A DNA stretch of 38,288 bases, taken from the NCBI GenBank assembly GCA_021815315.1, contig JAKAHB010000004.1, forward strand, positions 1 through 38,288, read 5' to 3'. Shown piece by piece: positions 1 to 38,288 of this stretch (position 1 is the stretch's first letter; each line of letters opens with the position of its first letter). Both the position numbers and the translations under genes were made by a program. The stretch is from a bacterium. GTDB taxonomy: Bacteria; Patescibacteriota; Minisyncoccia; Portnoybacterales; JAKAHB01. The notes under the pieces are model-generated. The model searched no databases. It saw only the letters and a program-made list of their open reading frames with translations, and had not been told where the DNA came from.

Positions 1-1082
1 ATCTCTCCTTTCACCACGTTAAGCAGTTGGGGAATCTCGTCCAAGCGAGTAAGGCGTAAAAATTTACCAACCACGGTAATGCGCGGATCATTTTCTTGCG
101 CCCATTGCGCGCCGTTTTTTTCGGCGCCCGTGACCATAGAGCGGAACTTGTAGATGGTAAAAATTTGTCCGTCTTGGCCGACTCTTTTTTGGGTATAAAA
201 AATCGGGCCTCTGGAATTAAGCTTGATGGCCAGGGCGATTAAAGGGTAGAGGGGCAGGGTTATTAAAAAGGCGGTCAGGCCTACCAAGACATCCACGAAT
301 TTTTTGAGGGCTTCATAGAGGTCCTTTTGCTTGTGCATCAAGTTCTCTAAAAACCAGACCTCCTCAATCATGGAAACGGGAATTTTGCCAGTAATACGTT
401 CGTAGAAAGTGGGTAGCTCCGCCAGGGTAAATTGCAGGGGAAGGCAATTATAGAGATTTTTTATTAGGTCGGGATTTTTGTGCAAATCAATGGCCACGAC
501 CACGGTATTAATTTTTTTCTGGACGATGGTTTCAATTAAATCAAAAACCAACTTTACTTTTTCCAAGTCAACAAACTCTTGCACCTTAAAACCCAGTTGC
601 GGATTAGCCTTAAGCCTTTCGGCTAACTCCTCCGATTCTTTGGTCTTGCCGATAATCAAAACGCGGTTAAAGAGCCGGGCCGATTTAACCCAAAAATTAT
701 AAAAATTGCGCCAGAGGGAAAACAAAATAGCAAAAATTACCAAGTCAATAATCAGATTGGTTTTGGGAGTGATGCCAAAGAAAGGAATTAAATAAAAAAG
801 AGCGGCTGAGATTATTCCAGCGGTGATTAAAGTGCGAAACAAATTAGCGTAGAAACGCAAAGTGTTACGCGCCACCGTCAAATCATATAAGTCGCCGATA
901 TAGAAGATAATCAGCCAAAGAGCGTAGATAACGACGAAAGGATGGAAATGTTCGTCCCAAATCCTGTCTCCGAAGGAACTGCCATATCTTACTTCCAGGG
1001 TCAGCCACAAGGAAGCCCAAAGCACCAGGATATCGCCCAGAATCAAGATGACTTTTTTCAGTTTGCCGATGGCGTGACGCAT
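1..1082 (-). CDS. Initiating sugar transferase (polyprenyl-phosphate hexose-1-phosphate transferase), 3' end cut by window
   Basis: The minus strand is open from ATG at 1082 to the window edge, about 360 codons, with no stop. The N-terminal part is hydrophobic with several membrane segments. A Rossmann-like middle part contains VLIIGKTKE. The catalytic bacterial sugar transferase domain is recognisable from FYTQKRVGQDG, YKFRSMVTGAE, NDPRITVVGKFLR and LDEIPQLLNVV. In this family (WcaJ/WbaP/PglC-like) the enzyme moves a sugar-1-phosphate onto undecaprenyl phosphate at the inner face of the membrane, the first step of polysaccharide or glycan-linked lipid assembly. The C-terminal few dozen residues lie outside the window. 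The start has no clear Shine-Dalgarno. It is divergent from an O-antigen-ligase-like gene, consistent with a surface glycan function. The family is certain; the exact sugar cannot be read from sequence. Confidence 0.9.
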   Translation of the reverse strand, partial: MRHAIGKLKKVILILGDILVLWASLWLTLEVRYGSSFGDRIWDEHFHPFVVIYALWLIIFYIGDLYDLTVARNTLRFYANLFRTLITAGIISAALFYLIPFFGITPKTNLIIDLVIFAILFSLWRNFYNFWVKSARLFNRVLIIGKTKESEELAERLKANPQLGFKVQEFVDLEKVKLVFDLIETIVQKKINTVVVAIDLHKNPDLIKNLYNCLPLQFTLAELPTFYERITGKIPVSMIEEVWFLENLMHKQKDLYEALKKFVDVLVGLTAFLITLPLYPLIALAIKLNSRGPIFYTQKRVGQDGQIFTIYKFRSMVTGAEKNGAQWAQENDPRITVVGKFLRLTRLDEIPQLLNVVKGE

Positions 1083-1276
1083 AATAGGGGCACAGCGGCC
1101 TTTTAGCCTGGTATAAGTATAAGCTTTACTGGATGATTTTTCAACGTGTTTTTATGAAGGGCAGGCGTTCTCTCGGGAAGCAGCGAAGCCTTTGCCGTAT
1201 GGAATTTTTTTAAATAGCGTTATACAATAGAGGAGTTCGCAGAGAAGATACCATATTATCAATCAAAATTAAGCCT

Positions 1277-3526
1277 ATGTCAACAGCAATAAAACAAACA
1301 TATTATAAGGTCTTAAGATTCGGCATTTTGGCTGTTTTGTTTTTGCCTCTAGTTTATTGGCGAGATACTTTTTCTCCCTTTGAATTTACCAAAGGCTTGG
1401 TGTTCCGAGTAGTCGTTGAAGTTTTGTTTGTCATCTGGTTGGCGCTGGCTTTGGTTGATAAAAAATATCGGCCGCGCGTGAATGTTGTTTTTTGGCTGGT
1501 GAACGCCTGGTTTCTGGGGTATTTGGTTACTAGCATTTTGGGCGTGGATTGGTCGCGCAGCTTCTGGGGCACGCTGGAACGCATGGGTGGATTCATCACC
1601 CAGCTTCATTTGTGGATGTATTTTATCATGCTGGTTGCCATGTTTAAGACTAGAGAAGACTGGGAATTATTTTTTAAAATCTCCATTGTCGCCAGTTTTT
1701 TAAACTCACTTTACGCTTTGGGGCAAAAAGCCAACCTGGGAGAGTTCATTTTGGGTAGCGGTGTCACTAGGGTTTTTGGTACGGTCGGCAATGCTGCTTT
1801 ATTTGCCGGTTATACTCTGTTTAATTTTTTCTGGGCTCTTTATTTTTTGTTGCAGCCCAAATTGAGTTCTGCTTGGCGCAAGTTCATGGCGGTGGCGGTT
1901 ATTTTGCAATTTGCCACAATTTTAATGACAGCGGTTCGCGGCTCGATCATCGCCCTTTTGGTTGGCTTGGTGGTTGTTGGGTTATTCTATGCTTTTTTGG
2001 GCGATAACAAAAAGATTAAAAAAGGAGTGTTGGGGGTTGTCGCGTTGATAGTGGTGGCCAGTTTCTCTTTTTGGCTGGCCAGAAATACGCAAACGGTGCA
2101 AAACAACGGTTTTCTCAAAAGGGTCACCGATATTTCTTTGCAAACCAAAACCATCCAGACCCGTTTTTGGACTTGGCAGATTGCTTGGGAGGCATTTTCC
2201 GAAAAACCAGCCTTTGGCTGGGGGCCGGAAAACTTCAGTGTCGGTTTCGCCCGGCATTTCAACCCTTTGTTTTTTGAAAGTTTCGGGTCGGAAACTTTTT
2301 GGGATCGGGCGCATAACCTCTTTTTGGATATCCTTGCTTCCATGGGCCTTTTTGGCTTTGCGATTTATCTGAGTATGATAGTCGTGGCGCTCTATACTCT
2401 TTGGAAAATTTTTAAAGCAAAAGGCGAGTGGAGGATGTTAAGCGTTTTTGCCTTTGTTATTTTGCTTGTCTATCACATTCACACCTCCTTTATTTTTGAT
2501 AATTTCCCCACCTATTTAATGTTCTTTTCTTTGCTGGGGTTGTTATCCTGGGTTTTTTCTCAGACCGGCTTAGCCGAAGAGGAGAACAAAGATGTCCAAC
2601 ATCAGGATAAAAAAGCGGAGGTTCAGAAGCCCAAGACCTGGTTGGTTTTTTGCGGGTTGTTTATTGTTTTCCTACTTTCCTTCCCGCTTCTATTCGGTCC
2701 GCTTAACACCAACTATACCGGTACACGCGCTTTAGTGGCTAGCTGGGCCAAGAAACACCAAGAAACCATCGCCGACTATCACGCTGCTCTTGAAAGCGGA
2801 GCTTTTTCTTCCTTTGAGGTTCGTCATCGTTTGGCTTCTTATGCCTACGATGTTGCCCGGGAGCAAAAACAAAGCAAGGAAGAGATTCAAGCCACTCTGG
2901 ACTTTGCCATTTCCGAAGTTCGAAAAAACGTTTCGGAGCATCCGTTGGACTATTTGCCTTACCTCTATCTGGGCCGTCTGCTTGACTACAAAGCCATCTA
3001 TGACGCTAATGCGGCTCTTGAGGCGGAGGTAGCTCTCAATAAGGCCATTGAATTAAACCCCTATTATCCGCGTATATATTATGAAATAGGTCAGGTGCAA
3101 ATTATAAGAGATAAATACCAAGACGCTTTGGCGACCTATAAAAAAGCCCTGGAGCTTAACCCAAAAGTGGGCGTTTCTTACTGGTATATGGCGGTAACCT
3201 ATTCTTACCTAAAAGATTATAAAAGCGCGGTTGAGTACGTTAATCTGGCCCAGGAGCACAGTTATGTGTTTTCTAACGTAGCGGAGGTAAAACAGGCGGC
3301 TAATTTTTACGCCGAAGTCAAAGACTACCCCAAGACGGTTGTTTGGTACAAAAAAGCCTTGGAGCTGGATAGCAAAGACGCTCAAACTTGGGCTTCTTTG
3401 GCCGCCGCTTATAAAGAAATCGGCAAGGATGATCAAGCGGTTGAGGCAGCGCAAAAAGCGGCCGAACTTGATTCGGCAAATTACGGCGCCGAGGCGCAAA
3501 GGTTTATAGAGAGTCTTAAACGATAA
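1277..3526 (+). CDS. O-antigen ligase/polymerase-like membrane protein with C-terminal TPR repeats
   Basis: 749 residues. About residues 1-460 are a polytopic membrane domain with roughly ten hydrophobic helices. The Wzy_C/O-antigen ligase signature is visible around GWGPENFSVGF and RAHNLFLDILASMGLFGF, with the RAHN histidine in the periplasmic loop. A charged linker (about 425-450) is followed by one more hydrophobic segment (FCGLFIVFLLSFPLLFG). From about 500 to 749 there are TPR repeats, such as NKAIELNPYYPRIYYEIGQ, YKKALELNPKVGVSYWYMA and YKKALELDSKDAQTWASLA. Members of this superfamily polymerise glycans or ligate them to lipid or protein; the TPR half probably holds a partner. A possible -10 (TACAAT at 1223-1228) lies 48 bases upstream but lacks a good -35. 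Acceptor and substrate are unknown. Confidence 0.85.
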   Translation: MSTAIKQTYYKVLRFGILAVLFLPLVYWRDTFSPFEFTKGLVFRVVVEVLFVIWLALALVDKKYRPRVNVVFWLVNAWFLGYLVTSILGVDWSRSFWGTLERMGGFITQLHLWMYFIMLVAMFKTREDWELFFKISIVASFLNSLYALGQKANLGEFILGSGVTRVFGTVGNAALFAGYTLFNFFWALYFLLQPKLSSAWRKFMAVAVILQFATILMTAVRGSIIALLVGLVVVGLFYAFLGDNKKIKKGVLGVVALIVVASFSFWLARNTQTVQNNGFLKRVTDISLQTKTIQTRFWTWQIAWEAFSEKPAFGWGPENFSVGFARHFNPLFFESFGSETFWDRAHNLFLDILASMGLFGFAIYLSMIVVALYTLWKIFKAKGEWRMLSVFAFVILLVYHIHTSFIFDNFPTYLMFFSLLGLLSWVFSQTGLAEEENKDVQHQDKKAEVQKPKTWLVFCGLFIVFLLSFPLLFGPLNTNYTGTRALVASWAKKHQETIADYHAALESGAFSSFEVRHRLASYAYDVAREQKQSKEEIQATLDFAISEVRKNVSEHPLDYLPYLYLGRLLDYKAIYDANAALEAEVALNKAIELNPYYPRIYYEIGQVQIIRDKYQDALATYKKALELNPKVGVSYWYMAVTYSYLKDYKSAVEYVNLAQEHSYVFSNVAEVKQAANFYAEVKDYPKTVVWYKKALELDSKDAQTWASLAAAYKEIGKDDQAVEAAQKAAELDSANYGAEAQRFIESLKR

Positions 3527-3682
3527 CACCAAAGTCTAAATACTAAATTTTCGCCTCCGGTTGGCCAGTCGAGAGACGGGAACTAGCTCGCCAGCTGATG
3601 ACGGATGAAGAAACAAATGTTTTGGGCGTTTAGAATTTGGCTATTCACTTAAAGTTTAAAATTAGGCTTCCCTACGAATAAA

Positions 3683-5425
3683 ATGAGATACAAGATATTA
3701 TTTTTCGGCATCCTTTTGTTGCCGTTTGCCATCGCGCCCGCTGTTTTTGCCGCCGATCAGACAACCTCTTTTAATGTTGATCCGGGCTATGATTCTGCCA
3801 GGCGCACCGAATTGCAGGCTGACCTTTTGTTCACCACGGATCATGCTTATATCTATGTAGAACATGATTGGTGGAAAACCCTAACCACCGCCCAAACGGA
3901 CGGATATCAGCAGGCGATCCAGAACTTAAGCACCGAATTTAACCAACGCATCTATCCTCTAATGACCATGAGCCTAGGCACCGAGTGGAACCCGGGCGTG
4001 GACAATGATGGACGGCTTACAATTTTTATAACCAGCTTAAGCGAAGGGGTAGCCGGCTATTTCAATTCGGCGGATGAAGTGCCGCGCAAAATAATCTCCA
4101 ACTCCAATCAAAGAGAAATGCTTTATTTAAGCACAGCTTTTTTGGGGTCAGACAGGCTTAAGGCTTTTTTGGCGCATGAGTTCCAGCACTTGATAACCTA
4201 TTATTGGAAAACGCAAAAGCAAAATCTTTACGAAGACACCTGGCTGAACGAGGCGAGATCCGAATATGCCCCGACTCTAATGGGCTACGACGATTCCTGG
4301 GACGGCAGCAATTTGTCTCGTCGCGTGGAAGAATTTTTAAGCTCTCCCTCAGATTCGTTAACGGAATGGAAGAATGACTTTCCCGATTATGGCGTAGCTA
4401 ATATTTTTTTGCAGTATTTGGTTGACCACTACGGAACAAATATTTTAAAACTAACCTTGCAAAACGATAAGGTCGGGATACCCAGCATAAACGACGCCTT
4501 GGCCGTTTCCGGCCAAACAAAAACCTTTTCCGATATTTTTACCGATTGGTCCGTCTCTTCCTACCTCAACGACTGTTCCGTCGTTCCCGTTAATCTCTAT
4601 TGCTTTTTGAATAAAAATCTCTCTTATGATCACCTGCATGTTTCTTTAAGCCTGGCCAAGGAGGGAAGCGCCGTTTCGCAAAGCTCTATGGCCAGAGACT
4701 GGGCGGCTTATTGGTATCAAGTTGATTACATGTTGGCCAGCAAGGTGCTGAAGGTTGATTTTTCCTCTACCGATGCTCGCGCCGTTTTTCGATTGCCCTA
4801 CATTTTGGTTTATAATAACGGGACCAAGGTGGTGAAAGAAATCACGCTCCAAAAAACAAGCAACGGCGAAAGTAAAACTTTCTATATCGACGGTTTTGGC
4901 AAAGATATTGTTTCGGCCGTTTTTATCCCGCATAACGAATATAAAACAGCCGGCTTCTCAACTGACGACCCCGGAGTCCCTTATAAGCTGGACTTGTCCC
5001 TGGTTAATTCCCTGCCGGAGGACCCGGGCGCTCAACAGACGCCGCCGGTCAGCCCCACGGTGACCAAGCCCGGCATTCCCGATGGCAGTCTGATTCGTCA
5101 GCAAGGGGACTATAAGGTATATGTGATCAATGGAAATTATAGGCGCTGGATTCAATCGCCGGCAATTATGGGGATGTACCCGCATTTTCTTTGGAACTCG
5201 ATTCGCGAAGTAAACGCGCAGGAATTTAATTATTACCAGGACGCTTGGCTGGTGCGAGCAGATGGCGACACAAAAGTTTACGAGGTCAATGGCGATGGGA
5301 CCAAGCATTGGCTGAATATGGCCCCTGATTGGTTCGCGCAGTCGGGGAGAAAATGGGACATGGTCTATGTGATAAACAAGCAGGAGCGAGATTGGTATCG
5401 GACGGGCGCGGAGGTGTTACGATAA
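3683..5425 (+). CDS. Secreted HEXXH zinc metallopeptidase (M30/hyicolysin-like) with C-terminal aromatic repeats
   Basis: 580 residues. The N-terminus is a typical signal peptide (MRYKILFFGILLLPFAIAP, cleavage probably after AVFA), so the product is exported. The catalytic motif is HEFQH (about residue 162), with a downstream glutamate in WLNEARSEYA that can be the third zinc ligand, as in gluzincins. Overall layout resembles peptidase family M30 (inferred). After the catalytic region and a beta-rich middle, a Pro/Thr-rich linker (about 445-465) leads to two related repeats: VYVINGNYRRWIQSPAIMG and VYEVNGDGTKHWLNMAPDW. Such repeats look like surface-binding modules. No Shine-Dalgarno is evident at the ATG. 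Substrate unknown; it may process surface proteins or host proteins. Confidence 0.75.
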   Translation: MRYKILFFGILLLPFAIAPAVFAADQTTSFNVDPGYDSARRTELQADLLFTTDHAYIYVEHDWWKTLTTAQTDGYQQAIQNLSTEFNQRIYPLMTMSLGTEWNPGVDNDGRLTIFITSLSEGVAGYFNSADEVPRKIISNSNQREMLYLSTAFLGSDRLKAFLAHEFQHLITYYWKTQKQNLYEDTWLNEARSEYAPTLMGYDDSWDGSNLSRRVEEFLSSPSDSLTEWKNDFPDYGVANIFLQYLVDHYGTNILKLTLQNDKVGIPSINDALAVSGQTKTFSDIFTDWSVSSYLNDCSVVPVNLYCFLNKNLSYDHLHVSLSLAKEGSAVSQSSMARDWAAYWYQVDYMLASKVLKVDFSSTDARAVFRLPYILVYNNGTKVVKEITLQKTSNGESKTFYIDGFGKDIVSAVFIPHNEYKTAGFSTDDPGVPYKLDLSLVNSLPEDPGAQQTPPVSPTVTKPGIPDGSLIRQQGDYKVYVINGNYRRWIQSPAIMGMYPHFLWNSIREVNAQEFNYYQDAWLVRADGDTKVYEVNGDGTKHWLNMAPDWFAQSGRKWDMVYVINKQERDWYRTGAEVLR

Positions 5426-5442
5426 TCTCAAATCTCAAATTA

Positions 5443-5567
5443 CAAATTTCCAATCAATGTCTAAGATCAAATTCAAAATTATTTTTATTGGCAAAATCAA
5501 TCGAACCACTTTTTGACCTTTGAGTTTTGTCCGCCGGTAGGCGGATTGATTTGACATTGGAAATTTG
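5443..5567. repeat. MITE-like imperfect inverted repeat with central GC hairpin
   Basis: A perfect 12-base inverted repeat (arms 5443-5454 and 5556-5567) lies within longer, degenerate AT-rich arms made of CAAAT/ATTTG-like units. Between them at 5530-5545 is a GC hairpin with a 6-bp stem, TCCGCC-GGTA-GGCGGA. The whole block fills the gap between the peptidase gene and murB. It looks like a small non-coding palindromic element; no ORF or transposase is inside. The right arm carries the murB promoter. Confidence 0.5.
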
Positions 5568-5578
5568 ATATTTAAAAT
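5551..5578 (+). promoter_or_regulatory. murB promoter, predicted leaderless
   Basis: -35 TTGACA (5551-5556), 16-base spacer, -10 TAAAAT (5573-5578), then exactly 7 bases to ATG 5586. The start of transcription should fall on or one base before the start codon. No Shine-Dalgarno is present. Confidence 0.65.
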
Positions 5579-5585
5579 TTTAAAC

Positions 5586-6536
5586 ATGTCTTTACTCTCA
5601 AAACTTTCTAACGCGCGACAGAAGATAGAACTTAAAAATCATACCACTTTTCGCATCGGCGGTCCGGCGAAGTATTTTTTTGTTGCCCAAAGCCAGGAGG
5701 ATTTTATCAAAGCGGTTCGCGCGGCCAAGGAGGCAGAAACCCCGTTCTATCTTTTGGGTGGGGGCAGTAATATGTTGGTGGCCGATGAAGGTTTTGAGGG
5801 GTTGGTAATCAAATACAATTTTTCCGCGCAACACGAAAAGAAAAAGAGCGAAGAGCTGGAATTGACCGTTGAGGCCGGAACTCTTTTCAATAAAGTAATT
5901 TTAGGTGCGGTTAAAGCTGGTTATTCGGGGATTGAATGGGGTTTTGGCATCCCGGGAACAATTGGCGGCGCTGTTTTTGGCAATGCCGGTCGGCTTGGCC
6001 AAGACATTTCCGGCGCGGTGAAAGCCGTCAAGGTCTTGGACAAAAATTTGAATGAGCAAGTCTTGACTCAAAAAGAATGCGGCTTTGGTTATCGCGAATC
6101 CGGTTTTTTAAAGGCCGGAGCAACAATTTTGGAAGTTACTTTACGACTGGCAGAAAAAAATCGGGAAGAAATAGACAAGACTTTCAATGAGGCTCGAGAG
6201 GTGATTTTACACGGTCCCAAGTTTCCCTCGGCCGGTTGCGCTTTTAAGAATTATAAATTAAACGGCGAAGACGATGAACTTTTGAAAAACCATCCCGAAC
6301 TCAAAGAAAGAGTGCGAGGCGGAAAAATTGGCGTCGGTTATCTGATTGACCAAGCCGGGATGAAAGGTAAAAAAGTTGGCGGGGCCCAGGTTTGGGAAGG
6401 ACACGCCAATTACGTTATCAACACCGGTGGCGCGACCGGCCAAGAAGTTAAGACGCTGATGGACAACGTGGTTGAGGCGGTGGGAGAAAAGTACGGAACT
6501 TTGTTGGAGCCGGAAGTCAGGTTGCTAGGATTTTAA
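5586..6536 (+). CDS. murB: UDP-N-acetylenolpyruvoylglucosamine reductase
   Basis: 316 residues from ATG 5586; an in-frame TTG at 5565 would overlap the promoter and adds residues not typical of the family. MurB is the FAD enzyme that reduces UDP-GlcNAc-enolpyruvate to UDP-MurNAc with NADPH, the second committed step of peptidoglycan synthesis in the cytoplasm. FAD-binding motifs are visible: NHTTFRIGGPAKYF, LLGGGSNMLVADEGF, WGFGIPGTIGGAVFGNAG. The C-terminal catalytic part has GYRESGF, IDQAGMKGKKVGGAQV and LLEPEVRLLG. The residue that is Ser in the usual GSxFKNP motif (Ser229 of E. coli, the proton donor) is Cys218 here (SAGCAFKNY). murA lies elsewhere in this window at 32346. Confidence 0.95.
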   Translation: MSLLSKLSNARQKIELKNHTTFRIGGPAKYFFVAQSQEDFIKAVRAAKEAETPFYLLGGGSNMLVADEGFEGLVIKYNFSAQHEKKKSEELELTVEAGTLFNKVILGAVKAGYSGIEWGFGIPGTIGGAVFGNAGRLGQDISGAVKAVKVLDKNLNEQVLTQKECGFGYRESGFLKAGATILEVTLRLAEKNREEIDKTFNEAREVILHGPKFPSAGCAFKNYKLNGEDDELLKNHPELKERVRGGKIGVGYLIDQAGMKGKKVGGAQVWEGHANYVINTGGATGQEVKTLMDNVVEAVGEKYGTLLEPEVRLLGF

Positions 6537-6901
6537 AGAGCAAAATTAGCAAAAAAACACAAATTTATTTTTTAAAAAAACTTACGAAGACAACTTGCTT
6601 GCTTCTTCCAATTCGCCTCGCAAAAAAAATATAAATTTTTAAAAAACAGAACGCGCCGCTAGCCCTTTGTTTAAGCGGGTCAGCGCCAGCCAATATTTTT
6701 TTTAAAGTAAAAATTTTTAAAGCAAAAGATTTTTAGAAAACTTTTTTCAAAAAAATAGTTATCCACATTCTTTTATTTGCAAAAATAAATTAAAATGTAA
6801 GTAAGAGATGGAGGGTAAAAATTTTTTACAATTTGTTTTCCAAAAATAAATTGTAAGGTCGAGTTACCCGGTTCTCAAAATTAAACAAAAAATTTAAAAA
6901 C
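6537..6901. other. AT-rich intergenic region with a DnaA-box match and a hairpin
   Basis: 365 bases without a credible gene. It contains an interrupted GC stem around 6652-6690 (a possible weak murB terminator followed by a T-run), long A/T tracts, one exact DnaA-box consensus TTATCCACA at 6759-6767, and a perfect 9-bp inverted repeat TTACAATTT/AAATTGTAA (6826-6834 and 6848-6856) upstream of the H1-like gene. The promoter of the small lysine-rich gene must lie here, but no strong -35/-10 pair could be fixed. Confidence 0.5.
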
Positions 6902-7015
6902 ATGCCTAAGAAAAAAACTGCCAAGAAGAAAGCTGCTCCTAAGAAAAAGGTAGCCAAAAAGAAGACCGTCAAGAAGGTCGCCAAGAAAAAGACTACTCGC
7001 AAAAAGAAAAAATAA
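6902..7015 (+). CDS. 37-residue lysine-rich histone H1-like protein
   Basis: A short ORF from ATG 6902 to TAA 7013-7015 encodes a protein with 21 Lys, one Arg and almost only Ala, Thr, Val and Pro besides. It is built from KKKxAKKK-type units (for example KKKTAKKKAAPKKKVAKKK). This composition matches bacterial H1-like tails (Hc1/AlgP type), which bind DNA without sequence specificity and help compact the nucleoid. It is followed within 10 bases by a very strong terminator, which supports a real monocistronic transcript. Acidic residues are absent. Nucleic-acid binding is inferred from composition; binding to RNA or the ribosome is an alternative. Confidence 0.75.
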   Translation: MPKKKTAKKKAAPKKKVAKKKTVKKVAKKKTTRKKKK

Positions 7016-7025
7016 TCTCGCTTTC

Positions 7026-7063
7026 AACAACCCCCTCGGTATTCCCGCAGGGGGTTGTTTTTT
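7026..7063 (+). terminator. Rho-independent terminator of the H1-like gene
   Basis: Perfect 11-bp stem (7026-7036 with 7049-7059), 12-base loop, followed by a T-run. Confidence 0.9.
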
Positions 7064-7083
7064 GGGGATCTTTTTGCTAGAAT
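7055..7083 (+). promoter_or_regulatory. hpf promoter (extended -10)
   Basis: TTGTTT (7055-7060), 17-base spacer, TGC-TAGAAT extended -10 (7078-7083). Predicted transcription start is near 7090, giving a leader of about 146 bases before hpf. The -35 overlaps the 3' side of the preceding terminator. Confidence 0.5.
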
Positions 7084-7089
7084 CTGAAT

Positions 7090-7235
7090 GAAACGGGGCG
7101 TTATTTCAGTAGTAACTAAAGTAGCCGTGGCAACTGAGTAATCTGTTTATCCAGTTCGTGATTACTTGGTCCCGGTGGTTACCGCAATTACGTCGGTCAT
7201 CGCGGTTTCGTATTACATTTAATAAGCAAAACCAC
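7090..7235 (+). promoter_or_regulatory. Structured 5' leader of hpf with mutually exclusive hairpins
   Basis: An 11-bp stem with G-U pairs (7133-7143 with 7160-7170) is followed by two overlapping alternatives: CGGT/ACCG at 7173-7184, and ACCGC (7181-7185) with GCGGT (7202-7206). A mini-ORF of 17 codons, ATG 7088 to TAA 7139-7141, overlaps the leader start; it has no recognisable relatives and is not claimed as a gene. The layout resembles an attenuation or translational-control leader, but no known riboswitch class was recognised. Confidence 0.35.
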
Positions 7236-7637
7236 ATGAACATTTCCATCAAGGCAAAGAATATTGAACTTACCGGCGAATTAAAAAGTTATATTGAGAA
7301 AAGAATTTCTTATTTTGAAAAATTTTTTAAGCAGAGTGACCAAGATACGGTTTTATTTGAAGTGGAAGTGGAGAAGATGAAAACGAACCAACGCAAAGGA
7401 GATATTTTTCGAGCAGAAATAAACTTGACGGTCGGCGGCAAACTCTTCCGCGTTGAAGAAATTTCTGACGAGATTTTAAAATCCATTGACTTGGTCAAAA
7501 CGCGATTGAGTCGCGAATGGAGACAGTCAAAAGACAAGAGAGAAACCTTGCTTATGCGCGGAGCCAGAAGCATCCGCAAAACTTTCAGTTTGTCCTCGCT
7601 CTCGCGCTTTCGCAGAAGCTCTAAAAGTGCTAAATAG
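7236..7637 (+). CDS. hpf: Ribosome hibernation promotion factor (HPF/RaiA family, short form)
   Basis: 133 residues from ATG 7236 ([20 protein letters not shown]). Upstream in-frame codons to 7158 lie in the structured leader and do not look like protein. The beta-alpha-beta-beta-beta-alpha fold of S30AE/HPF proteins is recognisable: [54 protein letters not shown], and the basic final helix [20 protein letters not shown]. It binds the 30S decoding region and silences ribosomes under stress or starvation. The long-form C-terminal dimerisation domain is missing; instead there is a Ser/Arg-rich tail of about 30 residues. It lies 40 bases before secA, a neighbourhood known from other bacteria. 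Confidence 0.9.
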
Positions 7638-7664
7638 CCGTTCCGGTTTTTTGAACTGGGAATC

Positions 7665-7670
7665 TATAAT
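7665..7670 (+). promoter_or_regulatory. secA -10 box, predicted leaderless start
   Basis: Perfect TATAAT with exactly 7 bases to the secA ATG at 7678. No clear -35 is seen and no Shine-Dalgarno precedes the start. secA may be read both from here and from the hpf promoter. Confidence 0.5.
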
Positions 7671-7677
7671 TTTAACC

Positions 7678-10299
7678 ATGCCTTTTTTTTCTAAATTATT
7701 AAAACAGAAGAAGCAATTTGACTCCCGCCGGTGGGAGTCTTTGGTTAAGCAAATTAACGACCTGGAACCTAGTTTTGAGAACCTGTCGGTTGAACGATTG
7801 AAAGAAGAGGTCGGGCGGCTCAAGGAAGAATGGTCTGCCGGTAAACCGTTGGACAAACTTTTGCCCGAAGCTTTCGCATTGACGCGCGCGGCGGCGCAAA
7901 AGACTTTGGGCCTGCGTCATTTTGACGTGCAGATGATTGGCGGGGCAATTTTGCACCAGGGGAAAATCGCCGAGATGAAGACCGGTGAAGGAAAAACGCT
8001 GGCGGCCACAACGGCCATTGCGCTTAACGCCTTGACCGGGCGGGGTGTCCACGTGATAACGGTCAACGATTACTTGGCCAAAAGAGATGCTAACTGGATG
8101 GGCCAGCTTTTTCACACCTTGGGGTTGACCGTGGGTTGTATTGTGCACGATAAATCGTATATTTTTGAGCCGAGAGTCGGTTTTGACAACGACGAAACTA
8201 CCATTGAATACGAAAACCTCAAAGAGGTGACGCGCCAAGAGGCCTATGCCGCCGATATCACCTATGGCACCAACAATGAATTCGGTTTTGATTATTTGCG
8301 CGATAATATGGTGGGCGACTTGTCGTTGAAAACCCAACGCGGACATTATTACGCGATCGTTGACGAGGTAGACTCAATTTTGGTTGACGAAGCCAGGACG
8401 CCGTTAATCATCTCCGCGCCTGACGAAGACTCGGGAAAACTTTACGAACAGTTTTCCAACATCATTCCGCAACTGAAAGAAAACCAAGACTATAATGTAG
8501 ATGAAAAAATGAAAGCGGTTACCCTGACCGATGAGGGCGTAGAAAGAATGGAAAAGATTTTAGGCATGGACATCTATAATGACCAGGGCATCAAATATGT
8601 CCATCATCTAGAGCAAGCTTTGCGGGCGCAAGTTCTGTTTAAAAAAGACCGCGACTATGTGGTGAAAGAAGACGAGGTTATTATTGTGGATGAATTCACC
8701 GGCAGGCTCATGCCCGGTCGGCGTTATTCGCAGGGTTTGCACCAGGCTTTGGAGGCCAAAGAAAAAGTGCGGGTGCAAAAAGAATCAAGGACTTTGGCCA
8801 CGATTACTTTCCAAAATTATTTTCGTCTCTACGAAAAATTAGCTGGCATGACCGGGACTGCCAAGACTTCCGAGGAAGAATTTCAGCAAGTTTACAATCT
8901 GGAGGTGGAAGTCGTCCCGACTAACCAGCCGATGGTGCGTGAAGATCTGCCCGATGCCATCTATGTCAACGAAGCAGCCAAGTTCAAGGCTTTGATTGTT
9001 GATATCAAAGAAAAATTGGAACAAGGCCGAGCCGTTTTGATCGGCACGGCTTCTATCCAAAAAAACGAATTATTGCATGAGTGGCTGGCCAAATCGGGGG
9101 TCAACCACGAAGTATTAAACGCCAAAAACCACGAACGCGAAGCGCAAATTATCGCGCAGGCCGGTTTCCCTCGAGCCGTGACCGTAGCCACCAATATGGC
9201 CGGTCGGGGCGTGGACATCAAATTGGACGAAAGCGTCAAGCAGGCCGGAGGCTTGCACATCATCGGCACCGAACGTCATGAGGCCCGACGGATTGATAAT
9301 CAATTGCGGGGCCGAGCCGGCCGCCAAGGCGATCCTGGTTCCAGTCGTTTTTATCTTTCTCTGGAAGATGATTTAATGCGGATTTTTGGACCCGACAGAA
9401 TTAAAAATATGATGTCGGCCCTGAAATTTCCGGAAGACCAGTCGATTGAAAATAAATTTATTACCAGGGCGATAGAAAATGCGCAGGAAAAAATTGAGGG
9501 GTTTAATTTTGACGCTCGAAAACATGTCCTGGAATATGACGATGTCATGGGTCGCCAACGCAACACCATCTATCGCAAACGCGATGAAATTTTGGCTTTG
9601 TCGCAAGGCCAAGAAGCGGAGAAGCAAACCGGGGAAGAAAAAATTCTTTTGGCCTTGGTCAGAAAGCACGACTCTTTGAAAGACTTGGTCTTGGATATTG
9701 TGAACGAAGAGTTGGCCAAGCTGGTTGATTTTCACGCGCCGGAAGAAAATTATAAAGACCAGTGGCAGTTGGAAGAATTGGCCGAAGCGGTGCAAGCCCT
9801 GATTCCTTTGCCGGGAAATTTGCACAAGGTTTTGTTGGACACGCCGACCCGGGAAGAAATTAAGCAGTTTTTGATTGACTCGGCTGCTGCCGCCTACGCC
9901 GCCAGAGAAGCCTCCCTGGGAGCGGAACAAATGCGCGAGGTGGAAAAAGCGGTGTTGTTGCGCAATCTGGACATGTTGTGGATGGAGCATCTGGAGAACA
10001 TGGATCACCTGAAAGATTCGGTGCGTTTACGTGCTTATGGGCAAAAAGATCCGCTGGTGGAGTATAAAAATGAAGGCTGGCGCCTGTTCAAAACACTCTT
10101 GGAAGACGTCCAATTCAGCGTGATCAACACAATCTTCAAGGTGCAGTTGGCCCAGCCATCAATCGCCAGCCACCAGCCGCTAGCCACCAGGGCCGGCGAA
10201 CAACCTGCCATTCGCCACGAGTCAGGCGCCAAGGTAGGCCGCAACGACCCTTGCCCGTGCGGGTCGGGAAAGAAATATAAGAAGTGTCATGGAAAGTGA
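7678..10299 (+). CDS. secA: Protein translocase ATPase SecA
   Basis: 873 residues from ATG 7678; an in-frame GTG at 7627 overlaps hpf and gives an untypical N-terminus. SecA is the ATP-driven motor pushing preproteins through SecYEG. Visible motifs: Walker [20 protein letters not shown], the DEAD-like [17 protein letters not shown], the preprotein-binding region ([25 protein letters not shown]), [22 protein letters not shown] and the helicase motif [24 protein letters not shown]. The C-terminus carries the zinc-binding, SecB/ribosome-contacting motif with CPCGSG and a following KKCHG. Length is slightly below the E. coli protein (901). secD and secF follow about 1.5 kb downstream. All catalytic motifs look intact. 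Confidence 0.98.
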
Positions 10300-10407
10300 T
10301 ATTAAGCAGTCCTTCCATGGTTTTGGTGAAAGAAAATAAAAGGTGTTGCGGGAAAAAGCTTTATCGCCACCTTTCTAAGAGGAATCAGGGCTCCCTTTAA
10401 GGATGAT

Positions 10408-10434
10408 AAAAAAACACCTCTCTTCGGAGAGGTG
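10408..10434 (-). terminator. Terminator of the zinc-ribbon gene
   Basis: On the minus strand an 8-bp perfect stem CACCTCTC/GAGAGGTG with a 4-base loop (10415-10434) is followed by seven T. From secA's side only a weaker stem is seen at about 10340-10377. Confidence 0.85.
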
Positions 10435-10461
10435 GCTAAGCAGATCGTTTGAATAAAAAAC

Positions 10462-10674
10462 TCAGCGAGGCACATCGAACTTAGTAAACGATGCTCCGTA
10501 CCTGCATTTTGGGCACTCGAAGTAAAGCCACCGCTTCTGCTTGAACCCGCGGACTTTCCATCCACCGTCGTGATCATAGTGGCGGATATTCTCCTCTTCC
10601 AGTTCGTTGCCGCAGCTTGGACATTTCTTGCCTTTTTTAAAAGCAAGTCGCGCGTATTGCAGCAAGGTTCTCAT
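10462..10674 (-). CDS. Small zinc-ribbon protein, function unknown
   Basis: 70 residues with two CxxC knuckles, CPSCG (about residue 18) and CPKCR (about residue 54), separated by about 35 residues including HYDHDGGWKV and KQKRWLYFE. This is a one-zinc ribbon. It has an excellent Shine-Dalgarno (AAAGGAGA) and a near-consensus promoter, plus its own terminator, so it is a genuine single gene. Possible roles are nucleic-acid or protein binding; no specific family was recognised. It is divergent from the aminotransferase, with promoters about 30 bases apart. Confidence 0.75.
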   Translation of the reverse strand: MRTLLQYARLAFKKGKKCPSCGNELEEENIRHYDHDGGWKVRGFKQKRWLYFECPKCRYGASFTKFDVPR

Positions 10675-10707
10675 TCTTGGTCTCCTTTGCTTGTTCGAAT
10701 TTAATTA

Positions 10708-10735
10708 ATTATAGTAACCGAGAGATAAAAGTCAA
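10708..10735 (-). promoter_or_regulatory. Promoter of the zinc-ribbon gene
   Basis: Minus-strand TTGACT (10730-10735), 16-base spacer, perfect TATAAT (10708-10713). Confidence 0.8.
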
Positions 10736-10739
10736 GAAA

Positions 10740-10745
10740 TATAAA
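10740..10745 (+). promoter_or_regulatory. Aminotransferase -10 box, predicted leaderless start
   Basis: TATAAA with exactly 7 bases to ATG 10753. No Shine-Dalgarno, and no good -35 on this strand. It lies back to back with the zinc-ribbon promoter. Confidence 0.4.
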
Positions 10746-10752
10746 AGACACT

Positions 10753-11817
10753 ATGCAAAGAATAGACAGCCCTTCATTTTTTATCGGCAAAGGCGACGAC
10801 GAATTGATTTCGTTTGGTTCGGGCCAGCCGGATTTAGCGCCGCCCAAAGAGGTCTACGAAATTCTCCCGACCTATCGGGCTTTTAAATATGGCCTGGTGC
10901 AAGGGCAGGAAAACTTGCGAGCGGCGCTGGCGGCGCAATATCCCAACGCCACGGCGGAGAGCTTTGTAATTACCAACGGCGCTTCCGAAGCGTTGGATTT
11001 GTCTTTGCGGGCGCTCTTTGAGCCGGGCGCCAAAGTATTTTTACCCCGGCCCTACTATTATTCCTACCCCCATAACGTGCGTTTGGCGCATCTGGAGCCG
11101 AAATTTTATGAGCTGGAGAATGGCAAAATCAATTTTGAAACTTTTAGCGCGGGGGTCAAAGACTGCAAAGCGGTCATTATCAACTCGCCGGGTAATCCCA
11201 CCGGAACGGTTCAAGACCTGGATGTTTTAAAAAAGATTGAAAAGCTTTGCGATGAGCTGGGTATCTGGATAATTTCTGACGAGGTTTATAAAGACTTGAT
11301 TTATGAACGAGAAAATTATCTGATTGAAGGCAAAAAAGTGTTAACGCTCAATTCTTTTTCCAAGACTTTTGCTATGTGCGGTTTCCGGGTGGGCTATGTT
11401 TATGCTCGCGATGAGGAGTTTTTGCGCCAGGTGATAGAGATTAAAACTCACACTTCAATGAACACCAATATTTTGGGCCAGGAAATGGCGTTTGAGGCGA
11501 CCAAGGTGCCACATCGCTATGTTGAGCAACAAGTGAAGATCTGGCATGAACGCCGCGACTTGATTTATAAAAAATTAAAAGAACTGGACCTAGACCTCTG
11601 GAAGCCCGAAGGCGCCTTCTATGTTTTTCCCAAAATGAGAAATCCCAACCGGGTGGTTAACGACTTGTATCATAAATACAAAATGATTGTCTATGACGGC
11701 ACTTGGTTTGGCGATCCGGAACGAGTGCGTTTTTCTTATGCCTTGGACGTGGAGAAAATTGAAGAGGGGATGCGTCGGCTGAAGCAATATTTGGGGAAAG
11801 AATACAAGGCAGATTGA
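10753..11817 (+). CDS. Class I/II PLP-dependent aminotransferase
   Basis: 354 residues, fold type I. Visible motifs: substrate loop SFGSGQPDLAPP, YGLVQGQENLRAALAAQY, the ITNGASEALDLSLRALF cofactor helix, NSPGNPTGTVQDLD, ISDEVYKDLIYE (Asp to the pyridine nitrogen), the Schiff-base lysine in LNSFSKTFAMCGFRVGYVY, and the C-terminal carboxylate-binding Arg near VRFSYAL. These enzymes move amino groups between amino acids and keto acids. The N-terminus starts about 25-30 residues later than in typical aspartate aminotransferases, so the usual N-terminal helix is absent. Substrate cannot be told; aspartate/aromatic or alanine-type are all possible. Its end is 32 bases from secD. Confidence 0.9.
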   Translation: MQRIDSPSFFIGKGDDELISFGSGQPDLAPPKEVYEILPTYRAFKYGLVQGQENLRAALAAQYPNATAESFVITNGASEALDLSLRALFEPGAKVFLPRPYYYSYPHNVRLAHLEPKFYELENGKINFETFSAGVKDCKAVIINSPGNPTGTVQDLDVLKKIEKLCDELGIWIISDEVYKDLIYERENYLIEGKKVLTLNSFSKTFAMCGFRVGYVYARDEEFLRQVIEIKTHTSMNTNILGQEMAFEATKVPHRYVEQQVKIWHERRDLIYKKLKELDLDLWKPEGAFYVFPKMRNPNRVVNDLYHKYKMIVYDGTWFGDPERVRFSYALDVEKIEEGMRRLKQYLGKEYKAD

Positions 11818-11842
11818 CTTTTGTTTCGGATTTGGCTATCTT
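11814..11842 (+). promoter_or_regulatory. secD promoter, predicted leaderless
   Basis: TTGACT (11814-11819), 17-base spacer, TATCTT (11837-11842), exactly 7 bases to ATG 11850. The -35 overlaps the stop codon of the aminotransferase gene. Confidence 0.6.
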
Positions 11843-11849
11843 TATTTAT

Positions 11850-13304
11850 ATGAGTTTTTCGCGAACTATCGGTAAAATCCTGACTTCACCGGCCAAGGCG
11901 ATTGGGCGGGTTTTTAAATCTGGAAATGCCAAAAAACCCAAGGCTTTAGCGGTGGTGATTTTTTTGATTGGAATTTTGGCGGGTTTTTTCTGCTACCCGA
12001 AATATTGGGACAAGGGAGTTGACTTTGTTAATGCCAAAAAAAATCAAACCTTTTTTAAAAGCGTTCCCAACCTGCCGCACTTTTCCAGTTTGCCTTTTCG
12101 GCTGGGGCTGGATTTGCAGGGCGGCACCCATTTGGTTTATGAAGCCGACCTTGCCAACGTGGGGAAAACCAATTACGGCGAGGCGATGCAAGGTGTAAGA
12201 GACGTTATTGAGCGTCGCGTTAATCTTTTTGGCGTAACCGAACCAGTGGTTCAAGTTGACCAGGTTGCTGGGCACTATCGTTTGATTGTGGAATTGGCCG
12301 GCGTTAAAGATGTCAACCAGGCGATTAAGATGATCGGCGAAACGCCTTCGTTGGATTTTCGGACCGAGAAACCGGCTGAAGAGACCCAGGCTATTTTGGA
12401 GGCTCAAAAAAAGAACGGACGGATTTACGAAGATCCCTATTTTCAACCATCAAGTTTAACCGGCCGTTACCTAAAGAGCGCCCAAGTTGACTTCAACCCC
12501 AACACCTACCAGCCGGTTGTTTCTCTGGTTTTTGACGACCAGGGGGCCAAGCTTTTTGAAGAATTGACTCGAGCCAATGTCGGGAAGAAAGTGGCGATTT
12601 ATCTGGACGGGATGCCTATTTCAGCCCCCCGGGTGAACGAAGCGATTGTGGGTGGCCGGGCGCAAATCAGTGGGAACTTTACCGTTGATCAGGCCAAGGA
12701 GTTGGTGCGAAGATTAAACGCCGGTGCTTTGCCGGTGCCCATTAGTTTGGTCAACCAACAAAGCGTCGGGGCCAGTTTGGGCGAAGATTCTCTCTTTCGC
12801 AGTCTGCGCGCCGGTCTTTTTGGTTTGATTGCCGTCGCCTTGTTTATGATTTTGTGGTACCGCTTTTTGGGCGTCTTGGCGGTGGTGGCTTTGCTGGTTT
12901 ACACCGCTATTGTTTTGGCGATCTTCAAGTTCATTCCGGTTACCCTGACCCTGGCGGGTATTGCCGGGTTTATTCTATCAATTGGCATGGCGGTGGACGC
13001 CAACATCTTGATTTTTGAAAGATTGAAAGAAGAATTGCGTTCCGGCAAGAGTTTTGGAACCTCGGTGGAAGAGGGCTTTGCCCGAGCCTGGTTATCTATT
13101 CGCGATTCCAACGCTTCGTCGCTGATAACTTGCGTGATTTTATTTTGGCTGGGGACAAGCATCATCAAGGGGTTTGCTTTGACACTGGGAATTGGCATTT
13201 TGATTTCTCTCTTTTCCGCGATTTTTGCCACCAAGACTTTTTTGAGATTGTTTATTGGAGGATTTTTTGAGAAAAGAAACTGGATGATTGGGATGAGGAA
13301 ATAA
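11850..13304 (+). CDS. secD: Protein translocase subunit SecD
   Basis: 484 residues from ATG 11850; the longer in-frame TTG at 11814 is the promoter -35. SecD with SecF uses the proton motive force to help pull exported proteins out of SecYEG. One N-terminal membrane segment (about 33-52) is followed by the P1 periplasmic head, with LGLDLQGGTHLVYE (the D1 motif) and RRVNLFGVTEPVVQ. The C-terminal half has five membrane segments with ALFMILWYRFLGVLAV, the D4 Asp in SIGMAVDANILIFERLKEELR, and the conserved SNASSLITCVILFWLG. A basic, amphipathic start (about residues 5-30) precedes the first helix. The next gene, secF, begins 19 bases on. Confidence 0.97.
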   Translation: MSFSRTIGKILTSPAKAIGRVFKSGNAKKPKALAVVIFLIGILAGFFCYPKYWDKGVDFVNAKKNQTFFKSVPNLPHFSSLPFRLGLDLQGGTHLVYEADLANVGKTNYGEAMQGVRDVIERRVNLFGVTEPVVQVDQVAGHYRLIVELAGVKDVNQAIKMIGETPSLDFRTEKPAEETQAILEAQKKNGRIYEDPYFQPSSLTGRYLKSAQVDFNPNTYQPVVSLVFDDQGAKLFEELTRANVGKKVAIYLDGMPISAPRVNEAIVGGRAQISGNFTVDQAKELVRRLNAGALPVPISLVNQQSVGASLGEDSLFRSLRAGLFGLIAVALFMILWYRFLGVLAVVALLVYTAIVLAIFKFIPVTLTLAGIAGFILSIGMAVDANILIFERLKEELRSGKSFGTSVEEGFARAWLSIRDSNASSLITCVILFWLGTSIIKGFALTLGIGILISLFSAIFATKTFLRLFIGGFFEKRNWMIGMRK

Positions 13305-13323
13305 TTAGAATTCAAATTAGCGT

Positions 13324-14220
13324 ATGTGGATTATAAAACACAGAAGAATATTTTTGGGCATTTCAGCCGCGCTGATTGTTTTAAGCATCGCGGCCCTGGT
13401 TTTGTGGGGCTTGAAATTGGGCATTGATTTCAAGGGCGGTTCGCTGCTGGAAGCGAAATTTCCTGCCGGCCGACCCGATAAAAACGTTTTGGCCGAGGCT
13501 CTAAAGCCGCTCGATTTGGGAACGGTTACCATCCAGCCGGTGGGGACTAATGGTATTTTAATTCGCGCCAAAGATATAAATGAACAAAAGCACCAGGAAG
13601 TTCTCAAAGCTTTGAAAGAAAAAGCTTCGGAGCAAAAAATAGAAGAAGAAAGATTTGAATCCATCGGCCCGGTAATCGGTCAGGAATTAAAAAACAGAGC
13701 TCTTTGGGCCATTGTTTTGGTGCTGGTGATGATTGTCATTTATATCGCTTACGCCTTCCGAAAAATTTCCAGGCCGGTCAGCTCCTGGCGTTATGGTCTG
13801 GCCGCCCTGATTGCTCTGGCTCACGATGTTATCATCCCGGCTGGCATCTTTGCCAGTATGGGGCATTTTCTAGGAAAAGAGGCGGACCTTCTCTTTGTAA
13901 CCGCTCTTTTAACTATCCTTGGTTTTTCGGTGCACGACACAATCGTAGTCTTTGACAGAATTCGTGAAAATTTGAGAAGGGGCGGAGGCAAGGACTTTCA
14001 AGAGACGGTTGGTTTGAGCATTAACCAGACGCTGACTCGTTCCATTAATACGTCTTTTACAGTGCTTCTAACTTTGTTGGCGATCTACTTTTTTGGCGGT
14101 GTTTCAATCAAAGATTTTTCTTTAATTTTAATTTTAGGCATTTTCTTCGGAACCTATTCTTCGATTTTTATTGCTAGCCCGTTGCTGGTTGAGTGGGAAG
14201 GATGGCGTAATAGAAAATAA
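13324..14220 (+). CDS. secF: Protein translocase subunit SecF
   Basis: 298 residues. N-terminal membrane helix (about 9-31), then the signature LGIDFKGGSLLEAKF and a short periplasmic domain. The membrane bundle carries LAHDVIIPAGIFA, GFSVHDTIVVFDRIRENLRRG and TRSINTSFTVLLTLLAIYFFGG, the conserved D4-D6 region of SecF, including the His-Asp pair. It partners SecD, immediately upstream in the same operon. No yajC is present in this window. The operon ends at a very strong terminator just downstream. Confidence 0.97.
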   Translation: MWIIKHRRIFLGISAALIVLSIAALVLWGLKLGIDFKGGSLLEAKFPAGRPDKNVLAEALKPLDLGTVTIQPVGTNGILIRAKDINEQKHQEVLKALKEKASEQKIEEERFESIGPVIGQELKNRALWAIVLVLVMIVIYIAYAFRKISRPVSSWRYGLAALIALAHDVIIPAGIFASMGHFLGKEADLLFVTALLTILGFSVHDTIVVFDRIRENLRRGGGKDFQETVGLSINQTLTRSINTSFTVLLTLLAIYFFGGVSIKDFSLILILGIFFGTYSSIFIASPLLVEWEGWRNRK

Positions 14221-14238
14221 TAGTCTCTCTCAGTTTCC

Positions 14239-14294
14239 AACGAAGACCCCTATCGCCGAACAGCGATAGGGGTCTTCGTTAATTATTTTTTTTA
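14239..14294 (+). terminator. Strong terminator of secDF
   Basis: Perfect 18-bp stem (14239-14256 with 14263-14280), 6-base loop, then an AT-rich tract with eight T in a row. Confidence 0.95.
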
Positions 14295-14333
14295 GTTCAA
14301 AATTTCGGGGCTAGCAGGGTTCATGATTGACTA

Positions 14334-14362
14334 TTGACTTTTTGTCAAGGTTGTGATATCCT
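14334..14362 (+). promoter_or_regulatory. Promoter of the sigma4/HARE-HTH gene with palindromic -35
   Basis: TTGACT (14334-14339), 17-base spacer, TATCCT (14357-14362). The -35 is the left half of a perfect palindrome TTGAC-TTTTT-GTCAA (14334-14348), a possible operator. A Shine-Dalgarno-like AGGCAGGGGA precedes the start of the gene. Confidence 0.6.
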
Positions 14363-14425
14363 GGAAACGTTGTACCAAGCCCCATTCTTATAAAATGAAA
14401 AATAAAATGGAGGCAGGGGAAATCT

Positions 14426-15505
14426 ATGAAGAATCCAGTTGACTCAATTATTTCTTTGGTTCGCGAGGAGGTTCTAAACCCTCGAGGCAGGGACGTGGTT
14501 TTGCGTCGTTACGGCTTAAAACATGGCCGTCCCGAAACCCTGGAGGCTATTGGCCAAAGCTACGGCATTACGCGAGAAAGAGTCCGTCAGATTGAAAATG
14601 ACGTGCTTAAGATTATCTCCAAGCCAAGAAATTTGAAGGCCTTGCAGCCGTTTTTTGACGATCTGAAAGAGTACCTTAAGGAGCATGGCAATCTTCGTCG
14701 AGAAGACAAAATTTTTGAAGACTACAATCTTGTTTGTCTGCCGGTCGCGGCCAGTAATTCCAAAGAGGCCCAAGTTGGTTTTAAAAAGGGCTTTGGCAAA
14801 TGTCAGGGGGCGATCTATTTGCTGTTGAACTTGGGAGAAGCCTTTCAACGTGTCGGCGAAACCAGCGAATTCCATCCCATTTGGACGCTGGAAAAATCCA
14901 CCCTAAAAAAAGCCTCGGCTATCTTAAATAAGCTGGTAAAAAAACTGGACTCCCAAAACATCACCGTGTCTTTGGACGAGATAATCAAATGGCTTCAAGC
15001 AGAAGAGTCCCTGTTGCGTCCGAAAGAAATCCATTCTTTTATTGACGCTTCCAAACATGTCTATCAAAATAGTTTTGGCGACGTGGGATTGGGGCACTGG
15101 CCGGAAATTTCTCCGCGTGGCGTCAAAGACAAAGCTTTCGTTGTTATGAAAAAACAAAATCGTCCGTTGCACTTTACCGAAGTTACAAAACTGATCAACG
15201 AACTTTTGCCAACCGGCAGAAAAGCCTACGTACAAACGGTGCACAATGAGCTAATAAAAGACCCTCGGTTTGTGCTGATTGGCAGGGGAGTTTATGCTTT
15301 GACCGATTGGGGTTATGAACCCGGAACCGTGGGGGAAGTTATCGTTAATATTCTCAAAAAGGACGGGCCTTTGGCTAAAAACGATATTTTGGCCAAAGTA
15401 AAAAAGGCTCGTTTGGTCAAAGACAACACGATTTTGATAAATTTACAGAACAAAGATCTTTTCCAAAAACTTTCTGATGGTCGCTACGCGCTAAAAACCG
15501 CCTAA
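14426..15505 (+). CDS. Putative transcription regulator: sigma-70 region 4-like HTH plus HARE-HTH domain
   Basis: 359 residues. The N-terminus (about 15-65) reads like sigma-70 region 4: RDVVLRRYGLKHG, TLEAIGQSYGITRERVRQIE, the last being the classic -35-recognition helix. No sigma region 2 is present, so it is not a complete sigma factor. The middle (about 70-235) is helical and unfamiliar. The C-terminus (about 235-359) looks like the HARE-HTH fold of RNA polymerase delta subunit: PLHFTEVTKLINELLPTGR, DPRFVLIGRGVYALTDWGY, followed by a second winged-helix-like unit GPLAKNDILAKVKK to the end. The combination suggests an RNA-polymerase-associated regulator. Good Shine-Dalgarno, own promoter and terminator. 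Domain calls are by eye; function is inferred. Confidence 0.7.
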   Translation: MKNPVDSIISLVREEVLNPRGRDVVLRRYGLKHGRPETLEAIGQSYGITRERVRQIENDVLKIISKPRNLKALQPFFDDLKEYLKEHGNLRREDKIFEDYNLVCLPVAASNSKEAQVGFKKGFGKCQGAIYLLLNLGEAFQRVGETSEFHPIWTLEKSTLKKASAILNKLVKKLDSQNITVSLDEIIKWLQAEESLLRPKEIHSFIDASKHVYQNSFGDVGLGHWPEISPRGVKDKAFVVMKKQNRPLHFTEVTKLINELLPTGRKAYVQTVHNELIKDPRFVLIGRGVYALTDWGYEPGTVGEVIVNILKKDGPLAKNDILAKVKKARLVKDNTILINLQNKDLFQKLSDGRYALKTA

Positions 15506-15538
15506 CCGTCAAAAATGAATCTCGCTGGAAACGTTCAA

Positions 15539-15587
15539 ATTAAACCCGCCCCGAATCAAACCAGGCGGGTTTAATTTTGCCCTTTTT
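15539..15587 (+). terminator. Terminator of the sigma4/HARE-HTH gene
   Basis: Perfect 12-bp stem (15539-15550 with 15564-15575), 13-base loop, followed by TTT and a further T5 tract. Confidence 0.85.
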
Positions 15588-15616
15588 GGTCTCCACTACT
15601 CACCATTTTGCAAATA

Positions 15617-15625
15617 TGTTAAAAT
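15617..15625 (+). promoter_or_regulatory. Extended -10 of the membrane-protein/VirD4-like operon
   Basis: TG-T-TAAAAT (15617-15625), 9 bases before ATG 15635; leader of at most a few bases, no Shine-Dalgarno. Confidence 0.45.
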
Positions 15626-15634
15626 TAACCCGAC

Positions 15635-16891
15635 ATGGATTCTCTTATAGAATTTTTTAAATTGCTTCTTCTGGGCATTATCTGGCCGTTTTGGTGGATA
15701 TGGGCGCCTATCTTTCTGGCTGTCTTTTTTTTCAAGCTGTGGCTCAACTATTCCAGAGTGATGTTTTGGAAGAACATAGATTGGGTGCTGTTGGAAATTG
15801 TTCCTCCCCGAGAAGTCAAGCAGAGCCCCAAGGCGGCAGAAAGTATTTTTGCTGGTTTGTGGTCTTTTCACGGCACGGTAGCGACAAAGGTTGATAAATA
15901 CATCAAAGGAGCCACTCAAGAATATTTCACCTTGGAAATTGTGGGGATAGACGGTTTTGTCCATTTTTTCATTCGTTGTCCCCGAAATCGTCGGAACCAT
16001 GTAGAAGCGCAAGTTTATGGGCAATATCCGAATGCGGAAATCTTTGAAGCGGACGATTACACCAAAAAAATTCCCCACGTGGTCAATTCTCCCGATTGGG
16101 ATGTTTGGGGCGCCTCTTTGCGGCTGGACAAGCCGGATGCCTATCCCATCAGAACCTATCACGATTTCATAGATGTTGCCCCGATTAAGGGTGACGTGGC
16201 TTTTATTGACCCCCTAGCCAGTTTGATAGAAACCTTGAGCAAGTTAAGGCCGGGAGAGCAGTTTTGGATTCAGATTAACTGCCGGCCGGTGGCCGATGAT
16301 TGGAAAAACGAAGGCGTAGAGTTGATTAAGTCGATGATGGGCAATCAGGCGCCTCCCAAAGTTAATTTTTTGGTGGGGATTTTTAAAGAATTTGCCGCCG
16401 CTCTGGGAGCGGTCGTAAACGGTGACGCTTCGGCCGGCTCTCCGGCGGTCCCCAAGGCCTTTTTGCTTTCCGAGGCAGAGCGGAACGTAATGAAGGCTAT
16501 TGACCGCAGTATTTCCAAAAAAGGCTTTCAATGCAAAATTAATATAGTTTATCTGGGCCGCAAAGAGGTTTTTTCCAAGACTAATGTTGGGGCAGTAATG
16601 GGAGTCTTGAATCAGTTTAATGATCTCAATCTAAACGGTTTTAAAACGGAAGCGGACACGGTTACCAAGGCTAACTATCTATTTGTTGACCAGAGGCTCA
16701 ACTTCAAAAAAAGGCTGATTTTTGAGTCTAGCGTTGTCCGCCAGTTTTTTGAAAAAGGCTTTGTCTTGAATACGGAAGAGCTGGCCACTATTTTCCACCT
16801 GCCGGCCTTTTCAGTGGAGGCGCCCAGGACCCCGCGTATTGGAGCCAAGAAGTCTGGTGCTCCGAGCGCCTTGCCGATTGAACAATTTTAA
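15635..16891 (+). CDS. Membrane-anchored protein of unknown function, partner of the VirD4-like ATPase
   Basis: 418 residues. The N-terminus has two hydrophobic stretches (about 5-38: LIEFFKLLLLGIIWPFWWIW, FLAVFFFKLWL), so it is anchored by an inner-membrane hairpin with the bulk in the cytoplasm. The rest is soluble alpha/beta with VYGQYPNAEIFEADDY, LSKLRPGEQFWIQINCRPV and NQFNDLNLNGFKTEADTV. No catalytic motif was recognised. The gene ends 5 bases before a VirD4/TraG-like ATPase, so the two are almost certainly co-translated and probably form one complex, with this protein as membrane platform. That relationship is inferred from gene order. I do not recognise a named family with certainty. 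Confidence 0.7.
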   Translation: MDSLIEFFKLLLLGIIWPFWWIWAPIFLAVFFFKLWLNYSRVMFWKNIDWVLLEIVPPREVKQSPKAAESIFAGLWSFHGTVATKVDKYIKGATQEYFTLEIVGIDGFVHFFIRCPRNRRNHVEAQVYGQYPNAEIFEADDYTKKIPHVVNSPDWDVWGASLRLDKPDAYPIRTYHDFIDVAPIKGDVAFIDPLASLIETLSKLRPGEQFWIQINCRPVADDWKNEGVELIKSMMGNQAPPKVNFLVGIFKEFAAALGAVVNGDASAGSPAVPKAFLLSEAERNVMKAIDRSISKKGFQCKINIVYLGRKEVFSKTNVGAVMGVLNQFNDLNLNGFKTEADTVTKANYLFVDQRLNFKKRLIFESSVVRQFFEKGFVLNTEELATIFHLPAFSVEAPRTPRIGAKKSGAPSALPIEQF

Positions 16892-16896
16892 CAACT

Positions 16897-18708
16897 ATGG
16901 AAGAAGCACAAAATCATTCAGAAAAAATTACTTTGTTGGCGACCACTAATTTTCGCAACGAAGAAAGAAGATTTGGTATCAAGCCGATGGACCGTCGTCG
17001 CCACGTTTATATTATCGGGAAAACCGGCACCGGGAAAAGCACCTTGAGCGAAAACATGGCCATCCAAGATATCCGTAACGGTTATGGCTTGGCCGTGGTT
17101 GATCCGCACGGGGAGTTTGCGGAAGACCTGCTCAATTACATCCCTCCCGAAAGAGTTGATGATGTTGTCTACTTCAATCCTTCCGATCTTGATTGGCCAA
17201 TCGCTTTTAACGCCATTGAAAAAGTGGCGCCTCAAGATAGAGAGATCGTGGTTTCCGGGCTGATGGGCATCTTTAAAAAGATTTGGCCCGATGTTTGGTC
17301 GGCGCGCATGGAGTACATTTTAAATAACGTTTTATGGGCCCTGATTGAACACCCGGGCACGACCTTGTTGGGCATCAACCGGATGTTGTCGGACAGAAAA
17401 TATCGCGACGGGATTGTTGCCGGCCTTAAAGACCCAGCGATTAAAGCTTATTGGCTGAACGAATTTAACAACTATCCGGACAAGTTCAGAGAAGAGGCGA
17501 TTGTGCCAATCCAAAATAAAGTGGGGCAGTTTATCTCTTCTCCCTTGATTCGTAATATTATAGGCCAATCCAAGTCGGTTATTGATATGCGCCGAATTAT
17601 GGACGAAGGCAAGATTTTGATTCTGAATCTTTCTAAGGGGCGCATTGGCGAAGAAGCCAGCCGTTTGTTGGGGGCCTTGTTCATCACCAAGTTGCAACTG
17701 GCGGCTATGTCCCGGGTGGACGTGCCCGAAGAGCAACGCCGCGATTTTTATCTCTATGTTGATGAATTCCAAAACTTTGCCACCGATTCTTTCGCCAATA
17801 TTCTTTCGGAAGCCAGAAAATACCGGCTAAGTTTGATTTTGGCCCACCAATACGTTAAACAATTGCTCAACGCCGATGGAAATTCCAAAGTTAAAGACGC
17901 TATTTTCGGCAACGTGGGCACGTTGGTCTCGTTTCGTATCGGGGCGGACGACGCGGAATTTTTGGAGCCGGAATTTACTCCGGAATTTGTGATTGAGGAT
18001 TTTGTCAATCTTCCTTTCGCCCATGTCTATATTAAGTTAATGATTGACGGGACCACTTCGCGCCCGTTCTCGGCAACAACTTTGCCGCTGTTTCCCAAGC
18101 CGGAAATTTCACAAGCGGCAGAAATAATCAAAGCTTCTCGCGAAAGTTACGGCAAGCCCAGGAAAGAAGTTGAAGAAGAATTTGCCAAATGGAGCGGGCT
18201 TGTTCCCGCAGAAGGAGAAGCTTCACGAGCAGTTCCAAACAGCAGCGGTAATCAAGGCAACAGAAACTCAAAGAACGCTAGGCCGAAAGAACAAGAAAGA
18301 ACCAGCAAACCAGTCGCGGTCGCGAGCTTTGCGGATGAGTGCTGGCGATGTGGCGCCAGAGTGGAGCTGAATTTTAAACCGGACAGTTCCCGCCCAATTT
18401 ATTGCAAGGAGTGCTTGAAGGGAGCGCAAAGAGAGCAGGCTCGCGCGCAAAGAGAGGTAACCGCGCGCGGAGAGAAAAACCCCGAACCCACCGCGGTTGA
18501 GCCCCCAAAATCAAAAGACCCGATTTCTTTGGGGACAGCCATAGCGAAAGACCAAGAAAGAAGAAAAGCGGTCAGACAAGAAAAGCCCCAAATTGATCTG
18601 GAGGGGTTGCGGACGACTCTAAAAAAGGTTCTGGGTGAGAATAAAAAACCGGAAACCAAAGAAGGGAAACAAGGCGAATTGCAAGCGGGGGAAAGCGTTG
18701 AATTATGA
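16897..18708 (+). CDS. VirD4/TraG/HerA-like ATPase with C-terminal CxxC-x17-CxxC zinc motif
   Basis: 603 residues. The ATPase core (about 25-410) shows Walker A IIGKTGTGKSTLSENMA, VVDPHGEFAEDLLNYIPPERV, a Walker B/DEFQ-type YLYVDEFQNFATDSFANILSEARK, and the sensor LSLILAHQYVKQL, all typical of type IV coupling-protein ATPases and HerA-FtsK pumps. No own membrane helix is seen; membrane attachment likely comes from the protein encoded just upstream. A disordered, charged linker (about 435-480) leads to CWRC-17 residues-CKEC, a zinc finger, then another charged tail. Such ATPases move DNA or protein across membranes. No relaxase or other secretion genes flank it, so it may be a stand-alone DNA or protein pump. 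Role inferred. Confidence 0.8.
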   Translation: MEEAQNHSEKITLLATTNFRNEERRFGIKPMDRRRHVYIIGKTGTGKSTLSENMAIQDIRNGYGLAVVDPHGEFAEDLLNYIPPERVDDVVYFNPSDLDWPIAFNAIEKVAPQDREIVVSGLMGIFKKIWPDVWSARMEYILNNVLWALIEHPGTTLLGINRMLSDRKYRDGIVAGLKDPAIKAYWLNEFNNYPDKFREEAIVPIQNKVGQFISSPLIRNIIGQSKSVIDMRRIMDEGKILILNLSKGRIGEEASRLLGALFITKLQLAAMSRVDVPEEQRRDFYLYVDEFQNFATDSFANILSEARKYRLSLILAHQYVKQLLNADGNSKVKDAIFGNVGTLVSFRIGADDAEFLEPEFTPEFVIEDFVNLPFAHVYIKLMIDGTTSRPFSATTLPLFPKPEISQAAEIIKASRESYGKPRKEVEEEFAKWSGLVPAEGEASRAVPNSSGNQGNRNSKNARPKEQERTSKPVAVASFADECWRCGARVELNFKPDSSRPIYCKECLKGAQREQARAQREVTARGEKNPEPTAVEPPKSKDPISLGTAIAKDQERRKAVRQEKPQIDLEGLRTTLKKVLGENKKPETKEGKQGELQAGESVEL

Positions 18709-18743
18709 TCAGCCGCTAATATTTTGAGAAAATAGGCAAAAAG

Positions 18744-18767
18744 AAAAACGGCTGCTCAGCCGTTTTT
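18744..18767. terminator. Bidirectional terminator between the VirD4-like gene and efp
   Basis: Perfect inverted repeat with A5 on one side and T5 on the other (18744-18754, 18757-18767), so it can end transcripts from both convergent genes. Confidence 0.85.
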
Positions 18768-18794
18768 AGGGCCCAAAAATTTATATTGCTCGCT

Positions 18795-19364
18795 TCAAGC
18801 CTTGCTTATCCTTTCGGTGTATTCCCTTGTTTGGGTGTTAACGCGAACAACATCACCCTTGTTTATGAACAGCGGGGCATTAATTTCCGCACCGGTTTCC
18901 AGGGTGATTGTCTTGGTACCGCCGGTGGCGGTATCTCCCTTGATTCCGGGAGGCGCGTCTTTGACTTCCAGGTCCATTTTAACGGGTAAAGCGACGTTGA
19001 TAATTCGGTCTTCAAATTTTAAAATATCCACTTCGGTATTAGCTTTTAAAAACTGGGCACTATCCCCGATAATTTCGCCTCCAATTTCAAAACGTTGACT
19101 TCTATCCTTAATCGGTGAGAAAATGTATTTATCCCGATGGCTATAAACAAACAAAACTTTTTGCCTCTCGGTTTCGGCTTCCGGGAAGTTATCGCTAGGC
19201 TGAAAATTGCGGCTGATTATTTTGCCAGTGATTAAATTTTTAATTCGGGTTTGATTAACCGGCTTTCTCTGTTGCATCCTCAAAAAGTTTGACTCCAAAA
19301 CTTGGTAGGGTTGGCCGTCCAGCAAGAAAATTACTCCGGACTTCAAATCGGTATATGAAAGCAT
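18795..19364 (-). CDS. efp: Elongation factor P with atypical tip loop
   Basis: 189 residues with the three beta-barrel domains of EF-P: N-terminal KOW-like (LKSGVIFLLDGQPYQVLES), middle OB fold with VLFVYSHRDKYIFSPIKDRS, and C-terminal OB fold ending in ETGAEINAPLFINKGDVVRVNTQTREYTERI. EF-P binds next to the P site and rescues ribosomes stalled on proline runs. An ungapped alignment to E. coli places Gln32 where the modified Lys34 normally sits; the loop reads RMQQRKPV instead of KPGKGQA, with Arg33 and Lys34 next to it. No epmA/earP-type modification gene is in the window. The gene has a near-perfect promoter but no Shine-Dalgarno, and is convergent with the ATPase gene. Confidence 0.92.
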   Translation of the reverse strand: MLSYTDLKSGVIFLLDGQPYQVLESNFLRMQQRKPVNQTRIKNLITGKIISRNFQPSDNFPEAETERQKVLFVYSHRDKYIFSPIKDRSQRFEIGGEIIGDSAQFLKANTEVDILKFEDRIINVALPVKMDLEVKDAPPGIKGDTATGGTKTITLETGAEINAPLFINKGDVVRVNTQTREYTERISKA

Positions 19365-19396
19365 AGCAGCTCTTGATTAATTGTTTAACGGCCGTA

Positions 19397-19425
19397 ATTA
19401 TACTACGATTTTTTTTGTTTATCAA
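19397..19425 (-). promoter_or_regulatory. efp promoter
   Basis: Minus-strand TTGATA (19420-19425), 17-base spacer, perfect TATAAT (19397-19402). Predicted leader is about 26 bases. Confidence 0.85.
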
Positions 19426-19551
19426 GGAGAGAGATTATTCGGATTTTTAATTTTTGCTAACGACAAATTCAAATAATCCGCCGGTTTTAAACCGACACCA
19501 GAGAATATTAAGATTATAAAATTAAAAATTTAGCGAAAGGAGGTGCTTTAT

Positions 19552-19800
19552 ATGTTGGATAAAAAAGCTTTTGGATTGGCCTTGGGAATTTTGTGGGGCG
19601 CTTGCATTTTTGTCTGCACCCTGCTGGTAATGTGGCGGGGCGGTGGCAACCACTTGTATCTATTGGGGCAATTCTACCCCGGATACCAAGTGAGCGTTTT
19701 TGGCGCCTTTGTCGGCTTGGGCTATGGGCTGGTTGACGGTTTTATCGGCGGCTGGCTGTTTGCTTGGCTGTATAACCAGTTTAGCCGGAAGAAGAAATAA
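19552..19800 (+). CDS. Small two-helix membrane protein (holin-like annotation family)
   Basis: 82 residues from ATG 19552, chosen because a strong Shine-Dalgarno (AAAGGAGG) ends about 8 bases upstream; the in-frame GTG at 19543 lies inside that site. Two hydrophobic segments: FGLALGILWGACIFVCTLLVM (about 6-26, quoted in part) and GAFVGLGYGLVDGFIGGWLF (about 50-70), then a basic tail SRKKK. The pattern GxxxGLxxGxVDGxIGGxxFAWLYN resembles small bacterial proteins often labelled 'bacteriophage holin', though no phage genes are nearby. A role in membrane stress or permeability is possible but not shown. A terminator follows directly. Confidence 0.75.
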   Translation: MLDKKAFGLALGILWGACIFVCTLLVMWRGGGNHLYLLGQFYPGYQVSVFGAFVGLGYGLVDGFIGGWLFAWLYNQFSRKKK

Positions 19801-19819
19801 TTTTTGCCTTCGTAATTTT

Positions 19820-19860
19820 AAAGGTTCGCCCGGATTGTTGTGTCGGGGCGAGCCTTTTTT
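19820..19860 (+). terminator. Terminator of the small membrane-protein gene
   Basis: 12-bp stem with one G-U pair (19820-19831 with 19846-19857), then six T counted from the stem end. Confidence 0.85.
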
Positions 19861-19888
19861 GTTGATTTTCTGGGCGGAGGGTGCTTTT

Positions 19889-20953
19889 ATGTATTTAATG
19901 CAGAAGATTGTCAGACCAGGAAAAGTTTTTGTGGCGATGTCTGGCGGAGTGGATTCTTCCATGGCCGCCAAGCTGTTGCAGGACCAAGAGTATGAAGTTG
20001 TCGGAGTCTATTTTGACTTGCAAAAAAACAACGGGCAGGATTGGCGAATGGTAAAGCAAGTTTGCGCCAGACTGGGGATAGAATGCGTCAAGGTTGATTT
20101 TGCCAAAGAATTTCGGCAAGAAGTTATAGACTATTTTTGCGACAGCTACGCCAAGGGCCAAACGCCCAATCCTTGCGTTGTTTGTAACCAACGGATTAAA
20201 TTCGGGTTGTTTTGGCGTTGGGCAAAAAACCAAGGAGCGGATTTTATCGCGACTGGACACTACGCTCGGCTAGGCCAGAAATTTTCAATTTTTAATTTGG
20301 GCAGAGGAAAAGACAAAGAAAAAGATCAATCTTACTTTCTATATCGCTTGACGCAAAAAGACCTAAGGCGCATTTTGTTCCCATTGGGGGATTATACAAA
20401 AAAAGAAATTATTGAGCTGGCGAAAAAACATAAATTACCAAATGCCCAGAGTCCCTCCAGCCAGGACGTTTGTTTTTTGCAGGGAAGAACTTTAAGCGAA
20501 TTTTTACGACAAAAAAATAAGGACATTAAAAAAGGCGAGATTAGAGAGCTGGAAACAAAAAATTTGCTTGGCCAGCATCACGGGTTAATGTTTTATACCC
20601 TAGGGCAACGTGCCGGAGTTGGCCTGGCGAGCGGGCCTTGGTATGTGGCTGGGAAAAACGCGCGGGAAAACACCCTTTTTGTTACCAGAAATAAAAATAA
20701 ATTATTGGCGAGGGAATTGATTTGCGGAAAAATAAATTGGGTCGTGGATAAAAAACCGGAGTTGCCTCTGCGAGTCCAGGCGCAAATTCGCTATCGTTCC
20801 AAGCCAAGCCAGGCCGTAGTTTCTCAAAGTAAAAAAAATAAAAAAGATTTAAAAGTCGTTTTGGCCAAAGCGCAATACGCGGTTGTTCCTGGACAAAGCG
20901 TTGTTTTCTACCGGGGGCAGAAAGTCTTGGGTGGCGGCATAATCTCAAAATAA
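19889..20953 (+). CDS. mnmA: tRNA-specific 2-thiouridylase
   Basis: 354 residues from ATG 19889, placed 8-9 bases after GGCGGAGG; the open frame upstream overlaps the previous gene and terminator. MnmA adds sulfur to U34 of Lys, Glu and Gln tRNAs. Motifs: PP-loop AMSGGVDSSMAAKLL (ATP pyrophosphatase), the catalytic-cysteine motif TPNPCVVCNQRIKFG, ATGHYARL, the second catalytic Cys in SSQDVCFLQGRTL, and HHGLMFYTLGQRAGVGLA, with the C-terminal beta barrel ending in VVFYRGQKVLGGGIIS. Both cysteines are present, so it should be active with a sulfur relay. No cysteine desulfurase is in the window. Confidence 0.95.
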   Translation: MYLMQKIVRPGKVFVAMSGGVDSSMAAKLLQDQEYEVVGVYFDLQKNNGQDWRMVKQVCARLGIECVKVDFAKEFRQEVIDYFCDSYAKGQTPNPCVVCNQRIKFGLFWRWAKNQGADFIATGHYARLGQKFSIFNLGRGKDKEKDQSYFLYRLTQKDLRRILFPLGDYTKKEIIELAKKHKLPNAQSPSSQDVCFLQGRTLSEFLRQKNKDIKKGEIRELETKNLLGQHHGLMFYTLGQRAGVGLASGPWYVAGKNARENTLFVTRNKNKLLARELICGKINWVVDKKPELPLRVQAQIRYRSKPSQAVVSQSKKNKKDLKVVLAKAQYAVVPGQSVVFYRGQKVLGGGIISK

Positions 20954-20972
20954 AAAAAACGGCCCTAGGCCG
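20952..20972 (-). terminator. Terminator of the orphan structured RNA
   Basis: On the minus strand a perfect 5-bp GC stem CGGCC-TAG-GGCCG (20960-20972) is followed by eight T. No T-run exists on the plus side, so it does not serve mnmA. Confidence 0.85.
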
Positions 20973-21151
20973 AAGAAAAAAGGTTACCGAGCCGGTCTCT
21001 CCCAGTGGTGACGGGCGTCGGGATCTCCCGACGATGAGACCGGCTCGGCATTGAAAATGGACGCTCGACTGACCCCTTAGGCCTCGAGGGGCAAGGGAGG
21101 GCTTCCAGGACGCCGGGGGGTCGGAGCCAGCCGAGCGGTAAGGACTTATCT
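20952..21151 (-). ncRNA. Orphan structured RNA, about 200 nt, family not identified
   Basis: A GC-rich block in otherwise AT-rich intergenic DNA. On the minus strand it has a promoter, a predicted start near 21151 and an intrinsic terminator, but no ORF. Pairings seen: closing stem TTACCG/CGGTAA (21136-21141 with 20984-20989); arm A with CGCTCG/CGAGCG (21062-21067 with 21132-21137, sharing two bases with the closing stem) and GACCCC/GGGGTC (21071-21076 with 21117-21122); arm B with an 11-bp stem (20989-20999 with 21036-21046) enclosing a 7-bp hairpin (21016-21022 with 21027-21033). No tRNA, tmRNA, RNase P or SRP signature was found. Size and closed ends would fit a 6S-like RNA, but the branched shape does not clearly match. 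Arms are palindromic, so the strand rests on promoter and terminator. Confidence 0.7.
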
Positions 21152-21157
21152 AGGATT

Positions 21158-21187
21158 ATTAAATCATTGTTTTGTGGGCGGTGTCAA
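21158..21187 (-). promoter_or_regulatory. Promoter of the orphan RNA
   Basis: Minus-strand TTGACA (21182-21187, perfect), 18-base spacer, TTTAAT (21158-21163). A perfect palindrome AGAGCC-TT-GGCTCT (21187-21200) touches the -35 from upstream and could be an operator. Confidence 0.65.
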
Positions 21188-21233
21188 GAGCCTTGGCTCT
21201 AAAATGCCCCCGCTTGTCTTGAGGTCAGTTTTG
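21181..21233. repeat. Diverged direct repeat, copy 1 (upstream of alaS)
   Basis: Shares an 18-base core (21216-21233) with 23215-23232, differing at one base, preceded by a weaker match (CAAG..CCYTGG.CTCTA). It includes the palindrome and -35 of the orphan RNA promoter. Confidence 0.5.
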
Positions 21234-21308
21234 TGGTTAAAATTAGACACAGAGAACGCCAACGCGCAGAAGACATAAATTTTGACGACATCAGCATCCC
21301 ATACCCTT

Positions 21309-23168
21309 ATGACCGCCAATGAACTGCGAGCAAAATTTTTAAAATTCATGGAGTCCAAGGGGCATACGATTATCCCTTCGGCTTCCTTGGTTCCGCAAAA
21401 CGATCCAACGGTTTTGTTCACCACTGCTGGGATGCATCCTCTGGTGCCCTATCTTTTGGGCGAGAAACATCCTGGCGGCGCGCGCGTGGCTAACGCTCAA
21501 AAATGCGTGCGCACTGGTGATATTGACGAAGTGGGAGATAACCGCCACCTGACTTTTTTTGAAATGCTAGGCAATTGGTCTTTTGGCGATTCTCAAAAAA
21601 CCGATGGTATCGGAGCGGGTTATTTTAAGCGCGAAGCGATAGAATGGAGCTTTGAATTTTTAACCGGTGAAAAGTGGTTGGGCATTTCCCCCGAAAGAAT
21701 TTTTGTGACTGTCTTCAAGGGTGATGAAACCGCGCCCAAGGACGAAGAATCAATTGGCATTTGGCAAGCGCAATTTAAAAAAGCTGGCCTTAACGCCAAG
21801 GTAGCGGACGATGACGGGATTTGGTCCGATCCGGATGTCAAGATTTTTCCTCTGGGACGTGATGACAATTGGTGGGAAGGCGGCGGCCAAACAGCTCCTG
21901 GCGGGCCTGACACCGAAATGTTTTTTGACACCCGGCCACAAGAAGGTTATGCGGCAAAAACTTTCGGCGAGCTGGTTGACGCTTTCCGGTTTATTGAAAT
22001 TTGGAATGATGTCTTTATGCAATACCGCAAAAAAGCGGCAGGAGGCTACGAACCCCTAAATCAAAAAAATGTTGATACAGGGATGGGGGTTGAAAGAACG
22101 CTGGCGGTTCTCAATGGGGTGGAAACTGTTTTTGAAACGGAATTATTTGAGCCTCTCTTCAGGAAAATCGGCGAAATCACCGGAACCGAATATGGGGATT
22201 TTATAAAAGAATACCGCATTATTGCCGACCACCTGAAAGCGGCCACTTTTATTTTAGCCGCCGGCATTGTCCCCTCCAACGTTGAACACGGTTATGTTCT
22301 GCGTCGCTTAATTCGTCGCGCGATTCGTTACGCTAAGTTGCTGGGCGTTAGTCGCGCTTTTACGGTGGAGTTGGCTCAAGTTGTGGTTGATATGTATCAA
22401 GAAACCTATTTTGAACTGGAAGGAAAACGGGCATTTATCTTTGAAGAATTAACGAAAGAAGAAGAAAAATTCAGGAAAACACTGGAAAAAGGGCTGAAAG
22501 AATTAAAAAGCCAAGTCCATAACTCAAAAGTAAAAGCTCTGTCCGGTGAAATTGTCTTTAATCTCTACCAAACTTTCGGTTTTCCGATTGAGATGACTAG
22601 GGAACTGGCCGTTGAAGAAGGCATGGAAATTGACGAAGCCGGTTTTGAAAAAGAATTGCGACGGCATCAAGAACTTTCTCGTACCGCTTCGGCCGGTAAA
22701 TTCAAAGGCGGATTGGCCGACCACTCCGAAGAAACAACCAAACTGCATACGGCAGCGCATCTTTTACTGGAATCTTTGCGAAGAGTTTTAGGCAACCATA
22801 TTTCTCAAAAAGGCTCAAATATCACAGCCGAAAGATTGCGTTTTGACTTTACGCATGGCGAAAAAATGACGCCGGAGCAAATCAAGCAAGTTGAAGGTTT
22901 AGTCAACGAACAGATTGATAAAGATTTGCCTGTTCGGGTTGAAGAAATGACGGTAGCCAAGGCCAAAGAAACAGGCGCGATGGGCGCGTTTGAGAGCAAG
23001 TACGGCGAGAAAGTAAAAGTTTATTTTATCGGCGACTTTTCAAAAGAGATTTGCGGCGGACCCCACGCGGAGCATACCGGCGCGCTGGGTCATTTTAAAA
23101 TTTTGAAGGAAGAATCAAGTTCTGCCGGAGTGCGTCGTATCAAAGCGATATTAGCGACTAGCCAATAG
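21309..23168 (+). CDS. alaS: Alanyl-tRNA synthetase, short form lacking C-Ala domain
   Basis: 619 residues from ATG 21309; an in-frame TTG at 21282 is less likely. Typical bacterial AlaRS has about 875 residues. The class II aminoacylation core is intact (FTTAGMHPLVPYLLG, HLTFFEMLGNWSFGD, TGMGVERTLAVLNG), as is the helical tRNA-binding part with HGYVLRRLIRRAIRYAKLLG. The editing/SecondAdditional domain has both zinc motifs: HTAAH (His480, His484) and CGGPH (Cys582, His586), so mischarged Ser/Gly-tRNA can be cleared. The protein stops right after this domain (SSSAGVRRIKAILATSQ), so the DHHA1/C-Ala oligomerisation and elbow-binding domain is missing. The gene ends normally, with no downstream remnant, so this is probably a natural short form. 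Confidence 0.93.
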   Translation: MTANELRAKFLKFMESKGHTIIPSASLVPQNDPTVLFTTAGMHPLVPYLLGEKHPGGARVANAQKCVRTGDIDEVGDNRHLTFFEMLGNWSFGDSQKTDGIGAGYFKREAIEWSFEFLTGEKWLGISPERIFVTVFKGDETAPKDEESIGIWQAQFKKAGLNAKVADDDGIWSDPDVKIFPLGRDDNWWEGGGQTAPGGPDTEMFFDTRPQEGYAAKTFGELVDAFRFIEIWNDVFMQYRKKAAGGYEPLNQKNVDTGMGVERTLAVLNGVETVFETELFEPLFRKIGEITGTEYGDFIKEYRIIADHLKAATFILAAGIVPSNVEHGYVLRRLIRRAIRYAKLLGVSRAFTVELAQVVVDMYQETYFELEGKRAFIFEELTKEEEKFRKTLEKGLKELKSQVHNSKVKALSGEIVFNLYQTFGFPIEMTRELAVEEGMEIDEAGFEKELRRHQELSRTASAGKFKGGLADHSEETTKLHTAAHLLLESLRRVLGNHISQKGSNITAERLRFDFTHGEKMTPEQIKQVEGLVNEQIDKDLPVRVEEMTVAKAKETGAMGAFESKYGEKVKVYFIGDFSKEICGGPHAEHTGALGHFKILKEESSSAGVRRIKAILATSQ

Positions 23169-23181
23169 CGCTTGGCTGATA

Positions 23182-23232
23182 GTCCCAAGCCCTGGACTCT
23201 ATATTGAGGTTGGGGTCTTGAGGTCAATTTTG
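23182..23232. repeat. Diverged direct repeat, copy 2 (downstream of alaS)
   Basis: Second copy of the 18-base core (23215-23232) found upstream of alaS at 21216-21233; flanking matches are imperfect. Confidence 0.5.
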
Positions 23233-23301
23233 CCAGACTGGAGCTCAAAGACTAACGAAGCTTGGAAAAACACACCGAGCTTTTTATTTTAAAATTTTTC
23301 G

Positions 23302-23310
23302 TGTTATAAT
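23302..23310 (+). promoter_or_regulatory. Extended -10 of the FtsA-like operon, near-leaderless
   Basis: TG-T-TATAAT (23302-23310), perfect extended -10, 8 bases before ATG 23319. No Shine-Dalgarno. Confidence 0.6.
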
Positions 23311-23318
23311 AACAAAAA

Positions 23319-24608
23319 ATGACTTGGCTTTTGAGGTTTAATCCTTTTTACAAAAAGAATAAAGGTGTTCAATATCTTTTGTCTTTGGATATTGGAACGG
23401 AGTTTGTCAAAGCTCTGATTTTTAAAACCGAGGGGGCAACCAAAGAGGGAGAGATTATCGGTGCTGGCAAAGTTCACCAGCCAAGAGGGAATATGCAATC
23501 GGCGGCAGTGGCCGACATTCCGGCGGTAACGGAAATTTGCCGTCAGGCCATCGCTCAAGCCAAGCAAATGGCTGGTCGCAAAGAAATAGACGGGGTGGTT
23601 GTGGGCATTGCCGGTGAATATGTGCGCGGCACGGCGACAACCCTGGTTTATCAACGCCAGAACGCGGAAGAAAAAATAGATTTGCCCGAGCTCAAGAATA
23701 TTGTCCAACGAATCCAGTGGCAAGCTTTTAACAAGATTAGACAAAAGTTGGCGCAAGAAACCAACATCTCCGAAATTGACGTCAAGTTGATCAACGCCGC
23801 TATCGTTGATGTTAAAATAGACGGCTACCAAGTAACCAACCCCGTGGGTTTTCAGGGAAAAGAACTGTCACTTACTATTTTTAATGTTTATGCCCCGCTA
23901 GTGCATTTGGGCGCGATTGAAAGCATCGTTAACGCGCTTAAATTAAACCTGGTGTCTATTGCTGCCGAACCTTATGCCGTTGTCAGAAGCGTTGATTTAA
24001 AAAATAAACAAAATTCGGCCAAAGGTCATGCCATCATCATTGACATTGGCGGCGGGACCTCGGATCTGGCTTTAGTGAGAAACGGAGCGATTGAAGGCGT
24101 AAAATCCATTGCTATCGGCGGCCAGGCTTTCACCAAGCGTTTAGGTTTGCTTCTGGGCTTGAGTTTCCAGCAGGCGGAAGAAATCAAGCTTAAATACAGC
24201 CAAGGAGAAGTCGGAAGGGTTGTGAAAAGAAAAATCACCGATGCTCTCAAAAAGGATTTTAAGATTTGGGCTAGTGGGCTTTCTTTAATTTTGGAAGAGT
24301 TTTCTCAAGCTGGCCCGCTGCCCTCGACTATTTTACTTTGCGGGGGCGGCAGTTTTCTCCCGGGGATTAAAAAAATATTGGAAGATCCAGAGTGGACCAA
24401 AGGACTTCCTTTTGCCGGAGAAAATCCTCAAGTCAGCTTTATCCGTCCCCAAGATATTTCCGGCCTAGCGGATTTAACAGGGTCCCTGGACAGTTGCCAA
24501 GACGTAGCGTCTATGGCCTTGGCCTCTTTGGCGATTGAGATGGAAAAAGACAAAGAGACCATCTTGGGTCCCATTGTGAAAAGAACCGTACGTTTAATGC
24601 AAACATGA
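23319..24608 (+). CDS. FtsA/PilM-like actin-fold ATPase
   Basis: 429 residues with the actin-fold ATP site: phosphate-1 SLDIGTEFVKALIFK, phosphate-2 IIDIGGGTSDLALVRNG, and the adenosine motif ILLCGGGSFLPGIKKILE. An SHS2-like insertion lies between (about 90-190). This puts it in the FtsA/PilM/MreB-like superfamily, closest to FtsA by layout. The C-terminus (KRTVRLMQT) has a short basic end that could be a weak membrane-targeting helix, but the standard FtsA tail is not evident. Its stop overlaps the start of the next gene by 4 bases (ATGA), so the two products are translationally coupled and probably interact. Role could be divisome anchoring or driving a pilus-like envelope machine; no ftsZ or pil genes are in the window. 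Confidence 0.8.
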   Translation: MTWLLRFNPFYKKNKGVQYLLSLDIGTEFVKALIFKTEGATKEGEIIGAGKVHQPRGNMQSAAVADIPAVTEICRQAIAQAKQMAGRKEIDGVVVGIAGEYVRGTATTLVYQRQNAEEKIDLPELKNIVQRIQWQAFNKIRQKLAQETNISEIDVKLINAAIVDVKIDGYQVTNPVGFQGKELSLTIFNVYAPLVHLGAIESIVNALKLNLVSIAAEPYAVVRSVDLKNKQNSAKGHAIIIDIGGGTSDLALVRNGAIEGVKSIAIGGQAFTKRLGLLLGLSFQQAEEIKLKYSQGEVGRVVKRKITDALKKDFKIWASGLSLILEEFSQAGPLPSTILLCGGGSFLPGIKKILEDPEWTKGLPFAGENPQVSFIRPQDISGLADLTGSLDSCQDVASMALASLAIEMEKDKETILGPIVKRTVRLMQT

Positions 24609-26545
24609 ACAAAAAAGGTATTTTTGTTAATCAAGAGGAAGAGATTATCTCCATTGTTGATAGAATTTTGCAGGAAAGGGGCAAAGAAGTGGTTTTGTTT
24701 TTGCCCCGTGGAGCGCAAATTTTTCAAAGTAACGTTAACCTGAAACTGTTAAAAAGAGAGAGCGATAATGCCGGCAGGCAGGTTATAATCGTAACCGAAG
24801 ACGAGAGCGGACAGAGAATGGCGGAGAAAAATGGTTTTGCTGTTTTTCCGTCCAAAGACGATTTTGATTACCAGACGCAGGACGGCTTAACTCAGGGGCA
24901 GGAAGAGCTTGCCGAGGAAGCGGCTATTCAGGCCGAACGAAGTCTTGCGACCGCAGAGCAGACGCGTCGTTTCGTTCAGCCACTGGCACCTCAAAAATCT
25001 GGCAGAATTATTGATTTGCGTTCAACGGAGCGACTCTCGCGCCAAGCAGCCGATATTGTTCAGACCAAGCGTGATGGAAACTATTTCCAAAAACTTATAG
25101 AGGAAAAAGAAAACTTCCCCGAACCGCCCCCGGCGCCTTCAGCGGAAAAAGGCAAGTCTTTTTTGGACATTGACCTGGAAGACGAAGCGGAAGTTTTGCT
25201 CTCTCCCGATAATAAAAAAATTAAAAGGGCCGGCAAGGAAAAAAATAATCAGGGCCAAATTTTATCTTGGAAAAAAATTTCTCGCAGTCATATTGTCGCG
25301 CAAGATGATTTTGGACAGCCGCGGGAAGATGAAGGAAGCGCGGGGCAACCAGAATCGGTTTTTATCCAAAAGCCAACGGTACCCAATAAAGACAAAAAGT
25401 CTTGGTTGGCCTATCTTTCTTGGAGTTTCGCGATTGTCGGGTTGCTGGCTTTTTTGGGAGCGATGTACTTTGTTTTGCCCAAAGCCGATGTTGCCTTGAC
25501 CCTAAGGAAAGAGAAAGCCAGCACTTTGCTTTTGGCGGTGGCCGACGAAGCAACGATGGCCGTTGATGTCAGCAAGGGAAAATTGCCAGCCAAAATTTTG
25601 CAAGTGGAAAAAACGGAAAGCAAAACCTTTCAGACTACCGGGGAGAAAGATGTTCAAGAGAAAGCGCATGGCAAAATTACGATTTATAATGAATACAGCT
25701 CCAGCCCCCAAGATTTGGTGGCGACTACTCGTTTTACTTCCAGTAGTGGCAAAGTTTTCAGAATCAAGGATTCTATAACCGTGCCGGGAGCGGTTATAGA
25801 AAACGGCAAAATCAGCGCGCGTTCCATAGAAGCAGAAGTGGAGGCCGACGAACCGGGCGAAAGCTATAACATTGGCCCTGGAGATTTCAATATCCCCGGT
25901 TTTAAAGGTTCGCCCAAATACGACGCTTTTTACGGCAAGTCAACCCAAGCCATGACCGGAGGCAAGACCGGTCGCGCCAAAGTTATTGCCCAAGAGGATA
26001 TGCAGAAGGCGGAGACCGAATTTTCCAACCTTGAATCTTTGAACCTGGTGGACGAAATAAAAAAACAAGTGCCTGACGGTTATGTGCTGCTGGACGAGTG
26101 CATTGACAAGCAGAAGACGGAAGATAAAACCACGGCGAAAGTTGGTGATTTGGCGGACAGTTTTCAGTTGAATTTTACTTTGTCTATCAAGGCTATTGTC
26201 TTTCCCGATGCCGCCATCAAAGAATTGGCCCAAAATAAACTTAATTCCATCAAGCCTCGTGCTGATTCCCAACTAAGAACGGAAAGTTTGTTGGTGGAAT
26301 ATCAGAAAGTGGAACCGGATTTTAACAATGACAAAATAAATTTTTCGTTAAGTTTGCAGGGAGACTTTATTGTTCCGGTTGAAATTGGCGGCATCAAGTC
26401 AGATCTGGCTGGCAAAGGGATAAGCCAAGTGGAAGACTACCTGAAAGACCGTTTTGAAATTCAAACTAGCGAGGTAAAACTATGGCCGATTTTCGTCAGA
26501 AGCATCCCCAAAGACTCAAACAGAATTAATGTTACCGTAAATTAG
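24605..26545 (+). CDS. Single-pass membrane protein with baseplate-J/gp47-like external region
   Basis: 646 residues. The N-terminal domain (about 10-85) is Rossmann-like: QEEEIISIVDRIL, VVLFLPRGAQIFQSNVNLKL, IIVTEDESGQRMAEKNGFAV. A long charged, disordered linker (about 90-265) leads to one membrane helix (about 267-290, WLAYLSWSFAIVGLLAFLGA). The outside part (about 300-646) is beta-rich. It contains EKAHGKITIYNEYSSSPQDL, TTRFTSSSGKVFRIKDSITV and EAEVEADEPGESYNIGPGDF, which resemble the baseplate J/gp47 family of phage and contractile-system wedges. No signal peptide: topology is N-inside, C-outside. Coupled to the FtsA-like gene by a 4-base overlap. Function unknown; an envelope-spanning complex linking a cytoplasmic actin-like ATPase to an external structure is a reasonable inference. 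Confidence 0.75.
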   Translation: MNKKGIFVNQEEEIISIVDRILQERGKEVVLFLPRGAQIFQSNVNLKLLKRESDNAGRQVIIVTEDESGQRMAEKNGFAVFPSKDDFDYQTQDGLTQGQEELAEEAAIQAERSLATAEQTRRFVQPLAPQKSGRIIDLRSTERLSRQAADIVQTKRDGNYFQKLIEEKENFPEPPPAPSAEKGKSFLDIDLEDEAEVLLSPDNKKIKRAGKEKNNQGQILSWKKISRSHIVAQDDFGQPREDEGSAGQPESVFIQKPTVPNKDKKSWLAYLSWSFAIVGLLAFLGAMYFVLPKADVALTLRKEKASTLLLAVADEATMAVDVSKGKLPAKILQVEKTESKTFQTTGEKDVQEKAHGKITIYNEYSSSPQDLVATTRFTSSSGKVFRIKDSITVPGAVIENGKISARSIEAEVEADEPGESYNIGPGDFNIPGFKGSPKYDAFYGKSTQAMTGGKTGRAKVIAQEDMQKAETEFSNLESLNLVDEIKKQVPDGYVLLDECIDKQKTEDKTTAKVGDLADSFQLNFTLSIKAIVFPDAAIKELAQNKLNSIKPRADSQLRTESLLVEYQKVEPDFNNDKINFSLSLQGDFIVPVEIGGIKSDLAGKGISQVEDYLKDRFEIQTSEVKLWPIFVRSIPKDSNRINVTVN

Positions 26546-26597
26546 GCGTTCGTTAGCGGCTCGCGCCTTGCCATCCAGCAGTTATAGAGAAGAACTA

Positions 26598-26626
26598 TTG
26601 ACTAATTATATTTTTTTTGTTAGTTT
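26598..26626 (+). promoter_or_regulatory. infA promoter, predicted leaderless at a GTG start
   Basis: TTGACT (26598-26603), 17-base spacer, TAGTTT (26621-26626, weak but fits TAnnnT), 6 bases to GTG 26633. No Shine-Dalgarno. Confidence 0.4.
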
Positions 26627-26632
26627 AATAAA

Positions 26633-26857
26633 GTGCCAAAAAAGGAAGAAAAAAACACACAAGAAGGAGAAGTCCTGGAAGCCTTGCCCAACACCACGTT
26701 CAAGGTGCGGCTGGATGATGGGAAAGAAATACTTGGCCATCTGGCTGGCAAAATGAGAATTAATTTTATCAGAATTCTGCCAGGAGACAAAGTTCGGGTT
26801 GAACTAAGTCCCTACGACCAGACCAGAGGAAGAATCACTTATCGGGAGATTAGATAA
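26633..26857 (+). CDS. infA: Translation initiation factor IF-1
   Basis: 74 residues, starting with GTG at 26633. Single OB-fold protein: [60 protein letters not shown], which is textbook IF-1. It blocks the A site of the 30S subunit during initiation and helps IF-2/IF-3. It begins with an extra acidic/basic stretch ([10 protein letters not shown]) before the fold. It heads a classical infA-rpmJ-rpsM-rpsK-rpsD-rpoA-rplQ order. Confidence 0.95.
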
Positions 26858-26870
26858 TCAAAATCAAAAG

Positions 26871-26989
26871 ACCCTTGAATTATTCAGAAATGTATGGTAT
26901 GAATAGTCCAAGGAGATTGAACCGATTGGCAGCACTAGTTTCGGCTTTAGAATATCCTTAATTAACTGAAGCCTTGGGCTTCAGTTAAT
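26871..26989 (+). promoter_or_regulatory. Two hairpins in the infA-rpmJ spacer, possible r-protein leader
   Basis: A 12-bp stem with one mismatch and one G-U pair (within about 26873-26925) is followed by a perfect 14-bp stem with a 3-base loop (26959-26972 with 26976-26989). No T-run follows the second stem, so it is not a standard terminator. It sits before rpmJ-rpsM-rpsK-rpsD, where autoregulation by S4 or another r-protein would be expected. Confidence 0.4.
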
Positions 26990-27028
26990 TGTGTTTGCCG
27001 CTAAACTGCGAATACTAAAAATATTTTA

Positions 27029-27142
27029 ATGAAAGTCAGAAGTTCAGTTAAAAAAATTTGCAATAAATGTAAAGTGGTTCGTCGCAAAAGACGCGTGGTT
27101 GTAATTTGCGAAAATCCCAAGCACAAACAAAGACAAGGATAA
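27029..27142 (+). CDS. rpmJ: 50S ribosomal protein L36
   Basis: 37 residues: starts [20 protein letters not shown] and ends NPKHKQRQG, the universal L36 pattern. The zinc site is complete: Cys11, Cys14, Cys27 and His32. It lies between infA and rpsM, the standard place. A stem formed by ACAAGGA and TCCTTGT spans its stop codon and the gap to rpsM. Confidence 0.95.
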
Positions 27143-27188
27143 TCAAACGCTTTTGTCCTTGTGCTTAGTATATTTTTAAATAAAAAAA

Positions 27189-27578
27189 ATGCCCAGAATC
27201 GCAGGAGTAAACATTCCGGACGAAAAAAGAATAGAAGTTGCCTTGACCTATGTTTACGGGATTGGTTTGAGCAAGAGCCAAGAAATTTTGAAAAAGGCTA
27301 AAATCAATCCGGACACGAGGGCCGGAAAAATTTCGCCTGAAGAGGTTAACTCTTTGAGAAAGCTTGTGGAAACCGAATATAAAGTAGAGGGAGATCTCAA
27401 AAGAGAAAGGATGCTGAATGTGAAGAGGCTAAAAGATATCAGTTGCTATCGCGGTTCGCGCCACGCCAAGGGACTTCCGGTTCGTGGGCAACAAACCAAA
27501 ACTAACACCAGAACCGTCAGAGGCAACGTCAGGAGAACAACTGGATCGGGCAGAAAACCGTCGGCAGAAAAAACCTAA
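27189..27578 (+). CDS. rpsM: 30S ribosomal protein S13
   Basis: 129 residues. [21 protein letters not shown] opens the protein as in nearly all S13; the helix-two-turn-helix core has [20 protein letters not shown], and the basic tail has [22 protein letters not shown], followed by [16 protein letters not shown]13 sits in the head of the 30S subunit and contacts the P-site tRNA and the 50S through bridge B1. Its stop is 12 bases from rpsK. Confidence 0.97.
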
Positions 27579-27590
27579 AAATGAAATAAA

Positions 27591-28052
27591 ATGGGAAAGA
27601 AAAAAATTCAAACTCAAACAGCGGAAGAAGCTCTGAAAGAAACAGAAGCTTTGGAGGTTGCTCAAAAAAAGGCCTCTTCTTCCGCCGAAAAGGGTTCTTC
27701 AAAAAAGTTTGAAAAGGGCCAGGTCCATATCCAATCAACCTACAACAACACCCTAATCACCATTAGCCGAACCAACGGAGAGGTGGTGGCTTGGTCAAGC
27801 GCCGGAACCCTGGGGTTTAAGGGTCCTAAGAAAGCGACACCTTTTGCGGCGAGCAAAATAGTGGAATCTTTAATGGAAAAAGTGAGGAGAATCGGCATCC
27901 GCGAAGTTGACGTTTTTGTTCGGGGTATTGGCAGCGGCCGAGAAGCTGCCGTGAGAGCTTTAGTGGCCAACGGGTTGGAAGTCAATTTTATTAAAGACGA
28001 AACGCCCATTCCGCATAATGGTTGCCGGCCGAGAAAAGCCAGAAGAGTGTAA
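27591..28052 (+). CDS. rpsK: 30S ribosomal protein S11 with N-terminal extension
   Basis: 153 residues, against 129 in E. coli. The first about 42 residues are a charged, low-complexity extension (KKKIQTQTAEEALKETEALE onward). The core starts at GQVHIQSTYNNTLITISRTNG, followed by WSSAGTLGFKGPKKATPFAA, DVFVRGIGSGREAAVRAL and the universal C-terminus PIPHNGCRPRKARRV. S11 forms the platform of the 30S subunit near the E site and the anti-Shine-Dalgarno. The extension resembles that on rpsI in the same operon. Confidence 0.96.
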   Translation: MGKKKIQTQTAEEALKETEALEVAQKKASSSAEKGSSKKFEKGQVHIQSTYNNTLITISRTNGEVVAWSSAGTLGFKGPKKATPFAASKIVESLMEKVRRIGIREVDVFVRGIGSGREAAVRALVANGLEVNFIKDETPIPHNGCRPRKARRV

Positions 28053-28106
28053 ACCGAAGATAAGAAGCGACGAACTTGAAGACTAGAAATAAAAATTTTT
28101 ATTAAG

Positions 28107-28745
28107 ATGGGAAGAAATTTAAATCCAAAATGTAAACAATGCCGACGTTTGGGCGAAAAGCTTTTTCTAAAAGGCGAACGTTGCTATACCGCTAAATGCG
28201 CTCAATTACGTCGTCCCTACGCTCCGGGTGTCAGAGGTAAAAGTCGCGGCCGCGGCCGTGGTCTTTCAGAATACGGTAAACAATTAGCCGAGAAACAAAA
28301 AGTTAAAAAGATTTACGGGTTGCTGGAGAAACAATTTAAAAACTACGTCCTGGAAGCGATTACCGCCAAAGGCGACTCTCGCGACAACCTAATCAGCAAA
28401 CTAGAAACTCGCCTGGACAATACAATCTTTCGTCTGGGTCTAGCCAAGTCTCGCGAAACCGCTAGACAGTTGGTAAACCACGGGCTGGTTAAAGTCAACG
28501 GCCGTCGCGTGGACATTCCTTCTTACCAAGTAAAAATAAAAGACAAGATTGAGTTAAAAGACAAGCTCTTAAAGTCGCCAAGCTTCGCCAACTTAAAAAT
28601 AACTTTGCAGAAACAGCAATTACCCAGTTGGATTAAGCTTAATCCGGAAAAGCCGCAGGCGGAAATTGTGGGCAAGCCCATGGTCGGGGATTTAACCGAT
28701 AATGTTAAAAACCTCGGGATGGTGATTGAATATTATTCTCGCTAA
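28107..28745 (+). CDS. rpsD: 30S ribosomal protein S4, zinc-binding form
   Basis: 212 residues. The N-terminus has a four-cysteine zinc knuckle: CKQC (Cys9, Cys12) and CYTAKC (Cys26, Cys31). The RNA-binding S4 domain is at about 92-155 (RLDNTIFRLGLAKSRETARQ, LVNHGLVKVNGRRVDIPSY). S4 nucleates assembly of the 30S body and in many bacteria represses its own operon. Internal part LSEYGKQLAEKQKVKKIYGL is typical. Spacing to rpoA is 26 bases. Confidence 0.97.
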   Translation: MGRNLNPKCKQCRRLGEKLFLKGERCYTAKCAQLRRPYAPGVRGKSRGRGRGLSEYGKQLAEKQKVKKIYGLLEKQFKNYVLEAITAKGDSRDNLISKLETRLDNTIFRLGLAKSRETARQLVNHGLVKVNGRRVDIPSYQVKIKDKIELKDKLLKSPSFANLKITLQKQQLPSWIKLNPEKPQAEIVGKPMVGDLTDNVKNLGMVIEYYSR

Positions 28746-28771
28746 TTTTAAAAAATTAATTTTTTAAAAAC

Positions 28772-29728
28772 ATGCAAATTTCTCTCCCCAGAGAACCTAA
28801 AATCAAACAGCTGGACAAAAACAGGGCTGTTTTTGAAGTAGAGAACTGTTATCCCGGTTACGGAGTTACTCTAGGCAACGCCTTGAGAAGAGTGTTGCTT
28901 TCTTCTTTGCCCGGCGTGGCTGTTGTGGGAGTGAAGATCAAGGGTGCGCAACATGAATTTTCTACCCTGCCTTTTGTTCTTGAAGATATAATAGAGATTA
29001 TTTTGAACCTGAAGCGGGTGCGCTTCAAAATTGTGGGAGAAGACAAAGCGAAGCTGGAATTAAAAATCAAGGGGAAAAAAGACGTTACGGCCGCTGATAT
29101 TAAAGTCCCTGGCAACGTTGAGGTTATAACCCCCGACCAGCATCTCGCCACTTTGAGCGATAAAAAATCTGAACTGGAAATGAGCATTGAAATTGAAAAA
29201 GGCCTAGGGTTTGTTCCGGTGGAAAATCGTCAAGGAGAAAAGCTGGAGATTGGTTCCATCGCGGTAGACGCGATTTTCACCCCCATTAAAAAAGTTAACG
29301 TGGAAGTGGAGAATATGCGTGTCGGCGACAGGACGGACTTTAACAAGCTGATAGTGGATATTGAGACCGACGGCAGCTTGGAACCCAAGGAGGCCTTTGA
29401 GCAAGCGGCTAAGATTATGGTTGAGCAATTTGGCATCTTCACCAAAGCCAAGCCGGAAGAGGCGCTAAAGATTACCGCCGCCAAAGTCAAAGAAGCGCCG
29501 GCGAAAAAAGAAAGCGGCGAAGAAGAAATAATGAAGACCAAAGTTGAAGACATTAAACAGTTGTCGGCTAGGACCGTTAAGGCCCTGCAAAACGCCGGGA
29601 TTAAAACTCTGGGCGGTTTGGCCAAGAAGAAAATTTCTTCTTTGAGCACGCTGGAAGGTTTGGGAGATAAAAGCATCAAAGAAATTGAAAAAGCTTTGAA
29701 AAAATCCGGCCTGGAAATTAAGGAATAA
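28772..29728 (+). CDS. rpoA: DNA-directed RNA polymerase subunit alpha
   Basis: 318 residues. The N-terminal dimerisation domain is clear: FEVENCYPGYGVTLGNALRR, VLLSSLPGVAVVGVKIKGAQ, HEFSTLPFVLEDIIEIILNL. A Lys/Glu-rich linker (about 235-255) leads to the C-terminal helix-hairpin-helix domain (about 260-318) with QLSARTVKALQNAGIKTLGG and LEGLGDKSIKEIEKALKKSG, which in other bacteria binds UP elements and activators. The protein assembles the polymerase core. It is in the usual place after rpsD and before rplQ. Confidence 0.98.
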   Translation: MQISLPREPKIKQLDKNRAVFEVENCYPGYGVTLGNALRRVLLSSLPGVAVVGVKIKGAQHEFSTLPFVLEDIIEIILNLKRVRFKIVGEDKAKLELKIKGKKDVTAADIKVPGNVEVITPDQHLATLSDKKSELEMSIEIEKGLGFVPVENRQGEKLEIGSIAVDAIFTPIKKVNVEVENMRVGDRTDFNKLIVDIETDGSLEPKEAFEQAAKIMVEQFGIFTKAKPEEALKITAAKVKEAPAKKESGEEEIMKTKVEDIKQLSARTVKALQNAGIKTLGGLAKKKISSLSTLEGLGDKSIKEIEKALKKSGLEIKE

Positions 29729-29737
29729 ACAATAACA

Positions 29738-30088
29738 ATGAACAAGCGAGTCAGTCAAAGAAAATTTGGTCGTGAGACCGATCAACGGAAAGCCTTCTTG
29801 AAGAGCTTGGCCAATAATTTAATTTTGAAAGAAAAGATTGTTACCACGGAAGCTCGAGCCAAAGAATTGCGCCCGTTGGTGGAAAAACTTATTACCAAGG
29901 GGGCCAAAGACGATTTTATCACGGCGCGTTATTTAGTCGCGCGTCTGTCCAAGGCCGCTGCCGCCAAAGTCAGAAAAGACTTGGGCCAACGTTACGCCGA
30001 AAGAAAGGGCGGTTATCTTAGAATTATAAAAATATTTTCCCAGCGTCATGACGGGGCGAAAGAAGCTATCATTGAATTTGTAAAATAG
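29738..30088 (+). CDS. rplQ: 50S ribosomal protein L17
   Basis: 116 residues. Starts MNKRVSQRKFGRETDQRKAF and continues LKSLANNLILKEKIVTTEAR, AKELRPLVEKLITKGA, with the C-terminal RIIKIFSQRHDGAKEAIIEF, all standard L17. It sits near the exit tunnel of the 50S subunit. Only 9 bases separate it from rpoA and 3 bases from rplM, so the operon is tight here. Confidence 0.97.
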   Translation: MNKRVSQRKFGRETDQRKAFLKSLANNLILKEKIVTTEARAKELRPLVEKLITKGAKDDFITARYLVARLSKAAAAKVRKDLGQRYAERKGGYLRIIKIFSQRHDGAKEAIIEFVK

Positions 30089-30091
30089 TAT

Positions 30092-30460
30092 ATGTCAGAG
30101 GCTAAAGTATACACAATTGATGCCGAGGGCAAAGTTTTAGGAAGATTAGCGACGCAAGTGGCGGATTTTTTGCGTGGCAAAAAGGAGGCTACTTTTTTAA
30201 AGCACCAAGACAAGGGTGCCAAAGTCGTTGTTTTCAATTGCGATTTGCTTAAATTTACCGGCAACAAGATTGAGCAGAATGAATTTGTTTGGCATACTGG
30301 CTATCCCGGAGGGATTAAGAAGAAAAAACTCTCCAAACAGATGGAACAAGATTCCACGCAAGTTTTGAGAAGAGCGGTGCTGGGGATGTTGCCCAAAAAC
30401 AAACTGCAGAATGTTTTCATCAATAAATTGGAAATGCATCGGGGAGAGATTAAAAAATAA
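30092..30460 (+). CDS. rplM: 50S ribosomal protein L13
   Basis: 122 residues, slightly shorter than the usual 140. Signature parts: IDAEGKVLGRLATQVADFLR, FNCDLLKFTGNKIEQNEFVW, HTGYPGGIKKKKLSKQ, LRRAVLGMLPKNKLQNVFIN, KLEMHRGEIKK. L13 is an early-assembly protein of the 50S subunit. Forms the usual pair with rpsI directly downstream. Confidence 0.97.
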   Translation: MSEAKVYTIDAEGKVLGRLATQVADFLRGKKEATFLKHQDKGAKVVVFNCDLLKFTGNKIEQNEFVWHTGYPGGIKKKKLSKQMEQDSTQVLRRAVLGMLPKNKLQNVFINKLEMHRGEIKK

Positions 30461-30483
30461 GCATTAAAACTTGCAATACTATC

Positions 30484-31059
30484 GTGGTTAAAAAAGAAAC
30501 TAAAACCGCAAAAACCAGCGACAAGCCCAAAAAAACGGCAGTGGTTGGCGCGACCAAGAAGAAAGAAGCCAAGCTCAAACCGGCCGCCGCCAAGGTTGTT
30601 AAAATCAAAAAAGAAAAGGCGGTCAAGGAACAAGACGACGCGGCCAAGAAAGACAAGCGCTATTTTGAAGGCATCGGTCGCAGAAAGACAGCCGTAGCCA
30701 GAGTGCGTCTTTTTACCATCAGGCCGTTTGAAGGAGAAGAAGGCCGGGTTACGGTCAACGGCAAATTTTATAAAGAATATTTTCCGTCAGCCGTTTGGCA
30801 GCAAATTATTGAAAGCTCTCTGCGTCGTTTAAAATCTTTAAACAGATTTGAGATTTCGGCCAAGGTGGCAGGTGGAGGCTTGCACGCTCAAGCCGAAGCT
30901 ATTCGCCACGGAGCTTCTCGGGCTTTGGTTGAATTTAATATTGATTTCCGCAAGAAATTGAAAAGAGCCGGTTTTCTAAAACGCGACCCCAGAATGGTGG
31001 AGAGAAAGAAATTCGGGCTAAAAAAAGCCAGAAGGTCTCCGCAGTGGAGCAAGCGCTAA
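30484..31059 (+). CDS. rpsI: 30S ribosomal protein S9 with long Lys/Ala-rich extension
   Basis: 191 residues from GTG 30484, against about 130 in E. coli. Residues 1 to about 57 are a Lys/Ala-rich, H1-like tail (KKTAVVGATKKKEAKLKPAA). The S9 core follows: YFEGIGRRKTAVARVRLFTI, VNGKFYKEYFPSAVWQQIIE, KVAGGGLHAQAEAIRHGASR, and the tRNA-contacting C-terminus RDPRMVERKKFGLKKARRSP ending QWSKR. The C-terminal Lys/Arg reaches the P-site tRNA. A later start inside would lose only the extension; no better start with a Shine-Dalgarno is seen. Confidence 0.93.
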   Translation: MVKKETKTAKTSDKPKKTAVVGATKKKEAKLKPAAAKVVKIKKEKAVKEQDDAAKKDKRYFEGIGRRKTAVARVRLFTIRPFEGEEGRVTVNGKFYKEYFPSAVWQQIIESSLRRLKSLNRFEISAKVAGGGLHAQAEAIRHGASRALVEFNIDFRKKLKRAGFLKRDPRMVERKKFGLKKARRSPQWSKR

Positions 31060-31073
31060 AACAACAGTTATAA

Positions 31074-31101
31074 CAAAAACGCCCCGAATGGGGCGTTTTT
31101 G
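31074..31101. terminator. Bidirectional terminator after rpsI and the PEGA gene
   Basis: Perfect stem of 12 bp (31074-31085 with 31090-31101), loop GAAT, A-run on the left and T-run on the right, so it serves both convergent genes. Confidence 0.9.
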
Positions 31102-31145
31102 TTGTTTGGGGTTCTATTTTTAGACGAGAAAGGTCGGGGCCTGGT

Positions 31146-32213
31146 TTATTCCAGCTCCAACGAAAACACTTGATTTTTGCTTTCAAAATATTGCTTTCCA
31201 TCCTTTGGGTCATTAAACAACTTGGTTTGGGAGGCGGGAATCAAATCAAAAATATTGTGGTTATCACGGTCGTCAATCTCAATCATTTTTATCTTGTCGG
31301 CTATTGAAAAGAGAAGATAGTCGTTGCTTTTCGCGTACCAGGAGGCGGAAATTATAGGGCTGGAAAGTCGGATTAAAAAAACCTTGTCTCCTTTAAGGTG
31401 AAATGGCTGTTTGGCTGTCGGTTCCAGATAATAAACAAAAATTTCGTTATCGGTCAGAAGGAAAAGTTTGGTTTCGTCGGGTGAAAAGCTGGCATCCAGG
31501 ACGCCGGCTTGGATAAATTGAAGCTCTTTAGTCTCTTTGTTCAATAAATAAAGTTTTTGATCGGCGCCTAAAAGAGCGATTTCTTGCGACCCGCCTAAAA
31601 TCAGGCGGGAAGTCATGTTTTGTTTTACTCCATCAGTCAGAATATTGGTAGGGGAAACTTGTTTCGGCTGTTCGTCGGAGGAAAGATTTTTGGTGAAGAT
31701 CATTGAACCCGGATCTTTTATAAAATAACCGTTACCGTTTCTAATTTTAATGTCTTGAGCCTGGATATTGCTGTTTTGGAGATCTCGCGCGAACTGTTCT
31801 TTGCTCTTTGTTTCTTCAGGCGCGATTAATTGTCCCAAGGAGGTAATGTCCGGTTGCAGTTGAATCAGGGGGTTTTTCAGAGGTAAAAAAATATTTCGAG
31901 CCTCGGCCACTTGGTAGGGGCTAATTAAAAAAGTTTTTTCCCAGGAAAAGCGATTATCCGCTTTAACTTCTATTTTATGGGGGCCGGGCTTTAGTCTCTT
32001 CACGAGAGCTGGAGTAGTATCCTGGTATTTCCCATCAACAAAGACCAGGGCCGAGGACGGCAGGGACGCGACGTAGATTGACCCGGTTTTGATTACTTTG
32101 AAGGTGGTAAAATCAAAATAATAGCCAAAAGCGTAGAAAGAGATGAGCGGCGCTATCAGGAAGAATAAAGCCACAAAAAGCCAAAATAAGATTCTGCGGG
32201 TAATTTTATTCAT
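31146..32213 (-). CDS. Membrane-anchored PEGA-domain protein with propeller-like C-terminus
   Basis: 355 residues. The N-terminus is a signal anchor (ILFWLFVALFFLIAPLISFY, about 8-28). A PEGA domain follows at about 45-110: GSIYVASLPSSALVFVDGKY, TTPALVKRLKPGPHKIEVKA. The rest looks like WD/TolB-like beta-propeller blades with repeated features (QEIALLGADQKLYLLN, LDASFSPDETKLFLLTDNEI, SASWYAKSNDYLLFSIADKI). PEGA domains are found on surface proteins of many bacteria and may bind cell-wall or glycan material. The product is likely outside the membrane, anchored by its N-terminus. Exact role unknown. Confidence 0.8.
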   Translation of the reverse strand: MNKITRRILFWLFVALFFLIAPLISFYAFGYYFDFTTFKVIKTGSIYVASLPSSALVFVDGKYQDTTPALVKRLKPGPHKIEVKADNRFSWEKTFLISPYQVAEARNIFLPLKNPLIQLQPDITSLGQLIAPEETKSKEQFARDLQNSNIQAQDIKIRNGNGYFIKDPGSMIFTKNLSSDEQPKQVSPTNILTDGVKQNMTSRLILGGSQEIALLGADQKLYLLNKETKELQFIQAGVLDASFSPDETKLFLLTDNEIFVYYLEPTAKQPFHLKGDKVFLIRLSSPIISASWYAKSNDYLLFSIADKIKMIEIDDRDNHNIFDLIPASQTKLFNDPKDGKQYFESKNQVFSLELE

Positions 32214-32226
32214 ATTCGTTTAAACT

Positions 32227-32255
32227 AGTATAGCCCCAAACGGGGCGAATTTCAA
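32227..32255 (-). promoter_or_regulatory. Promoter of the PEGA gene with hairpin in the spacer
   Basis: Minus-strand TTGAAA (32250-32255), 17-base spacer, TATACT (32227-32232), start near 32220, leader about 7 bases. The spacer itself is an inverted repeat GCCCC-GTTT-GGGGC, a possible repressor site. Confidence 0.7.
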
Positions 32256-32345
32256 TATAACCGCTCGGAGACATAAAAAATCGACTGGGCGGGCCCTGGA
32301 TCTCTCCTTGTATTTGGCACCTTTTTTGTTTATGATAGAAAGGCT

Positions 32346-33629
32346 ATGAATAAGGATAAATTTAGAATCATCGGAGGCAAATCTCTAAGGGGAGAAATTG
32401 AGGTCAACGGAGCAAAAAATGCCGCTACGCCAATCCTGGCTGCGACTTTGCTTACTCCAAAGCCTTGTGAGATTGAGAACATTCCACTGATTGAAGACGT
32501 CTTCCGGATGCTAGACATCCTCAAAAGCATAGGCAGCCAAGTGGAATGGTTGGGGAAACGGAGGGTTAGAATCACCAACAACGACTTGGATTTGAAGAGT
32601 TTAGACCAAGACATCATTTGCCGACTGCGCTCTTCGATCTTACTTTTGGGTTCGCTTTTCGCTCGTTTTGAAAAGTTTAAAATCGCCCAACCCGGCGGCT
32701 GTATCATTGGCGCCCGCCCGGTGGGTACCCACATTGACGCTTTAGCCGCTTTGGGCGCGGAGATTACTCAAGACAGAAATTTTTACTATGTCAAAAAAAA
32801 CAAGTCCGGAGAAAAACCGGAGAAACTTCGCCGGATTGTCCTTGAAGAATTTAGCGTAACCGCCACCGAGAACGCGATGATGGCGGCCTCAGTCTTGCCC
32901 GGACGCACAGAAATTCATCTGGCCGCCGCCGAGCCCAACGTTGAAGACCTGGGAAGATTTTTAAACAAGATGGGAGCGAAAATAAAAGGGCTGGGAACGC
33001 ACACGCTGGTGATTGACGGGGTGAAAAGTCTTAAAGGCGCCAAGCACACTCTGATTCCCGACCCCGTTGAAGCCGGAACCTTTATTATTCTGGCGGCCAT
33101 TTGCCGGGGGAAAGTGGAAGTGAAAAAAATAAATCCCGAGCACTTGGATCTCCCGATCTTAAAATTAAGGAAGATGGGCGTCAATCTTGAGTTGAACAAA
33201 AATTCTATTTTGGTCAATCCCTCAAGAAGTTTCCGAGCGGCCCAGATAAAAACTTTGCCTTACCCGGGCTTACCGACTGATTTGCAGTCGCCTTTTGGGG
33301 TATTCGCGACCCAAGCCGAAGGCACGACCTTAATCTTTGATCGGATGTACGAAGGCAGATTCAAATATATTGACGAACTGAAAAAAATGGGCGCTAGCGC
33401 CATTGTGGCCGATCCGCACCGAGTTTTAATCACGGGGCCGACACCGCTTTATGGAACAAAAATTACCAGTTATGATTTGCGCGCCGGCGCCAGTTTGATT
33501 ATGGCGGCTTTGGTGGCCGAAGGAGAATCGGAAATATCCGAAGTTTATCAGGTAGACAGAGGTTACGAAAAAATTGAAGAAAGGCTGCAAAAAATCGGAG
33601 CAAACATTGAAAGAATAAAAACGGAGTGA
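32346..33629 (+). CDS. murA: UDP-N-acetylglucosamine 1-carboxyvinyltransferase
   Basis: 427 residues. MurA transfers enolpyruvate from PEP to UDP-GlcNAc, the first committed step of peptidoglycan synthesis. Motifs: GGKSLRGEIEVNGAKNAATP (with the Lys-Asn pair of the active site), LRSSILLLGSLFARF, the fosfomycin-target Cys in QPGGCIIGARPVGTHIDALA, EFSVTATENAMMAASVLPG, PGLPTDLQSPFGVFATQAEG, RMYEGRFKYIDELKKMGA, and DLRAGASLIMAALVAEGESE. All catalytic residues appear present, so fosfomycin sensitivity is expected at this site. A TATGAT -10 (32331-32336) lies 9 bases before the start. It is followed by mreB after 46 bases, joining wall synthesis and shape. Confidence 0.97.
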   Translation: MNKDKFRIIGGKSLRGEIEVNGAKNAATPILAATLLTPKPCEIENIPLIEDVFRMLDILKSIGSQVEWLGKRRVRITNNDLDLKSLDQDIICRLRSSILLLGSLFARFEKFKIAQPGGCIIGARPVGTHIDALAALGAEITQDRNFYYVKKNKSGEKPEKLRRIVLEEFSVTATENAMMAASVLPGRTEIHLAAAEPNVEDLGRFLNKMGAKIKGLGTHTLVIDGVKSLKGAKHTLIPDPVEAGTFIILAAICRGKVEVKKINPEHLDLPILKLRKMGVNLELNKNSILVNPSRSFRAAQIKTLPYPGLPTDLQSPFGVFATQAEGTTLIFDRMYEGRFKYIDELKKMGASAIVADPHRVLITGPTPLYGTKITSYDLRAGASLIMAALVAEGESEISEVYQVDRGYEKIEERLQKIGANIERIKTE

Positions 33630-33675
33630 GGCCTTTAACCTCCGGTGATTTTATATAAATTGAAAAATAAAGACC

Positions 33676-34680
33676 ATGGTCAGAAAAATAGGGATTGACT
33701 TGGGTACGGCCAATACTCTGGTTTATGTGCCCAAAAGAGGAGTGATCATCAACGAGCCCACGGTCGTGGCGGTGTCTTTGGACGATAACAAAGTCTTGGC
33801 GGTGGGCGAGGAGGCGAAGATGATGCTGGGACGCACTCCCGACACGATTGTGGCCTCGCGGCCGTTGAAAGACGGCGTGATTGCGGATTATCGTCTCACG
33901 GAAGCGATGCTTCGTTATTTTATCAACAAAGCCACCGGTTCCTGGCGGATATTCAGACCGGAGGTTATGGTCGCAGTCCCGGCCGGCATTACCTCAACCG
34001 AAAGAAGAGCGGTGGTGGATGCCACTTTGCGAGCCGGAGCCAAAGCGGCTTTTGTCGTTAAAGAGCCGGTGCTGGCGGCCATTGGCGCCGGGATTCCCAT
34101 CAATGAACCAGCCGGCAATATGATTTGCGATATTGGCGGCGGAACCTCCGAGGTGGCGGTAATCTCGTTAGGCGGTATTGTGGCTTGCTCTTCTGCCAGA
34201 GTCGGGGGCAATCGGATTGATAATGCTATCGCCGAATATATTCGCAAAAAATATAATTTGGCCATTGGCGAACATACCGCCGAAGATATTAAAATTGCGA
34301 TCGGATGCGCCGTGGCGCAAAATGAAGAAGAAGCCTTTGAAATCAAGGGAAGGAATTTGGTAAGCGGACTGCCCAAGAATGTGACTGTTTACAGCAACGA
34401 AATATCCGAGGCGATTGAAGAAGAATTGCAGGAAATAATTCAAACAATTAAAAATGTCTTGCAAGAAACGCCGCCGGAATTGGCGGCTGACGTGATGAAC
34501 CGCGGCATTATTCTGTCGGGCGGCTCCAGTCTCCTGCGCAAATTGGATGTGCTAATTTCCGAAGCCACTGGTGTGCCTTGTTATCTGGCGGAAAATCCTA
34601 AATATTGCGTCGCCCAAGGGGCGGGTATTGCCCTGGAACATCTGGATGTTTACAAGAGAAGTATAATGAGCAGAAAATAA
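33676..34680 (+). CDS. mreB: Rod-shape determining actin homologue MreB
   Basis: 334 residues, the normal length. Actin-fold motifs: IGIDLGTANTLVYVPKRGVI (phosphate 1), ASRPLKDGVIADYRLTEAML, FRPEVMVAVPAGITSTERRA, ICDIGGGTSEVAVISLGGIV (phosphate 2), GIILSGGSSLLRKLDVLISE (adenosine), then ENPKYCVAQGAGIALE. MreB filaments run under the membrane and steer wall synthesis in rod-shaped cells. mreC and mreD do not follow; the next gene is a small unknown protein. A rod or ovoid shape for the organism is inferred. Confidence 0.97.
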   Translation: MVRKIGIDLGTANTLVYVPKRGVIINEPTVVAVSLDDNKVLAVGEEAKMMLGRTPDTIVASRPLKDGVIADYRLTEAMLRYFINKATGSWRIFRPEVMVAVPAGITSTERRAVVDATLRAGAKAAFVVKEPVLAAIGAGIPINEPAGNMICDIGGGTSEVAVISLGGIVACSSARVGGNRIDNAIAEYIRKKYNLAIGEHTAEDIKIAIGCAVAQNEEEAFEIKGRNLVSGLPKNVTVYSNEISEAIEEELQEIIQTIKNVLQETPPELAADVMNRGIILSGGSSLLRKLDVLISEATGVPCYLAENPKYCVAQGAGIALEHLDVYKRSIMSRK

Positions 34681-34725
34681 AACCCGGGTCCAAAAGGAAA
34701 AATAACTATTAATCTCATCAAAAAT

Positions 34726-35091
34726 ATGGCTAGAGGTCTCAATATGGGTGTCTTTAAGGAGATGACTTCTCCGGAGGCGCATCGACGGGCTGAAAAAAGT
34801 GAAGAAAGCGAGCAAGAACTTAATTCGGAATGGTGGAATGAAAAAATACGAGCAGCCAAAGACAAGTTAAAAGCCGGAGTGCAAGCAGGCGAGATAAATG
34901 AAAAGATGGGCATTGGCAAGACGGCCCAGGACTTTTCTCTTTTTGCAACCACGGAAACAAAGAAAGATCTGAGCGGTCTATTCCGCGAAGAAATCAAGGC
35001 ACTTTACAAAAAGTGGGGGAAAGATGACTACGAGTTGGAGATTTTGTTGGCTGTCTGGGACGCGTTGCGGGAGCAAAAGACAAGACATTAA
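34726..35091 (+). CDS. Hypothetical protein, charged and helical
   Basis: 121 residues, unrecognised. No signal peptide or membrane helix. Highly charged and probably mostly helical (EAHRRAEKSEESEQELNSEW, IRAAKDKLKAGVQAGEINEK, LFREEIKALYKKWGKDDYEL). It follows mreB by 45 bases in the same direction with no terminator between, so it may be cotranscribed. A strong bidirectional terminator follows. A second in-frame ATG at 34744 is an alternative start. No function is proposed. Confidence 0.6.
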   Translation: MARGLNMGVFKEMTSPEAHRRAEKSEESEQELNSEWWNEKIRAAKDKLKAGVQAGEINEKMGIGKTAQDFSLFATTETKKDLSGLFREEIKALYKKWGKDDYELEILLAVWDALREQKTRH

Positions 35092-35100
35092 GACGGCGAA

Positions 35101-35142
35101 AAAAATAAGACTTCTTGCCAATTGGCAAGAAGTCTTATTTTT
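35101..35142. terminator. Bidirectional terminator between mreB operon and lexA
   Basis: A perfect palindrome of 21 bp per arm centred at 35121/35122, GC-rich in the middle, with A-run and T-run ends. Confidence 0.92.
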
Positions 35143-35154
35143 TGGGAGAGAAAA

Positions 35155-35730
35155 TTAGTAAAACTTTTTGATTACCGAGGTTACTACGCCGCCGATGCGC
35201 AAATCATTTTGCGGACGAATTGGCGGATAATCTTTATTGGCGGGGAAAAGAACAACTTCCCCGTCTTTCTTTTGAAAATATTTCATTGTCCAACTGCCAT
35301 CAACCTCGGCAACGACGATGTCGCCGTTTTTTGGCTCTTTGTCTTTTTCCACGATCACCAAGTCATCAGGAACGATGCCGGCTTCAATCATGGACAGACC
35401 GGTGACCTTGAGCATATAGTTCTGTTCGGGCCGGGTTAGCAGATATTGATCGAGAGAGATCGTAGCCATTATTTCTTGTTCGGCCAGCGTGGGGAACCCC
35501 GCCTCAATCGTGCCTAGCACTTTTAACTGATGGTTGAGATTCTTGGGGAGAAGCTTGCCCTGTTCGTCTTTTTCAATAATATTTTCCGAAATTAATTTTT
35601 CGGTCAGTTTCCAGGCGGAGTTAACCGAACTGTAACCAAAAACTCGCATCATCTCCCGGTACGAGGGAAGACGTTTTCTGTCTTGATAAAACTTACGTAA
35701 TTTTAAAGTGGCTTTTTCAACTGAATTCAT
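35155..35730 (-). CDS. lexA: LexA repressor (SOS regulator, S24 autopeptidase)
   Basis: 191 residues. N-terminal winged helix (about 1-65) with LPSYREMMRVFGYSSVNSAW and KLTEKLISENIIEKDEQGK. The autocleavage site is Ala77-Gly78 in GTIEAGFPT; the catalytic pair is Ser113 (KVTGLSMIEAGI) and Lys150 (DGSWTMKYFQ), with spacing like E. coli LexA (84-85, 119, 156). RecA filaments on single-stranded DNA trigger cleavage, releasing SOS genes. No clear promoter is seen right before the start; the nearest upstream promoter, carrying a GAAC-N4-GTTC site, belongs to the small gene upstream on the same strand. A shared, autoregulated transcript is therefore likely (inferred). Confidence 0.93.
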   Translation of the reverse strand: MNSVEKATLKLRKFYQDRKRLPSYREMMRVFGYSSVNSAWKLTEKLISENIIEKDEQGKLLPKNLNHQLKVLGTIEAGFPTLAEQEIMATISLDQYLLTRPEQNYMLKVTGLSMIEAGIVPDDLVIVEKDKEPKNGDIVVAEVDGSWTMKYFQKKDGEVVLFPANKDYPPIRPQNDLRIGGVVTSVIKKFY

Positions 35731-35799
35731 TTTTGAAAATAAGATTAAAATAAAAATTATTATCCTGGAAGGAAAGTCGAGTATGCCGTATTAGGCGAT

Positions 35800-35833
35800 G
35801 TGGGAATATTTAAACTCATTTAAATATTCCCAC
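35800..35833. repeat. Perfect 15-bp inverted repeat around the stop codon of the lexA-linked gene
   Basis: Arms 35800-35814 and 35819-35833 with a 4-base loop. The right arm is the last five sense codons of the minus-strand gene and the stop codon (35816-35818) lies in the loop. No T-run follows on the minus strand, so it is not a typical terminator; it could slow transcription or protect mRNA ends between the small gene and lexA. Confidence 0.6.
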
Positions 35834-36139
35834 GATGGTCACGATAACTAAAGCGATTGTTGTGAAGACTAAAGCTTTTGTCCAAAAGTTTAAAATTTTT
35901 GCCGATTTTGAACTGGTCAGCGAGAATTCTTTCACCACGTCCTTAAAATTGTTTAGACACATAGCCAGTTCTTTATCGGTTTTTAATTTTAACAGCGAGA
36001 TTAAATAATTTTGGAAATTCGGTGCTTCTGAGCTTGGATTTAAGCCATATTTGTAACCGCCATTTTGTATCCCTTTTATCAGTTCTTCCGCTGAGGAACT
36101 TCCATCATATTTTTCTAGTGCCTCTTTTAAGCTCCCCAT
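35816..36139 (-). CDS. Small tail-anchored membrane protein, probable SOS-regulated gene
   Basis: 107 residues. The N-terminal about 78 residues are soluble and helical (GSLKEALEKYDGSSSAEELI, LKTDKELAMCLNNFKDVVKE). The C-terminus is one hydrophobic helix (ALVFTTIALVIVTIVGIF) ending FK, so it is tail-anchored with its bulk in the cytoplasm. No known family was recognised. Its promoter has a GAAC-N4-GTTC box in the spacer and lexA lies directly downstream on the same strand. By analogy with YneA/SulA/SidA-type genes next to lexA it could inhibit cell division during DNA damage; this is inference from location and topology, not from sequence similarity. Confidence 0.6.
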   Translation of the reverse strand: MGSLKEALEKYDGSSSAEELIKGIQNGGYKYGLNPSSEAPNFQNYLISLLKLKTDKELAMCLNNFKDVVKEFSLTSSKSAKILNFWTKALVFTTIALVIVTIVGIFK

Positions 36140-36180
36140 ATTAGGTTTAAAAATAAATAGTTGGCTGTCTCTCTAACTAT

Positions 36181-36209
36181 ATTATAAGTGAACAATAGTT
36201 CGTTGGCAA
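36181..36209 (-). promoter_or_regulatory. Promoter with LexA-box-like operator, upstream of small gene and lexA
   Basis: Minus-strand TTGCCA (36204-36209), 17-base spacer, perfect TATAAT (36181-36186). The spacer contains the palindrome GAAC-AATA-GTTC (36190-36201), which equals the core of the Gram-positive LexA box (CGAAC-N4-GTTCG). A second inverted repeat ATAGTT/AACTAT (36157-36162 with 36175-36180) covers the predicted start of transcription. A repressor bound to the spacer would block polymerase. Confidence 0.7.
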
Positions 36210-36225
36210 CTGTTTTGGTTGTGGA

Positions 36226-36256
36226 TAAAAAATCTCCGCGCCGGGTTGGCGCGGAG
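36226..36256 (-). terminator. Terminator of the 84-residue unknown gene
   Basis: Perfect 9-bp GC stem (36234-36242 with 36248-36256), 5-base loop, then A/T6 on the minus strand. Confidence 0.9.
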
Positions 36257-36264
36257 CGGCTTGC

Positions 36265-36519
36265 CTAGGCGAGCATAATAACCGGGAGGTCTTGCTCTTG
36301 GGGCTGGCCCAGGGCTTTGGCCAGGGCCGAAAGGGCGGCCTCTCCGGCAGGAAGGAGCACTTGAACCAGCAAAAAGCTTTCGTGCTCTTTCGCCAGCCCG
36401 ACATCGCCCGTCTCGTTTGGGCAGGAGACGATGAAGAGGTTTTCCCCAGGAATGGGTTTCCTTAGGCGGAGAGACATAGCCTCCACCTCCGAGGGTTTGA
36501 GGAAAATAAAAGTTTTCAT
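36265..36519 (-). CDS. Hypothetical small protein
   Basis: 84 residues from ATG at 36519, chosen because a G-rich Shine-Dalgarno (AAGGGGG) lies 6 bases upstream; a longer frame to 36567 would cover that site. Sequence features: KTFIFLKPSEVEAMSLRLRK, ENLFIVSCPNETGDVG, EHESFLLVQVLLPAGEAALS, ending LPVIMLA. It looks like a compact alpha/beta protein with no membrane helix. No family is recognised. It has its own promoter and terminator, so it is a genuine monocistronic gene. Confidence 0.65.
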   Translation of the reverse strand: MKTFIFLKPSEVEAMSLRLRKPIPGENLFIVSCPNETGDVGLAKEHESFLLVQVLLPAGEAALSALAKALGQPQEQDLPVIMLA

Positions 36520-36554
36520 GGAAAGCCCCCTTTTGTGTGTTTCACTTGCGTAGA

Positions 36555-36583
36555 ATATTACCACCAAACAATGTTTTTTTCAA
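36555..36583 (-). promoter_or_regulatory. Promoter of the 84-residue unknown gene
   Basis: Minus-strand TTGAAA (36578-36583), 17-base spacer, TAATAT (36555-36560). Confidence 0.7.
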
Positions 36584-36609
36584 ATCAAAAAAGTGTGAGG
36601 AACTAGATT

Positions 36610-36639
36610 AAAAAAAGCCCGCGCGAGGTGTTGCGCGGG
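36610..36639 (-). terminator. Terminator of the frameshifted membrane-protein gene
   Basis: Minus-strand 7-bp GC stem (36618-36624 with 36633-36639), 8-base loop, followed by seven T. Confidence 0.85.
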
Positions 36640-36656
36640 TTGGGCTTTGCCTTGGG

Positions 36657-37193
36657 CTACTTTTTTGGGACCTTGGCAAAGCGATTGCCACGAGAGAGCC
36701 TTTTTTGAGTGAGACGTTGCTCCTCGCTTAAAGGCGTTGGCCGTTCAAGTTCTTCTTGCGCTCCGGTTTTTCTTGCCAGGGTTGTCTCTCGCTGTTGTTG
36801 CCGTCTCTCTAATTCTTTCTCCGGCCCGACACTCCAAACTTCAAGCGCCTGGTCTAGTTTCAGGCAAAGGCGAAAAGCGGGCTTTCCAAGGTTCAGCCCT
36901 AGGTACGCGGCCGCCAGAGATGCTATTATGATAATGACCAGCTCATCGGTTTCCGCTTGAGCGGCCAGGAGCGAGATTGCCGCTCCCAGAATTCCCCAGG
37001 CCGAGGAGCGGCGCCAGAATTGCCCCGGCGAACAAGGCTATCGCCAGAGAAGCAAGTGGCAGCAGGAGGAGGGAATTATCAAAGTGCGGCCTGGAGTGGG
37101 CCAACATTGCCGATATGGCCAGGCTGGCGATGCCGGCAAAGGCGCCTAACCACTTCTTGAGAGGGGGTTTTCTACCGGCGTTAGCGGTTGCAT
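36657..37193 (-). pseudogene. Small multi-helix membrane protein gene interrupted by two compensating frameshifts
   Basis: A strong Shine-Dalgarno (AAAGGGAGAA) precedes ATG 37193, but that frame stops after 15 codons. From about 37165 the membrane segments (WLGAFAGIASLAISAML, LLLLPLASLAIALFAGAILA) are in another frame. Near 37000 the sense switches back to the first frame (ILGAAISLLAAQ, LVIIIIASLAAAYLGL, then a charged tail ending NRFAKVPKK, stop at 36657-36659). The first change is at a run of five C on the coding strand, the second at a run of four G. The total length is exactly 179 codons, so the two shifts cancel. Repaired, it encodes about 178 residues with three or four membrane helices and a basic coiled tail. 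Either the sequence has two indel errors or the gene is truly broken. The terminator and Shine-Dalgarno are intact. No family recognised. Confidence 0.6.
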
Positions 37194-37221
37194 GAGTTCT
37201 CCCTTTGGATAAAGTGATTTT

Positions 37222-38288
37222 ATGCCATATCAGCAATTAACTTATAAGCCAATGACAAAAATCGGGATTAACGCCACGGCGGCGTTTAAAAAAAGAAGAA
37301 CCGGCGTAGAAGAATACGTTTATCGTCTTTTGGAAGCGGTGGTCCGGCTCAAAGAGGCGGAAAAACAGGAGTTTGTTCTCTATAAAGACAGGCGCGATCA
37401 AAGCGAGCTTGGTTTTGTCTTGCCAAAAAATTTCACAACCAAAGAGATGTACTCGCCGGTAGCTTGGACGCAGACGAGGCTAGCGGCAGAAATGGTTTTT
37501 AACCGACCCGATGTCTTGTTTATCCCCGTTCATATTTTGCCTCCAGCTCATCCGGAGAATTCAATTGTGACGATTCATGGCCTGGAATATGAATATTTTC
37601 CGGAATACTATTCAAAACTTTTTTTGCGTTATGTTCGTTGGTCAACGAAATACGCGGCCAAACATGCTCGCCGAATTATTGCCGTTTCAGAGGCGACAAA
37701 AAACGATTTAGTAAGCTTATATGGAGCGAAGCCGGAAAAAATAGAAGTGATTCACCACGGCTTTTTGAACCGGGAGGCGGGGGCTGGGAGTCAAAACAAA
37801 GCCCAAAACCAAAAACCGTTCTTGTTGTATTTGGGCAGAATTGAACTAAAAAAAAATATTTTGGGGATTTTGGAGGCCTATCAAATTTTGAAAAATAGGC
37901 ATCAAATTTCGCACGAACTAATTTTGGCTGGCAGTCCGGGATTTGGGTATGAAAAAATAAAAAATAAAATTTCTCAAATGGCTGGCCTTAAATCACAAAT
38001 TAAGAATCTTGGGCATGTTGACGAACAAACCAAGTGGCAGTTGTTGGCAAATGCCGACGCCTTTTTATTCCCAAGTTTCTACGAGGGATTTGGCCTGCCG
38101 ATCCTTGAGGCACAGTCCGTCGGGACGCCGGTTATCGCGGGCAATATTTCTTCAATGCCTGAAATCGCCGGCGCGGGAGCGATTCTTGTTAATCCGCGAA
38201 GTCCGGAAGAAATTGCCGCGGGGATCTATCGGGTGCTGAACAGAAAAGAGGAAAGAAAATTGCTAATTGAGCGGGGATTAGATCGGAA
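37222..38288 (+). CDS. GT4 family glycosyltransferase, 3' end cut by window
   Basis: The frame is open from ATG 37222 (MPYQQLTYKPMTKIGINATA) to the window end, about 355 residues. An in-frame ATG at 37252 (MTKIGINATAAF) is equally possible and closer to family starts. GT-B fold signs: TIHGLEYEYFPEYYSKLFLR, AKHARRIIAVSEATKNDLVS, VIHHGFLNR, then the C-terminal nucleotide-sugar half with LLYLGRIELKKNILGILEAY, ADAFLFPSFYEGFGLPILEA and GTPVIAGNISSMPEIAGAGA, which is the EX7E motif of retaining GT4 enzymes. It likely adds mannose or a similar sugar in surface glycan synthesis. A possible TAAAGT -10 (37210-37215) lies 6 bases before 37222. The gene is divergent from the broken membrane-protein gene. 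Confidence 0.9.
   Translation, partial: MPYQQLTYKPMTKIGINATAAFKKRRTGVEEYVYRLLEAVVRLKEAEKQEFVLYKDRRDQSELGFVLPKNFTTKEMYSPVAWTQTRLAAEMVFNRPDVLFIPVHILPPAHPENSIVTIHGLEYEYFPEYYSKLFLRYVRWSTKYAAKHARRIIAVSEATKNDLVSLYGAKPEKIEVIHHGFLNREAGAGSQNKAQNQKPFLLYLGRIELKKNILGILEAYQILKNRHQISHELILAGSPGFGYEKIKNKISQMAGLKSQIKNLGHVDEQTKWQLLANADAFLFPSFYEGFGLPILEAQSVGTPVIAGNISSMPEIAGAGAILVNPRSPEEIAAGIYRVLNRKEERKLLIERGLDR

Follow-up and report, generated by a model that had tools for sequence, protein, structure and literature searches.

Intergenic, intrinsically terminated RNAs that act in trans are a common form of bacterial regulatory RNA: they are transcribed from a sigma-70 promoter, measure 100-250 nt, contain no ORF, fold into stem-loops, end in a U-run terminator and have a narrow distribution, and the RNA predicted here resembles them on each of these points. 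It differs from them in being unusually GC-rich, in its two 15-bp stems, in the lack of a target signal and in the lack of an Hfq relative in its genome when the E. coli protein is used as the query. Another point of comparison is given by searches for GC-rich structured intergenic stretches in AT-richer genomes (PMC6429828, PMC8632094, PMC11109978), which, as outlined in these reports, define a class by numerous covarying homologues. Measured against that outline, the RNA is likewise GC-rich, structured and intergenic, in a genome that is richer in AT, but it is a single sequence rather than a set of covarying homologues. On the other hand, 6S RNA (RF00013), which binds RNA polymerase and serves as template for product RNAs, and which is comparable in size and is also stand-alone and structured, forms one long hairpin with a closing stem, a central bubble and a terminal stem, whereas the RNA described here is predicted to form two hairpins side by side.

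The RNA was located in a window of 38,288 nt (the whole stretch of DNA analyzed), which is contig C5 of a Patescibacteria (CPR) genome of 668,883 bases in 27 contigs (G000, 99% complete); it lies between mnmA and alaS (Table 1). An earlier note on this DNA had proposed an orphan, structured, minus-strand RNA of about 200 nt at this place, and our analyses uphold that proposal through a promoter, a terminator, a fold that is not random, no Rfam family and no homologue found. The minus-strand promoter, read by the note as a perfect TTGACA with TTTAAT, is present and is missed by an automated promoter scan only because the scan demands A as the second base of the -10 element. In the intergenic DNA of the genome, a perfect TTGACA followed at 16-19 nt by a -10 matching in at least five of six positions was seen 20 times, where dinucleotide shuffles predict 0.17, so this promoter type is real here and a chance match at the RNA locus is unlikely. 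Perfect-TTGACA promoters with an intrinsic terminator 60-500 nt downstream form five units in the same DNA and none in 30 shuffles. The intrinsic terminator was also as claimed, with a T-run that lies immediately next to the stop codon of mnmA. The GC-rich island that had been noticed in AT-rich DNA is borne out by a GC content of 61% for the RNA body and a peak of 69% per 100 nt, second among the 203 intergenic stretches, the genome standing at 45%. The absence of an ORF holds as well, the only ATG frame of at least 20 codons having 28 codons and no Shine-Dalgarno sequence and beginning at the base of hairpin 2. The unit thus has its own promoter, an intrinsic terminator and no ORF, as expected of a stand-alone regulatory sRNA, and the sequence supports a predicted, independent, noncoding structured RNA gene on the minus strand between mnmA and alaS. 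The dyad between the two divergent promoters is a possible operator. Direct repeats flanking the RNA locus, looked for as an insertion footprint, were not found.

Table 1. Features of the mnmA-alaS junction, in positions of the 38,288-nt window
Feature	Position	Strand	Description and basis
mnmA (tRNA 2-thiouridine synthase)	19886..20953	+	NCBIfam TIGR00420/NF001138, score above cut-off; convergent with the RNA unit
Intrinsic terminator CGGCCTAGGGCCG TTTTTTTT	20952..20972	-	CGGCCTAGGGCCG then T8
Predicted noncoding RNA, ~200 nt	20952..21151	-	5' end near 21151, 3' end in T-run 20959-20952; promoter and terminator positions, fold z, no ORF with Shine-Dalgarno sequence
Hairpin 2	20985..21050	-	15-bp stem, arms 21036-21050/20985-20999, opening into two small hairpins
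Inner hairpins of hairpin 2	21016-21033 and ~21001-21015	-	The former perfect, 7-8 bp
Unpaired linker UCCAUUUUCAA	21051..21061	-	
Hairpin 1	21062..21137	-	15-bp stem, arms 21123-21137/21062-21076, three G-U pairs; C-rich 46-nt apical region
Sigma-70-type promoter TTGACA-18-TTTAAT	21158..21187	-	TTGACA 21187-21182, 18-nt spacer, TTTAAT 21163-21158; read directly
Dyad AGAGCCTTGGCTCT	21187-21200	none	Sole copy in the genome (seen from both strands); flanked by the divergent RNA and alaS promoters
Candidate alaS promoter, weak, TTGTCT-18-TAAAAT	21214-21243	+	
alaS (alanine--tRNA ligase)	21309..23168	+	NCBIfam NF002436, score above cut-off; divergent from the RNA unit

The minimum free energy of the RNA is about -92 kcal/mol, supplied by the two 15-bp helices, and both the best fold and the centroid consist of two separate hairpins side by side, no confident fold being predicted for the top of hairpin 1. 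Against shuffled sequences, the minus strand folds with z -4.84 over 208 nt, -4.7 over the 202-nt predicted transcript and -6.1 over the 158-nt two-hairpin core, compared with -3.4 and -3.6 for the plus strand over the last two. When the intergenic DNA of the genome was scanned in full for helices of at least 14 pairs, including at least nine G-C pairs, both 15-bp helices were detected on the minus strand alone, since their G-U pairs turn into A-C mismatches on the plus strand; elsewhere the scan returned mainly terminators and palindromes, which are present on both strands. Promoter, terminator and wobble pairs therefore all agree on the minus strand. The long pairings listed in the earlier note stood in part: the two 15-bp hairpins and the nested 7-8-bp hairpin are present, and the DNA itself contains two perfect inverted repeats, one of 13 nt (20987-20999/21036-21048) and one of 8 nt (21016-21023/21026-21033), but the 6-bp closing stem (TTACCG 21141-21136 with CGGTAA 20989-20984), although present as sequence, is absent from the best fold: it competes with the bases of both hairpins, at a cost of 5.5 to 11.6 kcal/mol. 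The two 15-bp hairpins would be expected to make the RNA a stable transcript.

The RNA matches no described family. The window is empty at the curated thresholds of Rfam, and a cmscan of 20700-21500 at E values up to 10 named no family beyond a chance match to NEAT1_1. Its exclusion from the tRNA, tmRNA, RNase P and SRP families agrees with Rfam and ARAGORN, which gave no such match in the window; tmRNA (L154:1482-1864), RNase P (L144:11796-12223), rRNA and tRNAs were found by Rfam elsewhere in the genome. A retron-type RNA, suggested by the complementary ends, was ruled out by the flanking genes, which are mnmA and alaS and not a reverse transcriptase.

Homologues were sought in 22 genomes of the order besides G000, which is the only one of its family in the set, and in 383 others of the class. 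DNA BLAST returned short chance matches only, of about 15-30 bp, and those inspected at several loci were mostly AT-rich promoter or T-run pieces within coding genes. A structure model of the RNA gave no match in the 22 order genomes except one at E 4, and none at E 0.1 in the 383 class genomes under stricter filters; with filters off at neighboring loci, the best hit of the model (R1) reached 13.7 bits in AT-rich DNA and was discarded. Phage records, plasmid records and IMG/VR contained no homologue. Neither BLAST nor the structure model thus provided the homologues with compensatory changes by which a conserved structured RNA class is recognized. This absence in relatives is informative because the same single-sequence structure search recovers a 6S-like RNA, described below, in 10 of the 22 order genomes. 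Given this working positive control, ordinary conservation across the order can be set aside for the window RNA: it is either confined to its family or changes too fast to be recognized. Of the lineage-specific class that the note had suggested, the restricted distribution is supported, but a class with members was not demonstrated: the data support an orphan, lineage-specific structured RNA, and they do not support conserved pairing, expression or a wider class.

The reading that we tentatively prefer, at a little short of an even chance, is that of a regulatory sRNA of about 200 nt, highly structured and restricted to its lineage, which has a stand-alone gene and acts in trans. The sigma-70 promoter, divergent from alaS, would drive the RNA, the intrinsic terminator would halt its synthesis right where the convergent mnmA ends, and the two 15-bp hairpins would stabilize the transcript. 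As is usual for regulatory sRNAs of bacteria, contact with an mRNA or a protein could then be made by the exposed 5' tail, by the linker and by the C-rich apex of hairpin 1; expression, stability and action in trans are all inferred. In a target-pairing test, which was crude in that gene starts were guessed, the tail, the linker and the loop of hairpin 1 paired with mRNA start regions no better than did shuffled segments, and no better than with coding interiors, the hairpin 1 loop pairing more weakly with start regions than with coding interiors. A CsrA relative, like one of Hfq, was not found in the genome with E. coli queries.

The first alternative, which we consider rather unlikely, is that the locus is transcribed without a selected function, as a recently born or a decaying noncoding unit. 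The lack of any recognizable copy in the 22 order or 383 class genomes would fit this explanation, as would the other orphan promoter-terminator units in the genome, but the intact 15-bp stems, the inner hairpins, the GC enrichment, the promoter and the terminator are more than would be expected of decay, and intergenic DNA (203 stretches) takes up just ~11% of the 669-kb genome. The chief functional rival to an sRNA acting in trans, about as likely as the neutral transcript, is a role in cis at the mnmA-alaS junction, where minus-strand transcription would block or buffer read-through from mnmA into alaS, or where the RNA would pair with read-through RNA as an antisense. A terminator scan of the window found no plus-strand terminator separating mnmA from alaS, and several relatives have the two genes side by side and in the same direction, which makes read-through plausible and counts for a cis role. 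Two relatives (G005 and G008) likewise have minus-strand promoter-noncoding-terminator units of their own facing mnmA (L174 and L175). Against this, relatives with gaps of 42-250 nt do without the element (in G012, G010, G004, G003 and G001, alaS begins within about 45-250 nt of the mnmA stop), an insulator or antisense would not require so elaborate a fold, with two hairpins and G-U pairs, and the RNA stops short of the mnmA coding region.

In the relatives, the region upstream of alaS and, across the order, downstream of mnmA contained no copy of the RNA element, most gaps being short or holding unrelated material. The facing units in G005 (268 nt, z -5.8) and G008 (204 nt, z -4.0) are unrelated in sequence, and a third genome, G011, probably also carries its own minus-strand unit downstream of mnmA. 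The G005 unit is unlike the window RNA both in sequence alignment and in fold tree distance. The G008 unit shares with it the place, the orientation, the length, the promoter type and the layout of two hairpins plus terminator, and its fold, at a tree-edit distance of 87, is closer to that of the window RNA than all 200 of 200 dinucleotide shuffles. However, it was not accepted as a homologue, the alignment of the transcripts alone giving a P of 0.13 and a fold distance as small being reached by 2-3.5% of ordinary intergenic windows in the genome; the resemblance is no more than a lead. That the mnmA-alaS gap of the order holds a fast-changing set of minus-strand structured RNAs with a common function, under structural and not sequence constraint, is a conjecture to which we give little credence.

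A function of the plus strand, as a structured leader or riboregulator of alaS, is very improbable: the island does sit 5' of alaS and its plus strand folds too (z -3.4), but that fold is weaker against shuffles and carries A-C mismatches in the 15-bp stems, the plus strand shows no terminator and no T-box match (Rfam, E up to 10), and the candidate alaS promoter lies downstream of the island.

Equally improbable, and largely refuted, is that the RNA is a highly diverged housekeeping RNA, such as 6S or SRP RNA. Its size and its promoter-terminator layout are compatible with 6S, and the SRP slot looked open, as none of the 23 genomes of the order gave a small SRP RNA scoring above the Rfam cut-off, but no 6S- or SRP-type family scores at E = 10. 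SRP RNA (RF00169) has no match in the window or anywhere in the genome at E values up to 10, and the domain IV motif is absent from the window RNA. This gap is explained by the lack of the SRP protein as well: the SRP54 M domain is absent from the genome, whereas the same search found it in 14 of 14 control genomes, and no ORF contains both GTPase motifs (P-loop and DTAGR). In a genome without the SRP protein, the window RNA was ruled out as an SRP RNA candidate, and the SRP pathway looks to have been lost in this lineage. As to 6S, which the earlier note had allowed on account of size and closed ends but rightly doubted, the silence of Rfam 6S in the window at E = 10, the two side-by-side hairpins and a better 6S-like RNA with strong covariation elsewhere in the genome (C14:1015-1157) remove that option. 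A housekeeping role for the window RNA, which the note had offered beside a regulatory one, is not supported.

This 6S-like RNA, 143 nt long, lies on the minus strand (G000:C14:1015-1157, locus L135; homologues L223-L232). A whole-genome Rfam search at E values up to 10 did not find 6S, and a focused scan gave a 6S trace of 22.9 bits (E 1.4) at L135:1160-1015, which begins a few bases from the start expected for a TTGACA-16-TACAAT promoter. The single-sequence structure model matches in the 10 order genomes with E values of 8e-13 to 4e-4 (11 of 23 including its own) and outlines a 19-bp closing stem, a weakly paired center flanked by invariant GGG/CCC and a long terminal stem. In the alignment, which leans towards the structure because it was fitted to the model, 90% of cells are paired, both sides change in 36 of 52 pairs (22.4 expected), including 11 of 11 pairs of closing helix 1, and the covariation score is 0.64, which falls to 0.23 on shuffling and to 0.17 or less on sliding. 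By these alignment measures it is a real conserved RNA, and it probably represents an undescribed 6S clade of the Patescibacteria. Conserved across the order and barely visible to Rfam, it may matter more than the window RNA, which is ordinary in kind, one more lineage-specific small RNA that alone raises no general question. Records of RNA regulators in Patescibacteria are very scarce, and a literature search on them found nothing specific. From an evolutionary point of view, a predicted RNA gene without relatives in a reduced genome of 669 kb suggests that such genomes still hold lineage-specific RNA genes, and its exact predicted ends can be used with metatranscriptome reads.

Further intergenic elements were observed in the same genome. 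An orphan unit on the minus strand (L128:1591-1957, G000:C7) combines a TTGACA-16-TACAAT promoter, a GC-rich RNA of 361 nt and a terminator, with a fold z of -5.2 on its own strand and -0.9 on the other and no Rfam match. A plus-strand promoter-terminator unit of 217 nt (L123:854-1076, G000:C1) has the top intergenic GC content of the genome (75% peak) and folds no better than shuffles (z -1.2). A palindromic repeat of about 50 bp (TGTAAAGGCCGGGTCTTTAC...GTAAAGACCCGGCCTTTACA, with a ACTGGATAACTT core), which appears REP- or MITE-like, occurs at at least four intergenic sites (L127:10633-10842, L127:17867-18016, L128:1435-1485 and L154:796-926). Within the window itself, a stem of ~18-21 bp, perfectly palindromic and closed by a short loop (AACGAAGACCCCTATCGC...GCGATAGGGGTCTTCGTT), lies between two genes at 14221-14425 and can be read on either strand.

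Follow-up and report, generated by a model that had tools for sequence, protein, structure and literature searches.

A conserved LexA operator and a probable autoregulated SOS operon with a small orphan gene in a Patescibacteria bacterium

In Firmicutes and Actinobacteria, the autoregulated promoters of lexA carry the palindrome CGAAC-N4-GTTCG, and the SOS box consensus of S. venezuelae is tCGAAC-N4-GNNCGa (PMC9380542). In several Gram-positives, the neighbours of lexA are SOS division inhibitors with little mutual homology (PMC6851548); in two of them, YneA and SosA, the membrane helix is N-terminal and the C-terminal part lies outside the cell (PMC13396833, PMC6851548). YneA, SosA, ChiZ and DivS are all small one-helix proteins, encoded beside lexA under a LexA box by genes divergent from or adjacent to lexA. 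A LysM domain is present in YneA and ChiZ. LexA control of the DNA-damage response has reportedly been described for Patescibacteria by Sanchez-Osuna, Barbe and Erill in 2017 (Environ Microbiol 19:3465, doi 10.1111/1462-2920.13826). A sentence in a paper that cites it places this work among direct-repeat LexA motifs (PMC7739468).

The locus analysed here comes from the same superphylum, and its LexA uses a palindrome. It shares the core GAAC-N4-GTTC with the Firmicutes and Actinobacteria promoters, and differs from them by its Patescibacteria host, by T...A consensus flanks (TGAAC-N4-GTTCA), by a diverged recognition helix and by a recA gene devoid of box. An earlier interpretation made from the letters alone (the sequence-only reading) had taken Gram-positive LexA as its point of comparison; the host is a member of the Patescibacteria and not a Gram-positive. 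The window, that is the whole stretch of 38,288 nucleotides analysed, is one contig of a 99%-complete genome of 669 kb in 27 contigs, whose relatives, where named, belong to Parcubacteria, Portnoybacteria and other Patescibacteria. Along the minus strand, the order is terminator-like hairpin, TTATCCACA, TTGCCA, spacer, TATAAT, 107-aa ORF, inverted repeat and lexA, with the following features:

36234..36256, minus strand: intrinsic-terminator-like hairpin with T-run, ending the upstream unit (promoter scan)
36220..36228, minus strand: DnaA-box-like TTATCCACA, exact match, directly upstream of the -35
36181..36209, minus strand: sigma-70-type promoter, TTGCCA (36209-36204), 17-nt spacer, TATAAT (36186-36181)
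36189..36202, minus strand: LexA operator by weight matrix and conservation, CGAACTATTGTTCA (CGAAC-TATT-GTTCA), in the promoter spacer, core at 36190-36201
35816..36139, minus strand: 107-aa ORF, an orphan, with a predicted helical cytoplasmic part and a C-terminal membrane helix (residues ~86-106)
35800..35833, minus strand: perfect 15-bp inverted repeat, GTGGGAATATTTAAA-TGAG-TTTAAATATTCCCAC, overlapping the stop codon of the 107-aa ORF, no T-run
35155..35730, minus strand: lexA, 191 aa, diverged winged HTH and S24 peptidase, with the A77-G78 cleavage site, S113 and K150

A good codon score and no Pfam match were obtained for an 84-aa ORF located immediately upstream of this set (36265-36519, minus strand).

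The sequence-only reading had reported a near-consensus promoter with GAAC-N4-GTTC in its spacer. Direct reading of the sequence confirmed it: 11 of 12 consensus positions match, no promoter-like match within 35700-36300 is better, and the lexA promoters of relatives show the same layout. The core at 36190-36201 is a perfect palindrome. A 20-nt weight matrix was built solely from the lexA promoters of other genomes, the window site being left out; its consensus, aGTGAACGATCGTTCAC(C/T), lies mostly between TTGACA and TATAAT. Scored with this matrix, the window operator reached 15.7 bits, 5 bits more than any other site of the window, the runner-up (10.8 bits) falling within a murA-like gene. 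When the window was shuffled 20 times by a Markov model, no site scored above 13.7 bits.

Loss of the box in relatives had been named beforehand as one finding that would overturn the interpretation. A clear lexA orthologue (45-76% identity) is present in eight near relatives; every one of them has kept the box in the same promoter slot, and it is perfect in seven. The spacer boxes of these relatives read TGAACGTTCGTTCA, TGAACGAATGTTCA, TGAACGATTGTTCA, TGAACGAGCGTTCA, CGAACGAGCGTTCG or TAAACGAACGTTCA, the last having one core mismatch. Among 80 wider lexA homologues spanning several phyla, 62 have a perfect GAAC-N4-GTTC at most 500 nt upstream of lexA, versus 14 of 1,339 control windows drawn from the same loci, and a site in the same slot is seen across Patescibacteria, Nitrospirota, Omnitrophota and Deltaproteobacteria. 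Judged by these comparisons, the box is a genuine operator of LexA, and lexA is very probably autoregulated by LexA through it, as had been proposed; the conserved box, the top matrix score and the identity of the LexA protein all support this.

Concerning that protein, it passes the NCBI TIGR00498 lexA equivalog (124.4 bits for a cut-off of 110.95) and contains the S24 peptidase domain PF00717 (1.4e-28), and residues A77, G78, S113 and K150 are invariant among nine LexA orthologues. The winged HTH, PF01726, scored 12.1 bits over residues 12-45 for a cut-off of 23.7, and by this match it is diverged. A recA gene is present in the genome. LexA identity, operator and gene order are established by sequence comparison.

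The most probable organization is an autoregulated SOS operon, in which a LexA-repressed promoter, the 107-aa gene and lexA form one transcript. The earlier claim that lexA comes next on the same strand and has no other clear promoter was verified: no second minus-strand promoter-like site was found by the promoter scan in the gap between the 107-aa ORF and lexA. Together with the terminator-like hairpin directly upstream of the promoter, this argues for the shared operon that had been suggested. The layout has precedents in 11 other Patescibacteria loci, where a different small ORF lies between box and lexA, and in the lexA-dinB arrangement of L156 described below. We regard co-regulation of the 107-aa gene with lexA as likely.

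In an undamaged cell, a LexA dimer bound to CGAAC-N4-GTTCA between the -35 and the -10 would exclude RNA polymerase. Upon DNA damage, RecA on single-stranded DNA would trigger LexA self-cleavage at A77-G78 by S113 and K150, and the promoter would open. A single transcript would then yield the 107-aa tail-anchored protein followed by fresh LexA, which would reset the switch. We infer repression by occlusion, RecA-driven release and co-transcription in this scheme, RecA-driven cleavage and repression being modelled on the LexA family. The strong hairpin lying over the stop codon of the 107-aa ORF could uncouple lexA from that ORF. The region of the inverted repeat folds with a z of -4.4. The hairpin was discarded as a terminator, having no T-run and not being called by the terminator scan, and as a repeat element, being single copy in the genome.

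The 107-residue protein had been described as having a single C-terminal membrane helix, and this was confirmed, its last ~20 residues being hydrophobic (Kyte-Doolittle 2.38 over 19 aa from residue 88-89). Given this single hydrophobic helix, the protein is probably anchored by its tail, and its helical part is predicted to be cytoplasmic. Structure prediction had been proposed as a check; AlphaFold, run on the single sequence, gave an all-helical model of low confidence (pLDDT 52), from which nothing further was drawn. Searches of 54 other related genomes, and of viral contigs, phages and plasmids, yielded no homologue. Weak Pfam and NCBIfam matches (SbmA_BacA, transporter) are at chance level and take in the membrane helix, and were rejected.

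It could be that the 107-aa ORF is non-functional, either an insert that arrived recently or is decaying, or a hairpin-bearing leader, so that only the autoregulation of lexA matters. The ORF is absent in every relative, and in the nearest ones the box stands directly upstream of lexA. It is AT-rich (36% GC versus 44-51% in its neighbours), GC is flat over codon positions (0.37/0.33/0.37), and a perfect hairpin covers its stop. However, an ORF of this length is expected by chance in such a composition with a P of about 0.001, the true frame outscores the other five, start and stop are intact, and the membrane helix at the C-terminus is clean. Moreover, unrelated small genes recur at the same operon place in other Patescibacteria. 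A non-functional ORF is therefore unlikely in our opinion. The in-frame codon score, 0.077, is positive but below that of the lowest training gene (0.087), and coding support is moderate. Because of its 36% GC, the gene looks foreign or young. If it is functional, as we favour, its product is most likely an effector that is specific to the lineage, induced by damage and anchored in the membrane.

A more precise role had been put forward for it, that of a division checkpoint. By this proposal, the 107-aa protein would be an SOS division inhibitor of the YneA/SosA kind, induced together with lexA, inserted in the membrane and blocking the divisome until DNA is repaired. It has the setting expected of one, a LexA-boxed promoter beside lexA, as well as the small size and the single membrane helix, and the scarce homology among the Gram-positive inhibitors makes the comparison conceivable. 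Its architecture is different. The protein is not homologous to YneA, SosA, ChiZ or DivS; no LysM domain was detected in it with Pfam or NCBIfam, and with PHROG only a 14-bit match at chance level. Its helix is at the opposite end, C-terminal, so that the rest most likely stays in the cytoplasm, and its gene is apparently co-transcribed with lexA, whereas those of YneA and SosA, divergent or adjacent, lie outside the lexA transcript. As the helix of YneA and SosA is N-terminal and both act from outside, the likeness is one of setting and not of structure. The checkpoint role is thus not supported, and a division inhibitor of this type appears improbable.

How far LexA control extends was examined in the rest of the genome. 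The core GAAC-N4-GTTC occurs there five times and the reversed control pattern 14 times, such that the bare core is weak evidence. The sequence-only reading had made the position of the box in the promoter its main argument, and this was upheld: position and conservation carry the case, the core alone being weak. A chance match, with lexA not controlled by the box, would agree with five bare cores not exceeding the reversed control, but it is already contradicted by the occupation of the same promoter slot across the four groups named above, and is extremely improbable. No full box CGAAC-N4-GTTCG is present in the genome, so the flanks of the box are asymmetric here.

Of the other four exact cores, three lie within genes (lysS, a ribosomal protein gene and a lipoprotein-like one), and the fourth precedes a 384-aa ORF by 39 nt; no recognisable promoter was found around any of the four. 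When two mismatches were allowed, 58 genome sites were counted versus 55 for the control, hence no signal at this level. In relatives, the exact sites examined outside lexA promoters fall within ORFs. Upstream of recA there is no box, the best site having three mismatches in the 8-base core, and dinB (IMS) is absent from the genome. Other SOS genes had been expected to share the box; none of those tested in this genome carries it. The SOS regulon looks minimal, with the reservation that the matrix was scored on the window rather than on the whole genome, and a few weak regulon sites may have been missed. A DinB-type polymerase gene follows lexA in many other Patescibacteria, and at one locus (L156) a perfect box drives lexA and then dinB. 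For this reason, it appears that the lineage of the window has lost dinB, the usual target, and has kept the autoregulated repressor and the 107-aa gene.

Of 27 Patescibacteria lexA promoters, 17 have the DnaA-box-like TTATCCACA at the same position, directly upstream of the -35, with at most one mismatch (12 of them perfect), versus 2% of control windows and one of 35 lexA promoters outside Patescibacteria. It has 16 copies in the genome of the window and is not specific to lexA, since some copies precede other genes. Another motif, CCGG(C/T)CTTTACAAGTTATCCACA, has four intergenic copies in the genome of the window (L191, L192, L195, L199).

In the 11 aligned Patescibacteria loci mentioned above (Taylorbacteria, Giovannonibacteria and others), the ORF between the boxed promoter and lexA is conserved and 65-71 aa long, counting only ORFs complete in the alignment. 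A profile search of 379 sampled genomes of the phylum recovered seven copies, all adjoining lexA; six have a perfect TGAAC-N4-GTTCA box, and the locus of the seventh is truncated. The family was recorded at L050-L053, L056, L058, L105, L111, L112, L115, L117 and L178-L184. At L012, a similar ORF (near 2075-2270) lies directly downstream of lexA, not upstream. The family has no match in Pfam or NCBIfam and none in PHROG above chance level. The protein is predicted with confidence as a two-helix hairpin, its tail being loose and uncertain, and all that a fold search returned was generic hairpins of helices (best E 0.88). It resembles the 107-aa protein by its place in the operon (boxed promoter, small gene, lexA), and is not homologous to it.

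A conserved operator is identified for one LexA group in bacteria that are ultra-small and mostly uncultured, which provides a testable SOS switch. The extra small gene of the operon varies by lineage, and this points to unrecognised damage-induced small proteins. A broader and tentative view would be that Patescibacteria have a minimal SOS circuit, in which LexA mainly targets the operon that encodes it and the position between operator and lexA hosts fast-turning-over small effectors, a conserved two-helix protein in one clade and an unrelated tail-anchored one here. Such effectors might be damage checkpoints, or modulators of LexA or RecA, in cells without most other SOS genes.

A second LexA group was encountered among the relatives. 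The promoters of L016, L018, L020, L021, L023 and L024 contain no GAAC box. Near the -10 they have perfect direct repeats (TTTCGGTTTTCTTTCGG, TTTCTATTCTCTTTCTA) with a period of 11 bp, the pattern that a direct-repeat LexA operator should show. This group may be the one described in the 2017 study of Sanchez-Osuna and co-workers. In L016-L023 and L026, which are relatives from the same order or class, LexA (winged HTH and S24 peptidase) and a DNA methyltransferase are encoded in one open frame. The fusion was confirmed with Pfam in five cases, by N6_N4_Mtase or N6_Mtase/Eco57I domains, and cleavage triggered by RecA could separate the repressor from the methylase. The methyltransferase part of the L020 fusion reads like a C5-cytosine enzyme.
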